Program-made: the position numbers and the translations under genes
DNA from: Persicimonas caeni
GTDB lineage: Bacteria > Myxococcota_A > Bradymonadia > Bradymonadales > Bradymonadaceae
Direction: 5' to 3'
Assembly (NCBI RefSeq): GCF_006517175.1
Contig: NZ_CP041186.1
Coordinates: 4,987,074 to 5,051,073 of the forward strand
DNA: 64,000 bases
The notes under the pieces: generated by a model
Told to the model about the DNA's origin: nothing
Database searches by the model: none
The model's input: the letters and a program-made list of their open reading frames with translations, nothing else
Shown: piece after piece, positions 1-64,000 of the stretch
How the letters are laid out: each line of letters starts with the position of its first letter
Position numbering within the stretch: position 1 is the first letter of the stretch

Positions 1-2
1 GG

Positions 3-167
3 CTCGCTCGTCGGGGGATCGACGCCCAGATCGTTGTCGGTTTTCGAAAGCGCGGGACCCTCGAGGGGCACGCCTGGCTCGAGTTGCAACTGTCCGGAGG
101 CCCGAGCACCCTCTTCAAAGGCTTCGAAGACGGCTACCGCGAGTCGTTTCGCGAGGCCGCGGCGTGA
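3..167 (+). CDS. Lasso-peptide biosynthesis B2 protein, C-terminal end (partial)
   Basis: Only the last 54 codons are in the window; the gene starts to the left. The frame reads LARRGIDAQIVVGFRKRG, then GHAWLEL, and ends FREAAA. This is the pattern of the transglutaminase-like core of lasso-peptide B2 leader proteases, in which an (R)RGI.A..V.G.R strand precedes the catalytic His of a HAW.E motif. B2 proteins cleave the leader from lasso precursor peptides together with B1 and the cyclase. The stop TGA overlaps the GTG start of the next gene (GTGA), so the two are probably translationally coupled. The Cys nucleophile and the rest of the cluster lie outside the window, so function is by family only. 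Confidence 0.7.
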   Translation, partial: LARRGIDAQIVVGFRKRGTLEGHAWLELQLSGGPSTLFKGFEDGYRESFREAAA

Positions 168-1315
168 CACGAGGACGCACCAACGAAGCGTTTCCGATCA
201 ACGCTCCGATCACCTCGCTGGTCTCCCGTAGGATAGTGGAGGGAGGCTCTCGCCAACCCCGGGCCCCCGAACTCCTCATCCACCGGGCTGCCGAGCGCGG
301 CGTCTTTCCCTTGATCTATCGTGTTCTCCTCGGGCGCGAAGGCGAGCTTCCACACGCGGCTCGTCGCTACTGGATCGAGCATGGGGCGCGTCTGGGACTC
401 TATCGCACGGAGCTGGCGCGTGTGCACGAGGCGCTCGAGCACATCACACCCGTGGTCGTGCTCAAGGGAGAGCCGCTGTCGGTCCTGCTGTACGGAGATC
501 CTCGGCTGCGGAATACCACCGATTTGGATTTGCTGAGCGCTCCCGAAAGCCTCCCCCAGGCAATCACAGCCCTCGCCGAGCTCGGCTATCGTCCAACGGA
601 CGGCCCGAAGGCTAAGACCTGGGCCAGCAATCAATGCGCCCTGCTGCACGAGACCTACGGCACCCTTATTGAATTGCACTGGCGGATCGCCTTTCCCTAT
701 CTGCCCAGCCCAGAGATCAGCCAATTGCTGCGCGAGACGATCGCGGTCGAGATCGGCGATCGCACCTACCGCTCGCTTCGCCCCGAGTTGCTCTTTTTCC
801 AGCTCTGTTACCATTTCCACCAGCATCGCGGGTTTCTGAAGGGGCTATTGGACATCACCGGCTGGATCGATCGCTTCGAGAGTTCTGCAGATCTAGACGA
901 GATCCGTGCGATGGCCGATCGGCTGGGCCTGAACGGGCTGATCCAGTGGCCGCTACACGTCCTGAACCTCTTCACGGGCCATAAGAGCCGGCTTTACGAG
1001 CCAACAGCGGACCCTTTTGTTCGGGCCTGGGCTGCATGGACGGCTGCCAAGCTGGAGCGCGACTTCATCGAGTTGCGGCCACGGACGCGGGTCGAGAGGT
1101 GGCTGGATGAACAGAGTTTTGGCGCCAAATTGGTCACTTCCATGCTCCAGGGGGCGAGTATGACGGTAGCTGATGGGATCTTCCCGAAGATCTCCACCGC
1201 CGTTCGCCCGGTGATCTTCGGCCCGCACCGGCTCGGAAGGGGCCTGTTTGGGGCCTTGGAGCGCCTGGGGGCGGTCGATCGCGACCGGCTTTACGAGTCG
1301 CGGATACTTGGCTGA
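164..1315 (+). CDS. Nucleotidyltransferase-fold family protein (NTP_transf_5 type)
   Basis: This 383-residue protein starts at GTG 164, overlapping the preceding stop. Residues ~96-124 read VVLKGEPLSVLLYGDPRLR followed by NTTDLDLL, the glycine-containing strand and D.D metal motif of the uncharacterised nucleotidyltransferase family often found beside lasso-peptide or asparagine-synthetase-like genes. The C-terminal half is helical and has no clear motif. The reaction is unknown; in some lasso clusters a relative is thought to act in tailoring of the peptide. Neighbourhood and coupling to the B2 gene support a role in that pathway, which is inference. It is the last gene of its transcript: a strong promoter for rpsL starts right after it. 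Confidence 0.75.
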   Translation: MTRGRTNEAFPINAPITSLVSRRIVEGGSRQPRAPELLIHRAAERGVFPLIYRVLLGREGELPHAARRYWIEHGARLGLYRTELARVHEALEHITPVVVLKGEPLSVLLYGDPRLRNTTDLDLLSAPESLPQAITALAELGYRPTDGPKAKTWASNQCALLHETYGTLIELHWRIAFPYLPSPEISQLLRETIAVEIGDRTYRSLRPELLFFQLCYHFHQHRGFLKGLLDITGWIDRFESSADLDEIRAMADRLGLNGLIQWPLHVLNLFTGHKSRLYEPTADPFVRAWAAWTAAKLERDFIELRPRTRVERWLDEQSFGAKLVTSMLQGASMTVADGIFPKISTAVRPVIFGPHRLGRGLFGALERLGAVDRDRLYESRILG

Positions 1316-1324
1316 AGCCTACAC

Positions 1325-1352
1325 TTGACAAGCCTTCGGAAAGCTCTATTAT
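1325..1352 (+). promoter_or_regulatory. sigma70-type promoter for rpsL
   Basis: A perfect -35 TTGACA (1325-1330), a 16-bp spacer and -10 TATTAT (1347-1352). It lies right behind the nucleotidyltransferase gene and 153 bp before rpsL, leaving a leader of about 145 nt. The ribosomal superoperon therefore has its own start and does not depend on an upstream rpoBC transcript. Confidence 0.7.
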
Positions 1353-1505
1353 CCCGCCTCCTAAAGTCCGCTCGTCCCGCGTGTGCGAAATTCGAACTCG
1401 TGCAGGTGTGTTTTGGCGTGCGGAGAAGAGTTTGACGCACAGACAGTGGCCCTGAGCTGCAGTGGCGACAGGCCCGCGCAATGTGAATCTTACAGGTAGA
1501 AGCAG

Positions 1506-1877
<372 letters not shown>

Positions 1878-1925
1878 GCAGCCCCTTTGCGGCTGTGGAG
1901 CGGCGGTCAAAACAGAACAGGTTAG

Positions 1926-2399
<474 letters not shown>

Positions 2400-2782
2400 T
2401 CACCGCGGGCTCTTCGTAGGGGGCGGCCTTCCGCGTCGCCCCCGAGCCCCCGGCCCCCTTGGCTGCGCCCGCCTGGCTTCCTCCGCCAGCACCTCGGGAT
2501 ACTTGCAGTCTCCTGAGTTCACTTGACATTTGTGGCGTAATCCTGATGATGCGCCCGAAGAATGCTCGAGTTCGCGCACTCCTCCGGCGACGGTGGAGCA
2601 GGTTTATCTGTATCGGCGGAATTCCGGTCGGTCGCGCGGCGTTTGTGGGCAAGCAGGCGAAAAGCCTTTCGTAACAAGACACAGTGAGTCGCCTTGGCGT
2701 CGACCTCCCCACCGAAGTGGGGCGCGGGCGCGGGGGCGAAAATCGAACCAGATAGATTCTCTAGACAAGGCAGGGATCAAAG
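2400..2782 (+). other. rpsG-fusA intergenic region with hairpin and possible promoter
   Basis: No gene is visible in these 383 bp. A GC hairpin, GGGGGCG (2419-2425) with CGCCCCC (2437-2443) and an 11-nt loop, lacks a T-tract. A possible promoter for fusA is TTGACA at 2523-2528 with a weak GATGAT -10 at 2545-2550 (16-bp spacer). A Shine-Dalgarno AGGGA at 2772-2776 serves fusA. Confidence 0.4.
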
Positions 2783-4918
2783 GTGGGACGCAGTATACCT
2801 CTTAGGCGAGTTCGCAATATCGGCATCATGGCGCACATCGATGCCGGCAAAACGACCATGACCGAGCGCGTGCTCTACTACACGGGCGTCTCTCACAAGA
2901 TTGGTGAGACGCACGAGGGCACGTCCGAGATGGACTGGATGGATCAGGAGCGTGAGCGTGGCATCACCATTACGAGTGCTGCGACCACCTGCTTCTGGCA
3001 GATGAACAACGAAAACTACCGCATCAACATCATCGACACCCCCGGCCACGTCGACTTCACGATGGAAGTCGAGCGTTCGCTGCGCGTGCTCGACGGTGCT
3101 GTGGCGGTGTTCTGCTCGGTTGGCGGCGTCGAGCCGCAGTCCGAGACGGTGTGGCGCCAGGCCAACCGTTACAACGTCCCGCGCATGGCGTTCGTCAACA
3201 AAATGGACCGTACCGGCGCGAATTTCGAGAACGTCGTGCAGCAGATGCGCGATCGTCTCAACGCCAACCCGGTGCGCATGCAGATCCCCATTGGCAAGGA
3301 AGACCACTACAAAGGTGCGGTCGACCTGGTCAAAATGCAGGCGATCGTGTGGAAGGAAGAGAACCTCGGCGCCGAGTACGAGTACGTCGAGATTCCGGAA
3401 GATATGATGGAAGCCGCTGAAGCCGCTCGTGAAGAGCTGGTCGCCGCGGCCGCTGACTTCAGCGAAGACATCATGATGAAGTACCTCGAAGGAGAGGAGA
3501 TCTCCGAGAAGGAGCTTCATGATGCCATCCGTCAGGGCACCCTCGATCTCGAGATCGTGCCGGTCTTCTGCGGTACCGCGCTCAAGAACAAGGGCGTCCA
3601 GCCGGTGCTCAACGGCGTCGTGCAGTATCTGCCGGCTCCGATCGACATCCCGCCGGTCCAAGGTGTGACTCCGGACGCGTTCCGTCGCATCACCGAGCAG
3701 CACGTCGAGGCGACCGAAGAAGACCAAATGACCCGTCAGGCCGACGATGATGCTCCGTTCTCGGCGCTGGCATTCAAGATCATGACCGATCCCTACGTCG
3801 GTCACCTGACGTACTTCCGCGTCTACTCGGGTACGCTCGAGTCGGGAAGCTACGTCTACAACTCGACCAAGGACCAGCGCGAGCGCGTGGGTCGTATCCT
3901 CCGCATGCACGCTAACAAGCGTGAGGAGATCGACGACGTCCTCGCTGGCGACATCGCCGCGGCCGTCGGTCTGCGTAACACCACCACCGGTGACACGCTG
4001 TGCGACGAGAACGAGCCGATCGTCCTCGAGGCGATGGACTTCCCGGATCCGGTCATCGAGATTGCCGTTGAGCCGAACACCAAGGCCGACCAGAGCAAGC
4101 TGAGCGAGTCGCTTCAAAAGCTCGCCGCCGAGGACCCGAGCTTCCGCGTGCACGTCGACGACGAGACCGGCCAGACGATCATTGCTGGTCAGGGTGAGCT
4201 CCACTTGGAGATCATCGTCGACCGCCTGCTCCGCGAGTTCAAAGTCGAGGCGAACGTCGGTAAGCCGCAGGTCTCGTACCGCGAGAAGATCACCAAAGAG
4301 ATCGAGCACCGCGAGCGCTACAAGAAGCAGTCCGGTGGTAAGGGTATGTTCGCCGATGTGTACCTGCGCATCGAGCCCCTCGAGCCGGGCAGTGGCATCG
4401 AATTCGAAGAGACCATCAAAGGTGGTTCGGTGCCGAAGGAATTCTTCAACGCCGTCGAGCAGGGCGTGCGTGAAGCCGCCGAAGGTGGCGTGCTGGCCGG
4501 CTTCCCGCTGGTCGACGCCAAGATCACGCTGTACGACGGGTCGTACCACGAGGTCGACTCGAGCGAGATGGCGTTCAAGATCTGCTCGTCGATCGGCTTC
4601 AAGAAGGCCGCGCGCAAAGCAGGCGCCGCTCTCCTCGAGCCGATCATGGCCGTCGAGATCGTCACCCCCGAAGAGTTCATGGGCGATGTCATCGGCGACC
4701 TCAACGGCCGTCGAGGCAACGTCCTGGGCATGAACCCGCGCAGCGGCGCTCAGGTTATCGACGCCGAAGTACCGCTGTCGGAGATGTTCGGTTACTCGAC
4801 CGATCTGCGAAGCCGTACGCAGGGCCGCGCGAACTACACCATGCAGTTCTCGCACTATGATACCGTCCCGAAGAACATCGCGGACGAGATCATCGAAAAG
4901 GCCACTGGCGGCGCCTGA
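2783..4918 (+). CDS. fusA: Translation elongation factor G
   Basis: 711 residues; a GTPase that drives translocation and, with RRF, recycling of ribosomes. The GTG start at 2783 gives [21 protein letters not shown] lies 6 nt upstream. G motifs are present: AHIDAGKTT (P-loop), DTPGHVDFT and NKMDR, with the RGITI switch I. Domain IV contains YREKITK and the domain V end reads [15 protein letters not shown]. The gene ends just before a strong hairpin and is followed by tuf, the usual str order. Confidence 0.97.
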
Positions 4919-4943
4919 TCTCGGCATCGTCAGCCTAAAATAA

Positions 4944-4989
4944 GCAGGAAAACGCCTCAATCGTACTGATTCAGGCGTTTTCCTGCGTT
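4944..4989 (+). terminator. Long hairpin between fusA and tuf
   Basis: Perfect 14-bp arms GCAGGAAAACGCCT (4944-4957) and AGGCGTTTTCCTGC (4973-4986); inside them AATC pairs with GATT, leaving a 5-nt loop. Only a short GTTT follows, so it may be a partial terminator, an attenuator or an RNA-processing site reducing flow from fusA into tuf. Confidence 0.65.
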
Positions 4990-5005
4990 TGAGGGGCTTG
5001 GACAG

Positions 5006-5033
5006 TTGAAATTTAGCGCTCGAGATGTAAGAA
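5006..5033 (+). promoter_or_regulatory. Possible promoter for tuf
   Basis: TTGAAA (5006-5011), 16-bp spacer, TAAGAA (5028-5033), just after the fusA hairpin and 139 bp before tuf. It fits sigma70 only loosely; position after a terminator-like hairpin is the main support. Confidence 0.35.
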
Positions 5034-5171
5034 CCGGCGCGTCGTGAACGAGCCGACTCGGAGGGTCGCATCGCCGGCCTCCCGCTCGTGCCAAACATTC
5101 AGAAGACTCTAGCAACGCCTGCGAGCGATCGGCTGTCGACCGCTCGACGGAGCAATCGAAAGGAGACCAAA

Positions 5172-6365
<1,194 letters not shown>

Positions 6366-6485
6366 GCACGGCGATCCTTGCGGCCCCTGCAGGAAGCTGA
6401 AATGCCTCTTGATCTGAGGCAAGGCTTCTTGTAGGGTCCGCGCTCCCGCCTGACGACAGCCGGGATTTTTCCAGAATGACTGACG

Positions 6486-6528
6486 CGACTTCATGCGTTG
6501 TTCGTCGACTCGTGAAGTCGTTTTGTTT
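6486..6528 (+). terminator. Intrinsic terminator between tuf and rpsJ
   Basis: CGACTTCA (6486-6493) pairs with TGAAGTCG (6513-6520), extended by a G-C and a G-U pair, and is followed at once by TTTTGTTT. A smaller hairpin, TGCCTC/GAGGCA, lies at 6403-6421. It separates the str and S10 groups, or acts as an attenuator in an S10 leader. Confidence 0.65.
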
Positions 6529-6600
6529 CGAGAACAGGTTCACGCTGCGCTGGCCGAGCCAATCGGATACCGGCGGGCCAACGCAGACTCAGGGTGAGTC

Positions 6601-6909
6601 ATGGCAAACGACAAGATTCGCATCAAACTCAAGGCGTACGACCACACGCTGCTCGACGCCTCGGCAGCCGAAATCGTCGAGACCGCGCGCCAGACCGGCG
6701 CACGCATCTCCGGTCCGGTGCCGCTTCCGACCCGCGTTCGTCGCTGGACGGTGCTTCGTGGTCCTTTCAAGGACAAGAAGTCTCGCGAGCAGTTCGAGAT
6801 GCGCACACACAAGCGCCTGCTCGACATCCACGAGCCGACCCAACAGACCCTCGACGCGCTGATGCGTCTGGATCTGGCGGCCGGCGTGGACGTAGAAATT
6901 AAGACCTGA
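6601..6909 (+). CDS. rpsJ: 30S ribosomal protein S10
   Basis: 102 residues; a component of the 30S head and, as NusE, of the antitermination complex with NusB. Diagnostic stretches are [20 protein letters not shown] and [12 protein letters not shown]. The ATG at 6601 follows GGTGAGTC. The next gene is rplD only 110 bp on: rplC, which normally lies between them, is missing, and no L3-like sequence can be read in the gap in any frame. Confidence 0.98.
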
Positions 6910-7019
6910 TCTGGCACATCGCAGCTGTCGGGCATCGGGCTCGCCGGCTGTGGCCAGGTCGCTTCACCACACTCTTTCGCGCGGTCGAGCTCGAACCAGA
7001 CCGGCGCAGGAGTCGAAAG

Positions 7020-7670
7020 ATGAAATTTGACGTTGTTGATCTAAAAAACGAAAAGGTCGGCGACGCTGACCTTGACGACGCGATTTTCGCCGCCCCGGTG
7101 CGCGAATACCTCTTTTGGGAAGTCGTCAATTGGCAGCGCGCTCGTCGCCGCGCCGGCACCCACAAAGTCAAGGGTCGCTCGGAAGTCCGCGGTGGCGGTA
7201 AGAAGCCCTGGCGCCAGAAAGGCACCGGGCGCGCCCGTCACGGCACCATCCGCTCCCCTCTGTGGGTGGGCGGCGGTACCGTTCACGGTCCTTCCCCTCG
7301 TGATTACAGTTACTCGATGCCGAAAAAGAAGCGCAAAGCCGCGCTTCGTTCGGCGTTGAGCATGAAGGCTCGCGACGGCCAACTTCGCGTCGTCGACAGC
7401 CTCGAATTCCCCGAGATCAAAACCAAGTTCGCCGCCCAGGTCCTCGAGACCCTCGAGGCTCCCAGCGCGCTGTTCGTCGACGCGACCAGCCGCGACGAGG
7501 AGACCAACGCGGTTGCTCACAACGACAAGCTTCGCCTGTCCGTGCGCAACCTCAAAGACGCCAAGTACCTCGCCAGCGAGGGACTCAACGTCGAGGACGT
7601 GCTCCGGTACGACGTACTGGTTCTGAGTCAACAAGCACTCGACCACATCCAAGAGGTCCTGAAGCGATGA
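7020..7670 (+). CDS. rplD: 50S ribosomal protein L4
   Basis: 216 residues. L4 lines the exit tunnel and in enterobacteria also represses the S10 operon through its leader RNA. The tunnel loop [20 protein letters not shown] and the ARHG..RSP segment are clear. The stop TGA overlaps the rplW ATG (ATGA), so the two are translationally coupled. It follows rpsJ directly because rplC is absent. Confidence 0.97.
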
Positions 7671-7984
7671 CTACTCCATACGACATCATCATTCGCCCGG
7701 TGATGACCGAAAAGAGCACCGAGATTCTCGAGCTGGAGAACAAGGTGACCTTCCGGGTGAAATTCGAAGCCAATAAGCCCCAGATCAAAGACGCCGTCGA
7801 GCGACTCTTCGACGTCAAGGTCGACCGCGTGAACACGATGATCATGCCTGGCAAGCCCAAGCGGGTCGGTCGCTTCTTCGGACGCCGCAAGGCTTGGAAG
7901 AAAGCGGTCGTTCAACTGGCCGAAGGCGAGATGATCGACTTCTACGCGCTCGAAGATGCCGGCGAAGAGCACGGCGTCGTCTGA
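7667..7984 (+). CDS. rplW: 50S ribosomal protein L23
   Basis: 105 residues. L23 sits at the tunnel exit and is the docking site for trigger factor and SRP. The start [17 protein letters not shown] and the later [20 protein letters not shown] match the family. Coupled to rplD by a 4-bp overlap, 71 bp before rplB. The acidic tail AGEEHGVV is slightly longer than usual. Confidence 0.97.
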
Positions 7985-8055
7985 GATTACTGAGGTGACT
8001 CGAGATTCGCGGCCGGGCCCCTGCGGCCCGACGCGCGATTGAGGGAGAAGCAAAG

Positions 8056-8895
8056 ATGGGAACTAAAAATTACAAGCCGACAGCGCCGGGTCGCCGTTTC
8101 GCCCGCCTGCAGGACTTCGACGAAGTCACGAAGGGCGCGCCGGAAAAGGGCCTGACTCAGGCGCTCACCAAGAGCGGCGGCCGAAACAACAAAGGTCGCA
8201 TGACGGTGCGTCGTCGCGGCGGTGGCCACAAGCGCCGCTACCGTACGATCGACTTCAAGCGCAACAAAGTCGGTGTTCCGGCCAAAGTTGCCGCGATCGA
8301 ATACGATCCGAACCGCTCGGCGTTCATCGCGCTGCTGCACTACGCAGACGGTGAGAAGGCCTACATCCTGGCCCCGCAGAAGCTCAAAGTGGGCGACGAG
8401 ATCGTCTCGAGCAAGAATGCGGACATCACCCCGGGCAACGCGCTCAAGCTCAAGCACATGCCGGTCGGTACGGTCGTGCATAACGTCGAGCTCAAGCCTG
8501 GTAAGGGCGGCCAAATGGCCCGCTCGGCCGGCTGCTGGGCCCAGTTGATGGCAAAAGAGGGTAAATACGGCCTCATGAAGCTGCCTTCGGGCGAGCTTCG
8601 CCGTGTGCTCCTCGAGTGCCGCGCGACTGTCGGTTCGGTGAGCAACCGCGAGCACGAGAATGTGTCGCTGGGTAAGGCGGGTCGTGCCCGCTGGCTCGGA
8701 CGCCGTCCCAGTGTACGTGGTGTCGCCATGAACCCGATCGACCACCCCCACGGTGGTGGTGAGGGTCGGACCGCCGGTGGCCGCCATCCGGTCACCCCGT
8801 GGGGTAAAGGGACCAAAGGTCTCAAAACCCGCAAGAACAAGCGGACCGACAAGTTCATTCAGCGTCGCCGCAAGACGAAAAAGAAAAAAGGTTGA
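8056..8895 (+). CDS. rplB: 50S ribosomal protein L2
   Basis: 279 residues. L2 is needed for subunit joining and peptidyl-transferase assembly. The conserved block [13 protein letters not shown], containing the critical His, and the N-terminal YKPTAPGRR.. start are present. The lysine-rich C-terminus ends [13 protein letters not shown] 8056 with GGGAG upstream. Followed after 49 bp by rpsS. Confidence 0.98.
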
Positions 8896-8944
8896 GTTGA
8901 CGGCGGCCTCTTAGCAGGTCGCCCCAACCACACAGGAGATAGAC

Positions 8945-9229
8945 GTGCCACGTTCAATTAAGAAAGGCCCGTTCGTAGACGACAGCATTCTGAAGAAGGT
9001 TCGCAAGGCCAAAGAGGCCGGCGACCGCCGCGCCATCAAGACCTGGAGCCGCCGCTCGATGATCGTGCCCGAATTTATCGGCATGACCTTCGCGGTGCAC
9101 AACGGTCGCGAGTTCGTTCCGGTGTTCGTCACCGAGAACATGGTCGGCCACAAGCTGGGCGAATTTGCGCCCACGCGGACCTTCTACGGACACATTTCCG
9201 ACAAGAAGGGTAAGCTTCGCGGTCGGTAA
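8945..9229 (+). CDS. rpsS: 30S ribosomal protein S19
   Basis: 94 residues. S19 is in the 30S head and contacts A-site tRNA and S13. GTG start at 8945 preceded by AGGAGAT. Motifs: [25 protein letters not shown] and [13 protein letters not shown]. The 96-bp gap to rplV is longer than usual for this pair. Confidence 0.97.
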
Positions 9230-9325
9230 TGCCGTCCAAGCGGGCTCACGGTTGGCAAGTCGGGCGGGGGCCAGATGGGTCCTCGCCAGTCACGATTCCG
9301 ATTTTGAAAGTTTTGAGTCAGAGCC

Positions 9326-9688
9326 ATGGGTAAAAATAATCAAGGACACCGGGCCAATACGGCCAAGGCTCGTAACGTCCGTATCGCGCCGCAGAAGGCT
9401 CGACCGGTCATCGACCTGGTCCGAAATAAGCCGATTTTGGAGGCGCTCGACATTCTGCAGTTCACGCAGAAAAAAGCCGCACCGATCATCGCCAAGGTGA
9501 TCGAGTCGGCGTTGCACAACGTCGAGCACAGCGACGAGCTAGACTGGGATGTCGACGAGTTGATCGTCGCGCAGGCCTACGTCGACGAAGGCCCGACGCT
9601 GCGCCGCTTCAAGCCGCGGGCGATGGGACGCGCCACTCGTATCAACAAGCGAACCAGTCATATTACCGTGGTGCTCGAGCCGCGCTAA
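9326..9688 (+). CDS. rplV: 50S ribosomal protein L22
   Basis: 120 residues. L22 reaches into the exit tunnel with a beta hairpin, here [18 protein letters not shown], the macrolide-sensitivity loop in intact form. The N-terminal [18 protein letters not shown] is diagnostic. ATG 9326. Followed 20 bp later by rpsC with a strong Shine-Dalgarno. Confidence 0.97.
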
Positions 9689-9708
9689 AAAGCCTCTAGG
9701 AGGTCGTT

Positions 9709-10350
9709 TTGGGTCAAAAAGTACATCCAACAGGATTTCGCCTCGGAATCATTCGACCGTGGACGTCGAAATGGTATGCCGAGAAGAACTACGCCGACTG
9801 GTTGCACGAGGATCTGCGCATCAAGGAGTTCCTCTACAACCGGCTCAAGCACACCGGTGTGAGCAACATCGAGATCGAGCGCATGGCCAAGAAGGTCAAG
9901 GTCACGATCCACACGGCCAAGCCGGGGATCGTGATCGGTAAGCGCGGCAGCGGCATCGAAGGGCTCAAAAACGAGCTCAAGAAGCAGACCGACTGTGAGA
10001 TCTTCCTGAACATCCAGGAAGTGCGCAAAGCCGAGCTCGACGCCAAGCTCGTCGCCGAAGGCATCGCCACTCAGCTCGAGCGGAGGGTCAGCTTCCGCCG
10101 CGCGATGAAGAAGGCGGTCCAGACGGCGATGAAGTTCGGCGCCAAAGGCATCCGCGTGAACTGCGCCGGTCGCCTTGGTGGAGCCGACATGGGCCGTCGC
10201 GAGTGGTATCTCGAGGGTCGCGTTCCCCTGCACACGCTGCGGGCGGACATCGACTACGGCCTCGCCGAAGCCAAGACCACCTACGGCATCATTGGTGTCA
10301 AGGTTTGGATCTTCAAAGGCGAAGTCCTCGAAGCCGAAGCTAGATTTTAA
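9709..10350 (+). CDS. rpsC: 30S ribosomal protein S3
   Basis: 213 residues, toward the short end of the family. S3 forms part of the mRNA entry tunnel with S4 and S5. The start is a rare TTG at 9709 ([13 protein letters not shown]), supported by AGGAGG at 9698-9703. The KH-domain motif [15 protein letters not shown] and the C-terminal [13 protein letters not shown] are clear. Its usual partner S4 is not encoded in this cluster. Confidence 0.97.
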
Positions 10351-10425
10351 TCGACGAGGCGCTCGCCTTGCGGGCGCCCGAAAGTGGTGCGCTCGCGCGT
10401 CGCTTTCACTACTAAGGAGTCAATC

Positions 10426-10842
10426 ATGCTGAGTCCGAAACGAGTACGGTGGCGCAAGCGCCAGAAAGGTCGCATGCGTGGCAAAGCCTACCGTGGGAGC
10501 AAGATCTCCTTCGGTAAATACGGCCTGGTCGCGCTCGACCCGCATCGGATCACCGCCCGACAGATCGAGGCGGCGCGTATCGCGATGAACCGTTATATCC
10601 GCCGTCAGGGCAAGATCTGGATTCGGATCTTCCCGGACAAGCCGATCACCAAAAAGCCTGCCGAAGTCCGAATGGGTAAAGGTAAGGGTAGCCCCGAAGA
10701 GTGGGTCGCCGTGGTCAAGCCCGGCCGGATCCTCTTCGAGATGGACGGCGTGCCGCGTGAAGTGGCCGAAGAAGCCTTCCGTCTGGCGAGCCACAAGCTT
10801 CCCGTTAAGACGAAATTCGCGGTGCGAGGAGAGACGCTATGA
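10426..10842 (+). CDS. rplP: 50S ribosomal protein L16
   Basis: 138 residues. L16 helps position A-site tRNA and organise the peptidyl-transferase centre. The start at ATG 10426 ([16 protein letters not shown]) is chosen by homology and AAGGAG at 10414-10419; the upstream in-frame extension from 10384 is unlikely. The conserved [15 protein letters not shown] block is present. Overlaps rpmC by ATGA. Confidence 0.97.
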
Positions 10843-11039
10843 AAGCCGCCGAGCTCAGAGAAAAGAGTGATGACGAGCTGCGCGACCTCGAGCGCCAGGT
10901 GCGCGACGAGCTGTTTCGGCTGAAGATGAAGCACTTCACCGGCCAGCTTCAAAACGTCGCCGACATCCGCCAACGCAAGCGCGATGTCGCCCGCATCAAG
11001 ACTGTGCTGCGCGAGCGCGAAAGCGCCGCCGGCCAGTGA
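10839..11039 (+). CDS. rpmC: 50S ribosomal protein L29
   Basis: 66 residues. L29 lies next to L23 at the tunnel exit. Sequence [18 protein letters not shown], then LFRLKMKH and a typical C-terminal RRDIARIKTVL-like end. Translationally coupled to rplP by a 4-bp overlap. A 107-bp gap precedes rpsQ. Confidence 0.97.
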
Positions 11040-11146
11040 CAAGCGCCCGAGTCAACCAGCCCCAACGGGTAATCGAGTAAGGGACCGGTGCTCGGTCGGG
11101 CGGCCTTCGAGGCTCGCCCGCCCACGGCGCCCCCAGGAGAACAAGT

Positions 11147-11425
11147 ATGGCCGAAGAGACGCAAACGGGTAGAGGTCGCAGCAAGACCCGCGTCGGCGAG
11201 GTCGTCAGCGACAAGATGGAGAAGACCATCGTCGTGGCGGTCACCCGACAGTACATGCACCCGAAATATAAGAAGTACGTTCGTAAGCAAAAGCGCTACA
11301 AAGTGCACGACGAAGAAAACGAATGTCGTGTCGGCGATCGCGTCCTCATCGAGGAAACGCGCCCGCTGTCGAAGCACAAGCGCTGGAAGCTCAAAGAAAT
11401 TATCGAAAAGGCACCCGTGGTCTGA
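11147..11425 (+). CDS. rpsQ: 30S ribosomal protein S17
   Basis: 92 residues. S17 is a primary 16S-binding protein of the 30S body. Motifs: [25 protein letters not shown] and [17 protein letters not shown] 11147 with CAGGAG upstream. Followed by rplN after 19 bp. Confidence 0.97.
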
Positions 11426-11444
11426 ACGGGTCGCGAGGTCCAAA

Positions 11445-11813
11445 ATGATTCAGATGCAGACGAAACTGGCGGTGGCGGACAACTCCGGCGCCAAGAAGGT
11501 CCAGTGCATCAAAGTACTGGGCGGTTCGAAGCGTCGCTACGCATCGATCGGCGATGAAATCATCGTGTCGGTCAAAGAGGCGCTGCCGAATTCGAAGGTC
11601 AAGAAAGGCGACGTCGAGCGCGCTGTCGTCGTGCGAACCCGCAAGGAGATCGCCCGCGAGGACGGCACCTACATCCGGTTCGACGACAACGCTGCCGTGC
11701 TCATCGACAAGCTGGGACAGCCCCTGGGCACCCGCATTTTCGGGCCGGTCGCGCGCGAACTTCGGGGCCGCAACTATATGAAAATCATCAGCCTGGCGCC
11801 CGAGGTTCTCTGA
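11445..11813 (+). CDS. rplN: 50S ribosomal protein L14
   Basis: 122 residues, canonical. L14 forms inter-subunit bridges and binds the silencing factor RsfS. Starts at ATG 11445 ([17 protein letters not shown]); a longer in-frame reading from 11088 has no support. The C-terminal [19 protein letters not shown] is diagnostic. 50 bp before rplX. Confidence 0.97.
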
Positions 11814-11863
11814 GCCGCGCGTGTCAGCCCCTGATACTACAGATAGAACTCGGGAGTTGTCCG

Positions 11864-12259
11864 ATGCATGTAAAGAAAGGAGATGAAGTAGTGGTTCTCT
11901 CCGGAAAAGACCGGGGCCTCCGTGGTGAGGTCCTCGAGGTCGATCCGAAGAAGAACCGCGTCAAGGTGGCTCGCCGCAACATGGTGGTCAAGCACCGTCG
12001 GCCCAACCCGCTGACCGGTGAGTCCGGTGCGCGTGTCGAGGTCGAGGGATGGCTGAACGCCTCCAACGTTGGCCTGTACAGCGAAGAGAAGGACGGGCCC
12101 GTGCGCACCGGCAAGAAGTTTGTCGGCAAAGGCGGCGAGTTGTACGACACGAAGAACGAAGCGGTCGACAGCTTCGGCGGTGAGCAGCCCGAGCGCATTC
12201 AGAAGGTGCGCGTGGGCAAGCAGACCGGTGAAGTCTTCGACGAAATCAAGACGGCCTAA
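11864..12259 (+). CDS. rplX: 50S ribosomal protein L24
   Basis: 131 residues, about 25 longer than the usual ~104. L24 initiates 50S assembly. The KOW motif KKGDEVVVLSGKDRGLRGEV starts the protein, followed by NMVVKHRRPNP. The extra length lies in the C-terminal half, after KFVGKGGELYDTKN, and is charged. A promoter lies just downstream, ahead of rplE. Confidence 0.95.
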   Translation: MHVKKGDEVVVLSGKDRGLRGEVLEVDPKKNRVKVARRNMVVKHRRPNPLTGESGARVEVEGWLNASNVGLYSEEKDGPVRTGKKFVGKGGELYDTKNEAVDSFGGEQPERIQKVRVGKQTGEVFDEIKTA

Positions 12260-12291
12260 ACGGTCCATGCCCGAAGTGGTGGGTTAGCGCC

Positions 12292-12320
12292 TTGACACCA
12301 GTTATTGGGTCCGCTAGGTA
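12292..12320 (+). promoter_or_regulatory. Internal sigma70-type promoter upstream of rplE
   Basis: Perfect TTGACA (12292-12297), 17-bp spacer, TAGGTA (12315-12320), in the 176-bp gap between rplX and rplE. It would give the rplE-rpsN-rpsH-rplF part of the spc operon its own start. Confidence 0.6.
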
Positions 12321-12435
12321 AGCCCACCCTCACCGGCGGTGCGCGGCATCGTCGATTTTTTTGTGACGGGTCCGATGGCCAACATGGACCAGAAGCCGGC
12401 GGCACAGAAACCTGTCGGCAATGGAGAGTCCGAAG

Positions 12436-12987
12436 ATGTCATTTTTGCAAGAGAAGTATCAAAAGGAAGTCGTACCGGCTCTGATGGAAGAGTTCGGCTA
12501 CGAAAACCACATGACTGTGCCCGCGATCAAAAAAGTGATCGTCAACATGGGGCTCAGTGAAGCGGTTCAGAACCCGAAGGTAGTAGAAGCCGCCGTGGGC
12601 GAGCTGCGCAAGATCACCGGCCAGGAGCCGGTGGTGACCCGCGCACGCCGCTCCATTGCCGGCTTCAAGCTGCGCGAGGGCATGCCCATCGGCACGAAGG
12701 CCACCCTTCGCGGCCAGCGCATGTACGAGTTTTTGGAGCGCTTGATTTATGTGGCGCTTCCCCGAGTGCGCGACTTTAAAGGGATCAGCCCGAAATCTTT
12801 CGACGGCCACGGCAATTATACCGTTGGCGTCACCGAGCAGATCATCTTTCCGGAAATCAACTACGACGAAGTCGACAAGATTCGCGGCATGAGCATCACG
12901 GTCGTTACCTCGGCCGAAAACGATGACGAAGCCCGCAGTCTGTTGACCAAAGTCGGCATGCCCTTCCGGAAGTCGGCGGCTTCCTAA
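12436..12987 (+). CDS. rplE: 50S ribosomal protein L5
   Basis: 183 residues. L5 binds 5S rRNA and contacts P-site tRNA. Start placed at ATG 12436 ([14 protein letters not shown]), because GGAGAG lies 7 nt upstream; an in-frame ATG at 12421 is possible but would overlap that site. Motifs [20 protein letters not shown] and [12 protein letters not shown] are diagnostic. Preceded by an internal promoter. Confidence 0.96.
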
Positions 12988-13004
12988 CCTAAAGGAGACT
13001 AGCT

Positions 13005-13190
13005 TTGGCACGCAAAGCGCTCGAAGAAAAAGCGAAAAAGAAGAAGAAGTTTAAGGTTCGCGAGTACAACCGTTGTCCGCTGTGCGGACGCTCGCGCGCC
13101 TACCTACGCAAGTTCGACATGTGCCGGATCTGCTTCCGTTCGTTGGCCCTCCAGGGAGAGATCCCCGGTGTGGTCAAGGCAAGCTGGTAA
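13005..13190 (+). CDS. rpsN: 30S ribosomal protein S14, zinc-binding type
   Basis: 61 residues, the short C+ form (rpsZ type). Zinc ligands Cys24, Cys27, Cys40 and Cys43 (CPLC and CRIC) are all present. The start is TTG 13005 with AAAGGAG upstream. The N-terminal ~16 residues are unusually Lys-rich. Only this form is seen in the window. Confidence 0.96.
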
Positions 13191-13216
13191 AGCAAGCAGA
13201 CCCGTGTACTCGCCGC

Positions 13217-13287
13217 TTACGTGGGTTCACGTAAAAGTCGAGTCAGGCCCGCCACGAAGGTAACTTCGCCCCTTGGCCGGGGAGAAG
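13217..13287 (+). promoter_or_regulatory. Two hairpins in the rpsH leader
   Basis: TTACGTG-GGTT-CACGTAA (13217-13234) and CTTCGCCCC-TTGGCC-GGGGAGAAG (13264-13287, one internal mismatch) lie in the 133-bp gap between rpsN and rpsH. Ribosomal protein S8 represses the spc operon in enterobacteria through an RNA hairpin; whether either structure is an S8 target here is only a guess. Confidence 0.35.
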
Positions 13288-13323
13288 CGTGCCTGCGGGA
13301 ACCAATTCGTCAGAGAGGAGACA

Positions 13324-13725
13324 ATGGCCAACACCAACGATCCGATTTCGGATTTCCTTACCCGTATTCGAAACGCCCAGATTGCCCACCACGCAAGCGT
13401 CTCGATCCCTGGTAGCAAGCTGAAGCGTTCCTTGGCAGAGATCTTGGAGCGCTACGGTTACGTCGCCGCGACTTCGTGGCGTGATGAGGGACCGCAGGGC
13501 TTCCTCGACATCGAACTGAAGTACGATGACGAGGACAAGCCGATGATCACGTCGCTCAAGCGCGCCAGCCGTCCTTCGCGTCGGCGTTACGTCAAGGTCG
13601 ACGAGATCCCCAAGGTCCTCAACGGCTTGGGTATCGCCATTTTGTCGACATCCAAAGGTTTGCTCACCGACAAAGAGGCTCGCGCAGCCAACGTCGGTGG
13701 CGAACTTCTTTGCGAGGTTTACTGA
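13324..13725 (+). CDS. rpsH: 30S ribosomal protein S8
   Basis: 133 residues. S8 is a primary 16S-binding protein and the usual translational repressor of the spc operon. The start ATG 13324 (MANTNDPISDFLTRIRNA) has GAGAGGAG just upstream. Motifs: SIPGSKLKRSLAEIL, KRASRPSRRRYV and the C-terminal GGELLCEVY. 24 bp before rplF. Confidence 0.97.
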   Translation: MANTNDPISDFLTRIRNAQIAHHASVSIPGSKLKRSLAEILERYGYVAATSWRDEGPQGFLDIELKYDDEDKPMITSLKRASRPSRRRYVKVDEIPKVLNGLGIAILSTSKGLLTDKEARAANVGGELLCEVY

Positions 13726-13749
13726 GCATTCGCTCCAGGGAGGTTTGTA

Positions 13750-14289
13750 ATGAGTCGCGTTGGAAAACGACCGATTGAAATTCCAGACGGCGTCGACATC
13801 AAGATCGACGGTCAAACCGTCACCGCCAAAGGCCCCAACGGCGAGCTGAGCCGCGACGTCTCCGATGTCGTGAGCATCGAGATCACCGACGGCGAGCTGA
13901 TCGTCAGCCGCCCCGGTGAGTCGCGTCAAGCGCGCAGCCACCAGGGCCTGGTGCGCAGCCTGTTGGCCAACATGGTCGACGGGGTGTCCAAAGGCTTCAC
14001 CCGTGAGCTCGAGATTCACGGCGTCGGCTATCGTGCCGAGCAGCACGGTCAGTATATTCGTTTTGATCTGGGCTTCAGCCACCCGGTCCTGTTCGAACTT
14101 CCCGAGCAGATCGAAGTGGCAATCGAGCGCCAGACGCAGCTGAAGTTGACCAGCCCCGACAAAGAGCTTCTGGGACAGGTGGCCGCCAAGATTCGTGGTC
14201 TGCGTCCGCCGGAGCCGTACAAGGGCAAAGGGATTCGCTACAAAGACGAGCGAATCATCCGGAAGGTCGGTAAGGCTGGAGCTGCTTAA
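13750..14289 (+). CDS. rplF: 50S ribosomal protein L6
   Basis: 179 residues. L6 lies near the factor-binding site. Starts [15 protein letters not shown]; the C-terminal block [14 protein letters not shown] is diagnostic. ATG 13750 with AGGGAGG upstream. Followed by rplR after 73 bp. Confidence 0.97.
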
Positions 14290-14362
14290 GGATGATGGCT
14301 GGCCCGTGTCGGCGCTGTTTGGCAGCGTCGGCGCGGCCGCCGCGAAATGGCAGAGGATAGCA

Positions 14363-14731
14363 ATGCTTAAGAAACGTGAATTGAAGAGCAAGCGGCAGCG
14401 CCGCAAGCGCAGCATCCGAAAGAAGATTTTGGGCACGCCCAATCGCCCGCGCCTTTCGGTGTACCGCTCCAACAAGCACATTTATGCGCAGGTGATCGAC
14501 GACATCAATGGCCACACAGTGGCCAGCGCCTCCACGGTAGATAAGGAGATGCGTGACGATGTCGCCGACCTGGAAAAAGAAGAGCAGGCTCGTCAGATCG
14601 GCAAACGATTGGCCGAGCGAGTCAAAGAGAAAGGAATTGAAAAAGTCGTCTTCGACCGAAACGGCTTCATCTATCATGGCCGCGTCGCGGCCGTGGCGGA
14701 CGGAGCGCGCGAAGGCGGGCTTGAATTCTAA
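14363..14731 (+). CDS. rplR: 50S ribosomal protein L18
   Basis: 122 residues. L18 binds 5S rRNA with L5 and L25. The start is ATG 14363 ([20 protein letters not shown]); a longer in-frame reading overlaps rplF and lacks homology. Motifs: [20 protein letters not shown] and the end [20 protein letters not shown]. Confidence 0.96.
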
Positions 14732-14742
14732 AGGGAGTCACT

Positions 14743-15249
14743 GTGGCTTACGGAAGAAGAAGAGACGACAATAATCTTGTCGACAACGTCATCGACATCA
14801 ACCGCGTCTCGAAGGTCGTCAAAGGCGGCCGTCGGTTCAGCTTTGGTGCGCTGGTGGTCGTGGGTGATACCGACGGAAAAGTCGGCGTCGGCCACGGCAA
14901 GGCCAACGAGGTTCCCTCGGCGATTCGCAAGGGAAACCAGGCGGCACAAAAGGCAATGATCGACGTGCCGTTGGTCGAAGGCGGTACGATTCCGTACGCG
15001 GTCATCGGCCAGCACAACTCGGGCCGGGTGCTGTTGAAGCCCGCCAGCCCGGGTACCGGCGTGATCGCCGGCGGTGCGGTGCGTGCGATTCTCGAGGCGG
15101 CCGGGGTGCAGAACATCCTGACCAAGAGCTTGGGGTCGAATAACCCGCACAACGTCGTCGGTGCGACTATGGACGCGCTCAGGCAGCTGCGCCACCCCGA
15201 CGAGTATCGTCGGCGCTTGGGTCAGCCCCTGGACGAAGAACAAGAGTAA
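14743..15249 (+). CDS. rpsE: 30S ribosomal protein S5
   Basis: 168 residues. S5 shapes the mRNA entry site with S3 and S4 and affects accuracy. GTG start at 14743 with AAGGGAG upstream, 11 bp after rplR. Motifs: [32 protein letters not shown] and [14 protein letters not shown]. Confidence 0.97.
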
Positions 15250-15339
15250 GTGCGTCAGCCTCGCCGTGGCGGGGCGCGCCGATGAGTGCGAATGGTCTTC
15301 GGCCCTATGGTCGGAGACTCGAGCACGGGATGAATTATA

Positions 15340-15525
15340 ATGGCACAGTTGAAAGTAGAACTGCTGCGCAGCCTCTCGGGCCGCACGCAGTCGCAGCGTC
15401 AGACTGCCAAGGGCCTGGGGCTTCGCAAGAGGCACCAAACCGTAATTGTAGACGACACGGCCGCCAATCGCGGGATGATCAACAAGATCTCGCATATGGT
15501 CAGTGTCGAAGAACTAGAGGAGTGA
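15340..15525 (+). CDS. rpmD: 50S ribosomal protein L30
   Basis: 61 residues. Sequence [16 protein letters not shown], then [20 protein letters not shown] and [11 protein letters not shown], is typical. L30 is dispensable in some lineages but kept here. Only 3 bp separate it from rplO. Confidence 0.96.
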
Positions 15526-15528
15526 CCA

Positions 15529-15972
15529 ATGGATCTGAGCGAACTCAAGCCGCCCCAAGGCGCCCGTCACAAAGACAAGCGCGTCGGTCGCGGAACAGGT
15601 AGCACGCTCGGCAAGACGAGTGGTCGCGGTCAGAAAGGTCAGAAATCCCGCAGCGGTGGCAATGTGCACCCGCGTTTCGAGGGTGGCCAGATGCCGCTGT
15701 TCCGCCGTCTTCCCAAACAGGGATTCCGCAATTGGAATGCGAAGCGGGTGGCTGTCGTTAACGTGCGGGCCCTCGACCGAGTCTTCGAAGACGGCGCGAC
15801 CGTCGATCTGGAGACGCTGAGCGAGCAGGGCCTCATCAAAGGACAATTCGACGAAGTCAAAATCCTCGGTGACGGCGAATTGACAAAAGCGCTGACCGTC
15901 AAGGCGCACAAGTTCAGTTCGTCGGCTCGCCAGAAGATCGAGTCTGCCGGGGGCACCGCAGAGGGCGTCTAA
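15529..15972 (+). CDS. rplO: 50S ribosomal protein L15
   Basis: 147 residues. L15 is a late-assembly 50S protein. Motifs: [44 protein letters not shown]. The stop is directly followed (1 bp) by the secY GTG, so secY is likely coupled to it. Confidence 0.97.
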
Positions 15973-15973
15973 C

Positions 15974-17341
15974 GTGGCTACAAAGTTCTCCGATATTACG
16001 AAGGTTCCCGAACTCCGACGACGGATCCTGTTTACGCTGGGCGTACTCGCCCTGTACCGGGTCGGTGTGTTTATCACCGTCCCGGGCGTCAATAGAGCCG
16101 CCATGTCCCAAATTGTGGGCGGAGCAGGCGGGGGCTTTCTCGGGCTGGTTAACCTGTTTACCGGAGGTGCCATCGAACTGATGAGCATCTTCGCGCTGGG
16201 TATCATGCCCTACATCTCCGCCTCCATCATCTTGCAGCTGATGACGGTGGTCGTTCCGGCTATCGAACGGCTCAAGAAGGAGGGGCAACAGGGCCAGAAG
16301 AAGATTACGCAGTATACGCGTTACGGCACGGTCCTGCTGGGCGTGATCCAGGGTTTCGGCATCTCGCTGTATCTGGAGAACCTCAACGACACCAACCCCG
16401 AGCTCGGCCTTTTGCTCGAGCCGGGGTGGGGCTTCCGACTGCTGACGTGTCTGACGTTGACCGCAGGCACCGTCTTTGTGATGTGGCTCGGTGAGCAGAT
16501 TACCGAGCGAGGAATCGGTAACGGTATCTCCCTGATCATTACGGGAAGTATCATTGCCTCGTTCCCGACCACGATCATTCAGACGTACTCGCAGTTTGAG
16601 ACCGGAGCGATCTCTACGTTTACGATCATCGCCATCCTGGTGATCGCGTTGGTGGTGACTGGGTTCATCACCTTCATGGAGACCGCGCAGCGGCGCATTC
16701 CGCTGCAGTACGCCAAGCGTATGGTCGGTAGGCGCATCTATGGTGGTCAAACCCACCACTTGCCGCTGAAGGTCAATATGGCCGGGGTTATCCCGCCGAT
16801 CTTCGCCGTCTCGATCATGATGTTCCCGACGACCATCGCCAGTTACTTCCAGGATCACGCGATCGGGCAGTGGATTCAGACGGTGCTGGTGCCAGGCGAC
16901 TGGCGCTATAACCTGCTGTACTCGGCGATGATCATCTTCTTCTGCTTCTTTTACACGGCGGTCCAGGTCAACCCGGTCGACATCGCCGACAACCTCAAGA
17001 AGTCGGGAGCCTTCGTGCCTGGGATTCGTCCCGGCAAGAAGACTGCCGAGTACATCGATGATGTGCTCAGCCGCTTGACGATGGCCGGTTCGGTCTACCT
17101 GGCTGCCGTGTGTGTGATGCCCTTTTTCCTTCAGGATCAATTGGGCGTGAACTTTCACTTCGGTGGCATCAGTTTGGTGATTGCAGTCAGCGTCTCGCTC
17201 GACACGGTCACCCAGATCGAGAACCATCTCATCACGCGGCACTACGACGAGTTCGGCTCCGGCAGGCAGCGCACCACCCCCAACGGTCAAACCGGTGGTG
17301 GAGGTGGCGGCATCAAGGGCCGCGATCGAACCGATACGTAG
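15974..17341 (+). CDS. secY: Protein translocase subunit SecY
   Basis: 455 residues, an inner-membrane protein with ten transmembrane segments that forms the Sec channel with SecE and SecG. GTG start one base after rplO. N-terminal VPELRRRILFTLGVLALYRV begins TM1; the plug region follows (GGAIELMSIFALGIMPYISA), and QTHHLPLKVNMAGVIPPIFA marks the mid-protein cytoplasmic loop and TM7. The C-terminus is a Gly-rich tail (GQTGGGGGGIKGRD) after the conserved RHYDEF, a little longer than in E. coli. A terminator follows. Confidence 0.97.
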   Translation: MATKFSDITKVPELRRRILFTLGVLALYRVGVFITVPGVNRAAMSQIVGGAGGGFLGLVNLFTGGAIELMSIFALGIMPYISASIILQLMTVVVPAIERLKKEGQQGQKKITQYTRYGTVLLGVIQGFGISLYLENLNDTNPELGLLLEPGWGFRLLTCLTLTAGTVFVMWLGEQITERGIGNGISLIITGSIIASFPTTIIQTYSQFETGAISTFTIIAILVIALVVTGFITFMETAQRRIPLQYAKRMVGRRIYGGQTHHLPLKVNMAGVIPPIFAVSIMMFPTTIASYFQDHAIGQWIQTVLVPGDWRYNLLYSAMIIFFCFFYTAVQVNPVDIADNLKKSGAFVPGIRPGKKTAEYIDDVLSRLTMAGSVYLAAVCVMPFFLQDQLGVNFHFGGISLVIAVSVSLDTVTQIENHLITRHYDEFGSGRQRTTPNGQTGGGGGGIKGRDRTDT

Positions 17342-17385
17342 CCGAAGCCACGCGCCGGTTGGCCGGTGCAGGCTGAGAGACAAGA

Positions 17386-17428
17386 GCGGTAAACCGGTCT
17401 CGTTTACGGGCCGGTTTGCTGCGTTTTT
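17386..17428 (+). terminator. Intrinsic terminator between secY and adk
   Basis: GCGGTAAACCGG (17386-17397) pairs with CCGGTTTGCTGC (17411-17422) over 12 positions with two G-U pairs; a GTTTTT tract follows. It ends only 20 nt before the adk ATG, so adk expression would depend on read-through or on the leader RNA structure. Confidence 0.65.
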
Positions 17429-17448
17429 GAAATGCGACGGATTGAGAT

Positions 17449-18090
17449 ATGGCCAAGACGAAATTGATGATGTTGGGACCTCCTGGTGCCGGCAAAGGTA
17501 CTCAGGCGCAACAGTTGGCGGAAAAGTTCGACATTCCCCAGATCTCCACCGGAGATATGCTGCGAAGCGCGCGGCGAAAGGGGACCGAGTTGGGCAAAGA
17601 GGCCGCCAAGTTCATGGACGCCGGCGAACTCGTGCCCGACGAAGTGGTCATCAGGATCGTCAAGGAGCGATTGAGCGAGCCGGATGCCGAGGGCGGTTTT
17701 ATCCTAGACGGATTCCCGCGCACGGTCGGCCAGGCCGAAGCTCTCGACGAGATGGGTGTCGAACTCGAGGCCGTGCTTAACATCGAGGTCAGCGAAGAGG
17801 AGGTCGTGCGACGATTGGGCGGGCGGCTGAGCTGCCCGAACTGCGGCGCGACCTTCCACGAAGAGTTCAAGCCGCCCACTGAAGAGGGCGTGTGTGACGA
17901 GTGCGGCAGCGATTTGGTCAAGCGCCCCGACGATCGCCCGGAGGCGATTCGAGAGCGGCTCAAGGCCTACCATGCTAAGACCGCACCGCTGGTCGACTAT
18001 TATCGCGACCAAGGCGTGTTGATCGACGTCGACGGAGAGGGAACTCCCGACGAGGTCTACGGGCGCGCCGAGGCGGCGATCAGCGACTGA
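17449..18090 (+). CDS. adk: Adenylate kinase, zinc-LID type
   Basis: 213 residues; interconverts ATP + AMP with 2 ADP. The P-loop is GPPGAGKGT (residues 10-18); DGFPRT carries the AMP-site Arg. The LID has a zinc ribbon, Cys129/132 and Cys149/152 (CPNC, CDEC), and is of the long form. It lies between secY and infA as in many spc operons, but map, the usual neighbour, is absent. Confidence 0.97.
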   Translation: MAKTKLMMLGPPGAGKGTQAQQLAEKFDIPQISTGDMLRSARRKGTELGKEAAKFMDAGELVPDEVVIRIVKERLSEPDAEGGFILDGFPRTVGQAEALDEMGVELEAVLNIEVSEEEVVRRLGGRLSCPNCGATFHEEFKPPTEEGVCDECGSDLVKRPDDRPEAIRERLKAYHAKTAPLVDYYRDQGVLIDVDGEGTPDEVYGRAEAAISD

Positions 18091-18095
18091 TCAGG

Positions 18096-18116
18096 CGATC
18101 GCCGCAGAGGCGATCG
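18096..18116. repeat. Hairpin after adk
   Basis: CGATCGCC (18096-18103) and GGCGATCG (18109-18116) form an 8-bp stem with a 5-nt loop directly after the adk stop. No T-tract follows, so termination would need another mechanism. Confidence 0.4.
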
Positions 18117-18208
18117 GCGAAGGCGACCTGGCGGAGGACGCGATCCCGCCAATGAGGGCGTCTGGAGAGGGGTTGGCTTTCCGAAAACGGGAAGAAACCC
18201 TCTTGGGC

Positions 18209-18237
18209 TTGACTTTGTCGGCCCGAATATGTATGTA
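18209..18237 (+). promoter_or_regulatory. sigma70-type promoter for infA
   Basis: TTGACT (18209-18214), 17-bp spacer, TATGTA (18232-18237), 79 bp before infA in a 225-bp gap. It would start an infA-rpmJ-rpsM-rpsK-rpoA-rplQ transcript. Confidence 0.6.
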
Positions 18238-18315
18238 ACGCCCCCTTCCCGGGAACCTTGTTCTCGAGTGGGGAACAAACGAAACATCGCATCAATCACA
18301 TCGGGTGAGCGATAG

Positions 18316-18534
18316 ATGGCTAAAGAAGAAGCAATTGAGGTCGAAGGTACAGTGGTCGAGCCGCTGCCCAATGCCATGTTCCGTGTGGAACTGGAAAATG
18401 GGCACACCGTGCTCGCTCACATCTCCGGGAAGATGAGGATGCACTACATCAAGATCCTCCCCGGGGACACCGTGACGGTAGAACTGTCTCCGTACGATTT
18501 GACGCGCGGACGCATTGTCTATCGCCAGAAGTGA
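18316..18534 (+). CDS. infA: Translation initiation factor IF-1
   Basis: 72 residues; binds the A site of the 30S subunit during initiation. [20 protein letters not shown], the S1-like core [19 protein letters not shown] and the end [10 protein letters not shown] match the family. Its own promoter lies upstream. Confidence 0.97.
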
Positions 18535-18611
18535 CCTGCACGATAATCGAAGCTTTCAGATACAACGCCTGCCCGGGCCCGACGGCTCGGTGTGGGCAGT
18601 GAGGTGAGAAA

Positions 18612-18725
18612 ATGAAAGTCCGTCCGTCTGTCAAAAAGATCTGCGACAAGTGCAAGATCATTCGCCGCAAAGGCGTGGTCCGGGTCATCTGTGAGAACCC
18701 TCGCCACAAGCAGCGCCAGGGTTAA
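18612..18725 (+). CDS. rpmJ: 50S ribosomal protein L36
   Basis: 37 residues, [20 protein letters not shown] onward, ending [10 protein letters not shown]. The zinc ligands C-x2-C, Cys27 and His32 are present (C+ form). GAGGTGAG precedes the ATG. It lies between infA and rpsM as in most alpha operons. Confidence 0.97.
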
Positions 18726-18803
18726 GCCCCGGGCACGACGAAACTGAGGCGGCGGTCGACGCACATGTCGGCTTACGCATAATTGAGAATTAGGAGTCTT
18801 ACC

Positions 18804-19172
18804 GTGGCACGCATCGCTGGTGTCGACTTGCCGCGCCGGAAGCGGCTCGAAATCGCTCTGACTTATATCTACGGCGTGGGGCATTCCCGCGCGAAAGAGA
18901 TCGCCGAAAAAGCGGGGATCGACGGAGCGACCAAAGTTCAAGAGTTGACCGAGGAGGAGGTTCGCTCCATCCGTACGGTCATCGACAACGACTACAAGGT
19001 CGAAGGTGACCTGCGTCGTGAGGTGCAGATGAACATCAAGCGCCTCAAGGACCTGGGTTGCTATCGCGGCCTGCGTCATCGCAAAGGCCTGCCGGTGCGC
19101 GGCCAGCGCACTCGCACCAACGCGCGTACCCGTCGTGGTCCGCGTCGTGCGATGATTCGCAAGCGCCGATAA
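18804..19172 (+). CDS. rpsM: 30S ribosomal protein S13
   Basis: 122 residues. S13 is in the 30S head and touches P-site tRNA and S19. The start is GTG 18804 ([14 protein letters not shown]), with TAGGAG at 18791-18796; the TTG at 18783 would include that site. The [20 protein letters not shown] block is diagnostic. Confidence 0.97.
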
Positions 19173-19315
19173 ACGGCGGCGAGTCGAAAAGAGAAGTTAC
19201 ACGAAGAGATTCGTACAAAATATCAGTCGGTTCGCCCGGGCCGGCGCGCACCCTGGAGGCCAAGATGGTGTCCAGGCAGTGGCGTGCTGGCTGAGTGCGA
19301 ACGAACGGAGAGAGA

Positions 19316-19711
19316 ATGGCCAAGGGCAAGGGAAAACGAGGAAAGCGCAAAGCCCGCCGCACCGTGCAGGTGGGAGTGGCGCATATCCAGGCGACGTTCA
19401 ACAACACGATCGTGACCATCACTGACACCAACGGCAACGCGTTGTCGTGGTCGAGCGCCGGCGCACGTGGCTTCAAAGGCTCGCGTAAGTCGACGCCGTA
19501 CGCCGCTGGCGTGGCCGCCGAAGACGCTGCCAGAAAGGCCCAGGACGAGTACGGCCTCAAGAAAGTGTCGGTCAATCTGAAGGGACCGGGTACCGGCCGT
19601 GAGTCGGCGCTTCGTTCGCTTCAGTCGGCGGGTCTGAAAATCACGAAGATCCGTGACGTCACGCCCCTGCCTCACAACGGATGCCGCCCGCCCAAGCGTC
19701 GGCGCGTCTGA
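19316..19711 (+). CDS. rpsK: 30S ribosomal protein S11
   Basis: 131 residues. S11 lies on the 30S platform near the mRNA exit. The start ATG 19316 ([12 protein letters not shown]) follows GGAGAGAG. Motifs: [16 protein letters not shown] and the end [15 protein letters not shown]. rpsD should follow, but the next gene is rpoA 107 bp on. Confidence 0.97.
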
Positions 19712-19743
19712 GCTGAGCCTGTAGAGAAATTTAATCGATTGAA

Positions 19744-19784
19744 CCTCGGTGCTGCGCGCTCATGGAAGCGCGCCGGCGCCGAGG
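19744..19784 (+). promoter_or_regulatory. GC-rich hairpin in the rpoA leader, where rpsD is missing
   Basis: CCTCGG...GCGCGCT (19744-19760) faces AGCGCGC...CCGAGG (19767-19784) around a short loop with small mismatches. No T-tract follows. It fills the 107-bp rpsK-rpoA gap and might tune rpoA translation or mark the site where rpsD was lost. Confidence 0.4.
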
Positions 19785-19818
19785 CTTACCTTAAGTACGT
19801 GGTGCGGAGGCAAATTCC

Positions 19819-20823
19819 ATGTTTCACCGAAACTGGCGAGACCTGATCAAGCCTCGCGAGGTGTCCATCGACCAGCGCTCCAAGAGCGAGACGTATGCGA
19901 AGTTCGTATGCGAGCCGCTCGAACGAGGCTACGGAATCACGGTCGGCAATGCACTTCGGCGAATTCTGTTGAGTAGCATCGTCGGTTCGGCGGTGACGAA
20001 GGTCAAGATTGAGGGTGCGCTGCACGAGTTTACCAGCCTGCCCGAGATCAAAGAGGACGTGGCCGACATCATCCTGAACCTCAAGGAGCTTCGCCTGAGT
20101 CTGAACACCGATGAGGCCCAGACCGTCGAGATCGACGTCGAGGGTCCCAAGGTGGTCACCGGTGAGGATGTCGCTGGTAGCGGCAACGTGAACGTGCTCA
20201 ACCCCGACCACGTGATCGCGACTGTCTCCGAAGGCGGACGGCTGCAAATGCAGCTTACCGTCGATCACGGCCGTGGCTACGTGCCCGCCGAGGAGAACAA
20301 GGATGAGGACGACCCGATTGGGACCATCCCGATCGACAGTCTCTTCAGCCCGATTCGCAAGGTCAACTACAAGATCACCAACGCGCGTGTCGGTCAGCGT
20401 ACCGACTACGACAAGCTGACGCTCGAAGTGTGGACCGACGGCTCGGTGCACCCGGAGGACGCGGTTGCCTACGGCGCCAAAATCCTCAAAGAGCAGGTGA
20501 CCATTTTCATCAACTTCGACGAGACCGTCGAGCCGGATCTTCCCGAAGAGGAAGAAGAGCCAGAGTTCAACGAGAATCTGCTCAAGCCGATCGACGAACT
20601 CGAGTTGTCGGTGCGAAGCTTCAACTGCCTCCAGAGTGCAGGTATCAAGTATGTCGGTGACTTGGTCCAAAAGACCGAGGCCGAGATGCTGAAGACCAAG
20701 AACTTCGGGCGCAAGTCCCTTAAAGAAATCAAAGAATTGCTCGCTGAGATGGATCTCGAGCTCGGAACGGACCTGGAAAACTGGCCGCCGAAAGATCTCG
20801 AGAAGAAGTCCGCAGAGGGCTAA
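19819..20823 (+). CDS. rpoA: RNA polymerase subunit alpha
   Basis: 334 residues; the assembly platform of RNA polymerase. N-terminal domain: [21 protein letters not shown]-terminal domain contains [20 protein letters not shown] and [18 protein letters not shown], which binds UP elements and activators. An acidic linker ([10 protein letters not shown]) joins them. GCGGAGG precedes the ATG. 24 bp before rplQ. Confidence 0.98.
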
Positions 20824-20847
20824 GCTAGTTTGGAAGGATAAAGAGCC

Positions 20848-21300
20848 ATGCGACATCGCAAAAGAGGACGAAAGCTCGGCAGAGACGCGGCCCACCGCAA
20901 AGCCACTCTGCAGAACCTGGCCAAGAGCTTGGTTCACTACGAGATGATTCAAACGACCGACGCGAAGGCCAAAGAGCTTCGCAAGCTTGCCGACCGGCTG
21001 ATCACGCTGGGTAAAGACGGCACCTTGCACGCTCGCCGTCAGGCCCTGGCGGTGCTCCAAGACAAGGAGCTCGTGGGCAAGGTCTTCGACGACCTCGCTC
21101 AGCGCGAGGAGATTGCCGGACGTCAAGGCGGTTACTCCCGCATCATCAAGGTCGGCAACCGAAACGGCGACAACGCCCCGATCTCGCGCATCTCGTGGGT
21201 CGGAGCTACGCTGGAAAGCACCGAAGATCTGCGCTACCCGGCGCACATCCGTGAGCTCATCGAGACCGAAGAGGTCGTCGAAGAGGGCGAGGAAGAATAA
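20848..21300 (+). CDS. rplQ: 50S ribosomal protein L17
   Basis: 150 residues. MRHRKRGRKLGRDAAHRKAT and RKLADRLITLGKDGTLHARR are diagnostic. It is longer than the ~127 residues of E. coli, with an acidic C-terminal tail ETEEVVEEGEEE. Last gene of the superoperon; a strong terminator follows. Confidence 0.97.
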   Translation: MRHRKRGRKLGRDAAHRKATLQNLAKSLVHYEMIQTTDAKAKELRKLADRLITLGKDGTLHARRQALAVLQDKELVGKVFDDLAQREEIAGRQGGYSRIIKVGNRNGDNAPISRISWVGATLESTEDLRYPAHIRELIETEEVVEEGEEE

Positions 21301-21325
21301 TCTCGCCACCAGAACGATTTGGAAG

Positions 21326-21359
21326 ACGCCCCGGCTATGAACTAGTCGGGGCGTTTTTT
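21326..21359 (+). terminator. Intrinsic terminator of the ribosomal superoperon
   Basis: ACGCCCCG (21326-21333) and CGGGGCGT (21347-21354) with a 13-nt loop, followed by a T6 tract (21354-21359). Directly after rplQ. Confidence 0.9.
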
Positions 21360-21371
21360 GTTTCGACAAAC

Positions 21372-21413
21372 GTGACGGTGATGTCACACAGTCTTGTCGG
21401 CGTGCGCTATAAT
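21372..21413 (+). promoter_or_regulatory. Promoter of the double alkaline phosphatase gene, with upstream palindrome
   Basis: A perfect TATAAT (21408-21413) has no recognisable TTGACA at the proper distance. Instead GTGAC-N6-GTCAC (21372-21387) is centred about 41 bp before the likely start site, the usual place for a class-II activator. This suggests activator-dependent transcription. Confidence 0.45.
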
Positions 21414-21497
21414 GGGCGCGGATTTAGATCGACTCGACGATCCCGCCGTTGATACCACAAGAAGACAGTCCTCCGGCTTCCCTGACGGATCGCAGCT

Positions 21498-24125
21498 ATG
21501 AAACTCCGCAAGTATGTTCTCTCCATCGCATTGTTGGCCGCAAGCGTCGCCGCGGGTTGTTCGAGCCAAAAGGCCTCGAGTCCCTCCGAGGACGAATCGG
21601 CGACGCGGCAGCCGGCGACGGAGCAGAAGGCGCCTGAGGGGCTCGACAAGCCCAAGCGCATCATCTTGCTCATTGGAGACGGGATGGGCGTCCCGGCCGT
21701 CAGCGCGGCGAGCTATGCGCACGGTGAGCCCCTGGCGATGTTGGGAATGGAGAAGATGAACTGGATGACGACTCATTCGTACGAGTTCGTCACCACCGAC
21801 TCCGCCGCGTCGGCCAGCGCGATCGCGACGGGAAAGAAGAATCACTACGAGGGCGTCTCGGTCAAACCCGGCACGACCAAACAAAACGAAGAAGACAAAA
21901 AGCAGCACCTCAAGACGGTGCTCGAGAAGGCAGAAGAGTCGGGTTGGCGCACCGGCCTCGTGTCGACCAGCAAGATCGTACACGCCACGCCGGCCGCCTT
22001 CGCAGCGCACCGTGCGAACCGACGCAGTTATGACGCGATCGCCCGCGATATGTACGCGTCGGGGGTCGACGTGCTCCTGGGTGGCGGCCCACGCTACTTT
22101 AGCAAGCGCGCCGACGGCGAGGACCTTCTCGCGGCTTTCGAGAAGAAGGGATATAAGGTCGCGCAAACCAAAGAAGAGATTCAGCAGGCTAGCGAGTTGA
22201 CCACCAAACTCATCGGCCTCCCCCACGATCCCGATTTCCCACCTGCTGGCGATCCCAACCGGGCGATGACGCTGGCGGAAATGACCCAAAGCGCGTTGGC
22301 CGTCCTCGATAGGGATAACGACGACGGATTTTTTCTGATGGTCGAGGGCTCCCAGATTGATTGGAGGGGCCACGATCTCGATGGCGAGGGCGTGGTCAAA
22401 GAGACGCTCGACTTCGACGGCGCCGTAAAGGCCGCGCTCGACTACGCCCGCGAGCGTGACGACACGCTGGTCGTGGTGACGTCAGACCACGAGACTGGCG
22501 GGCTGGCGGTGTTGGACCCTCCGTACACGGATCGCTTCTCGGGCGCGCTCGGTGGTTCAGAAAAGGCAGAGGGGCTGGTCAGCTTTCCGAAGGAGGCCGG
22601 TGAGCAAGAGGTCCCGAAACTCGCAGCAGAGATCGCGCTCGGTCGGGACGGAAAGACGAAGACATTCGGTCCGGCCTACGCTGAGAGCGGGTATATGAAT
22701 ACGGTGTTTGGTCACCTCTCGCTGGCGAGCCGCTCTCAGTGTGCGTCCGCCAGGGAGTTTACGGGCCTTCACACACCGTCACTTGTGCCGGTGTTCACCC
22801 AGGGCAAGGCCGCCGAGTATGTCGCCGAGAGCGAAGACAACGCCGAGCTCGGTCAGCGCCTCTTGAAGTTGGTCGGCAGCGAGTTTGTGGCCGCACCGAA
22901 CCCGGTCGGCCCGGCGAATCCGAAACGTGCGGCTCAGAAGCCGCAGAATATCATCATCATGGTGGGCGACGGGATGGGCATTGGCGCGTTGACCGCGGCC
23001 GAGTATGGCCGAGGCTCGCTGGCGATGCGCAAGCTGCCGGTCGAGGGGCTGGTTTCGACACACGCCGCCGATCGGCTCGTGTCGGATTCGGCCGCTGGCG
23101 CTACGGCGCTGGCTACCGGCAAGCGTACGAACTCGGGCGCCGTGGGGATGGCACGGAATGCTGAAGGCTTGGTGTCGGCCCAGACGCTCATCGAACAAGC
23201 CGAGGCCAAGGGGATGGCCACGGGTTTGGTCACCACCACCACGCTCACCCATGCCACACCGGCGGCATTCTTCGCCCATCAGGCTGATCGTGGCGAGGAA
23301 TCCAAGATCGCCGACCAGTTTGTCGACCTGCCCACGCGAGTCGCGGGCTCAGACGGTGTTGACGTGGCCTTCGGTGCAGGCGCTCAGATCTTTGGCGAGG
23401 CTCGCATTGCGAAGCTCGAGGAACGAGGGGTCGTCGTGGAGTCTGCCTGGAGCGACACGTTGCCAAAGGGGAAGCAAGTCGTTCGCTTTCTGGGCGAAAA
23501 AGGAATGGCCCCGGCGTCCGAGCGCATGAATGACGAGGATGCGTCGACGCCGACGTTGCGTCAGATGACGCGCGCGGCGATCAACCAGTTGTCGCAGTCG
23601 AACAACGGTTTTGTCCTCGTCGTCGAAGGAGGCCAGATCGACTGGGCGCAGCACGGATTGGCACGTGACAAAAGCCTCATCGACGAGGTGGCCGATTTTG
23701 ACGACGCGGTCGCAGAGGCACACGCGTTCGCGCGCCGCGACGGTAATACGCTGCTCGTAGTGACCGCCGACCATGATCACACGACGTCTGTCATCGACGA
23801 CCACTACCAATTCGACAACTGCTCCTGCGCGGCGGCCGTGGAGTGTGGCGGCGATTTCGAGCTCGAGAAGATCGAGGCCGCCGTCGACAAGGTCGGCTTT
23901 AATGAAGGTCTGACCGACACCACGTTGCAGGGCAAATATTCGCCGCTGGAGATCTCGATCCAGTACGCTTGGCTGGTCCAGGAAGGCGCAAAGCGTGCGG
24001 GGCGCCCGGGCCCGCATTCGGCGAACTTCGTGCCGCTCTTTGCCTATGGTCCCCAGTCGGACGCTTTCGGTGGATTCAACGATATCCCCGACATCGGCGC
24101 GTTGCTCCAGCAGGCGCTGCGCTAA
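21498..24125 (+). CDS. Lipoprotein with two tandem alkaline phosphatase domains
   Basis: 875 residues. A signal peptide ends in the lipobox AAGC (Cys21), so the protein is probably membrane-anchored in the periplasm or at the surface. Domain 1 (~53-440): IGDGMG with Asp61, nucleophile motif TTDSAASASA (Ser102), GSQIDWRGHD, SDHETGG and a final HTPSLVPVF. Domain 2 (~487-875): VGDGMG, VSDSAAGATALATG, GGQIDWAQHG, TADHDHTTS and HSANFVPLF. Each half thus has a full metal and nucleophile set. Domain 1 carries the DHETGG form and domain 2 a DHxH form as in E. coli PhoA, so they are not a recent duplicate. Standard alkaline phosphatases are one such domain of ~450-500 residues. Converges on trpCF with 2 bp between stops. 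Confidence 0.92.
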   Translation: MKLRKYVLSIALLAASVAAGCSSQKASSPSEDESATRQPATEQKAPEGLDKPKRIILLIGDGMGVPAVSAASYAHGEPLAMLGMEKMNWMTTHSYEFVTTDSAASASAIATGKKNHYEGVSVKPGTTKQNEEDKKQHLKTVLEKAEESGWRTGLVSTSKIVHATPAAFAAHRANRRSYDAIARDMYASGVDVLLGGGPRYFSKRADGEDLLAAFEKKGYKVAQTKEEIQQASELTTKLIGLPHDPDFPPAGDPNRAMTLAEMTQSALAVLDRDNDDGFFLMVEGSQIDWRGHDLDGEGVVKETLDFDGAVKAALDYARERDDTLVVVTSDHETGGLAVLDPPYTDRFSGALGGSEKAEGLVSFPKEAGEQEVPKLAAEIALGRDGKTKTFGPAYAESGYMNTVFGHLSLASRSQCASAREFTGLHTPSLVPVFTQGKAAEYVAESEDNAELGQRLLKLVGSEFVAAPNPVGPANPKRAAQKPQNIIIMVGDGMGIGALTAAEYGRGSLAMRKLPVEGLVSTHAADRLVSDSAAGATALATGKRTNSGAVGMARNAEGLVSAQTLIEQAEAKGMATGLVTTTTLTHATPAAFFAHQADRGEESKIADQFVDLPTRVAGSDGVDVAFGAGAQIFGEARIAKLEERGVVVESAWSDTLPKGKQVVRFLGEKGMAPASERMNDEDASTPTLRQMTRAAINQLSQSNNGFVLVVEGGQIDWAQHGLARDKSLIDEVADFDDAVAEAHAFARRDGNTLLVVTADHDHTTSVIDDHYQFDNCSCAAAVECGGDFELEKIEAAVDKVGFNEGLTDTTLQGKYSPLEISIQYAWLVQEGAKRAGRPGPHSANFVPLFAYGPQSDAFGGFNDIPDIGALLQQALR

Positions 24126-24127
24126 TC

Positions 24128-25495
24128 CTAACGCCGCAGGGCGGCGAAGAACTGGTCGAGGAGGGCGCGGCTCTTGGTGCCGGTCGAGCTCTCGACGCCC
24201 AGGTTGACGTCGAGCGCCCACGTTCCGAAGTCGTCGGCCCGCGCAGCGTTGTCGGGAGTGAGCCCGCCTCCCAAGAGGATCCGGTCGCGGCTGCGGGCGT
24301 CGAGTTCTCCGAGAAGCGACCAGTCGAAGATGGCGCTTTTGCCTGCGCGGCCGCGCTCGAAGTTGTCGAGCAGGATGCGGTCGGCGTGGATGGACGACAG
24401 GTTGGGCAACTTGCCATCGACGTGAACCGCCTTCCAGATTTCGGTCTTGCGGGGGATGCGGCGTCGAAGCTCGAGGATGTAGTCGTTGCTCTCACGGCCG
24501 TGAAGTTGCACCGCGCTCATGCTCAGCCGCTCGGCACAGCAGGCGATTTCGTCCATCGAGTCGTCGACAAAGACACCGACGAACTCCAGGGGCGCCGCCG
24601 CACAGATGACCCGCGCGGCGTCGTAGTTGACGTGACGCGCCGAGCCCGGCGCGAAGATAAGCCCGCCGTGAGTGGCGCCCGCCTGCCATGCGGCTCGCGC
24701 GTCGGCAGGATGCGCCAAGCCACAGACCTTGACCCGGCCAAAGATAAGCTCTCGAAGTGCTCGCGGGACGTCGCCCGAATCGACCAGCGACCCTCCGGTG
24801 AGCACCGCGTCGAAGTGGGCGCGCAGTGCGACGATCTGGCGGTGGTCGTCGAAACCGCCCAGTGAAATGACGGTGCAGTCGTCGGGCACCTTCGGGGCGA
24901 GCTCGCGGGTATGCCCCAGATCGAAACTCATGTCGTCGAAGTTGCGGTTATCGATGCCGACCAGCGAGATGCCGGCGTCGAGCACCTGGTCGAGATCGTC
25001 GCTATTTCGCACCACCCCGACCACGTCGAGGTTGACTGAGCGCGCCGCGGAGACGCACTCGTCGAAGACCGCCGGGGTGACCACGGCGGGCATCAGCGTG
25101 ATGGCATCGGCCCCGAACTCACGCGCCTCGTGGACCTGATAAGGCTCGACGACGACGTCGTCGCAGACCACCGGAAGGTCGACCACGTCACGGATCGCGC
25201 GGACTTTTTGACGATTCTGCTCGAAGCGTCCCTCGCGAAAGCTGATCGCGACGGCCTGGGCGAAGGGCGCGAAGGTGCGTGCAAGCGCGGCGGGGTCGAT
25301 CTCGCCGGTGGACTGCTCGCCGAAGGCCAATGCCTGTTCGCATTCGAGAATGTAGCCGAGCCGATCGCCGGCCAGCGCGTCTGCGAGGCTGCGGTTCGAC
25401 GGTCGTTGTTGACGGGCGTGTGCGGAGACATCTCGGTCTTGCGCGCGTTGCTCGAGTGCGGTGCGCGTCTGATTGACCAGGTCTTCGAGTGCCAT
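24128..25495 (-). CDS. trpCF: TrpC-TrpF fusion with a degenerate TrpC (IGPS) domain
   Basis: 455 residues, colinear with E. coli TrpC(F) throughout. The C-terminal phosphoribosylanthranilate isomerase half looks active: KVCGL (Cys258), QLHG, LLDN and the closing GVESS phosphate loop. The N-terminal indole-glycerol-phosphate synthase half keeps the fold pattern (LECxxA, DPYQ-like EPYQ, GIDNR, TRELAPK), but key residues differ: Lys of ECK is Glu53, Lys of CKDF is Asp112, Glu of TEV is Val161, Asn of GINNR is Asp182, and the SESG phosphate loop reads SLGG. IGPS activity is therefore unlikely. No other trp gene is nearby. A second, active trpC elsewhere would explain it; this cannot be seen here. 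Confidence 0.88.
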   Translation of the reverse strand: MALEDLVNQTRTALEQRAQDRDVSAHARQQRPSNRSLADALAGDRLGYILECEQALAFGEQSTGEIDPAALARTFAPFAQAVAISFREGRFEQNRQKVRAIRDVVDLPVVCDDVVVEPYQVHEAREFGADAITLMPAVVTPAVFDECVSAARSVNLDVVGVVRNSDDLDQVLDAGISLVGIDNRNFDDMSFDLGHTRELAPKVPDDCTVISLGGFDDHRQIVALRAHFDAVLTGGSLVDSGDVPRALRELIFGRVKVCGLAHPADARAAWQAGATHGGLIFAPGSARHVNYDAARVICAAAPLEFVGVFVDDSMDEIACCAERLSMSAVQLHGRESNDYILELRRRIPRKTEIWKAVHVDGKLPNLSSIHADRILLDNFERGRAGKSAIFDWSLLGELDARSRDRILLGGGLTPDNAARADDFGTWALDVNLGVESSTGTKSRALLDQFFAALRR

Positions 25496-25517
25496 CGGAA
25501 AACCCTACTTTGAGTCG

Positions 25518-25546
25518 TGTATTCGAGAACCTGTAGTGCCTTTCAA
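25518..25546 (-). promoter_or_regulatory. Possible promoter for trpCF
   Basis: On the minus strand TTGAAA (25546-25541), 17-bp spacer, AATACA (25523-25518), 23 bp before the start codon. Moderate match to sigma70. Confidence 0.35.
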
Positions 25547-25644
25547 TGCTGCGGCACGTCTGGAACCTAGCCGCGAGTTAGAATTCGTGAAGGTTTGGGC
25601 GCGTGGGTGGCAGGTGGAGGTCGAGGTCCCTAGTGTTGGAGTCG

Positions 25645-25673
25645 TTGACCGAACCCTGCTCAACCCGTAGGAT
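25645..25673 (+). promoter_or_regulatory. sigma70-type promoter for panB
   Basis: TTGACC (25645-25650), 17-bp spacer, TAGGAT (25668-25673), 39 bp before the panB start and divergent from the trpCF promoter. Confidence 0.6.
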
Positions 25674-25711
25674 AGCCGCCCCCTGAGCAGTTCCTGTTTG
25701 GAGTAAACACC

Positions 25712-26515
25712 ATGGCCAGAAGAACGACGACGCGTGACCTGCACGAGCTGTACGAGGCCGGCATCCCCATCACAATGGTGACCTGCTACGACTACACGTT
25801 TGCGCGTCTGGTAGAGAAAGCCGAGATCGACACGATTCTCATCGGTGACAGCCTCGGCAACGTGATGCAGGGCCAGGATACGACCCTGCCGGTGACCGTC
25901 GAGGATATCATCTACCACTGTCGGGCGGTCGTGCGCGGGAACCACAGCGCGCTCATCGTCGCCGACATGCCCTTTATGAGCTACCAGGCGAGCTTCGAGG
26001 AGGGGATGCGCAACGCTGGGCGTCTGCTCAAGGAAGGGGGCGCGCAAGCCGTCAAGGTCGAAGGAGGGCGGGCCGTCGCGCCGCTGGTCGAGCAGATGAG
26101 CGCCCACGGGATTCCGGTGGTCGGCCATCTGGGCTTGACCCCTCAGTCGGTGCACAAGCTCGGCGGCTACCGAGTGCAAGGCCGAGGCGAGGCCGCCGGC
26201 CAAGAGCTGCTGGCGGACGCCAAGGCACTCGAAGAGGCCGGCGCGTTCATGTTGGTGCTCGAGATGGTGCCCACCGAGCTGGCCCAAAAGGTCACCGAGA
26301 GCCTGTCGATTCCGACCATCGGCATCGGGGCGGGCAACGTGACGAGCGGCCAGGTGCTCGTGCTTCAGGATCTGCTCGGGATGAACCAGAGCTTTACCCC
26401 CAAGTTTTTGAAGCGCTTTGCCAACCTCGAAGAGACGGTGACCGAGGCCCTCGGCGCTTACCGCGATGAGGTTCGCGAGCGCAGCTACCCCGGCGACGAG
26501 CATTCCTTCGACTAA
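25712..26515 (+). CDS. panB: 3-methyl-2-oxobutanoate hydroxymethyltransferase
   Basis: 267 residues; adds a hydroxymethyl group from methylene-THF to ketoisovalerate, the first committed step to pantothenate. MVTCYDYTFARL, IGDSLGNVMQGQDTTLPVT with the metal-binding Asp, VKVEGG, GHLGLTPQSVHKLGGYRVQG and IPTIGIGAGN are all typical. Good length. GGAG lies upstream of ATG 25712. panC is 2.2 kb downstream on the same strand, interrupted by a convergent kinase gene whose stop overlaps the panB stop. Confidence 0.97.
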   Translation: MARRTTTRDLHELYEAGIPITMVTCYDYTFARLVEKAEIDTILIGDSLGNVMQGQDTTLPVTVEDIIYHCRAVVRGNHSALIVADMPFMSYQASFEEGMRNAGRLLKEGGAQAVKVEGGRAVAPLVEQMSAHGIPVVGHLGLTPQSVHKLGGYRVQGRGEAAGQELLADAKALEEAGAFMLVLEMVPTELAQKVTESLSIPTIGIGAGNVTSGQVLVLQDLLGMNQSFTPKFLKRFANLEETVTEALGAYRDEVRERSYPGDEHSFD

Positions 26516-28494
26516 TCGAGGGCGTCGAGCACCCGCTGGAGCGCCTTCAAGTCGACCGGCTTGGTCAGGTGCTCGTCAAATCCGGCTTCGGCCGACCGCC
26601 GACGGTCTTCCGGTTGTCCGTAGCCGGTCAACGCGATCAGTTCGAGTCCATCGAGTGAGGCGTCTTTCTGGACCGACCGCGCCAATTCGTACCCGCTGGC
26701 GCCGGGCAGGCCCAGATCGCAAAAGACCACGTCGAAGTCTTGGCTCGAGAGCTCCTCGAGTGCCTCCGAGACCCGATGGGCCACGGTCACTCGATGGCCC
26801 TTGAGTTCGAGCAAGTCTTGTAGCATCTGCGCTGCATCGGGGTTGTCTTCGACCACCAGAATGCAGCGTGACCCTGCTTCCTGGGGACGAGCCGCCGAGT
26901 CCTCGACGGCGGGCGCCTCGACCAGGGGCAGGCGGACCACGAACTCCGCGCCGCTCCCCCGGCCGGGGCTGTACGCCGAGATTGTTCCCCCATGAAGCTC
27001 GGCCAGATTCTTGGCGAGCGCCAGCCCCAGCCCCAGGCCCCCTGCAGACCGCGCGAAGTCTTGCGCTTCTTGGCGAAATGCCTCGAAAATCGACGGCAGC
27101 AACTCGCTGCGTATGCCGACCCCAGTGTCGGTGACACGTACCACGGCTTCGTCGTCGTCTTCGAACACTTCGACCAAGATGCGACCGGGCGGTTCGGTAA
27201 ACTTGATGGCGTTGCTCATAAGATTGCCGAAGATCTGGGTGAGGCGCACCGGGTCGCCGGTGACCCAAACGGGGGTGTTCGAGATGGACGCTCCAATCTG
27301 CAGGTCGCGAGCCTCGACTTGGCTCGACTGGTCGTTCAGGAGTTCCTGCAACAGCTCGCGTAGATCGAGGGTCTCTTGACTCAGCGAGATCTTACCACGC
27401 GCGATACGCGACACTTCCAGCAGCCCATCGATGATGCCGGCCATATGATCAGATTGGCGCTCGAGCACGCGGGCAGCATTGACCAGACGCGGGTCATCGT
27501 CGTGAGCCGCCATCTTGACCACGTCGGTCGCGCTCTGCACGGCCGCAAGCGGGTTTCGCAGCTCGTGGCCGAGCATGGCCAGGTACTCGTCTTTGCGCCG
27601 GTCGGCTTCATGGAGGCGGTCTTTGCTCTCGCGCAGCGCTTCTTCCATGCGAACCCGTTCGGTCACGTCGCGGAAGATATGCGCGGCGCCGAGTAACCGG
27701 TCTTCCTCGTCGTAGATCGGGTTGAAGCGCAACTCGTAGACGCGCATCTCGTCTTCGGATGGTCCGAACTCCATGGTGGTCGTGAATGACTCCCCATCGA
27801 GCGCGCGGCTCCACAGCTTCTTGGCTTTGCGCTGTTCCTCGGGCCATGGCGCCATCGCCTCGATCATGCTGGTGCCCACCTTAATCTGCTGGCCCCACAG
27901 CTTTTCGAACTCTCGAGAATAGGCCTCGTTGAAATAGAGGTAGCGAAAGTCACGGTCTTCGGCGGCGATCATGTCTTCGGTGCCCCGGGTGATGCCCTCG
28001 ATGAGGCTATGGGCGCGGCGAAGCTTGTCTGCGGCGCGTTGGCGTGCAGTGGTGTCTTTGAGAATGCCCAGTACACCGGCGACCTCACCGTCATCATTGC
28101 GAAGAGGCGTGCACGAGACGCTCTGATATGCATTGTTTGGCTGACCGCGCGCCTGGAGCACCACGTGGTTGTCCTCCATCCGGCTCGGTTCGCCGGCCAG
28201 GCCGCGCTCGACCACCGAGACCAGCTCGGGGAACAGCCTCGGGCCCACTTCCTCGAATGAGCCCCCGAACGCCTCAGGGTGGTCGGGCCCGACGATGTCG
28301 GCGAAGGCGTTGTTGTAAAGCCACGTGCGCGCGGCTCCCCAGACAACGAACATTGACTGGCTCGACGCAAGCATCGTGTCGACGACCGTGCGAAGCGTCG
28401 GGGGCCAGGCTTCGGGGGGGCCGAGGTCGGCAAGGGTTCCGTCATGGGCGCGGATATGTCCAGCGATGTCACCGCCGTGCTCGAAAGCACTCAT
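26512..28494 (-). CDS. Hybrid sensor histidine kinase (PAS-PAS-HisKA-HATPase-REC)
   Basis: 660 residues from ATG 28494; a longer reading from 28545 is possible. Two PAS domains (about 40-150 and 160-280) without membrane segments suggest cytoplasmic sensing. The first carries the LGPPEAWPPTLRT..WG..YNNAF pattern common in such kinases. H-box EYLAMLGHELRNPL with His310; then NLMSNAIKFT (N-box), DTGVGI and GGLGLGLALAK (G-boxes). A C-terminal receiver has VVEDN, the phospho-acceptor Asp in FCDLGLPG, TGYG and LTKPVD. No separate response regulator is next to it. The stop TAG overlaps the panB stop by convergent transcription. Confidence 0.93.
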   Translation of the reverse strand: MSAFEHGGDIAGHIRAHDGTLADLGPPEAWPPTLRTVVDTMLASSQSMFVVWGAARTWLYNNAFADIVGPDHPEAFGGSFEEVGPRLFPELVSVVERGLAGEPSRMEDNHVVLQARGQPNNAYQSVSCTPLRNDDGEVAGVLGILKDTTARQRAADKLRRAHSLIEGITRGTEDMIAAEDRDFRYLYFNEAYSREFEKLWGQQIKVGTSMIEAMAPWPEEQRKAKKLWSRALDGESFTTTMEFGPSEDEMRVYELRFNPIYDEEDRLLGAAHIFRDVTERVRMEEALRESKDRLHEADRRKDEYLAMLGHELRNPLAAVQSATDVVKMAAHDDDPRLVNAARVLERQSDHMAGIIDGLLEVSRIARGKISLSQETLDLRELLQELLNDQSSQVEARDLQIGASISNTPVWVTGDPVRLTQIFGNLMSNAIKFTEPPGRILVEVFEDDDEAVVRVTDTGVGIRSELLPSIFEAFRQEAQDFARSAGGLGLGLALAKNLAELHGGTISAYSPGRGSGAEFVVRLPLVEAPAVEDSAARPQEAGSRCILVVEDNPDAAQMLQDLLELKGHRVTVAHRVSEALEELSSQDFDVVFCDLGLPGASGYELARSVQKDASLDGLELIALTGYGQPEDRRRSAEAGFDEHLTKPVDLKALQRVLDALD

Positions 28495-28616
28495 TCGAAG
28501 TCCCGTGGATTGTCGGATCCGGTACCAAAAGCGACTGCGCCGCAAATATGGGCGCGATCACACGGTTAACAAGCTGCGACCGTGCGTTTCAACAGCGCAG
28601 CAAAGCGCTTGTGTGC

Positions 28617-28646
28617 TTGTCTTTGTCTGGCTGCTCCGCATATTGT
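28617..28646 (+). promoter_or_regulatory. Possible promoter for panC
   Basis: TTGTCT (28617-28622), 18-bp spacer, TATTGT (28641-28646), 56 bp before panC in the divergent gap with the kinase gene. Confidence 0.4.
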
Positions 28647-28701
28647 GCCCGCCAAGAAGTGCCGAGCCATCGTTGATCACCCTTTTGTCATGTTGCATCT
28701 C

Positions 28702-29580
28702 ATGAAAGTCATCGATTCCATCGACGAGCTCCGACGTGCGCGCCGTGCACTGGAGGGGAGCGTCGCGTTTGTTCCGACCATGGGCTATTTGCACGAAGGG
28801 CACCTCGAGCTGATGCGCGAGGCCAATCGCCGTGCCGACCACCTGGTGGTGAGCATCTTCGTCAACCCCACGCAATTTGCGCCCGGCGAAGATCTCGACG
28901 CCTACCCGCGCGACCCGCAAGGGGATCAGAACAAATGCGCCGAACTCGGCACCGAGCTTCTGTTCATGCCCACCCCCGACAACATGTATGCCGGCGACCA
29001 CGCCACCACCGTCGAGGTGGCCGGGCTCGACGAGGTGTTGTGCGGCCAGAGCCGGCCGACGCACTTTCAAGGGGTCTGCACTGTCGTCAGCAAGCTGTTC
29101 AATATCGTCGCCCCTGATGTGGCCATCTTCGGCGAGAAGGATTACCAACAACTGGCTATCCTGCGGCGCATGACGCGTGACCTGAACTTCCCCATCGAGA
29201 TTGTCGGCGTGCCCACGGTGCGTGAAGAGGATGGCCTGGCCATCTCGAGTCGCAACAAATATCTCGACGGCCAGCAGCGTCAGGATGCGCGTTGCTTGTC
29301 CCAGGCGCTTGCCATGGCGTGGCGAGCGTACGAGCGAGGCGAGCGTGATGCCGAGAAGTTGGTCGGGGTGGCCAAAGCGCGGCTGAGGGAGACGGTGCAG
29401 CTCGACGCGATCGACTACGTCGAGTGCGTCGACCCGGACTCGCTGGAGCGCCTGAATGGTGACAAGCGATACATCGATGAGCAGCGTGGGGCTGTGCTGG
29501 CAATGGCCGTACAGGTCGGCCACGCACGCCTGATCGACAACCTGAGGCTTGACAGACCCCTGCCGGACGCGCTTAGGTGA
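28702..29580 (+). CDS. panC: Pantothenate synthetase
   Basis: 292 residues; joins pantoate and beta-alanine with ATP to make pantothenate. The start ATG 28702 (MKVIDSIDELRRAR) is favoured; ATG 28690, four codons earlier, is possible, and neither has a clear Shine-Dalgarno. Motifs: FVPTMGYLHEGHLELM (HIGH-type), SIFVNPTQFAPGEDL, FGEKDYQQLAILRRM and the KMSKS-like AISSRNKYL. Works with panB in the same pathway. Confidence 0.97.
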   Translation: MKVIDSIDELRRARRALEGSVAFVPTMGYLHEGHLELMREANRRADHLVVSIFVNPTQFAPGEDLDAYPRDPQGDQNKCAELGTELLFMPTPDNMYAGDHATTVEVAGLDEVLCGQSRPTHFQGVCTVVSKLFNIVAPDVAIFGEKDYQQLAILRRMTRDLNFPIEIVGVPTVREEDGLAISSRNKYLDGQQRQDARCLSQALAMAWRAYERGERDAEKLVGVAKARLRETVQLDAIDYVECVDPDSLERLNGDKRYIDEQRGAVLAMAVQVGHARLIDNLRLDRPLPDALR

Positions 29581-29701
29581 GCGCGCACTAACTTAGGTGG
29601 CGATTTCGGTCGCGTGTTCTGATTCGTCTTCGGGACGAGGGCGACAAGCGTTGGCGGTGGGCAATACACGCGAGATTTGTCTCGAGATCAATGTGCGTTG
29701 C

Positions 29702-29730
29702 TTGACACCGGCGAGGCGGGTGGTTAGGAA
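29702..29730 (+). promoter_or_regulatory. sigma70-type promoter for the tetR-etfBA transcript
   Basis: Perfect TTGACA (29702-29707), 17-bp spacer, TAGGAA (29725-29730). The -10 touches the first operator palindrome. Confidence 0.65.
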
Positions 29731-29766
29731 TGAATGGCGATTCATTTTAGGGTGAATCGTCATTCA
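29729..29766 (+). promoter_or_regulatory. Two palindromic operators, probable FadR-type TetR sites
   Basis: Site 1: AATGAAT-GGCG-ATTCATT (29729-29746), 7-bp perfect arms. Site 2: TGAAT-CGTC-ATTCA (29753-29766). Their centres are 22 bp apart, two helical turns, so both face the same side of the DNA. They lie across the -10 and start site, where binding would block transcription. TGAAT/ATTCA half-sites are also found in operators of fatty-acid-responsive FadR (TetR family) of Bacillus, though with wider spacing. Confidence 0.65.
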
Positions 29767-29806
29767 GTCGTAACGATTCCAGAGGTATTAACCCGGACCC
29801 TGAAGT

Positions 29807-30409
29807 ATGGCTGACGCCGACAAAAAGCGAAGCGACAAGCGCGAGCGCATTCTCGACGGAGCGCTGAAGGCCTTCGCGAAGAAAGGTTTTTACAACACCA
29901 AGGTCTCGGAGATCGCCAGCGAAGCTGGTGTGGCGGACGGCACGATCTACTTGTACTTCAAGAACAAAGACGATCTGCTGATCTCTTTGTTCGAGGATCG
30001 CATGGAGTGGATCATCGATCGGCTCAAGACCGAGTTGAGCGACATGGAAGGTGGAGCCGTGGCCAAGTTTCGGCACATGGTCACCATTCATTGTCGCCTG
30101 GCAGTCGAGAATCCCGAGCTCGCCGAGTTCATCACCGTCGAGCTGCGCCAGAGCGCCAAATTTGTCAAAGAATACGAGAACCCGAAGTTCGGGGACTACC
30201 TCAAGATTTTGCAGAGTCTGATCGAAGAGGGCCAGCAGACCGGAGCGATGCGCGACGATGTCGACGTCCGCCTGGTCAGTCGCGCGTGTTTCGGCGCGCT
30301 CGACGAGGTGCTCTTGCAGCTGACCCTGTCACAGGCCGGCCCCGAAGAGGTCGACGCCAAAGCCGCGCAGATTGCCGGCATGCTCGTCGACGGACTGGTC
30401 GCCAAGTAA
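29807..30409 (+). CDS. TetR-family regulator, FadR-like
   Basis: 200 residues. N-terminal helix-turn-helix: ERILDGALKAFAKKGFYNT, then VSEIASEAGVADGTIYLYFK and NKDDLLISLF, which closely follows the TetR repressors controlling beta-oxidation genes. The C-terminal ligand domain (~60-200) has no diagnostic residues. Two palindromes in its promoter suggest autorepression. etfB follows after 52 bp and etfA after that, so acyl-CoA is a reasonable inducer; this is inference. Confidence 0.9.
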   Translation: MADADKKRSDKRERILDGALKAFAKKGFYNTKVSEIASEAGVADGTIYLYFKNKDDLLISLFEDRMEWIIDRLKTELSDMEGGAVAKFRHMVTIHCRLAVENPELAEFITVELRQSAKFVKEYENPKFGDYLKILQSLIEEGQQTGAMRDDVDVRLVSRACFGALDEVLLQLTLSQAGPEEVDAKAAQIAGMLVDGLVAK

Positions 30410-30461
30410 ATAGATGAAGAAGTAGCACGAAGTTGGTTGGTAACTCTCAATGGAGGGCAAC

Positions 30462-31208
30462 GTGAAGATCCTCACCACGGTAAAGCGGGTCGCAGACCCG
30501 GATATGAAGATCAAAATTGCGCCGGACGGCTCGCAACTCGTCACCGAGGGCGCCGAGTTCGTCATGAACCAGATGGATGAGTGGGGCGTCGAAGAGGCGA
30601 TCCAACTCAAAGAAGAGCACGGCGGCGAGGTCGTGGTGGTCTCGGTCGGCCCGTCCGCGGCGACCAAAGAGATCCGCACCGCACTCGCCATGGGCGCCGA
30701 TCGCGGCATCCTGGTCGAGACCGACGCCGATCTGGACAGCGACGCGGTCGCCCGCGTGCTGGCCGAAGTGGTCAAAGAAGAGCAGCCCGACGTCATCACG
30801 ATGGGCAAGCTGTCGCTGGACACCGACCGCAACCAGACCGCGCAGCTTCTGTCGGCCTACCTCGACTACCCGCAGGCGACCTACGCCTACAACGTCGAGA
30901 TCGCCGACGGTTGGGCCAGTGTCGGCCGCGAGATCGACGGCGGCACCAACACCAAGCGCGTCAAGCTGCCGGCGATCATCACCGCCATCGAGCGCCTCAA
31001 CGAGCCGCGCTACGCCAGCCTGCCGGGCATCATGAAGGCCAAGCGCAAGCCCATCGACACCAAGAGCCCCGAAGATCTGGGCGTCGACATCGCCCCGAAG
31101 GTCAAGGCGGTCCAGTACGAGCTTCCGCCCGAGCGTGAAGCCGGTGAGATCGTCGAGGATGTCGACGAGCTGATCAGCAAGCTCAAGAACGAAGCAAAAG
31201 TGCTCTAA
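30462..31208 (+). CDS. etfB: Electron transfer flavoprotein subunit beta
   Basis: 248 residues from GTG 30462 (MKILTTVKRVADPDMKI). This start is chosen because GGAGGG (30452-30457) sits right before it; an ATG at 30450 would overlap that site. EtfB binds AMP and with EtfA passes electrons from acyl-CoA dehydrogenases to the quinone pool. Motifs: DEWGVEEAIQLKE, VSVGP, TALAMGADRGILVE and GKLSLDTDRNQTAQLLSAYL. Group-I type. Followed by etfA after a 78-bp gap. Confidence 0.96.
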   Translation: MKILTTVKRVADPDMKIKIAPDGSQLVTEGAEFVMNQMDEWGVEEAIQLKEEHGGEVVVVSVGPSAATKEIRTALAMGADRGILVETDADLDSDAVARVLAEVVKEEQPDVITMGKLSLDTDRNQTAQLLSAYLDYPQATYAYNVEIADGWASVGREIDGGTNTKRVKLPAIITAIERLNEPRYASLPGIMKAKRKPIDTKSPEDLGVDIAPKVKAVQYELPPEREAGEIVEDVDELISKLKNEAKVL

Positions 31209-31286
31209 ATGCTCGGTTTGGCGGCCCGGGGTCGACCCTCGGGCCACGCGCAACCCGAAGATTGAACTTAGATTGAGGAGTTGATC

Positions 31287-32261
31287 ATGGCCAACGTACT
31301 CGTTGTTGCCGAACATCAGGATGGCAAGCTTCGCAAGGTGACGCTGCCGACGATCACCTTTGGTGAACAGGCTGCCGAAGTCGTCGGCGGAGAAGTCCAC
31401 GTGCTCGTGCTGGGTCACGGCGTCGATGCCATTGCCGACGAAGTCGCCAAGTATGGCAACGTCGCCAAGGTGCACTACGCCAACTCGGCGGCCCTCGAAA
31501 AATACACCGCCGAGGGCTTCGCCCCGGTGATCGCTCAGGTGGCCGAGCAGGTCGACGCTGAGATCGTCGCCGCACCTGCCAGCGCCCAGGGCACCGATTA
31601 CCTGCCCCGCGTGGCCGTCGCGCTCGACGCCGGCATGGTCACCAACGCCATCAAGGTGTGGGACGACGGTGGCGTGCGCTTCCAGCGCCCGATGCTGTCG
31701 GGCAGCGTGCTCGAGACCGTCGAGGTGACCACCCCGCGCAAAATCGCCGCGGTGCGTACCACCGACTTCGACGACGCCAAAGAAGGCGACGGCGCGCCGG
31801 TCGAGACCGTCGAGCTCGGCGAGAGCCGCGACGACGTCGAATTCGTCTCGATGGAGCTCGTCAAGAGCGAGCGCCCCGAGTTGACCGACGCCGACGTGGT
31901 CATCGCCGGTGGCCGCGGACTCAAGTCCGGTGAGGCCTTCGAGATGCTCGAAGAGATGGCCGACCTGTTCGGTGGCGCCGTGGGCGCCAGCCGCGCGGCC
32001 GTCGACAGCGGCTATGCCCCCACCGACTGGCAGATCGGCCAGACCGGTAAGGTCGTCGCCCCGAACCTGTACGTGGCGATCGCCATCAGCGGCGCCATCC
32101 AGCACCTTTCGGGCATGAAAGGCTCGAAGGTCATCGTCGCCATCAACAAGGATGCCGAGGCGCCCATCTTCCAGGTGGCCGACTACGGACTTGTGGCCGA
32201 TGCCTTCAAGGTCGTGCCCGAGCTGAACGAAAAGCTCAAGTCGATGGGGCTGGGTAGCTAA
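31287..32261 (+). CDS. etfA: Electron transfer flavoprotein subunit alpha
   Basis: 324 residues; carries the redox FAD. ATG 31287 ([19 protein letters not shown]) with GAGGAG upstream. FAD-binding C-terminal domain: [44 protein letters not shown] and [12 protein letters not shown]. Operon with tetR and etfB, closed by a strong terminator. No acyl-CoA dehydrogenase gene is in the window. Confidence 0.97.
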
Positions 32262-32290
32262 ATCAAGTCGCCCAAAGCCATCCGGCTCGA

Positions 32291-32325
32291 CGCGGGAGCG
32301 CACATGCGCTCCCGCGTTTTTTTTT
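32291..32325 (+). terminator. Intrinsic terminator after etfA
   Basis: Perfect 11-bp stem CGCGGGAGCGC/GCGCTCCCGCG (32291-32301, 32306-32316) with an ACAT loop, followed by T9. Confidence 0.93.
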
Positions 32326-32433
32326 GCCCGCACATTTGTTAGGGTTCCGCGACGCTCTCGATCTCGAACACTGGGGGAGCTGGCTGCGCTGGACGAGCGC
32401 GAGTTCTCCTCTCAATAATTGAATGACAGTGCC

Positions 32434-32451
32434 ACGAGCCGCTCGGCTCGT
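32434..32451 (+). repeat. Hairpin in the leader of the large repeat lipoprotein
   Basis: ACGAGCC-GCTC-GGCTCGT (32434-32451), 34 bp before the start codon at 32485; a T7 run lies 14 nt beyond the stem. Possibly a leader structure. No clear promoter is seen between the etfA terminator and this gene. Confidence 0.3.
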
Positions 32452-32484
32452 CGTGTGTGATTGGTTTTTTTAGGAGTCGTAGTC

Positions 32485-35400
32485 ATGATGTATCGAAGTT
32501 CGTACCGGCAGGTCCTCGCGGTACTCGTGGTGGGCCTTTGGGCAGGCATGGCGGGCGTGAGTTGCGCGCCGGAGTTCACCGACGAGCAATGTGCCACCGA
32601 CCAAGATTGCTTTCCCGACGAGTTCTGCTCGGCACAGGGCATCTGTCAGCCGGGCGCTGGCGGCGACGTCGGCCCCGACGTCGAGCAAGATGCCGACACC
32701 GTCGAAATCGCCAGCATCGAAGTCACCCCGCAGTCGGTCGACGTCGCGCTGGGTCTGACCGTGCCGCTCGACGCCACGGCTTTCGACGCCGACGGTAACG
32801 AGATCGCGGACGCGACCTTCGAATGGGAGAGCTCCGACGAGGTGGTCGCCACCGTCAACGCCGACGGCGAGGTGACCGGCCTGGAGATTGGCACGGCGAC
32901 GATCACCGTGACTTCGACCGAAGATCCCTCGGTGCAGGCAACCGCCTCCATCACCGTGGTCGAAGGCGAAGTCGACACTGTCACGGTCGAGCCGAGCGCG
33001 GTGACGCTCATCGTCGGCGAGACGCAGACGCTCACGGCGACTGCGCTCAACGAAGCCGGCGAAGAGATCAGCGACCCGCAGGTAACCTGGACGAGCGACG
33101 ACGAGTCGATCGCCACCGTCGATACCGACGGTACGGTCACCGCGGTTGCCGCCGGCCAGACCACGATCACGGCGACGGTCGAAGGCGTGCAGGCCACGGT
33201 CGACGTCGAGGTCCAGCTGGTGCCCGTCGCGCGCATCGAGCTGACCCCGGCCGACCCGACCGTCGAGGTGGGCAGCACGGTGGAACTCACCGCCCAGGCG
33301 TTCGACGCCGAGGACAACGAGTTGACCGGCCGCCAGATCACCTGGACGAGCGACGACGAGTCGATCGCGACGATCGATTCGGGTGGCATCGTCACCGGTG
33401 TGGCGGAGGGAACCGTGACAATTACCGCCGAAATCGGCGGTGAGACCGCCACGGTCGACGTCGACGTCGTGCCCGCCAACACCTCGCCGGTGGCCGATGC
33501 CGGGGCCGACCAGGTCGTCAGCGTCGGCGACACGGTCACCCTCGACGCTTCCAACAGCGACGACGCCGACAACGATACGCTGACCTACAGCTGGACGTTC
33601 TCCAGCCAGCCGACCAACTCGACGGCGACCTTGAGCGATGCGTCGGCCGTGCAGCCGACCTTTACCGCCGATGTCGCCGGCGACTACGTGCTCGAGTTGA
33701 CCGTCGACGACGGCTCGGCCACAGCCACCGATACCGTCACCATCACCGCCAACACCCCGCCGGTGGCCGACGCAGGAAGTGATCAGACGGTCACCGAAGG
33801 CGACACGGTCACCCTCGACGGCTCCAACAGCTCGGACGCCGACGGCGACACGCTCAGCTACAGCTGGACGTTTACGAGCACGCCGACCGGCTCGAGCGCC
33901 GCGCTCAGCGACTCGACGGCGGCCTCGCCGACGTTTACGCCCGACGTGGCCGGCGACTATGTCCTCGAGTTGACCGTCGACGACGGCAACGCGACGGCGA
34001 CCGACACGGTGACGATCACCGCCGAGGCGGCCAACACTGCGCCGACCGCCGACGCCGGCACCGACCAGACGGTCACCGTCGGTGACACCGTCAACCTCGA
34101 CGGCTCGAACAGCTCCGACCCCGACACGGGCGACAGCATCGCGAGCTACGCGTGGACACTCGACTCCGTACCCACCAACTCGGGCGCGACGCTGACCGAT
34201 GCAGCCACGGCGACCCCGTCGTTCACCGCCGATGTGGCCGGTGACTACGTGCTCACGCTGACGGTCACTGACCAGAGCGGCGCCACGGGCACCGACACGG
34301 TCACGATCACCGCACAATCGCCGACGAATACGGCCCCGGTGGCCAACGACGACGCCTTCTCGACCGATGAAGATGTCGCGGCGATCTTCGACGTGGTCGG
34401 AAACGACACCGACGCGGACAACGACTCGCTGACCCTGACGGCGATCACCGTCGATCCGACGAACGGCACGGCCAGCATCGCCAGCAACCAGATCGACTAC
34501 ACGCCCGACGCCAACTTCAACGGCACCGACACGCTCACCTACGAGATCTCGGACGGAAACGGCGGCACGGACACGGCCACGCTGACCATCACGGTCAACG
34601 CGGTCAACGACGCTCCCACCGCCGCCGCCGGCGCCGACCAGACGGTCACCACGGGCACGCTGGTCAACCTGGACGGCTCGAACAGCTCGGACATCGATTC
34701 CGGCGATAGCATCGCAAGCTACGCCTGGACGATCGACAGCGCGCCGACGAACTCGACGGCGACCCTGACGGATGCGGCCACGGCCACCCCGTCGTTCACC
34801 CCCGACGAGGCCGGCGACTACGTGCTACTGCTGACCGTCGAGGACCAGAGCGGCGCCACGGGCACCGACACGGTCACCATCACCGCGCAGGCTTCTGCGA
34901 ACAATGACCCGGTGACCACCGACGACACGCTCACCCTCGACGAGGACACCACCCAGACGATCGACGTGGCCGCCAACGACACCGACGCCGACGGCGACAG
35001 CCTGACGGTGTCGATCGTGACCGGCCCGACGAACGGCACGGCCAGCGTGGTGAGCAACCAGATCGAGTACACCCCGGACGCGAACTTCAACGGCAGCGAC
35101 TCGCTGACCTACCAGGTCGCCGACGGCAACGGCGGCACCGCCACCGGCACGCTCAGCATCACGGTCGACCCGGTCAACGACGCGCCGACCGCGAACGCAG
35201 GCGCGGACCTGACGGTCAACGAAGGCGACGTGGTCAACTTGAACGGCGCGAACAGCTCCGATATCGACACCGGCGATAGCATCGCGAGCTATGCCTGGAC
35301 GCTCGACACGAAGCCGACCAACTCGACGGCGACCCTGACGGATGCGGCCACCGCCACTCCGTCGTTCACAGCCGACGTCGCCGGCGACTACGTCTTGACG

Positions 35401-37671
35401 CTGACGGTCACCGACCAGAACGCCGCCACGGCGACCGACACGGTCACTGTCACCGCACAGGCCGTGAACACCGCCCCGGTGGCCAACGACGACACGCTGA
35501 CGCTCGACGAGGACACCACGGCCTTGGCCGACGTGCTCTCGAATGACACCGACGCGGACAACGACACGCTGAGCATCTCGGCGATCACCGCCGGCCCGAC
35601 GAACGGGACGGCAAGCATTGTCAGCGGCCAGATCGAGTACAGCCCCGACGCCGACTTCAACGGCAGCGACTCGCTGACCTACGAAATTTCCGACGGAAAC
35701 AGTGGCACGGACACCGCGACGCTGACCATCACGGTCAACGCGGTCAACGACGCTCCCACCGCCGACGCCGGCGCCGACCAAACGGTCAATGAAGGCGACG
35801 TGGTCAACCTCGACGGCTCGAACAGCTCCGACCCCGACACGGGCGACAGCATCGCGAGCTACGCTTGGACGCTCGACACGACGCCGAGCAGTTCGACCGC
35901 CGCGCTCACCGACGCCAATACGGCGACTCCGTCGTTCACCGCCGACGTGCCCGGTGACTATGTCTTGACGCTGACGGTCACTGACCAGAACGCCGCCACG
36001 GCGACCGACACGGTCACTGTCACCGCACAGGCCGTGAACACCGCCCCGGTGGCCAATGACGACACCTTCTCGACCGATGAAGATGTCTCGGCGACCTTCG
36101 ACGTGGTCGGAAACGACACCGACGCGGACAGCGACTCGCTGACGCTGACGGCGATCACCACCGGGCCGACGAACGGCACGGCCAGCATCACCAACAACCA
36201 GATCGACTACACGCCCGACGCCAACTTCAACGGCACCGACACGCTCACCTACGAGATCTCGGATGGAAACGGCGGCACGGACACGGCCACGCTGACCATC
36301 ACGGTCAACGCGGTCAACGACGCTCCCACCGCCGACGCCGGCGCCGACCAGACGGTCACCACGGGCACGCTGGTCAACCTGGACGGCTCGAACAGCTCGG
36401 ACATCGATTCCGGCGATAGCATCGCAGGCTACGCCTGGACGATCGACAGCGCGCCGACGAACTCGACGGCGACTCTGACGGATGCGGCCACGGCCACTCC
36501 GTCGTTTACCCCCGACGAGGCCGGCGACTACGTGCTGCTGCTGACCGTCGAGGACCAGAGCGGCGCCACGGGCACCGACACGGTCACCATCACGGCTCAG
36601 GTTCCTAACAGCGACCCGGTGACCACCGACGACACGCTCACCCTCGACGAAGACACCACTCAGACGATCGACGTGGCCGCCAACGACACCGACGCCGACG
36701 GCGACAGCCTGACGGTGTCGATCGTGACCGGCCCGACGAACGGCACGGCCAGCGTGGTGAGCAACCAGATCGAGTACACTCCGAACGCGAACTTCAACGG
36801 CAGCGACTCGCTGACTTACCAGGTCGCCGACGGCAACGGCGGTACCGCCACCGGCACGCTCAGCATCACGGTCAATGCCGTGAATGACGCGCCGACAGCT
36901 GACGCCGGCACCGACCAAACGGTCACCGAGGGCGACGTGGTCAACCTCGACGGCTCGAACAGCTCTGATATCGACGCCGGCGACAGCATCGCGAGCTATG
37001 CCTGGACGCTCGACACGAAACCGAGTTCTTCGACCGCCACTTTGACCGACGCGGCCACGGCGACCCCGTCGTTCACCGCCGACGTCGCCGGCGACTACGT
37101 CTTGACGCTGACGGTCACCGACCAGAACACGGCTACGGCCACCGACACGGTCACCATCACCGCGCAGACGGCGAGTGTTCAGCCCTCTTCGGCCGGCGAG
37201 CTTGTGATCTCGGAAATCATGCCCAGCCCGGACGTCCTCGCTGACAGCGCCGGGGAGTGGTTCGAGTTGTATAATCCCAGCACCACCACCACCTACAACC
37301 TCAACGGCTGCACAATTGAGGACCTCGGGGCCGACTCGCACACAATCACTGTCGACGTTACGATCGCTCCCGGCGAGTATGTCACTCTCGCAAACTCCAG
37401 TTCGCCTGGCTTCACCCCGTCGTACGTCTATGGAAGTAACTGGTTTTTGAGCAGTGGTGATGAAGTCGTTTTGAACTGCGCAGGCACTCAAATCGATGTT
37501 GTCAACTACGACGGCGGTGGGTTCTCCGTTACAAGCGGTGCATCGTTGACGCTTTCGCCAGCTTCGCTCGACGCCACGAGCAACGACGACAGCACAAACT
37601 GGTGCGACGCGACAACCAGCTACAATGGCGATCTGGGCACGCCCGGAGCCGCCAACGATTCCTGCCCGTGA
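32485..37671 (+). CDS. Large surface lipoprotein with Ig-like, PKD/cadherin-like repeats and lamin-tail domain
   Basis: 1728 residues from ATG 32485 (TAGGAG at 32471-32476). A signal peptide ends in a lipobox (GVSC), then a Cys-rich motif CxxDxDCFPDEFCxxxxxxC. Three Big_2-type Ig domains follow (about 32.70-33.48 kb). Next come alternating PKD/REJ-like repeats (PVADAGADQ..V..GD.V.LDGSNSSD) and cadherin-like repeats (PVANDD..TDEDV...V..ND.D.D.D), up to 37.17 kb. The C-terminus is a lamin-tail domain (ELVISEIMPSP, GEWFELYNPS, DVVNYDGGG) ending in Cys-Pro. Acidic with few Lys, as in Ca2+-binding adhesins. A segment is duplicated with a 1.71-kb period. Role as adhesin or surface scaffold is inferred. 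Confidence 0.88.
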   Translation: MMYRSSYRQVLAVLVVGLWAGMAGVSCAPEFTDEQCATDQDCFPDEFCSAQGICQPGAGGDVGPDVEQDADTVEIASIEVTPQSVDVALGLTVPLDATAFDADGNEIADATFEWESSDEVVATVNADGEVTGLEIGTATITVTSTEDPSVQATASITVVEGEVDTVTVEPSAVTLIVGETQTLTATALNEAGEEISDPQVTWTSDDESIATVDTDGTVTAVAAGQTTITATVEGVQATVDVEVQLVPVARIELTPADPTVEVGSTVELTAQAFDAEDNELTGRQITWTSDDESIATIDSGGIVTGVAEGTVTITAEIGGETATVDVDVVPANTSPVADAGADQVVSVGDTVTLDASNSDDADNDTLTYSWTFSSQPTNSTATLSDASAVQPTFTADVAGDYVLELTVDDGSATATDTVTITANTPPVADAGSDQTVTEGDTVTLDGSNSSDADGDTLSYSWTFTSTPTGSSAALSDSTAASPTFTPDVAGDYVLELTVDDGNATATDTVTITAEAANTAPTADAGTDQTVTVGDTVNLDGSNSSDPDTGDSIASYAWTLDSVPTNSGATLTDAATATPSFTADVAGDYVLTLTVTDQSGATGTDTVTITAQSPTNTAPVANDDAFSTDEDVAAIFDVVGNDTDADNDSLTLTAITVDPTNGTASIASNQIDYTPDANFNGTDTLTYEISDGNGGTDTATLTITVNAVNDAPTAAAGADQTVTTGTLVNLDGSNSSDIDSGDSIASYAWTIDSAPTNSTATLTDAATATPSFTPDEAGDYVLLLTVEDQSGATGTDTVTITAQASANNDPVTTDDTLTLDEDTTQTIDVAANDTDADGDSLTVSIVTGPTNGTASVVSNQIEYTPDANFNGSDSLTYQVADGNGGTATGTLSITVDPVNDAPTANAGADLTVNEGDVVNLNGANSSDIDTGDSIASYAWTLDTKPTNSTATLTDAATATPSFTADVAGDYVLTLTVTDQNAATATDTVTVTAQAVNTAPVANDDTLTLDEDTTALADVLSNDTDADNDTLSISAITAGPTNGTASIVSGQIEYSPDADFNGSDSLTYEISDGNSGTDTATLTITVNAVNDAPTADAGADQTVNEGDVVNLDGSNSSDPDTGDSIASYAWTLDTTPSSSTAALTDANTATPSFTADVPGDYVLTLTVTDQNAATATDTVTVTAQAVNTAPVANDDTFSTDEDVSATFDVVGNDTDADSDSLTLTAITTGPTNGTASITNNQIDYTPDANFNGTDTLTYEISDGNGGTDTATLTITVNAVNDAPTADAGADQTVTTGTLVNLDGSNSSDIDSGDSIAGYAWTIDSAPTNSTATLTDAATATPSFTPDEAGDYVLLLTVEDQSGATGTDTVTITAQVPNSDPVTTDDTLTLDEDTTQTIDVAANDTDADGDSLTVSIVTGPTNGTASVVSNQIEYTPNANFNGSDSLTYQVADGNGGTATGTLSITVNAVNDAPTADAGTDQTVTEGDVVNLDGSNSSDIDAGDSIASYAWTLDTKPSSSTATLTDAATATPSFTADVAGDYVLTLTVTDQNTATATDTVTITAQTASVQPSSAGELVISEIMPSPDVLADSAGEWFELYNPSTTTTYNLNGCTIEDLGADSHTITVDVTIAPGEYVTLANSSSPGFTPSYVYGSNWFLSSGDEVVLNCAGTQIDVVNYDGGGFSVTSGASLTLSPASLDATSNDDSTNWCDATTSYNGDLGTPGAANDSCP
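34321..36890 (+). repeat. Internal 1.71-kb period duplication in the surface lipoprotein gene
   Basis: The DNA of 34321-35190 recurs almost unchanged at 36031-36897: for example GACGGTCACCACGGGCACGC is at 34640 and 36350. The shift is 1710 bp, or 1707 after a one-codon deletion near 36600. Each copy covers two cadherin-like and one PKD-like domain. High nucleotide identity points to a recent duplication or gene conversion. Confidence 0.8.
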
Positions 37672-37732
37672 TCGCGAGAACGGCGTGAGCAGTGTGAACT
37701 CGCCACGTCCGTGACCTCCTGATTTGGCAAAA

Positions 37733-37766
37733 CCGCCGCCCGCAAATCGCGGGCGGCGGTTTTTTT
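37733..37766 (+). terminator. Intrinsic terminator after the large surface lipoprotein gene
   Basis: CCGCCGCCCGC (37733-37743) and GCGGGCGGCGG (37749-37759) with a 5-nt loop and T7 after. An A4 run before the stem could make it work on both strands. Confidence 0.92.
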
Positions 37767-37864
37767 GTGGCCGCGATCCCTTGCCGCGGCGTCGCGGCGT
37801 ATTAGCTTTGGGGCATTCGATCAGCTGTTGGGCGTTGAAGATCCTCTCGAGTCCGAATGTCGCT

Positions 37865-40555
37865 ATGGATATCTCTGACTGTTGCCGCTCGTCTCTGTGC
37901 GCGTTGTTCGCAACCTTTGCCCTGACCAGCCTGTTTGCAGCGGGGTGCGAGCCCGAGTTCAATGATCGTCAGTGCCAGTCCGACCAAGACTGCTTTGCCG
38001 ACGAGGTCTGCGCGGTCGATGGGATTTGCCAGCCCCAGGACTTCTTCCCCGACGTTGGGGAGGATGGCGGCACCGGCGACGATGCCGGGCCCCAGGAGAT
38101 CGTCAGCGTCCAGCTGAGTCCGGCCACCGCCGACCTCGCCATCGGGGGCTCCTTGCAACTCGAGGCGACGGCCCTCGATGCGGACGGCAACCCCGTGAGC
38201 ACGGCGCTATTCGAGTGGCGCTCGTCGGATCCCGATATTGCCGATGTCGACGGGCGCGGCATTGTCACCGGTGAGCTGCTCGGCACCGTGACCGTCAGCG
38301 CGCGATCGGTGCAGAATCCCGAGATCGAGGGTTTTGCCGAGATCACTGTGGTCGAGGGAGAGGTGGCGAGCGTCGAAGTCGCCCCCAACCCGAGCACGCT
38401 CTTTGTCGGCGAGACCGCCACCTTTCAGGCAACCGCGTTCAGCGAGGAGGGCTCGCCTATCCCCGAGCCGTTCGTCGTATGGAGCGTCGAGGACGAGCAA
38501 GTCGCCACGGTCAACTCCAGCGGCGTGGTCACTGCGCTGGCCGAAGGAACGACCAACCTCGTGGCCAACGTCGAGGGCATTACCGGCAGCGCCGAGATCG
38601 AGGTGATCCCGGTGCCGGTCGACCGTATCGAGATTACGCCCCAGGACCCGTCGGTCACCGTCGGGGGCACGGTTCAACTGCGAGCGAAGGTCTTCGACGT
38701 GGCCGCCAACGAACTCACCGACCGTACGCCGACCTGGACGAGCAGTAACACGGGCGTGGCCACCGTCGACGCGAGCGGCCTCGTCAGCGCCCAGTCGGCG
38801 GGCACCTCGACGATCACCGCCGAGGTCGGCGCAGTCTCGGCCGACGTCACCGTCACGGTGGTCGAGGGCAACGCGCCGCCGTCGGCCAACGATCACACGG
38901 TGACCACCGATGAGGACACCTCCGTCGACATCGACTTGAATGGAAGCGACGCCGACAACGATCCGCTGACGTTTGCGATCCAGTCTGGCCCGACAAACGG
39001 TTCGCTGGGCACGCTCGAAACGTCCACCGGCCAGGTGACGTATACGCCGGACCCCAACTACTCCGGATCGGATACGTTCACCTTCACGGTCGACGACGGC
39101 CAAGCGACCTCGTCGCCGGCCACGGTCGATATCACCGTGCGCGAGGTCAACGACGGACCCACGGCGACAGACGACACGTTGACGACCGACGAGGACACCC
39201 CTGCGACGGCCGACGTACTCGCCAACGACACGGACCCCGAGGGCGACAACCTGTCGGTGAGCATCACCACCTCGCCGTCCAACGGCACGGCCAGCGTCAC
39301 CTCGGCGGGCGAGATCTCCTACACGCCCGACGCCGACTTCAACGGCTCGGACAGCCTCGCCTACACGCTGTCGGACGGAAATGGCGGTACGGCGATGGCC
39401 ACGCTGAGCATTCAGGTCACCGCGATCAATGACGCACCGGTGGCCGCGGACGACACCGCCGGGACCAACGAGAACCAGTCGGTCAACGTGGCCGTGCTCC
39501 AAAATGACGACGACGTCGACGGCGATACACTCAGCGTGACGGGCACGACCACGTCCGCCCAGGGCGTCACCGTGACCGTCGAGAGCGACAACTCGGTGAC
39601 GTACCAACCGCCGACCGACTACGTGGGCACCGACTCCTTCGACTACACCATCTCCGACGGCACGGCGACGGCGACCGCCACGGTCACCGTCACCGTCAAC
39701 AACGTCAACGACGCGCCCACCGCAGCGGACGACACGGCCACCACCGACGAAGATACCGCCGTGACGATCGACGTACTCGCCAACGACGGCGACCCCGACA
39801 ACGACCCCCTCGGTATCATCTCGGCGACGACGCCGTCGCAAGGCTCGACGAGCGTGGCCAACGGCCAGATTACTTACACGCCCAACGCCGATGAAAACGG
39901 CACGGATACCTTCGAATACACGATCAGCGACGGCAATCTGACGGCCACGGCGACCGTGACGGTGACCATCACGCCGGTCGACGACCCGCCCACGGCCACC
40001 GACGACACCGCCTCGACGACCGAGGACGTGGCGGTGACGGTCGACGTGTTGCAAAACGACTCCGACATCGACACCTCCGCGCTGACCATCGCGTCGGTGA
40101 CCACACCCACTCAGGGCGCCGCGTCCATCGATGACGGCGGCACTCCCAACGACCCGTCGGATGACACAGTGACCTACACGCCCGATCCCGACACCAACGG
40201 CTCGGATACCTTCGACTACACGGTCAGCGACGGCACTTCGACCGACACCGGCACCGTCAGCGTGACGATCACCGCCGTCAACGACTCGCCGCAGGCCGTC
40301 GACGACACCGCCACGGCCGCCGTCAGCGCCACGATCACCATCGATTTGACGAGTAACGATACCGACGTCGACGGCGATACCCTGAGCGTCTCGTCGCTCG
40401 ACACCACCAACACCGACGGCACGGTCACCGACAACGGTGACGGCACCGTCGAGTACACCGCCCCGGGCACCGCCGGCACCGACACGTTCACCTACGTGGT
40501 CAGCGACGGCAACGGCGGCTCGTCGACCGGCACGGTGACCGTGACGGTGCAGTGA
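37865..40555 (+). CDS. Second Ig/cadherin-repeat surface lipoprotein, paralogue of the preceding gene
   Basis: 896 residues from ATG 37865; in-frame upstream starts cannot be excluded since no Shine-Dalgarno is clear. Lipobox FAAGC, then CEPEFNDRQCQSDQDCF and VCAVDGICQP, the same Cys motif as in the gene before it (CAPEFTDEQC...). Three Big_2-type domains, then about six cadherin-like repeats (TATDDTLTTDEDTPATADVL..ND.D). There are no PKD repeats and no lamin-tail domain; it ends within the last repeat at TVTVTVQ, after a Gly-rich SDGNGGSSTG. Probably cell-surface. Paralogy is by N-terminal sequence and architecture. Confidence 0.85.
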   Translation: MDISDCCRSSLCALFATFALTSLFAAGCEPEFNDRQCQSDQDCFADEVCAVDGICQPQDFFPDVGEDGGTGDDAGPQEIVSVQLSPATADLAIGGSLQLEATALDADGNPVSTALFEWRSSDPDIADVDGRGIVTGELLGTVTVSARSVQNPEIEGFAEITVVEGEVASVEVAPNPSTLFVGETATFQATAFSEEGSPIPEPFVVWSVEDEQVATVNSSGVVTALAEGTTNLVANVEGITGSAEIEVIPVPVDRIEITPQDPSVTVGGTVQLRAKVFDVAANELTDRTPTWTSSNTGVATVDASGLVSAQSAGTSTITAEVGAVSADVTVTVVEGNAPPSANDHTVTTDEDTSVDIDLNGSDADNDPLTFAIQSGPTNGSLGTLETSTGQVTYTPDPNYSGSDTFTFTVDDGQATSSPATVDITVREVNDGPTATDDTLTTDEDTPATADVLANDTDPEGDNLSVSITTSPSNGTASVTSAGEISYTPDADFNGSDSLAYTLSDGNGGTAMATLSIQVTAINDAPVAADDTAGTNENQSVNVAVLQNDDDVDGDTLSVTGTTTSAQGVTVTVESDNSVTYQPPTDYVGTDSFDYTISDGTATATATVTVTVNNVNDAPTAADDTATTDEDTAVTIDVLANDGDPDNDPLGIISATTPSQGSTSVANGQITYTPNADENGTDTFEYTISDGNLTATATVTVTITPVDDPPTATDDTASTTEDVAVTVDVLQNDSDIDTSALTIASVTTPTQGAASIDDGGTPNDPSDDTVTYTPDPDTNGSDTFDYTVSDGTSTDTGTVSVTITAVNDSPQAVDDTATAAVSATITIDLTSNDTDVDGDTLSVSSLDTTNTDGTVTDNGDGTVEYTAPGTAGTDTFTYVVSDGNGGSSTGTVTVTVQ

Positions 40556-40627
40556 AATCCGGCACACACTCTGCTACATTGGCGCCATTGAAGCTCAATG
40601 GTGTGAACCCAACGCGGAGTGTGTGGC

Positions 40628-42742
40628 ATGTTTTCTTTGCGAGTCGGTGCAGTTTTCGTCGCCTTGGTCGTGGCTTTGGGCCTGGGATGTTCGGAGCCGG
40701 AAGAGAAATCCGAGGCGCTCGACGCCGGCTCCGATACGTCGGCCGCCGATACTGGTGCTGACACGGTGTCTGACACCGGTGCAGACGACGACGCCGCCCA
40801 GGAGTGCCCGGGCGTCGCTCCGTGTGAAGAGGGCGAGCGCATGGTCGATTGTCAGTGCGTCTCCAACATGGACCGGCGCTGCGTCGACGACTCCGACTGC
40901 CGCCCCGAGGAGACCTGCCAGACCTTCGACGCGCACAAGGTGTGCATCTACGAGCCCGAACCGGTGCAGGCTTGCCCGGGGTCGCCGGGCTGCGACGCCG
41001 GTGGTGACGACGTCTTTTATGCCGGCGCCGCCAGCCGCGTGATCACCCCGCAGGGCTTCGAAACGCCCAAGCCGGCCGGCTTGGACGGCAGTTACCTTAA
41101 CTTCAGCCCCGGCGGCCTCACCGACGAAAACTGGAACGACTGCGGCTACGACGGGCTTTGCCCCGGCGACGAGGGCTATACCGAGCCCGACGAAGGCGAG
41201 GGCGACGGCAAAATGCAGGGCATGTGGATCGCAGGCTTCTCCAGCGGCCGGCCCGCCCAGTATTGCCCCGAAGATAAAATCGGCTGCGACGCGCCCGACT
41301 GCTGTGTCTCCAAATACGCCCACGACGACCTCATGATCCAGGTCGCCGTGATGCGCCACAACGACATCACCGTAGCGTTCGCCGCGGTCGACACCGTCGG
41401 CTGGTTTCACACCGACATCGAAGAGATTCGCCGTCGCGTCGCCGACGAGGTCGACGTCGACCTGCTCATCATGGCCGGCACTCACAACCACGAGGCCCCC
41501 GACACCGCCGGCCAGTGGGGCCCGGGCGATCCCATGCCCTCGTACTCCGGCCGCGACGACCGCTTCATCGAGGGGATCTACGAAAAGACCACCGAGGCGG
41601 TCGTCGAGGCCGTCGAGTCCCTGGAGCCGGCCACCGTCGAGGCGACTGTGCTCGACGTGGGCGTCGAGGGCTTGGCGATGAGCGACAGCCGCCCGCCGTA
41701 TATCTTCAACGACGACGTGCCGGTGGTGCGCTTGGCCTCCGAGGACTCGGGCGACACGATCGCCACGCTGCTCAGCTTCGGCAATCACCCCGAGGTGCTG
41801 TGGAGCAACAACCCGTACATCACCTCCGACTACCCGCACTTCGTGCGTAAATACATCACCGAAGGCCTCGACGCGGTCACCGACACCAACGGCGAGGCGA
41901 AGCCGGCCCTCGAAGGACTCGGCGGCGTGACCGTCTTCTTCGCCGGCTCGGTCGGCGGACTCATCAACCCGGGCAAGGGAGGCGGCAAAAACTACGCCGA
42001 AGAGATCCCCGAAGACGACCACTCCTTCGAGGCCGCCGACGCGGTCGGCCAGCGCCTGGCCAGTCACGTGCTGTCGGCCGCCGCCGACGGCGAGCTTGGC
42101 GCCGTGGACAACCCCGGGCTTCGCTTCGGGCGCAAGGAATTCTTGTCGCCCATCAAGAACCGCATCTTTCAAATCGCCGCCCTCGGTCTGGGGCTGCTCG
42201 AGCGCGACGTCTACAACACCAAGAGTCTGGGCGGCAGCAACTACGTTCCCAACGATCCGATGGTCCTGACCGAGGTCGCCGTGGTGCGCCTGGGTTCGAT
42301 CACCTTCTTCACCGCCCCCGGCGAGGTCTTCCCCGAGACGCTCACCGGCGGGTTCCCGGGCAAGCCCACAGCGCGCACCCCCGTGGTCGGCGACGTCGAG
42401 GAGCATCGCGTGGCCAAAATCTGCGACGAAGACGGCCTGCCCACCGACGACGGCAGCGGCACCCATCCGTGCATCGTCAAACCCGACCAGACCAACCCGC
42501 CCGACTGGTCGGCGGCTCCCGACGGTCCGTACATCTACGACCTGATCCCCGGCGAGCATCCCTTCTTCATCGGACTGGGCATGGACTTTTTGGGCTATTT
42601 TGTGCCCGAGTACGACTTCCAGACCAACGGCTACTTCAGCCAGGCGCCCGGCTCGCACTACGAAGAGACCAACGGCATCGGGCCCGACATCATCGTCGAC
42701 TGGAAGGAAGCGCTCGGTCAGAGCCTCGAGGTCGTCGAATAG
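40628..42742 (+). CDS. Lipoprotein with neutral-ceramidase-like domain
   Basis: 704 residues from ATG 40628 (GGAG 8 nt upstream). Signal peptide with lipobox LGLGC, an acidic Ala/Asp/Thr linker, then a Cys-rich stretch (RCVDDSDCRPEETCQ). The main domain (~135-704) starts AGAASRVITPQGFE and has GTHNHEAPDTAG, FGNHPEVLW and an YVPNDPMVLTEVAVVRLGSI end, like neutral/alkaline ceramidases. The Zn-binding HxH is present. The GDVSPN stretch that carries the ceramidase nucleophile is not seen; the matching place reads AGSVGGLINPG. It may thus act on another amide or ester, or be inactive. Surface location fits its neighbours. Confidence 0.72.
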   Translation: MFSLRVGAVFVALVVALGLGCSEPEEKSEALDAGSDTSAADTGADTVSDTGADDDAAQECPGVAPCEEGERMVDCQCVSNMDRRCVDDSDCRPEETCQTFDAHKVCIYEPEPVQACPGSPGCDAGGDDVFYAGAASRVITPQGFETPKPAGLDGSYLNFSPGGLTDENWNDCGYDGLCPGDEGYTEPDEGEGDGKMQGMWIAGFSSGRPAQYCPEDKIGCDAPDCCVSKYAHDDLMIQVAVMRHNDITVAFAAVDTVGWFHTDIEEIRRRVADEVDVDLLIMAGTHNHEAPDTAGQWGPGDPMPSYSGRDDRFIEGIYEKTTEAVVEAVESLEPATVEATVLDVGVEGLAMSDSRPPYIFNDDVPVVRLASEDSGDTIATLLSFGNHPEVLWSNNPYITSDYPHFVRKYITEGLDAVTDTNGEAKPALEGLGGVTVFFAGSVGGLINPGKGGGKNYAEEIPEDDHSFEAADAVGQRLASHVLSAAADGELGAVDNPGLRFGRKEFLSPIKNRIFQIAALGLGLLERDVYNTKSLGGSNYVPNDPMVLTEVAVVRLGSITFFTAPGEVFPETLTGGFPGKPTARTPVVGDVEEHRVAKICDEDGLPTDDGSGTHPCIVKPDQTNPPDWSAAPDGPYIYDLIPGEHPFFIGLGMDFLGYFVPEYDFQTNGYFSQAPGSHYEETNGIGPDIIVDWKEALGQSLEVVE

Positions 42743-42803
42743 TGCTTCGCAGCGCGGGCTTCCACTGCTCTCAGGAAGAGCTGGAGGCCCGCGTGCCTCG
42801 GCC

Positions 42804-42831
42804 TTGACGGTCTGCTGCCGGTGCCTAGTTT
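42804..42831 (+). promoter_or_regulatory. Possible promoter for clpB
   Basis: TTGACG (42804-42809), 16-bp spacer, TAGTTT (42826-42831), about 120 bp before the clpB start. No sigma32-type CCCCAT box is visible. Confidence 0.4.
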
Positions 42832-42949
42832 TGCCTCGAATAAGACCGAGGTGTCGGAGGGGCACGCACACGTCATGGGCGGCTCGAAGCCGATTGCGTC
42901 CGCCGTCTCCGGCCCACAAAAACATTATTTGAAGCAGTACGGGGTAAAA

Positions 42950-45565
42950 ATGCGTAGTGAAAAATTCACGATCAAATCGAGGGAGGCGATCGCCGACGCC
43001 CAGGACTTGGCCGGCGATCGCGATCACGCCGAGGTGCGCCCGATTCACCTGTTGCACGCTCTGTTGGAGCAGCGAGAGGGCATCGTGCCGCCGATCATCG
43101 AAAAGCTCGGTGTAGGCACTGACCGGCTGCGCCAGTCGGTGGCCAAGGAGCTCGACCGACTGGGGCGAGTGCAGGGCGGCCAACTGAGCGTGTCGCGATC
43201 GCTGTCGGACGCGCTGCGCGTCGCACAGGACGAGGCCGACAAGCTGGGTGACGAGTACGTCTCCACCGAACACCTGCTCCTGGCGCTCGCCGAGAGCAAG
43301 GACTCGACGGGCCGACTTCTGCGCGAGCAGGGCGTCGACCGCGACAATGTGTTTCGGGCGATGGAAGAGGTGCGCGGCTCGCAACGGGTCACCGATGTCG
43401 ACCCGGAGGGCAAGTACCAGACGCTCGAAAAGTACACCCGCGACCTGACCGAGCTCGCTCGCCAGGGCAAGCTCGACCCGGTCATCGGCCGCGACGCCGA
43501 AATTCGCCGCTCGCTGCAGGTATTGAGCCGGCGGACCAAGAATAACCCGGTGCTCATCGGTGAGCCCGGCGTCGGCAAGACCGCCATCGTCGAGGGCATC
43601 GCCCAGCGCATCGCCGCCGGCGACGTGCCCGAGAGCATCAAGGACAAGCGGGTGCACGCGCTCGACTTGGGCGCGCTGGTGGCCGGCGCGAAATTTCGCG
43701 GTGAATTTGAAGACCGTCTCAAGGCGGTGCTTCGTGAGATCGACGCCGCCGAAGGCCAGATCATCGTCTTCATCGACGAGCTGCACACGCTCGTGGGCGC
43801 CGGCGCGGCCGAAGGCTCGATGGACGCCTCCAACATGCTCAAGCCGGCCTTGGCCCGTGGTGAGCTCCACGCCATCGGCGCCACCACGGTCAACGAGTAT
43901 CGCAAGCACATCGAGAAGGACGCCGCGCTCGAGCGACGCTTCCAGCCGATCATGGTCGAGGAACCCAGCGTCGAGGACACGATCACCATCCTTCGCGGCC
44001 TCAAGGAGCGCTACGAGGTCCACCACGGTATCCGCATCTCGGACGCCTCCATCATCGCCGCCTCCAAGCTCAGCGACCGCTATGTCGCCGACCGCTTCTT
44101 GCCCGACAAGGCCATCGACCTGGTCGACGAGGCCGCCGCGGGCGTCAAGATGGAGCTCGAGAGCCTGCCCACCGACATCGACACCATCGAGCGCCAGATC
44201 ACGTCGCTCGAGATCGAAAAGCAGGCGCTCAAAAAGGAGACCGACGAGGCGAGCCAGAAGCGCCGCGAGGAGCTCGAAGAGGAGATCGCCGAGCTGCGCG
44301 AGAAGGCCAGCGGCATGAAGGCGCAGTGGATGCGCGAGCGCGAGGTCATCTCGACCATCCGCGAGCTCAAGCAGAAGATCGAGGACCTTCGCATCGAGTA
44401 CGAGCAGGCCGAGCGTCAGGGCGAGCTCGACCGCGCCGCCGAGATCCGCTTCGGCAAGCTGCCGGAGGCCGAAAAGGAGCTGGCCAGCCGTCAGGAGAAG
44501 CTCGAGGCACTCCAAGAGAAGGGAAGCTTCCTTCGCGAGGAGGTCACTGACGAGGATATCGCCGCCATCGTAAGCCGCTGGACGGGGATTCCAGTCCAGA
44601 AGATGCTCGAGAGCGAGCAGAAAAAGCTCTTGCAGATGGAGGATCGCCTTCACGAGCGCGTCGTCGGCCAAGACGAAGCCATCGAGGCGGTCTCCGATGC
44701 GGTTCGTCGTGCCCGAAGCGGCCTGCAGGACCCGCATCGTCCCATCGGTAGTTTCATCTTCTTGGGGCCCACCGGCGTCGGTAAGACCGAGCTGGCCAAG
44801 AGCCTGGCGCAATTCCTGTTCGACGACGAGCAGAATATGGTGCGCCTCGACATGTCCGAGTTCATGGAGAAACACGCCGTGGCTCGCCTGATCGGTGCGC
44901 CTCCCGGCTATGTGGGCTACGACGAGGGCGGCTACCTGACCGAGCACGTGCGTCGGCGTCCCTACACGGTCGTGCTCTTCGACGAGATCGAAAAAGCCCA
45001 CCAGGATGTGTTCAATATCCTGCTGCAGATCTTGGACGATGGCCGACTGACCGACGGCAAGGGCCGCACGGTCGACTTCACCAACACGGTCATCATCATG
45101 ACCTCGAACGTCGGCAGTCACCATATCCAGGAGTACGGCCTCGAAGATCCGGACAAGGCCAACGAGTTGGTCGAGGAAGAGCTTCGCTCGATGTTCCGCC
45201 CCGAGTTTTTGAACCGTGTCGACGACACGATCATCTTCCACGGGCTCACCCGCGACCACATGGATCGCATCGTCGAGATCCAACTCGAGCACGTCGAGGG
45301 GCTGCTCAAAGAGCGCGACTTCGATCTCGAGTTGACCGCGGAGGCCAAGCATTGGCTCGCCGACCGCGGCTATGACCCGGTCTACGGAGCGCGTCCGCTC
45401 AAGCGCGTCTTGCAGCGCGAGGTCCAAAACCAGCTCGCCAAGTATCTGCTGCGCGGCGACTTCGAGCCCGGCTCGACGATCCACGTCGATGTCGACGAGG
45501 ACGCCGACGAGTTGACGTTCGTCGCCGATGGAGCTCCCGACGACGAGGTCAGCGTCGCCCAATAA
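42950..45565 (+). CDS. clpB: ATP-dependent disaggregase ClpB
   Basis: 871 residues; a hexameric AAA+ chaperone that with DnaK pulls proteins from aggregates. Start at ATG 42950 ([18 protein letters not shown]); a 43-codon extension is not homologous. N domain with two Clp repeats (1-~145), AAA1 with GEPGVGKT and IDELH, a coiled-coil middle domain (~400-535, [20 protein letters not shown]) that separates ClpB from ClpA/C, AAA2 with GPTGVGKT and the pore loop GYVGYDEGG. Ends with an acidic tail [12 protein letters not shown]. Confidence 0.97.
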
Positions 45566-47597
<2,032 letters not shown>

Positions 47598-47600
<3 letters not shown>

Positions 47601-47626
47601 GCAGCCCGGTTGAAAGTGGCTGCTTT
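47598..47626. terminator. Probable bidirectional terminator between pyrG and the monooxygenase gene
   Basis: AAGGCAGCC (47598-47606) pairs with GGCTGCTTT (47618-47626), one G-U pair and an 11-nt loop. It lies between two convergent genes and between two decamer arrays. The T-run is short. Confidence 0.5.
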
Positions 47627-47676
47627 AGTAACCCTAAGTAACCTTTAGTAACCCTAAGTAACCTTTAGTAACCCTA
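47623..47676 (-). repeat. Decamer array after the copper monooxygenase gene, inverted to the pyrG array
   Basis: On the minus strand alternating units TACTAAAGGT and TACTTAGGGT begin at the TAG stop (47676-47674) and run for about five units. They resemble the pyrG-side units (shared CT(A/T)A(A/G)GG core) but in reverse orientation, and again place stop codons in every frame of the gene they follow. Confidence 0.85.
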
Positions 47677-49095
47677 CTCGAACGTCACATAGAAAATCCC
47701 CAAACACATCTCATCGGTCGTTCCCTCCCCCCAGGTCACGTCGCGCGGCTGCAACCGCTCTCCGTCGACGACGGGCTGATTCTCGGCCGTGTTATCCCAC
47801 TGACATTCGATCGAAAGCTTGTCGCCGGCCGACAGCGTCTTGGGTGCCTGTAGCCTGTAGCCGTATTGCCAGTCGAAATCCCAGCGGGGGATGTCGAGCA
47901 GACAGTCTTCGGAGCCGTCGGCGCGGTCGATCCACAGGCGTCCCTTCTCGCCGAGGGTGTGCATGTGGAAGGCGACGTCGTGGATGAGGATGCTCTGGCC
48001 GACGAACGAGGCGATGTCGAAGCCCCATGAGTGGGTCGTGTCGGCGCTGCCGGCGGGGATGAGCATATTATCGCCGCTGAGCCACTGCGGGTTGGTCCAG
48101 GGCAGGTACATCGCCTCTTTGTCGACCTGGTCGTCGACCTTGAGCACGACCTCGGATTGGTCGGCCACCGGCTCGGTGGTCAGCGTGTTGTAGTGCACCT
48201 GCAAGACCACCGTGGAGCCGGGCTCGACGGCGATGCCGGTGCCCTCCGGGAAGTTGACGCCCTGGCCGCCGGGCGCCCACGAGCCGAGCCACGAGGTCGA
48301 GTCGTTGTTGGTCGGGTTCTGAGTGCCCACGCCCGGGCCGCCAAAGCAGGTGTAGCCGGGGCCTTCCTCGGCGCTATCCTTCTGGGCGATCTCGTCGGCG
48401 AGGCTCGGCGGCGCCAGATAGGCGATGACGTGGTGGACGACCTCGTCCTTGTCGGGGTTGACGCCGAAGCCGGTCACGTACTTCTTGGCGTCCTCGGGCC
48501 AGGCGATCGGAAAGCAGCGGTAGTCGTCGGGCGACTGCTGCGGGGTGTAGGCCTCGGGCATCTGCAGCGTCAAATCGGTGCGTGACAGCCCGCCGCCGAC
48601 GGCCGGCAGCGGGTCGCCGGGGTTGCTCGCATCGCCCTCGGGCGTGCCCCCGTCGATCCAGGCGGTGACCGTGTCGATCTGCTCCTGGGTCAGCGAGAAA
48701 TCGTGCTGGTATTCGGTGCAGCCCTCGGCGGCCAGCCACGGCGGCATGGTGCGGGCGTTGACGTGGGCGCGGATGCCCGGGCTCGCGGCCTTGGCCTCCT
48801 CGTAGGTCGTCAGCGACAGGGGCGCGATGCCGTCTGGGACGTGGCAGCTCGTGCAGCGTCCGTCGAGGATCGGCTTGACGTGCTCGTAGTAGGTGGCCTC
48901 TTCGGGGACGCCACCGTCGACGCTCGCGTCCGACTCGGCGTCGGATTCTGCGTCGGGCTGCGCGTTGTTATTGGCGTTGTTGGTGGTCCCAATGCCGTTA
49001 CTGTTGGCGTTGGGCTCTTCCTCGGAGCCGCAGGCGGCGGTCGAGGCAGACAGAAGGGCGATCAGCAGCAGAGAAGCAGCGCGGCGGGTAGTCAT
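47674..49095 (-). CDS. Lipoprotein with CxxCH haem domain and PHM-type copper monooxygenase domain
   Basis: 473 residues. Signal peptide with lipobox STAAC (Cys22), then an Asn/Asp-rich linker. Residues ~66-155 form a cytochrome-c-like domain: VKPILDGRCTSCH with Cys81, Cys84, His85 and a possible axial Met in TMPPW (Met117). Residues ~175-473 resemble copper type II ascorbate-dependent monooxygenases (PHM/DBH). All six copper ligands have counterparts: His221-His222 (VVHHVIAY), His301 (QVHYN), His377-x-His379 (HMH) and Met463 (DEMC). It probably hydroxylates a substrate in the periplasm, using the haem domain for electron entry; substrate unknown. A hairpin covers its ribosome-binding site. 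Confidence 0.83.
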   Translation of the reverse strand: MTTRRAASLLLIALLSASTAACGSEEEPNANSNGIGTTNNANNNAQPDAESDAESDASVDGGVPEEATYYEHVKPILDGRCTSCHVPDGIAPLSLTTYEEAKAASPGIRAHVNARTMPPWLAAEGCTEYQHDFSLTQEQIDTVTAWIDGGTPEGDASNPGDPLPAVGGGLSRTDLTLQMPEAYTPQQSPDDYRCFPIAWPEDAKKYVTGFGVNPDKDEVVHHVIAYLAPPSLADEIAQKDSAEEGPGYTCFGGPGVGTQNPTNNDSTSWLGSWAPGGQGVNFPEGTGIAVEPGSTVVLQVHYNTLTTEPVADQSEVVLKVDDQVDKEAMYLPWTNPQWLSGDNMLIPAGSADTTHSWGFDIASFVGQSILIHDVAFHMHTLGEKGRLWIDRADGSEDCLLDIPRWDFDWQYGYRLQAPKTLSAGDKLSIECQWDNTAENQPVVDGERLQPRDVTWGEGTTDEMCLGIFYVTFE

Positions 49096-49147
49096 TTGCT
49101 ATCATCCTGGGCCCGATTTTGGATTGGTGGCCCGGATGATAGCAAAT
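49094..49147 (-). promoter_or_regulatory. Hairpin enclosing the start region of the copper monooxygenase gene
   Basis: On the minus strand ATTTGCTATCATCC (49147-49134) pairs perfectly with GGATGATAGCAAAT (49107-49094), and GGGCC with GGCCC inside it. The second arm contains the likely ribosome-binding site GGATGA and runs into the ATG (49095-49093). It may end transcripts of the upstream tpx-like gene or control translation. Confidence 0.6.
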
Positions 49148-49188
49148 GAACCGAGTGGTTAAAACATCGCCCACTCGGTCTCGAATCA

Positions 49189-49713
49189 CTAGTTCATCGC
49201 CGCGCTCTTGGCGGCGTTGACCGCCGCGTTGTAGTCGGGCTCGTTGGTCGCCTCGCTGACGACCTCTTTGTAGACGACGTTGCCGTCCTTATCGACCACG
49301 ATGGCCGAGCGGGCCAGCAGGTCGAAGTCGCGGATGGTCAGGCCGAAGCTGTCGCCGAACTCGCGGAACTGGTAGTCCGACATGAAGTTGACCTTGTCGA
49401 TCCCCTTCTCTTTGGCGAAGCGCTCGAGTGCAAACGGCAGGTCGCGGGTGATGTACCAGATCTCGACGTTGCCATCGATGTTGTCGGCCATCTCGTTGAA
49501 CTTCTCCAACTGGTGGGCGCACACGTCGGTGTCGACCGACAGCGCCGAGGTCAGCAAGAAGACCTTGTTGCCCTTGTTCTCGTCGAACTCGACGGTGTCC
49601 TGCACGTTGCGCTTGACGCGGAAATTGGGCGCCTTGTTGTTGGGCTCGACAAGGTTGCCCTCGAGCGTAACGGGGTTGCCTTGGAACGTGACTGCTCCTT
49701 CGAAGGTTGCCAT
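49189..49713 (-). CDS. Tpx-like peroxiredoxin without a resolving cysteine
   Basis: 174 residues from ATG 49713 (GGAG upstream on the minus strand). FEGAVTFQGNPVTLEGN, APNFRVKRN and DLPFALERFAKEKGID follow the thiol peroxidase (Tpx) family. Peroxidatic Cys65 with Thr62 (SVDTDVC) and Arg135 (LLARS) are present. The Pro of PSxDTxVC is Leu58, and the Tpx resolving Cys (RFCGAEG in E. coli) is Ala100. It would therefore have to work as a one-Cys enzyme, or not as a peroxidase. On the same strand and just upstream of the copper monooxygenase. Confidence 0.85.
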   Translation of the reverse strand: MATFEGAVTFQGNPVTLEGNLVEPNNKAPNFRVKRNVQDTVEFDENKGNKVFLLTSALSVDTDVCAHQLEKFNEMADNIDGNVEIWYITRDLPFALERFAKEKGIDKVNFMSDYQFREFGDSFGLTIRDFDLLARSAIVVDKDGNVVYKEVVSEATNEPDYNAAVNAAKSAAMN

Positions 49714-49784
49714 CTTAAGCTCCATTTGTTGGGGTTGTGTGAGCAATGTGAGAATGAACACGATCAGCCCGACGGCAAGCTCTC

Positions 49785-51071
49785 ATGTGTGACACCATCG
49801 TAGCGACCCCGCCTGCTACCGCTGACGGCGCGGTCTTCCTGGGAAAAAACAGCGATCGCGAGCCCGGCGAGGCGCAATTCGTCGAGCACGTGCCCGGCCA
49901 AGATCACCTGCCCGGCGCGACGCTTCGCTGCACGTGGGTCGAGGTGCCGCAGGCCAGGCGCACCCACGCGGTGTTGCTCAGCCGCCCGTTCTGGATGTGG
50001 GGCGCCGAGATGGGCGTCAACGAGCACGGCGTGGCCATCGGCAACGAGGCGGTGTTTACGCGGCTGCGGGTGCCCGAGGTCGGCCTGACGGGCATGGACC
50101 TGGTGCGCCTGGCGCTCGAGCGCGCCCACACCGCCGAGGAGGCCCTCGAGGTCATCTGCGCGCACCTCGAGCGCTTCGGCGGGGGAGGGCGTGCGGGCTA
50201 CCGCCACGCAAAATTCCGCTACGACAACGCCTTCGCCATCGCCGACGCCCACGAGGCGTGGGTGCTCGAGACCGCCGGGCAACACTGGGTCGCCAAGCGC
50301 GTGCGGGGCGTCTACACGCTGTCGAACGCGCTGACGGTGGGCGAGCACTACGATCGCATCTCCGACGGCGCGATCGCGTTCGCCCAGAAAAAAGGCTGGC
50401 ACAAACGCGGCGCGCGCTTCGACTTCGCCAAGAGCTTCTCCGACCCGGCTTACCGGGTGCTCACCGGCGCGAAGATCCGACGCGCCTGCACCCTCGACAC
50501 GCTCCGGCGCGCCAAAGGCACCCTCGGCCGCAAGCACTTCTTTGCCGCGCTCCGTAGCCACAACGATCATCGGCCCTCCGAGGGCTGGCGCATGCAGATG
50601 CCGTGCGCTCACGCCTCTTGGCAACCGACGCGTCAATCGGGCCAGACGACCGCTTCTATGGTGTGTCGTCTTGACTCCGGCGAAAACGAGCACTGGTTTA
50701 CAGGCACGTCGTCGCCGTGCATGAGCATCTTCAAACCGGTTGTCTTTGGAGAGCGTCCAATGGACCTCGGTCCCCAACCCGGGGCCGGCTACGACCCCGA
50801 CAGTCTCTTCTGGCGCCACGAGCGGCTCCACCGCCTCGTGCTCGCCGACTACGAGCGGCTCCGGGGGATCTTCGAAGACGAGCGCGAGACGCTGCAGCAA
50901 GGCATCTTGGCGACGGGCCACTCCGCCGAGGCATCACAGCATGCCTTCGCCGCCCACCGCGAGGCGATCCTGCGGTGGGTCGAGCGGGTCGAGCGCGCCA
51001 GCGAAGAGCGCCGCGCGCCCACGCCGTTCGGGTGGTTCTGGAAGTACCATGCAATGATGGACCAAACTTGA
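49785..51071 (+). CDS. C69-family peptidase, secernin-like
   Basis: 428 residues. MCDTIVATPPATADG puts the catalytic Cys at position 2, exposed once Met is removed, as in N-terminal-nucleophile C69/U34 dipeptidases and secernins. FLGKNSDRE and MGVNEHGVAIGNEAVF, GMDLVRLALERA and a later SGQTTASMV with FTGTSSPCMSIFKPV also match. No signal peptide, so probably cytosolic. Divergent from the tpx-like gene with 71 bp between them; 22 bp before acyP. Confidence 0.93.
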   Translation: MCDTIVATPPATADGAVFLGKNSDREPGEAQFVEHVPGQDHLPGATLRCTWVEVPQARRTHAVLLSRPFWMWGAEMGVNEHGVAIGNEAVFTRLRVPEVGLTGMDLVRLALERAHTAEEALEVICAHLERFGGGGRAGYRHAKFRYDNAFAIADAHEAWVLETAGQHWVAKRVRGVYTLSNALTVGEHYDRISDGAIAFAQKKGWHKRGARFDFAKSFSDPAYRVLTGAKIRRACTLDTLRRAKGTLGRKHFFAALRSHNDHRPSEGWRMQMPCAHASWQPTRQSGQTTASMVCRLDSGENEHWFTGTSSPCMSIFKPVVFGERPMDLGPQPGAGYDPDSLFWRHERLHRLVLADYERLRGIFEDERETLQQGILATGHSAEASQHAFAAHREAILRWVERVERASEERRAPTPFGWFWKYHAMMDQT

Positions 51072-51093
51072 ACTGTCACACCGGAGGTTCCAG

Positions 51094-51378
51094 ATGACCG
51101 TCGAGCGTAAGCGCGCACAAATTCGGATTGCCGGCAAGGTACAGGGCGTTTTCTTCCGGGCCTCGGCCCGCGAGCAGGCCCGAGCTCGAAACCTTGGCGG
51201 GTGGGTCAGAAATAACCCCGATGGCACCGTCGAGGCGGTGCTCGAGGGGCCGGCCGACGACGTCGAAGAGGTCGTCGAGTGGGCCCACCACGGCCCCAAG
51301 GCCGCCCAGGTCGACGATATCGACGTGCAGTGGATGGACCCGAAGGGCGATGTCCAAACTTTCGAAGTGAGGCGATAG
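51094..51378 (+). CDS. acyP: Acylphosphatase
   Basis: 94 residues; hydrolyses acyl phosphates. IAGKVQGVFFRASAREQA contains the catalytic Arg, and LGGWVRNNPDGTVEAVLEG the catalytic Asn. Start ATG 51094 with CGGAGG upstream. Likely in one transcript with the C69 peptidase (22-bp gap) and hrpB (7-bp gap). Confidence 0.96.
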   Translation: MTVERKRAQIRIAGKVQGVFFRASAREQARARNLGGWVRNNPDGTVEAVLEGPADDVEEVVEWAHHGPKAAQVDDIDVQWMDPKGDVQTFEVRR

Positions 51379-51385
51379 TCGCAGT

Positions 51386-53872
51386 ATGCAGTTGCCGGTT
51401 GATGCAGTACGGGAAGAATTCGAAAGCGCACTCGGAGCCGGGGCGCCGTTGATCGTGACGGCGCCCACCGGCTCCGGTAAGTCGACGCGGCTGCCGCTGT
51501 GGATGGCAGAGAGGCTCGACGGGCCCATCTTGGTCGTCGAGCCCAGGCGCGTGGCGTGTCGGTCGCTGGCCGGTTGGCTCAGCGAGGGCCGCGGCGAGCC
51601 GGTGGGCAAGACGATCGGCTACACGGTGCGCTTCGACGACCGCACGAGCGACGCGACCGAAGTCGTCTTCGCCACCACCGGCGTCGCGCTGCGCATGCTC
51701 GGCCAAAATCCAACGGAACAAGACGGCTTTCGCTTCGCCGGCGTGCTCATCGACGAGTTCCACGAGCGAAGCTGGCAGGTCGACCTGATCTTGGCCGTGC
51801 TGCGCTCGCGCCGTCAGGCCGGCGACGATCTCCCGCTCGTCATCACCTCGGCCACCCTCGACGTCGACGCCCTGGTGGGCGACCTCGGCGCGAACCTCAT
51901 CGAGGCCTCCGGGCGCACCTATCCCGTCGACGTCGAGTATATCGACGAGCCCAAAGCCCCCAGCCGCCACAACCTCGACAGCCGCGTGGCCGACGCGGTC
52001 AAACGCGCCCTCGACGGCGACGACGGCGACGTGCTCGTCTTCTTGCCCGGCAAAGGCGAGATCGCCGATTGCGAGCAGGCCCTCTCCAAAATCTGCCAGA
52101 AACGCGGCGCCGAGGCCGTCGCCGTCCACGGCGGCTTGCCGCCCGACCGCATGAAGCAGGCGCTCGCCCAATCGGCCGACAAACGCCGGGTCTACCTGTC
52201 GACCAACGTCGCCGAGACCTCCGTGACGCTCCCCGGCGTGACCACCGTCATCGACAGCGGCCTGGCCCGCATGCGCATCCACCGCGGCGGCCGCAGCGCG
52301 CTCGCCCTCGTCCCCATCGCCCAGGACTCGATGGACCAGCGCGCCGGCCGCGCCGGCCGCGTGCGCCCGGGCCGCTGCATCCGGCTGTGGAGCCGGCGCT
52401 TTCGCCCCCAGCGCGTCACCGCCCCCGAGGTCGAGCGCATCGAGCTCGACGACGTCTTGCTGCACGCCGGCGTCTGCGGCCTCGAGGGCCCCAAACTCGA
52501 CCGCGCCCCCTGGGTCACCGAGCCGCCCGAATTCGCCGTCGCCGGGGCCAAAGAGCGCCTCGTCGCCGTGGGCGCCTTCGACCGCCGATTCCACATCACG
52601 CCCAAGGGCGAGACCTTGGCCGAGCTGCCCGTCGACGGCCACGACGCGCGCATGCTCATCGGCGTGACCGACGAGATGGCCGGCATCACCTGCGACCTGG
52701 TCGCCCTGCTGCAGCTCAACCGCCCGCTGATGCTGTCCACCGGCGACCGCGACGTCCACCGCGCCCGCGCCGAGCTGTGCCGCGGGCTGACCAACGAGGT
52801 CTTCGTCGAGGTGCAGATGATCCGGCGCGGCTCGGTGCGCAAACACCGGCTGCACGGCTCGGCGCTCGACGAGGCGCGCAAGGTCTCGGCGAGCCTGCGC
52901 GAGCTGGTCGACGCGCCCGTCAAAGACCCCACCCGCGACGACGCCGAGCTCCCCGACCCGCACGCCTTCGCCGAATACCTGCTCGAGCGCATCCCCGAGA
53001 CCGCCTTCGTGCTGCGCGAGCGCGCCAAGCGCCGCCGCGACGGCAACAAGCCGCGCCCGGGCCGAAGCGAGCCGTGGGCCAACGGCGAGGTCGAGCTGAG
53101 TGTGTGGCCCTACAGCCCGCCGCGCCTCGAGCACGAAGACGAGCCCCCCGCGCCCATCGCCGGCCTCGTGCTCGACCATTTCTGGCTGGGCGACGGCGGC
53201 ACCGGCGTGCGCGGCACCGGCCGCATGGTGCTCCCGTGCACCTACGACCAGCTCGCCGACGCCGGCTTGGGCAACGAGACGCTCGGCAAGGTCGAGCTGC
53301 GCGGCGGCCGCGTCGTCGCCCGCGTCGAGCGCGAGCTGGGCGGCGTGACGATCTCGGCGCGCGACGAAGGCCTGCGCGGCCCGCGCCTGTGGGACGCCGC
53401 CGCCGACCTCATCCTCGAAAACCGCCTCTTCAAAGGCGCCGGCGACGCCGTCCGCGACGACCTGCACCTGTGGGGCGTCCTCGCCGACTGGCCCGCCGAA
53501 GAGCGCATGTGGGACGACACGCCGGCCCCCGCGCCGCGCGCCTACCTGGTGGAACGCCTCAAACTCCTCGGCCTCACCCGCTCCGACGAGCTCGCCCTGC
53601 TCGAAGCCGACGACCTACGCCCCGACCTCGTCGCCGAGCTCGACGTCCCCGCCTACGAACTCGAACGCTTCGCCGACGACTTCCCCCGCCAATGGGAGCA
53701 CATGGGCTGCGTCTACGAATGCCTCGTGCAGGCGACCAGCCGCAAGATCATCCTCGAGCCGGCCAACAAGAAAGCCAAACGCGGCAAAGACCCCAAGGCT
53801 GGGGTGTTGCCGCGCTTCCGTGGCTTCTCGGTCTACTTCCGCAACGCTAGCCGGGTTGTGCGTGTTCGTTGA
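51386..53872 (+). CDS. hrpB: ATP-dependent helicase HrpB
   Basis: 828 residues of a DEAH/RHA-type helicase; its cellular substrate is not well defined in bacteria. TAPTGSGKST (Walker A), LIDEFHERS (motif II, DEFH), SATLD, STNVAETSVTLPGV and QRAGRAGRVRPG (motif VI) are present. The C-terminal third has the HrpB-specific region with LPEFRGFSVYF-like LPRFRGFSVYFRNAS. It is the third gene of a probable operon. The coding strand is very GC-rich and leaves long false open frames on other frames. Confidence 0.95.
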   Translation: MQLPVDAVREEFESALGAGAPLIVTAPTGSGKSTRLPLWMAERLDGPILVVEPRRVACRSLAGWLSEGRGEPVGKTIGYTVRFDDRTSDATEVVFATTGVALRMLGQNPTEQDGFRFAGVLIDEFHERSWQVDLILAVLRSRRQAGDDLPLVITSATLDVDALVGDLGANLIEASGRTYPVDVEYIDEPKAPSRHNLDSRVADAVKRALDGDDGDVLVFLPGKGEIADCEQALSKICQKRGAEAVAVHGGLPPDRMKQALAQSADKRRVYLSTNVAETSVTLPGVTTVIDSGLARMRIHRGGRSALALVPIAQDSMDQRAGRAGRVRPGRCIRLWSRRFRPQRVTAPEVERIELDDVLLHAGVCGLEGPKLDRAPWVTEPPEFAVAGAKERLVAVGAFDRRFHITPKGETLAELPVDGHDARMLIGVTDEMAGITCDLVALLQLNRPLMLSTGDRDVHRARAELCRGLTNEVFVEVQMIRRGSVRKHRLHGSALDEARKVSASLRELVDAPVKDPTRDDAELPDPHAFAEYLLERIPETAFVLRERAKRRRDGNKPRPGRSEPWANGEVELSVWPYSPPRLEHEDEPPAPIAGLVLDHFWLGDGGTGVRGTGRMVLPCTYDQLADAGLGNETLGKVELRGGRVVARVERELGGVTISARDEGLRGPRLWDAAADLILENRLFKGAGDAVRDDLHLWGVLADWPAEERMWDDTPAPAPRAYLVERLKLLGLTRSDELALLEADDLRPDLVAELDVPAYELERFADDFPRQWEHMGCVYECLVQATSRKIILEPANKKAKRGKDPKAGVLPRFRGFSVYFRNASRVVRVR

Positions 53873-53900
53873 TTCTTTGACCTTGGTCGAGTTGGTTTTG

Positions 53901-54064
53901 AACCGCAAAGGTCGCAATTTGCCGTTCGCATTCTGAGCCTCGTCGCAATTCGCAGCCCCTATGTCCTTAATTGCCCATATAGAAGGCGTTTCAACCCCTG
54001 CAACGCCGCCGACGGCCCCCATTTTCCCTTTGCTTCCTTTGCGTACTTCGCGACCTTTGCGGTT
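53901..54064. repeat. Inverted repeat with AACCGCAAAGG motif
   Basis: AACCGCAAAGGTCGC (53901-53915) and its exact reverse complement (54050-54064) frame the 216-bp gap between hrpB and the CULT gene. The right arm extends into a run of CTTTGCNTNC-like steps (54027-54060). Similar CGCAAAGG/CTTTGCG runs are seen between genes in many bacteria; function unknown. Confidence 0.75.
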
Positions 54065-54088
54065 AGCCCCCCTGGTGGTGTCACGCCA

Positions 54089-54490
54089 CTAGCTCAACCG
54101 ATTCAGAATCAGCCCATAGAACTCGTTGTCCGACGACCAGAAGCGCCAGCCCAAATGCGTCTTGCAGTTCGTGCAGATGGCGACCTGCCACACGTAGCCG
54201 TCGAACCAGCTGAAGTCGTCGCTCTCGGGGCCGATTTCGCGGCAGCCGTCGGCTTCTTTGAAGCAGCCGATCTCGAACAGGATGCCCGCCGGGTTGACGC
54301 AGGTGTGGGCGAATTGGCCGCCCACGCTGGTGCGGTGTTTGGTGTGGGTGACCTCTTGGCCGCAGGCGGCGCAGTTGAGCGCCTCGTCTTCTTGGCGTTG
54401 CTCGTCGTGCTCGGGCTGGGCTTCGTCGGTGGGGGCTTGGGCCGGAGGGGCGGCCGTGGTGGCGTCGTCGGTTTGGTCGAGCAGTTCCAT
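54089..54490 (-). CDS. CULT-domain protein (bacterial cereblon-like)
   Basis: 133 residues: a disordered acidic N-terminus (1-38) and a ~95-residue CULT domain. Zinc ligands Cys40-x2-Cys43 and Cys106-x2-Cys109. The segment SWFDGYVWQVAICTNC and then HLGWRF (95-117) parallels human cereblon SWFPGYAWTVAQCKIC and HIGWKF. The three tryptophans of the thalidomide-binding cage align as Trp95, Trp101 and Trp115. HTCVNPAG and the closing FYGLILNRL also fit. Single-domain CULT proteins occur in some proteobacteria; their natural ligands are unknown, with modified (cyclic imide or uracil-like) groups proposed. No signal peptide. It lies 108 bp downstream of a kinase/ATPase gene on the same strand. Confidence 0.9.
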   Translation of the reverse strand: MELLDQTDDATTAAPPAQAPTDEAQPEHDEQRQEDEALNCAACGQEVTHTKHRTSVGGQFAHTCVNPAGILFEIGCFKEADGCREIGPESDDFSWFDGYVWQVAICTNCKTHLGWRFWSSDNEFYGLILNRLS

Positions 54491-54598
54491 GGCGGCCTCG
54501 TCGGCGTTGAGAGTCGGCGTTGGGAGTCGGCGTAATGGGCGGCGGAGCGGGTGGGTGCTTTCGAGAATGTGGGGGCGAGGGCGCGGCTTGGCAACCGT

Positions 54599-57500
54599 TC
54601 AGGCGCCTTGGGCGTTCAGGCGTTGCTGGGCGGCGGCGTCGAAGAGGCGCGTGGCGTAGTCGTTGTGGCGCGCGTCGGCGGCCAACTGGCCTGCTTTTTC
54701 GAGGCAGATGGCCAGGTCGACGTCGACGAGGCCCGTCGCCCCGATGCCCTCGAGCACGAGCCCCAGGCGTCGCTCGAAGGTGTACCAGTCGGCCTCGGCG
54801 GCCAGGCAGGGCAGCGAGATGGCGCGGGTGTAGAGCAAAAAGCGCGCGTGTTGCTGGCGCTCGAAGCCCGGGGCGAGGTCGTCCAAGATCGGCTTGGCTT
54901 GCTTGAAGCGGTCGGTCTGCACGTAGATCAACGCCAGGTTGAGCAGGGCGGTGCTCACCCCGCGTTGGTGGTGGGTGTCCTCCCCGGCGACCACCTTGCG
55001 GTAGATCTGCTCGGCCTCGGCCAGGCGTCCCTGCAGGCGGACCACGTCGCCCAGCGAGTTCATCAGCATGCTCAGCACCAGGTAGTGCCCCGTCTCGTTG
55101 CAGTGGGCGAGGGCCTCGCGAAAGACCGCCTCGGCCTCGGCCAGCCGGCCGCGATGGCGCTCGCAGCTGCCCAGCGCGTCGAGCACGGCGGGCAGGTGGA
55201 GGGTGTCGTCGAGCGCGGTGGCCAGCGCGCGGGCCTTCTCGAGGTGCTCGACGGCCTCGTCGGGGCGGCCCAGACGGGTCAGCGCCTGGCCCATGCCGCT
55301 GGCCAGGCGCATCGCCAGATCGTCGTCGTCGAAGTCCGCGGCGAGCGCTTGCGCGCGCTGCAGCAAGGGGAGGGCGCGCCCGTAGTCGCCCTGGAATTGG
55401 ACGCACTGCGAAAGCCGGTAGCAGCACGTGGCCGTCAGCCGCGGGTCGTCGAGCTTCTCGGCGCTGTTCAGCGCGCGCCGGGCCAGGGCGTAGGCGGCCT
55501 CGTAGTCGTGCAGAAACGCCATGCAGATCGCCCGCAGCGCCCAGTTCTCGATGCGCGGCGCGCACACTGTCGGCAGACCCAGCGCCTCGATCGCCCCCTC
55601 GCGAAGGTCGAGCAGGACCAGCGTGGCCTCGAAGTCCGAGGCGTTGCCGCGCGCCCTCGCGCCGACGAGCAGCGGGTCGAGCGCGTCCAAATAGGCGCGC
55701 GCGGCCAGCAGGTGGCGGCCGAGGCGCTCGGCGGCTTGCTTCTCGCCGCCGTAGCGCTCCTGGAGCATCCGCGCGCACACCCGGTGGTGGCCCACGTAGC
55801 GGCCCGCTTCCTTGGCGCGGCGCTCCAGCGACTCGCGCAGCATGCTGTGGGCGAAGCGCACGCCCGTGTCGGTCTCGTCGAGCAGCCGGTGCGACAAGAG
55901 TCGCTGGATCTGGGCTTCGGGAAAGCCCGTGCCCGTCAGACGCAGGCTCGCTCGCCACTCGGCTTCGTTGACCTCCAGGCCGAGCACGGCGGCGAGCTCG
56001 AGGGCGTACATCGTCTCTTCGTCGGCCTGCGACAGCGCGCGCTCCAGCCGGCTCGACCACACCTCGAAGACGTCGTCGGGCACCGGCGCCTCCTCGCCGT
56101 CGGCGAGCACGAACCCCGCCTCGCCGACCTCGAGCACCCCGCGATCGACCCAGTCGCCCACCAACTGCACCGCAAAGAGCGGGTTGCCCCGCGTGCGGTC
56201 GGCGACCTGCCGGGCGAGGGCGGGGGCCAGATGCAGCAAGGTCTCGATGAACCGAGCCTGCTCGTGCGACGGCAGCGGGCCGAGCCCCACGTGGGTGATG
56301 GCCTTGTGCAGGGCGAACTCGGCGACCAGATGCATCGCGGTCGACTGGTCGACGAGCGCCTCGCTGCGGATGGTGCCCACGAGCACCAGCGGCACGTCGG
56401 CGCACGCGTCGCTGTCGAGGCAATAGCGCAAAAGGCTTAGGCTGTCGGAGGACCACTGCAGGTCGTCGAGCCACACGATCACCGCGCGCTCCCGGGCGAT
56501 GAGGCCCAGCACCCGCGCGATCAGCGCGTAGCGTTGCTCGGGGCGGGCGAACTGGATCTTGCGCTGGCCGCGCTCGAGGTCGGCCTCGGTCGCAGGCGAG
56601 ATGATCTCGGCCAGCGCGTCCCACTCGTAGGCGTCGTCGACGCCGCGCGCTCGAAACCAGCCCCGCAGCCGCTCGACGAGCGCGGCGCGCTCGAGCCCGG
56701 CGGCGCGAAAATGGCGGGCGAGCATCTTGGGCAGCCCCTCGCCGCCGCCGGGGCTGGGGCTGTGGGTCGCGCGCAGGTTCAGCGCCAGGCCCAACTCCTC
56801 GGCGCGCTCGCACAGCCACTGGGCCAAAAAGCTCTTGCCCACCCCCGACGGCCCGCGGATGAGCGCCGCGCGCGGGCTGTGCGTCTCGACCGCCTCGCAC
56901 AGCGTCGTCCACAGCGCGTCGCGCTCCTCCTGACGGCCGACCAGCGGCACGTGGCGAAGCCCGTACAGGCCCAGCCCGGCGCCCAGAAGCTGGAAGGAAC
57001 GCTCCGGCTTGGACGCGCGGCGCGGCCTCGTCGCCTTCTGGGTGCCCGTCGACTGCAGCGGGCTCATCTCCGGAAGCGGCCTCATTTCCTGCAGTGGACC
57101 GGACGCGTCGGCCGCGTTGCGGTAGCGCTCGAGCGGATCTTTGTGCAACAGCCGGCGCACCCAGCCCTCGAACGCCTCGGGCACCGCGATGCGCGGCTCG
57201 AGCGGCGGGATAGGCGCGTGCAGGTGCTTCTTGGCGACCGAGACCGTCGGAAACGCGCGGTACACCGGCTTGCCGCACACCAGGTAGTAGGCCAGGCACC
57301 CGATGGCGTACAGGTCGGTCCAGGGGCCGACGTCTCGCCAGTGGCCCCGGAACTGCTCGGGCGACATGAACGACGGCGTGCCGCAGGCGCCACGCAAGAC
57401 CGCGTCCTCGAAGCGCTCGGCGACGAACGCCAGGCCGAAGTCGGTCAGCTTGACGCGGCCCCAGTCCGGTTCGTCGGCCAGCAGGATATTGCCGGGCTTG

Positions 57501-57961
57501 ATGTCGCGGTGGATGACCCCGCGAGCGTGGGCGTGGGCCAGGGCGTCGAGCAGCGCGAGCAGAATGGAGCGAATCGACGCGAAGGAGAGCTGGCGCTCGA
57601 CGTCGGCCAGCGACCCCCGCGGGCACAACTCCATCGCCAGGTACGGACTATGCGCCCGAAGCTCGCCGAGCGTCGCGTCCTCGACCTCGGGAGTGACCTC
57701 GCCGTGGTCGAAGACCATCACCACGCCCGGATGACTCAGCCCGGCGACCGCGCGCACCTCCTGGCGAAACTGACGCCCGTACTCCTCACGCAGCGCCTGC
57801 TCCTCGGTCACCACCTTGATGGCCGCGTCCACCCCCTGCTCACGATGCCGCGCCCGCCACACCTGGCCCATCGCCCCCTCACCCAAAAACTCGAGCAGGT
57901 CGAACGGCCCCAACTGACCGATCGGTTCGGCAGGGCGATAATGTGGAGAGTTGGAGGTCAC
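54599..57961 (-). CDS. Ser/Thr protein kinase with AAA ATPase and TPR domains
   Basis: About 1120 residues from GTG 57961; the start is uncertain as no clear Shine-Dalgarno is present, and an upstream reading enters repeats. Kinase domain (~15-280): GEGAMGQVWRA, Lys in AAIKVV, HRDIKPGN, TDFGLAF, CGTPSFMSPEQF. Then LVGRQEERDALW and the P-loop GPSGVGKS with AVIVWLDDLQW (AAA_16/PknK-type ATPase), an RTRGNPLFAVQLVGDW sensor-like helix, and a C-terminal array of TPR-like helices (~720-1110). Such fused kinases are abundant in myxobacteria as signalling regulators. Paralogous to the gene at the right edge. Confidence 0.9.
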   Translation of the reverse strand: MTSNSPHYRPAEPIGQLGPFDLLEFLGEGAMGQVWRARHREQGVDAAIKVVTEEQALREEYGRQFRQEVRAVAGLSHPGVVMVFDHGEVTPEVEDATLGELRAHSPYLAMELCPRGSLADVERQLSFASIRSILLALLDALAHAHARGVIHRDIKPGNILLADEPDWGRVKLTDFGLAFVAERFEDAVLRGACGTPSFMSPEQFRGHWRDVGPWTDLYAIGCLAYYLVCGKPVYRAFPTVSVAKKHLHAPIPPLEPRIAVPEAFEGWVRRLLHKDPLERYRNAADASGPLQEMRPLPEMSPLQSTGTQKATRPRRASKPERSFQLLGAGLGLYGLRHVPLVGRQEERDALWTTLCEAVETHSPRAALIRGPSGVGKSFLAQWLCERAEELGLALNLRATHSPSPGGGEGLPKMLARHFRAAGLERAALVERLRGWFRARGVDDAYEWDALAEIISPATEADLERGQRKIQFARPEQRYALIARVLGLIARERAVIVWLDDLQWSSDSLSLLRYCLDSDACADVPLVLVGTIRSEALVDQSTAMHLVAEFALHKAITHVGLGPLPSHEQARFIETLLHLAPALARQVADRTRGNPLFAVQLVGDWVDRGVLEVGEAGFVLADGEEAPVPDDVFEVWSSRLERALSQADEETMYALELAAVLGLEVNEAEWRASLRLTGTGFPEAQIQRLLSHRLLDETDTGVRFAHSMLRESLERRAKEAGRYVGHHRVCARMLQERYGGEKQAAERLGRHLLAARAYLDALDPLLVGARARGNASDFEATLVLLDLREGAIEALGLPTVCAPRIENWALRAICMAFLHDYEAAYALARRALNSAEKLDDPRLTATCCYRLSQCVQFQGDYGRALPLLQRAQALAADFDDDDLAMRLASGMGQALTRLGRPDEAVEHLEKARALATALDDTLHLPAVLDALGSCERHRGRLAEAEAVFREALAHCNETGHYLVLSMLMNSLGDVVRLQGRLAEAEQIYRKVVAGEDTHHQRGVSTALLNLALIYVQTDRFKQAKPILDDLAPGFERQQHARFLLYTRAISLPCLAAEADWYTFERRLGLVLEGIGATGLVDVDLAICLEKAGQLAADARHNDYATRLFDAAAQQRLNAQGA

Positions 57962-58068
57962 GGCGGCTACGACTCGGTACAAAGGCTGCTCAGTGCAGAG
58001 GTGCCGGTGAGGATCGGGGATTCGAGGGCGCTTGCCAAGGGGCGCAGAGAGAAAAATGTGATTTTTGG

Positions 58069-58142
58069 GGCGCGGTCGTCTCGACCGCCGGGGTCCGTCT
58101 CGGGCCCCGCACGTGTACGAGCAGGGCGTGCGCCCTGCTGAG
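58069..58142. repeat. Partial copy of the 157-bp repeat before hexamer array A
   Basis: GCGCGGTCGTCTCGACCGCC and the following CACGTGTACGAGCAGGGCG part of the 157-bp unit, ending in GCCCTGC. It then switches into hexamer array A, exactly as at 58756-58832 before array B. Confidence 0.8.
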
Positions 58143-58276
58143 ACGGCTACGGTCACGGACACGGTGTCCGGCACCGGTCACGGCCCCCGGCCCCCGGCTC
58201 CGGCACCCGAGACCGTGTCCGTGTCCGTGTCCGTAGCCGTAGCCGTGACCGTGACCGTGATGGTGATCGTGACCGG
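58143..58276. repeat. Hexanucleotide satellite A, strand-switching
   Basis: Left part ACGGCTACGGTCACGGACAC (hexamers of GGNNAC type), a core with GGCACCCGAGACCG (58202-58215), then right part of GTGTCC/GTAGCC/GTGACC hexamers, which are reverse complements of the left type. The element ends ACCGGCCCCGCACGTG. The whole can fold as a long imperfect hairpin. Confidence 0.85.
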
Positions 58277-58832
58277 CCCCGCACGTGTACGAGCAGGGCG
58301 TGCGCCCTGCAGAAGACATGCAAGCTGGGGCGGTGACGCCCCAGGGCGGGCGAGGACGCCGCGCGCCCCGGGCAGGTTGTGCGTGCAGCAGGGAAGGGGC
58401 GCGGTCGTCTCGACCGCCGGGGTCCGTCTCGGGCCCCGCACGTGTACGAGCAGGGCGTGCGCCCTGCAGAAGACATGCAAGCTGGGGCGGTGACGCCCCA
58501 GGGCGGGCGAGGACGCCGCGCGCCCCGGGCAGGTTGTGCGTGCAGCAGGGAAGGGGCGCGGTCGTCTCGACCGCCGGGGTCCGTCTCGGGCCCCGCACGT
58601 GTACGAGCAGGGCGTGCGCCCTGCAGAAGACACGCAAGCTGGGGCGGTGACGCCCCAGGGCGGGCGAGGACGCCGCGCGGCCCGGCTGGGGCGGTGACGC
58701 CCCAGGGCGGGCGAGGACGCCGCGCGCCCCGGGCAGGTGTGCGTGCAGCAGGGAAGGGGCGCGGTCGTCTCCGGCCGCCGGGGTCCGTCTCGGGCCCCGC
58801 ACGTGTACGAGCAGGGCGTGCGCCCTGCTGAG
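58276..58832. repeat. 157-bp tandem repeat with hairpins
   Basis: About 3.3 copies; GCACGTGTAC recurs at 58281, 58438, 58595 and 58799 (periods 157, 157, 204). The last interval is longer because a 47-bp part with GGGGCGGTGACGCCCC is doubled. Each unit contains two strong hairpins: GCAGGGC-GTGC-GCCCTGC and CTGGGGCG-GTGA-CGCCCCAG, the latter with a GNRA-type loop on the + strand. No convincing gene. Confidence 0.9.
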
Positions 58833-59010
58833 ACGGCTACGGTCACGGACACGGTGTCCGGCACCGGTACGGCCCCCGGCCCCGGCACCCGAGACCGTGA
58901 CCGAGACCGTGACCGAGACCGTGTCCGAGACCGTGTCCGTAGCCGTGACCGTAACCGTGACCGTAACCGTGATCGTGATCGTGATCGTGATCGTAACCGT
59001 GACTTGCGCG
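58833..59010. repeat. Hexanucleotide satellite B, strand-switching
   Basis: Same design as array A: GACGGCTACGGTCACGGACA, a core with GGCACCCGAGACCG (58884-58897), then many GTGACC, GAGACC, GTAACC and GTGATC hexamers to 59004. The reverse-oriented part is longer than in array A. It ends 117 bp before the small gene at 59128. Confidence 0.85.
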
Positions 59011-59127
59011 CCCACCCCCCCTCGGAGTATTTCTGGGGGGCACCATTTATATTGTCAGAGTCTGCAGCCCGAGCCTGTATGGGGGGCTGTTCCTAACCTC
59101 AACCCCTTTTGTGAGGAGAAGAACGTT

Positions 59128-59853
59128 ATGGCGAGTGGACCGGATTTGAAGACGCCTGTGTCGGACCTTGTGTTGGCGACCCGTGAGGTTGCCCAGTGGG
59201 TCGGACGCAATAAGGCGAAGTTCGAGGGTGTTGTCGCGGCCGATTTCGGCGGCGCCGACGCCGGCCGCGCGGCAGCAGCGCTGCTCGATGGCCAGGAAGC
59301 CGAGTTTCAGACCGAGCGGCGCGAGGACGTCGCCTGGACCAACGAGAAGAACGCGTTGGTCTCGCGGGTCGGGCCGTTGGCCGACGTGGCCCGGTCGGGC
59401 GTGCGGCTGGCTTATTTCGAGGACGAGAATTTGGACGACGTGCTCAAGGATTTCTCGACGGCTCATGCCTCCGATATCCGCACGTTGCCGAGGGCGAGAC
59501 GGGCGTTGCAGATCCTCGAGGCGGGGCTGACCCGTCACGCCGACGAGCTGCGCGGGTCGATGGGTCACTTCGACCGGGTGCTCGAGGAGTGCAAGCAGTT
59601 GCGCGAGCGCTCCATCGAGCTGTCCGATGCGTACGGTGAAGAGACCAGCGAGACCCGCGAGGCGGCGCGCGAGCGCCGTACCGCGCGGGTGCAATGCCTC
59701 GAGTTCATCGAGCGCGTCGAGCTCGCCGCGCGCATGGCCCAGCTCGACCACCCCGAGCTGTTGGTCGAGCTCGACGCCATCTACGCCGAGTTCTTGCCCC
59801 AGCCGGAGCCCTCACCCGCCGGCGGCGACCAGCCGGAGCCGACCGAGGCCTGA
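59128..59853 (+). CDS. Hypothetical helical protein
   Basis: 241 residues, start ATG 59128 (MASGPDLKTPVSDLVLAT) with GAGGAG at 59113-59118. I do not recognise a family. The protein is predicted by eye to be mostly helical and charged, with coiled-coil-like stretches (VLEECKQLRERSIEL, SETREAARERRTARVQ) and a Pro/Glu-rich end (PQPEPSPAGGDQPEPTEA). No signal peptide or membrane segment. An open frame reaching back into array B is only repeat translation. It is the one clear gene between the two kinase paralogues, and a strong terminator follows, so it is probably expressed on its own. Confidence 0.8.
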   Translation: MASGPDLKTPVSDLVLATREVAQWVGRNKAKFEGVVAADFGGADAGRAAAALLDGQEAEFQTERREDVAWTNEKNALVSRVGPLADVARSGVRLAYFEDENLDDVLKDFSTAHASDIRTLPRARRALQILEAGLTRHADELRGSMGHFDRVLEECKQLRERSIELSDAYGEETSETREAARERRTARVQCLEFIERVELAARMAQLDHPELLVELDAIYAEFLPQPEPSPAGGDQPEPTEA

Positions 59854-59873
59854 TCGGCGCCCGATGCATCAAC

Positions 59874-60089
59874 GGCGCGAGCGCCGCAAGCCCCCGCACT
59901 TTGCCGTGCGGGGGCTTCTTTGTTTGGGGCGGCGTAAGCGCTCGCGGCAAGCACGGCGCGTGCGCCGCAGGCCCGCCGGACGCCGGGAGGTGCTCGGCGA
60001 CGCGCGTGACGAGCATGGCGCGGGCGCCGCAGGCCCGCGAGGCGGCTGGAGATGCACGGCGCGCAGGTCGCAAGCGCGGCGCGGGCGCC
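59874..60089. repeat. Four dispersed GGCGCGNGCGCC palindromes
   Basis: The 12-bp palindrome GGCGCGNGCGCC followed by GCARG occurs at 59874, 59955, 60017 and 60078 (spacings 81, 62, 61). The centre base varies (A, T, G, G) while the stem is constant, as if stem pairing were conserved. Confidence 0.75.
59888..59925 (+). terminator. Intrinsic terminator of the hypothetical gene
   Basis: AAGCCCCCGCAC (59888-59899) and GTGCGGGGGCTT (59906-59917) with a 6-nt loop, followed by CTTTGTTT. Confidence 0.9.
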
Positions 60090-60187
60090 GCAAGGTGCTT
60101 CGGCACCGCCGCGAGGTGCCTCGACACCGCCGCAACGACGGCGGCCCGATGGAGGCGGTCGCGGCGAGCGTGGCAGGTTTGGCGACT

Positions 60188-60313
60188 GCGCCGCGACCCC
60201 CTGCGAGGGCGCCGCGACCCCCTGCGAGGGCGCCGCGACCCCCTGCGAGGGCGCCGCGACCCCCTGCGAGGGCGCCGCGACCCCCTGCGAGGGCGCCGCG
60301 ACCCCCTGCGAGT
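60188..60313. repeat. 21-bp tandem repeat, six copies
   Basis: The unit GCGCCGCGACCCCCTGCGAG(G) starts at 60188, 60209, 60230, 60251, 60272 and 60293, nearly identical. Being 7 codons long it keeps all frames open, which makes false long ORFs on both strands. Confidence 0.93.
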
Positions 60314-60330
60314 GAGTTACCCCCCCTGCG

Positions 60331-60640
60331 ACAGCCGCGACCACGGTTACGGTCACGGCTACGGCTACGGTTACGGCTACGGCTACGGCTACGGTTACGG
60401 TCACGGCTACGGCTACGGCTACGGTCACGGCTACGGCTACGGTCACGGCTACGGCACCCGAGACCGGCTCCGCGACCGTGTTCGTGTTCGTGTCCGTGTT
60501 CGTGTTCGTGTTCGTGTCCGTGACCGTAACCGTGCCCGTGACCGTAACCGTGCCCGTGTTCGTGTCCGTGTTCGTGTCCGTGACCGTGACCGTGTCCGTG
60601 ACCGTGTCCGTGTCCGTGACCGGCCCCGCACGTGTGAGGT
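60331..60640. repeat. Hexanucleotide satellite C, strand-switching
   Basis: Left part (60336-60452) of GGTTAC/GGCTAC/GGTCAC hexamers, a core GGCACCCGAGACCG (60452-60465), then a right part (60475-60622) of GTGTTC/GTGTCC/GTGACC/GTAACC hexamers in the opposite strand sense. It ends ACCGGCCCCGCACGTG as array A does. The longest of the three. Confidence 0.9.
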
Positions 60641-60697
60641 GCGCGTGGGCGCGCTCCCCAGCCAGGAGGTAAGCGGTATTGCATTCAAGCGGACGAA

Positions 60698-63600
60698 TTA
60701 TCGGGCAGATTCGAGTTTTTCGGTCGCGTGATGCGTCGCCTTCGCTCGTTCTTGGTTGCCCACCTTGACCCACTGCTCTCGGGCGAAGCCGAGCAGCGCC
60801 TTGGCGCAGTCGGTTTGTTCGCGTTCGACACACAACTCGCCGGCGAGTTCGAAAAGGATCGCCAAGTCGACGTCGACCAGATTATGAGTCCTGATGGTGG
60901 CGATCAGATGGGGCGTGGCGCGGTCGAGAGTGCTCCAATCGCCCGCGCTGGCCATGACCACCAGCTCCATGGCGCGTACGTACACGAGCATCAGTGTGCG
61001 ATTGTCGCGCTCGAACTCCTCGCGGACTTGCTCCACGAGCGGCTCGGCGCTGTGAAATTGGCGGCGCTGCAGGTGAACCAGGGCCAGGTTGAGCTTGGCC
61101 GTCGAGTTCATCGAGGGGTCGCTTTGCGCTGTTTGGTTCATCACGCGACGGTAGACGCGGCTTGCTTCGCTCAAGTCGCCGCGCATGCGGGCGAGTTCGC
61201 CGAACTCGAGCAGCAATTCAGCCCCGCGCACATAGGTGCCCAGTTCGCGGTAGATTTCGAGGGCGCGCTGCAGGTGGGTCTGCGCGGCGTCGAGGTTGCC
61301 GCGGCGACGCTCACAGCTTCCGAGAATAAAGTAGCGAGACAGCAGACGGCCGGGCACCGCGCAGTCGAGCGACTCGGTGAGCTTGGCGACGGCTTCATCG
61401 AAGCGGCCGAGTCGCTGCAAGATGGCGCCCATGGCCTGGGCGATATCGCCGGCCAGTTCGGCGTCGGTCTGCGACGGGCCCAAGAAGCGCTGGGCCGTCT
61501 CCAGGTCGCCCAGCGCGGCGTCGTAATCGCCGTGGATGTGGTGAACCTTGGCGCGGCGAAAGTGGGTGCGTGCCAAGAGGCGCGCGTCGTCGAGTTGTCG
61601 AGCGGTGTCGACGGCGCGCTGGGCGGCCACTATGGCTGTCTGGTGCTGTGCCTGCAGGGAGAGCGTGTGGGCGCGCAACATGTCGTTTTGCGCGCGGGGC
61701 GCGCAGATCTCGGGCAACTGGAGCGCGTCGATGGCATCACGGTGTAGGTCGAGGAGGGTCAACGTGGTGTCGAATTCACCGGCATTGCCGCGCGCCTTCG
61801 CCCCCTCGAGCAGCGGCTCGAGCGCCTCTTGGTAGGACTCCGCGGCCAACAGGTGACGGCCGAGCCTCTCGGCGAGTTGGGGTTCGTCGTCGTACAGGCG
61901 TTGGAGGACCTGGGCGCAGATGAAGTGGTGGGCGACCAGTCGGTCGTGTTGCTCGGCGCGGCGCTCGAGTGACTCGCGCAGCATGCCGTGGACGAAGCGG
62001 ATGCCGGTGTCGGCGTCTTCGAGCAGGTTGTGTTGCAGCAGGGTTTGCGTGGCCGCCTCGGGGTAGGCCCAGCCGGCTTCGTCGAGGCAAGCTCGCCACT
62101 CGTCGTCGTCGACCTCCATGCCGAGCACGGCGGCGAGCTCGAGGGCGCACATCGTCGCGTCGTCGGCGTCGGCCAGGACCTCGTCGAGGCGGCTCGACCA
62201 GACGTCGAAGATGTCGGCGGGGATCTGGGCGTGTTCGCCGTCGGCGAGCACGAAGCCCTCCTCGCCGACCTCGAGCACGCCCCGGTCGACCCAGTCACCG
62301 ATGAGCTGGACCGCGAAGAGGGGGTTGCCGCCGGTGCGATCGGCGACCTTGCGGGCCAGGGCGGGCGACAGGTAGAGCAGCTTTTCGATCAGGTCGGCCT
62401 GCTCGTACTTGGAGAGCGGGTCGAGGCCGACGTGGGTGATGGTCTCGTCGACGGCGAGCTCGGCGATCTTGGAGTGGGCGGCCGACTCGTCGGCCAGCGC
62501 CTCGTCGCGGATGGTGCCGAGCAGCAAGATGGGCAGCCGGGCGCACAGCTCGCTGTCGAGGCAGAAGCGCAAAAAGGCGAGGCTGTCGGTCGACCACTGC
62601 AGGTCGTCGAGCCACACGATCACCGCGCGCTTCTGGGCCATCAGCTCGAGCAGGCGGGCGACGAGCGCGTAGCGTTGCTGGGGCCGGGCGAATTGGATCT
62701 TGCGTTGGCCCCGGGCGACATCGGTTTCGGTCGCCGGCGAGATGAGCTCGGCCAGCGCGTCCCACTCGTAGGCGTCGTTGACCCCGCGCGAGCGGTACCA
62801 GTCGCGCAGCCGGGCGACGAGGTCGGCGCGGTCGAGGCCGGCGGCGCGAAAGTGGCGCGCGAGCATGCGCGGCAGGCCCTCGGCGCCGCCGGGGTTGGGG
62901 CTGTGGGTGGCCTGCAGGTGGACGGCCGCGCCCGACTCGAGGGCGCGCTCGCAGAGCCACTGGGCCAAAAAGCTCTTGCCCACGCCCGACGGGCCGCGAA
63001 CGAGCGCGGCGCGGGGGCTGCGGGTCTCGATGGCCTCGCAGAGCGTGTTCCAAAGGGCGTCGCGCTCGTCTTCGCGGCCGACCATCGGGATATGGCGCAG
63101 CCCGTAGAGGCCGAGGCCGGCGCCCAGCAGCCGGATCGAGGGGCGTCGGCCGACCATGTGCTGCCAGCTCGTCGACAAGGGGGCAGGGGCGGCGTCCAGA
63201 AGTGGTCCCGCCGAGGCGGGCGGTCGAGTGGGCGGGGGCGGCTCGTCGAGGACGGGCGCCGAGCTTCGAATCGCGCGTCCCGGTCCCGTCGAGTTCAACA
63301 GCTCGTCGAAGGGTGCGAGCACCAGGGTGCTGGCCTGGCCGCTAAAATCGTAGGCGTCGCCTCGCGGCGCGTCCTCGTCGGGCGCGTCCATCAACAACAG
63401 CGGCCAGGCGGCGTCGGCGGCGTTTCGAAAGCGCTCGAGGGGGTTCTTTTGAAGGAGTCGTCGCACCCAGCCCTCGAACTCGTCGGGCACCGCGATGCGC
63501 GGCTTCAGGCGAGGGACGGGGGCGCGCAGGTGCTTTTGGGCGACCTGAACGATGGAGCGGCCCGCGTAGGCCGGCTCGCCACAGACCAGGTAATAGGCCA

Positions 63601-64000
63601 GGCACCCGATGGAGTAGAGGTCGGTCCAGGGGCCGACGTCTCGCCAGCGTCCACGAAACTGCTCGGGGGACATGAACGCGGGCGTGCCGCAGGCCCCGCG
63701 GGTGGTCGCGTCCTCGACGCGTTCGGCGACGAAGGCGAGCCCGAAGTCGGTCAGCTTGACGCCGGTCCAGCCGGCCTTGTCGTGCTGCGAGACGTCGTCC
63801 AGCAGGATATTGGCCGGCTTGATGTCGCGGTGGACCATGCCGCGAGCGTGGGCGTGGGCCAGGGCGTCGAGCAGCGACAAGAGGATGGAGCGGATCGACC
63901 CAAAGGAGAGCTGGCGCTCGACGTCGGCCAGCGAGCCCCTGGGGCACAGCTCCATGGCCAGATACGGGCTCTGAGCTCGAAGTTCGCCCAGCGTCGCCTC
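60698..64000 (-). CDS. Ser/Thr protein kinase with AAA ATPase and TPR domains (partial, 5' end outside)
   Basis: The frame is open to the window edge (…ATLGELRAQSPYLAMELCPRG) and lacks the N-terminal kinase lobe. It keeps HRDIKPANILL, TDFGLAF, CGTPAFMSPEQFRG, a Pro-rich linker (~residues 230-270), MVGREDERDALW, GPSGVGKS, AVIVWLDDLQW and C-terminal TPR-like repeats. It aligns over its whole length with the kinase gene at 54599-57961, at both protein and DNA level (for example GGGCCAAAAAGCTCTTGCCC in both). Hence a tandem duplication separated by the satellite region and one small gene. Confidence 0.9.
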   Translation of the reverse strand, partial: EATLGELRAQSPYLAMELCPRGSLADVERQLSFGSIRSILLSLLDALAHAHARGMVHRDIKPANILLDDVSQHDKAGWTGVKLTDFGLAFVAERVEDATTRGACGTPAFMSPEQFRGRWRDVGPWTDLYSIGCLAYYLVCGEPAYAGRSIVQVAQKHLRAPVPRLKPRIAVPDEFEGWVRRLLQKNPLERFRNAADAAWPLLLMDAPDEDAPRGDAYDFSGQASTLVLAPFDELLNSTGPGRAIRSSAPVLDEPPPPTRPPASAGPLLDAAPAPLSTSWQHMVGRRPSIRLLGAGLGLYGLRHIPMVGREDERDALWNTLCEAIETRSPRAALVRGPSGVGKSFLAQWLCERALESGAAVHLQATHSPNPGGAEGLPRMLARHFRAAGLDRADLVARLRDWYRSRGVNDAYEWDALAELISPATETDVARGQRKIQFARPQQRYALVARLLELMAQKRAVIVWLDDLQWSTDSLAFLRFCLDSELCARLPILLLGTIRDEALADESAAHSKIAELAVDETITHVGLDPLSKYEQADLIEKLLYLSPALARKVADRTGGNPLFAVQLIGDWVDRGVLEVGEEGFVLADGEHAQIPADIFDVWSSRLDEVLADADDATMCALELAAVLGMEVDDDEWRACLDEAGWAYPEAATQTLLQHNLLEDADTGIRFVHGMLRESLERRAEQHDRLVAHHFICAQVLQRLYDDEPQLAERLGRHLLAAESYQEALEPLLEGAKARGNAGEFDTTLTLLDLHRDAIDALQLPEICAPRAQNDMLRAHTLSLQAQHQTAIVAAQRAVDTARQLDDARLLARTHFRRAKVHHIHGDYDAALGDLETAQRFLGPSQTDAELAGDIAQAMGAILQRLGRFDEAVAKLTESLDCAVPGRLLSRYFILGSCERRRGNLDAAQTHLQRALEIYRELGTYVRGAELLLEFGELARMRGDLSEASRVYRRVMNQTAQSDPSMNSTAKLNLALVHLQRRQFHSAEPLVEQVREEFERDNRTLMLVYVRAMELVVMASAGDWSTLDRATPHLIATIRTHNLVDVDLAILFELAGELCVEREQTDCAKALLGFAREQWVKVGNQERAKATHHATEKLESAR

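Follow-up and report, generated by a model that had tools for sequence, protein, structure and literature searches.

Persicimonas caeni is a predatory marine bacterium. The window analysed here, a stretch of 64,000 nucleotides of its genome, carries on the reverse strand an intact open reading frame for a protein in which TrpC and TrpF are fused, and which we refer to as pTrpCF. The gene is flanked on the left by a large alkaline phosphatase gene, whose stop codon lies 2 bp from that of pTrpCF, and on the right by a divergently oriented panB, at a distance of 216 bp.

21498..24125, (+): left neighbour, large alkaline phosphatase (phoA-like), PF00245
24128..25495, (-): pTrpCF, TrpC-TrpF fusion ORF, 455 aa, ATG start, intact; from the ORF call and profile matches
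24740..25495, (-): TrpC (IGPS) half, residues 1-252; fold kept, judging by sequence, and active-site face cleared; from PF00218, conserved columns, branch lengths and simulation
24128..24739, (-): TrpF (PRAI) half, residues 253-455; with its catalytic residues and an ordinary rate; from PF00697, conserved columns and end branches
25712..26515, (+): right neighbour, panB, PF02548

The phoA-like protein (21498-24125) comprises 875 aa with three PF00245 stretches, apparently two phosphatase domains in tandem. In another genome of the same family (G004), the gene order adk-rpsM-rpsK-rpoA-rplQ-phoA-panB-panC-tetR-etfB-etfA is that of the window minus pTrpCF, with 50 bp between the end of the phoA match and the start of the panB match (L051). 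This order suggests that pTrpCF was either added between phoA and panB in the lineage of the window or lost in others. The interval between pTrpCF and panB contains a single promoter-like match, located on the panB strand, and no Rfam matches were found in the window. Further to the right, a gene for a PAS histidine kinase with a receiver domain (26512-28545) lies on the opposite strand and separates panB from panC. Each of the six relatives compared has its panB and panC matches no more than about 60 bp apart, so the kinase gene is a second insertion near pTrpCF. CdRP reportedly inhibits PanC in Salmonella. A pantothenate link of pTrpCF, which adjoins panB, was considered and dropped: it found no support in the literature searched, and panB and panC are adjacent in relatives devoid of pTrpCF.

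The TrpC half matches the IGPS profile PF00218 over its whole length (148 bits, profile positions 1-254 of 254), which places it within the IGPS fold, and the TrpF half matches the PRAI profile PF00697 almost completely (144 bits, positions 1-192 of 193). Against NF006945, the NCBIfam equivalog for bifunctional TrpC/TrpF, the protein scores 393.5 bits over positions 10-459 of 461, above the curated cut-off of 380 bits and thus within the TrpCF fusions. Since this cut-off is passed, automatic annotation would label pTrpCF as bifunctional, misleadingly. An end-to-end alignment with E. coli TrpC(F) had been described in the first-pass annotation of this DNA, and it is borne out over residues 12-454 when pTrpCF is aligned with the E. 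coli protein (1pii).

Using a profile search of the genome, we found two matches to IGPS and two to PRAI, no more, which pair up as two TrpCF fusions. The separate trpC that the first-pass annotation had proposed to look for is therefore present elsewhere: the second fusion, with 577.5 bits against NF006945 and 44% identity to pTrpCF, is a canonical TrpCF located in a complete trp operon consisting of DAHP synthase, trpE, trpG, trpD, trpCF, trpB and trpA.

G000:C1, about 7247183-7254925 (L007:4184-11926): complete trp operon with DAHP synthase, from profile matches

With a canonical TrpCF in a complete operon, pTrpCF is redundant for the completeness of the pathway. The operon is present in the window genome, yet TrpCF was found in none of the other 20 genomes of the family. 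Complete tryptophan synthesis has been described as lacking in all Bradymonadales genomes studied, strain YN101 included (PMC7460792).

In the alignment, the codons of the TrpC half that stand at active-site positions of IGPS read as follows.

25337..25339, (-): Glu53, in place of a catalytic Lys (SsIGPS Lys53, MtIGPS Lys59)
25160..25162, (-): Asp112, in place of a catalytic Lys (SsIGPS Lys110, MtIGPS Lys119)
25013..25015, (-): Val161, in place of the catalytic Glu (SsIGPS Glu159, MtIGPS Glu168)
24950..24952, (-): Asp182, in place of the active-site Asn (SsIGPS Asn180)
24857..24862, (-): Leu212-Gly213, in place of Glu-Ser of SESG (SsIGPS Glu210-Ser211); reads SLGG

These are the replacements that had been read at first pass, with both Lys turned acidic, Glu changed to Val, Asn to Asp and SESG to SLGG, and the alignment confirmed every one of them. 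In the M. tuberculosis enzyme (MtIGPS), Ala mutants of Glu57, Lys59, Lys119, Glu168 and Glu219 were each without detectable activity (PMC10591298). Four of these five essential positions are replaced in pTrpCF, and Glu51, the equivalent of Glu57, is the sole one retained. Since four of the five residues whose mutation to Ala abolishes activity are gone, the IGPS activity of pTrpCF has presumably been lost. The β1-α1 loop SPSxGxIR is also mostly lost (S56L, P57A, S58F, G60E, R63T), as is SVLTD at the end of the second strand (S83A, L85S, T86F, D87R); within the residue set of an active IGPS (two Lys, a Glu pair, Asn, SESG), E51 alone is kept. The same IGPS residues are retained in every one of ten further TrpC/TrpF loci, fused or paired, that were aligned from the phylum. 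The residue loss in the TrpC half of pTrpCF is far beyond chance.

A shift of the catalytic residues to nearby positions, named in the first-pass annotation as an observation that would overturn its reading, could leave pTrpCF a working IGPS, and the retained Glu51 would agree with this. However, the only Lys residues of the TrpC half are K97 and K202, neither of them near the barrel mouth, and the alignment with E. coli TrpCF contains no indel columns over residues 14-252. These two observations argue that the catalysts have not moved, and we regard a still active IGPS with relocated catalysts as hardly credible.

The TrpF half presents a different picture, as listed below.

24722..24724, (-): Cys258, catalytic Cys, retained; Cys in 37/37 other PRAI
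24365..24367, (-): Asp377, catalytic Asp, retained; Asp in 37/37 other PRAI
24335..24337, (-): Ser387, G387S, giving a loop AGKS in place of GG[TS]G; Gly in 37/37 other PRAI
24200..24202, (-): Leu432, S432L, before GVE; Ser, Gly or Thr in 37/37 other PRAI

Cys258 and the Asp of LLD (Asp377) had been noted as kept, and the alignment agrees; other invariant PRAI residues, namely K256, R287, H332, G410, G411, N416, D429 and E435, are kept as well. PRAI activity has probably been retained. The conserved loops of PRAI (GG[TS]G, and Ser, Gly or Thr before GVE) are altered at S387 and L432, and these two substitutions mean that the activity could be weak or lost. They also bear on the possibility that the whole of pTrpCF is a pseudoenzyme, with both halves dead or nearly so, which would have a regulatory role through binding PRA or CdRP, or through binding a partner, for instance the canonical TrpCF. 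Besides the two substitutions at positions otherwise occupied by Gly or by Ser, Gly or Thr, this possibility draws on the second full PRAI elsewhere in the genome and on the precedent of the Leucomyxa TrpF-TrpC fusion, in which both halves are mutated (PMC11528492). It is countered by the PRAI catalytic residues named above, all of which are kept, and by the ordinary end branch of the TrpF half (see below), and we consider it unlikely, if worth keeping in mind.

To describe how constraint is distributed between the halves, we compared pTrpCF with 38 other TrpC and 37 other TrpF sequences at columns with a conservation of 90% or more. Of 59 such columns in TrpC, pTrpCF retains 28 (0.47) and the canonical copy 58. 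The other rows have a median of 0.98; the lowest value among complete rows is 0.84, and one truncated row (L063) has 0.74. The TrpF half keeps 22 of 24 (0.92), with a median of 0.96 and a lowest value of 0.84 among the others. In mixture-model trees, the end branch of pTrpCF measures 4.07 when the tree is built from TrpC, where the median is 0.42, and 0.59 when it is built from TrpF, where the median is 0.47.

Branch lengths were also obtained on a fixed topology of ten fusion proteins, with TrpC split into 32 active-face and 220 remaining columns. The active face combines the ligand and catalytic positions of SsIGPS with the β1-α1 loop and the strand ends; because its columns were partly picked with the losses already known, the contrast between face and rest is descriptive and not blind. 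The TrpF branch is 0.69 for pTrpCF, 0.50 for the canonical copy and 0.79 for E. coli. For the rest of TrpC, the corresponding values are 1.18, which is moderately fast, 0.28 and 0.78, while the active-face branch of pTrpCF reaches 10.0, a saturated value, with all others at 0.27 at most. Conserved columns are kept at 5 of 29 positions on the face versus 42 of 83 in the rest of the half (Fisher p = 0.002, for a face that was not chosen blind).

The kind of replacement differs in the same way. Off the face, the mean BLOSUM62 score of the replacements is -0.02, versus -0.86 ± 0.23 in a neutral simulation (P = 0.0025), and hydrophobic residues are replaced by hydrophobic ones at a frequency of 0.85, versus 0.40 ± 0.09 under neutrality (0 of 400 simulations). 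On the face, the replacements match the simulation, both in BLOSUM62 score (-0.88 vs -1.02) and in hydrophobic residues kept (0.43 vs 0.44). AlphaFold2 run on the single pTrpCF sequence gave a pLDDT of 37 and a pTM of 0.27.

The first-pass annotation had proposed a preserved fold with a cleared active site and not random decay. The conservative replacements off the face, the neutral-like face and the normal rate of the TrpF half support this, as far as sequence comparison reaches, and the TrpC half, with its catalytic residues lost and its fold apparently under constraint, would qualify as a pseudoenzyme domain. One argument offered for that proposal, the intact frame, stands as an observation but is weak on its own, because a stop codon or frameshift in the upstream TrpC half would abolish the downstream TrpF half as well, and that half is under selection. 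The real evidence for a fold that appears to be kept lies in the conservative core and the absence of indels.

The same data bear on whether pTrpCF is a duplicate heading towards a pseudogene with its frame still unbroken. One gene copy is redundant and no orthologue is known, which would fit; such a fate is already disfavoured by a 455-codon frame that has stayed intact, almost free of indels, at its present distance from the canonical copy, by the fold-conserving replacements and ordinary TrpF-half rate, and by codon usage and GC3, which in both halves resemble those of the host and neighbouring genes. We judge it very unlikely.

As to what the cleared barrel now does, the first-pass annotation had allowed for a pseudoenzyme scaffold or a changed reaction. 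The neutral-like replacements on the face favour a pseudoenzyme domain over a changed reaction, and a scaffold role for the dead IGPS barrel is what we infer. A repurposed barrel, with a new reaction or ligand, would make use of the fact that the two Lys positions and the Asn position are now acidic (Glu53, Asp112, Asp182). Together with Glu51, which is retained, these residues would line the mouth of the pocket with carboxylates, where a cation or a basic ligand could be bound. The TrpC half as a whole is strongly acidic, with a net charge (K+R-D-E) of -17 against 0 to -10 in the other TrpC sequences compared. However, the face replacements look unconstrained in the neutral simulation, the other pocket carboxylates (equivalents of Glu159 and Glu210) are gone, and a single sequence cannot separate positive selection from drift, which together make repurposing improbable. 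Less probable again is its more specific form, in which the barrel would be a new binding or catalytic site, its acidic pocket receiving a cation or new ligand and perhaps controlling the attached PRAI.

No orthologue of the degenerate form was recovered in a contig scan of 84,980 species, which returned only an unrelated alphaproteobacterial TrpF of 25% identity; in 379 genomes of the phylum, ten further loci have TrpC and TrpF fused or paired, and all ten are non-degenerate. In the mixture tree of the TrpF half, pTrpCF groups with G050 and G336 and apart from the canonical copy (98/91); support was poor in the LG+G4 trees built from the ten fusion proteins. A HisA/PriA-type replacement was dropped as an explanation, since two strong matches to the HisA/HisF family lie next to each other in the genome.

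Each of the six genomes of f3, a sister family in the same class, encodes a standalone IGPS-like protein, at loci L113 (G143:C25), L114 (G050:C2) and L117 (G071:C52) and also L123-L125. An alignment of three members (L113, L114, L117) shows that neither catalytic Lys is present in them, and the family has the conserved motifs LPLPP.(L/M).DAL.VPR and TMARAHGA. One of the sampled genomes, G071, has no IGPS match besides the standalone protein. The profile of this family scores the canonical TrpCF at 69.8 bits versus 47.7 bits for pTrpCF, so it seems to be no special relative of the latter. These proteins are a candidate family-wide pseudo-IGPS, perhaps more interesting than pTrpCF itself. Two further loci, L115 (G052:C45) and L116 (G082:C215), each consist of one ORF (808 and 851 codons, respectively) with the appearance of a TrpD-TrpC-TrpF triple fusion, whose IGPS part is divergent but keeps the Lys in AEVK and AKDF.

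The explanation that we favour, with a probability of about 0.62, is that pTrpCF is a PRAI that retains a catalytically dead IGPS barrel as a structural partner, beside the canonical TrpCF. As a second TrpCF, pTrpCF is divergent and shares the genome with a canonical one. In this model, the need for indole-glycerol phosphate from pTrpCF would thus have been lifted, and the IGPS barrel would have lost its catalytic residues and its phosphate and lid loop; redundancy, we infer, permitted this loss. The TIM-barrel fold of the TrpC half would have been kept, probably as the covalent N-terminal partner of the PRAI domain, which is under selection. Cys258 and Asp377 would form the catalytic pair with which the protein turns PRA into CdRP, and the CdRP would be handed to the canonical TrpCF. 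Three points weigh against this explanation. The canonical TrpCF already supplies PRAI, which leaves the need for a second one unexplained; the PRAI half is altered too, at S387 and L432; and the constraint on the pTrpCF form is read from one sequence, without a close orthologue.

If this explanation is right, pTrpCF offers a naturally occurring test case in a textbook fused enzyme, in which one of two TIM barrels is without catalysis while its partner is constrained, and the working TrpCF in the same cell serves as an internal control. It would allow one to ask whether the PRAI barrel needs the IGPS barrel for support, and would illustrate how a curated equivalog model can assign bifunctionality to a protein in which one half is catalytically dead.

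Among known systems, pTrpCF resembles the enterobacterial TrpCF (E. coli 1pii; NF006945, PRK09427) in domain order, length, end-to-end alignment, PRAI residues and passage of the curated cut-off. Unlike that enzyme, its IGPS half is without the active-site Lys, Lys, Glu, Asn and Glu-Ser, and its gene lies outside the trp operon, with a canonical copy elsewhere in the genome. PriA of Actinomycetota is similar in that TrpF-type activities have been shifted and lost after gene gain and loss; it differs from pTrpCF in being a single dual-substrate enzyme without a dead fused domain (PMC13055916). The core-eudicot TSB-like pseudoenzyme shares with pTrpCF the retention of a noncatalytic paralogue of a tryptophan-pathway enzyme beside the active one; it differs in deriving from TrpB and in its reported role as an allosteric activator of TrpA (PMC12727527). 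The limited literature searched contained no bacterial case in which one half is degenerate and an intact copy is present alongside. A close published precedent is the TrpF-TrpC fusion of the alga Leucomyxa plasmidifera, termed a pseudoenzyme by its authors, in which the same two enzymes are fused and the protein has been retained despite the loss of catalytic residues (PMC11528492). There, TrpF precedes TrpC, catalytic residues have changed in both domains (Cys to Ser, Lys to Ala) and the alga has no other part of the pathway (PMC11528492), whereas in pTrpCF only the TrpC half has been cleared and the full pathway is present in the genome.

Follow-up and report, generated by a model that had tools for sequence, protein, structure and literature searches.

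A predicted stand-alone CULT domain protein of Persicimonas caeni: a near-invariant pocket and no conserved genomic partner in the loci examined

The window analysed in this study is a stretch of 64,000 nucleotides of Persicimonas caeni (Bradymonadaceae) and forms part of a single host contig of 8,047,206 bases. Positions given below are those of the window, and the features of the locus are collected in Table 1. A gene for a small CULT protein lies between a kinase gene on its own strand and a convergent helicase gene, the latter preceded by an acylphosphatase gene.

Table 1. Features at the CULT locus of the window
Feature	Position	Strand	Basis or remark
Acylphosphatase, just before HrpB	51094..51378	+	Same order in G003, which has no CULT match
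HrpB-type DEAH helicase, convergent with CULT, 216 bp gap	51386..53872	+	NCBIfam HrpB, 336.8 bits, below the cut-off of 546
Stand-alone CULT protein, 133 aa	54089..54490	-	ATG at 54490, PDB sequence match, model
CULT domain proper, residues 38-132	54095..54379	-	phmmer alignment to MsCI4
Acidic N-terminal tail (residues 1-37), modelled with low confidence	54380..54490	-	
Possible ribosome-binding site GAGG, 5 nt before ATG	54496..54499	-	Read from sequence
Ser/Thr kinase-AAA_16-TPR gene, mechanical ORF of 1191 aa, kinase domain residues 93-351	54599..58174	-	Pfam

We compared the 133-residue ORF with the sequences of the PDB by phmmer. MsCI4 was its best relative (residues 38-132, E 4.5e-24), with the Y101F variant 4v32 at E 4.5e-24 and 4v2y at E 1e-23, and human cereblon came next over residues 37/38-122 with a best E of 2.2e-12. 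These matches are far above chance. No CULT-named model was among the Pfam matches of the ORF, Yippee-Mis18 (PF03226) reached E 3.5e-4 and 21.1 bits, below its cut-off of 26.6, and the NCBIfam search gave no match at E <= 0.001. Alignment with MsCI4 placed the zinc cysteines at C40/C43 and C106/C109, as two CxxC pairs, and the cage tryptophans at W95, W101 and W115 (the W380/W386/W400 positions), with F117 aligned as well. The preliminary description had named both zinc pairs and given the same residue numbers for the three cage tryptophans, and the residues were found there; it had left the strand unstated. The hairpin NPxG occupies residues 66-69 (N66-P67-A68-G69), and we take it to be the motif meant in the 2015 description of the CULT family.

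We then built an AlphaFold2 model of the protein from 34 sequences (window and loci). The mean pLDDT was 87.4, with 88 residues at or above 90, and the first three 10-residue blocks of the tail averaged 67, 68 and 58. In a Foldseek search with this model the top rows were all MsCI4 (E about 1e-9, best 1.1e-9 with probability 1.00, 38-42% identity), human cereblon came next with 31-34% identity, and the model matched a beta-tent fold like that of MsCI4. These computations show the predicted fold and the presence of every cage residue, the latter judged by sequence. The closest PDB relatives were CULT proteins and not members of another zinc-ribbon family. The earlier reading of this ORF as a free-standing CULT domain was thereby upheld, and by sequence and model it is almost certainly a genuine stand-alone bacterial CULT domain of the MsCI4 type.

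Bacterial CULT proteins had been described as few, which did not hold. With F[ST]WFxGYxW as the only pattern, a scan that took one genome for each species yielded 314 stretches encoding CULT relatives. At E <= 0.001, a CULT match was found in 12 of 57 relatives and in 22 of 283 genomes sampled from the phylum, the host included and with one match each. On these sequence counts, bacterial CULT genes are common. A single-protein scan of genome contigs found no CULT, probably because its patterns derived from one sequence. A tree of 101 CULT domains comprised 55 labelled rows from Thermodesulfobacteriota (Desulfobacterota), 9 from Pseudomonadota, 7 from Myxococcota, 2 from Acidobacteriota and 2 from Spirochaetota, and 26 rows, including the window and the loci with G handles, carried no phylum label. 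The tree was poorly resolved, and the window paired with G015 (SH-aLRT 94). Bradymonadia have been placed in Myxococcota (PMC11509652), and NCBI puts Bradymonadales under Deltaproteobacteria. Two further ideas on the nature of the gene were rejected. For a mobile-element origin, IMG/VR gave no CULT match to the patterns applied there, and searches of plasmids and of phages gave none either. For a defence role, the CULT protein had no PADLOC match at E <= 0.001, and the kinase and helicase matches there read as generic domain matches.

The pocket was nearly invariant across this set. The four zinc cysteines, N66, P67, W101, W115 and F124 were identical in all 101 aligned homologues, and the three cage tryptophans occurred together in 100 of them. 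The fair figure for the three tryptophans is 21 of 22, because 79 of the 101 were found with a pattern fixing W95, Y99 and W101; the 80 loci kept for study were the best 80 of the 314, and the selecting pattern already holds two of the three cage tryptophans. The exception was the CULT protein of G007 (L013), where Phe replaces the first cage tryptophan and the branch is very long. Residue 68, an alanine here and presumably the counterpart of human H353, varies among homologues. The acidic N-terminus had been presented as an addition to the minimal domain. The 25 residues before C40 averaged 25% D+E versus 14% K+R, and were net acidic in 71 of 101 homologues, so that such acidity is common and no peculiarity of this protein; since start codons are uncertain, this result describes the sequence next to the domain.

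Next to the gene itself, we surveyed the neighbours of CULT at 100 loci (the window, L025-L044 and L046-L124; L045 was left out, as it begins like L025 and its contig is equally long), using mechanical ORF calls with uncertain start codons. The upstream neighbour was on the same strand as CULT at 57 of 98 loci, 41 of them with a gap below 150 bp, and the downstream neighbour at 42 of 97 loci, 24 with such a gap. Family tallies omitted rows that shared a local synteny group, as well as the 2081-residue ORF of L031. The commonest upstream Pfam families were HemD, tetrapyrrole methylase and response regulator, with 5 members each (78 of 97 neighbours), and downstream Helicase_C had 5 members (78 of 94 neighbours). 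These results indicate that no family is a general neighbour of CULT and that there is no conserved genomic partner in the loci examined. We found no published account of bacterial CULT gene neighbourhoods in the openly licensed literature, and the word 'operon' is absent from PMC4287342.

Some local arrangements were observed within the survey. A HemD/CobA-type gene lay upstream on the same strand in one Desulfobulbales-type group of 13 CULT loci (L048, L049, L051, L052, L053, L060, L063, L068, L071, L074, L080, L100 and L102), and at 9 of these 13 a convergent SNF2-type gene directly followed CULT (Pfam on L051). In G004 (L039, 9091-9819), CULT shares its strand with a TANGO2-family gene at a distance of 3 bp and with a 173-aa ORF at a distance of 11 bp; this ORF had no Pfam match at E <= 1e-4.

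The preliminary description had pointed to a Ser/Thr kinase-ATPase-TPR gene beside CULT on the same strand, and this was correct: the upstream gene has its end at 54599, which leaves 108 bp between it and the start of CULT. The true start of the kinase probably lies further in than the mechanical one, because its first residues look repeat-derived. Short stretches like this N-terminus recur elsewhere in the host genome, and tandem repeats lie upstream of the gene at 58207-59003 and 60188-60622, with units of 157 bp (2.6 copies, 99% match), 6 bp and 18/21/24 bp.

A functional link between the two genes had also been suggested. In such a unit, the kinase or STAND-like ATPase part would act on or with ligand-loaded CULT. 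The shared strand and short gap are consistent with this, as is the lack of a terminator-like site (on that strand) or a sigma-70-like promoter in 53850-54750, and kinase-AAA-TPR genes lay near CULT in three of the five CULT-bearing family genomes (window, G015 and G020). Against this, the window kinase is the last copy in a tandem array of four kinase-AAA_16-TPR paralogues (G000:C1:5041675-5060268, beginning at window position 54602); pieces of the other three were 56-78% identical to it in an own-genome search, and the four copies accompany one CULT gene. The host encodes many kinases besides, with 138 Pkinase rows corresponding to about 131 genes after split rows were merged by hand and one below the cut-off was left out. 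A kinase directly upstream of CULT on the same strand was seen at 1 of the 100 loci, the window alone, and the kinase was therefore no conserved neighbour.

We also examined related kinases in the family. In G015, which has the nearest CULT relative, the kinase lies 4.9 kb from CULT on the opposite strand; this assembly, which is 87% complete, has no other relative of the AAA-TPR part at E <= 1e-25. In G003, which belongs to the genus of G015 and has no CULT match, a kinase relative (34% identity over 930 residues) lies 0.5 kb before the acylphosphatase and HrpB genes. A tree of the AAA-TPR part, made from 42 rows picked from a larger match set, contained one supported set of 8 (97/94), comprising the four array genes of the window, the G015 gene, the HrpB neighbour of G003 (long-branched, its placement being less sure) and two other rows. 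The kinase beside the G020 CULT fell in another part of this tree, and no kinase was found within the stretches examined of G004 and G007 (for G007 the 11.4-kb contig L155). HrpB-type matches were present in all 21 family genomes, full-length and in one piece in 13, and CULT was present in 5 of those 21. The simplest reading of these gene orders would be that the window kinase is part of the HrpB neighbourhood and that CULT comes and goes.

To place this in the wider phylum, we counted kinases of any type near CULT at 21 loci. A kinase lay within 1.5 kb at 5 of 21 loci against 1.25 expected (nominal P 0.0066), within 3 kb at 5 against 2.35 (nominal P 0.077), within 5 kb at 9 against 3.59 (nominal P 0.005) and within 10 kb at 12 against 5.93 (nominal P 0.004), with all P values uncorrected and the distance thresholds chosen post hoc. 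The count leaves out G007 and G241, and adding G007 would weaken the excess slightly. Expected counts were derived from genome density, with first-look candidate counts for all genomes except the host; in the two genomes with complete scoring, such counts ran a little high (139 candidates against about 131 genes in the host, 69 against 61 matches in G015), and the test therefore leans conservative. The strands and distances of the kinases varied, and the over-represented ones belong to other clades. A weak regional kinase-CULT association in the phylum is possible, and a conserved CULT-kinase gene pair is not supported. The neighbour survey, kinase density, tandem array and kinase tree together led us to reject the kinase as an operon partner. 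A functional unit of the two proteins is very improbable in our judgement, and, judging from the sequence comparisons, the kinase is most likely a bystander, one copy of a tandem array.

HrpB was likewise rejected as a partner, as it adjoins CULT only in the window and G015. Helicases of several kinds lie about 1 kb or less from CULT in four locus groups, namely the HrpB type (window and G015), SNF2 (the Desulfobulbales-type group), UvrD (L116) and a ResIII/PbeA-like type (L069/L115/L118/L120, with an ORF between), and two further upstream neighbours matched AAA_11/AAA_19/UvrD-type families. This proximity bears on a reading in which CULT would sense or scavenge pyrimidines (uracil or uridine), possibly in connection with nucleic-acid repair, and in which the uracil ring would be held like glutarimide. 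MsCI4 is reported to bind thalidomide and uridine with comparable affinity, and no binding was seen for cytidine/cytosine and thymidine (PMC4449219); the deoxyuridine complex 4v31 was also among the best Foldseek matches of our model. Helicases were, however, also present among genes far from CULT. A far control of 111 of 117 sampled genes (4 lost to a residue limit and 2 left out for length) showed no Helicase_C, DEAD, SNF2 or UvrD among the 25 families listed, while UvrB_inter and Exonuc_V_gamma matched 2 members each; sequence search of far genes revealed the Mfd type in L084, L104 and L067 and an HrpB/HrpA-like gene in L121. By lineage there were about four near cases versus about three far ones, and with a class chosen post hoc and no test reaching significance, helicases were rejected as a general partner. 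The authors of the MsCI4 study themselves found no biological context for uridine (PMC4449219). Taken as a ligand, uridine could equally be the natural one; as a role, pyrimidine sensing or scavenging seems rather unlikely to us.

The reading that we prefer starts from the pocket. The protein is predicted to fold into a pair of beta-meanders held together by a single zinc at C40, C43, C106 and C109, and the NPxG hairpin would close off a hydrophobic cage formed by the three tryptophans. From the MsCI4 structures and binding data, this cage may bind small cyclic imides by their imide face, examples being glutarimide, aspartimide/succinimide and uracil. About a third of the MsCI4 domain is reported to fold upon binding (PMC4449219), and the window protein may similarly become ordered with its ligand. 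C-terminal cyclic imides, which arise by backbone cleavage or through PCMT1, bind the human cereblon domain (PMC11974815). By analogy with this human work, the natural ligand would be a C-terminal cyclic imide on a protein or peptide that has been cleaved, has aged or was modified by PIMT, and the CULT protein, free-standing as it is, could read or trap this mark of damage. Any effector would be encoded elsewhere, because the protein has no attached effector domain and no fixed operon partner was found in the loci examined. We tentatively favour the view that the window protein recognises small cyclic imides, possibly those at the C-termini of proteins, that it has no fixed genetic partner and that the kinase beside it is a bystander; this is plausible, though it falls somewhat short of probable. 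The broader proposal is more doubtful: across hundreds of genomes from Desulfobacterota, Myxococcota, Pseudomonadota, Spirochaetota and Acidobacteriota, CULT proteins might be free-standing readers of C-terminal cyclic imides (aspartimide/glutarimide) on proteins, and so provide a ubiquitin-independent recognition of damage that is either older than cereblon or parallel to it.

We looked for traces of such damage chemistry around CULT. The host has a PIMT-family gene (E 7.0e-69), and PIMT matches were found in 18 of 23 CULT genomes, some of these 18 being weak or partial (G023, G208 and G004), versus 68 of 111 in the phylum sample. The other five CULT genomes had no PIMT match at E <= 1e-10, although two of the five are 95-97% complete. 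Co-occurrence of PIMT with CULT was thus not clear and was set aside, and no PIMT gene was detected in the 100 CULT neighbourhood stretches. In G015, a gene of the isoaspartyl-peptidase/asparaginase-2 type (L025, 10470-11429) follows CULT on the same strand; it is a suggestive single instance, the only such gene near CULT among the 100 loci. C-terminal Asn/Gln in neighbour proteins was also considered and rejected, occurring in 20 of 185 versus 74 of 991 called genes (near ones included), without clear enrichment.

The cage might also bind some other imide-bearing metabolite or secondary-metabolite ring, of the hydantoin or succinimide type or an aspartimide peptide product, with CULT acting as a sensor or an immunity protein. 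The patchy distribution of CULT (22 of 283) would suit an accessory trait, many MsCI4 complexes among the structural matches suggest that the cage accepts many ring imides, and there are RiPPs that carry aspartimide and have PIMT homologues dedicated to them (PMC13001092). No biosynthetic family was present among the most frequent CULT neighbours (first 25 families listed), and the pocket is conserved in rows from five labelled phyla, which points to a widespread ligand. We regard such a specialised metabolite role as unlikely.

Targeted protein degradation uses the cereblon pocket as its main handle. A single member of the family adds little by itself. What the survey adds is that CULT genes are common (314 stretches), that the pocket is nearly invariant and that the loci examined share no conserved genomic partner. 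With no conserved partner and a near-invariant pocket, the ligand offers a better route to the natural role than the neighbourhood does. Persicimonas caeni is a cultured predatory bacterium that has one CULT gene, and it could serve as an organism for such a test.

Among known systems, the window protein is closest to MsCI4 (MGR_0879, cereblon isoform 4 of Magnetospirillum gryphiswaldense), which is likewise a single-domain CULT protein, with 38-42% identity and the same zinc pairs, hairpin and tri-Trp cage. It differs from MsCI4 in its added acidic N-terminal tail of 37 residues, in coming from a different organism group, and in F117, which stands where MsCI4 has a tyrosine (Y101); the Y101F variant of MsCI4 is chemically identical to the human cage. 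The thalidomide-binding (CULT) domain of human cereblon has the same fold and cage residues at 31-34% identity, whereas the window protein is free-standing at 133 aa, and no LON family was among its six Pfam matches at E <= 0.1. Yippee/Mis18 shares a related beta-tent zinc fold (PMC4287342), and the window protein is far closer to CULT than to that family, whose profile it matched below the cut-off (21.1 against 26.6 bits). Prokaryotic proteins consisting wholly of the CULT domain, mainly from delta-proteobacteria, were described in 2015 (PMC4287342). Nothing essential separates the window protein from bacterial CULT group I of that description (Lupas et al. 2015, PMC4287342), and since stand-alone bacterial CULT proteins were defined there, it is a further member of a known family.
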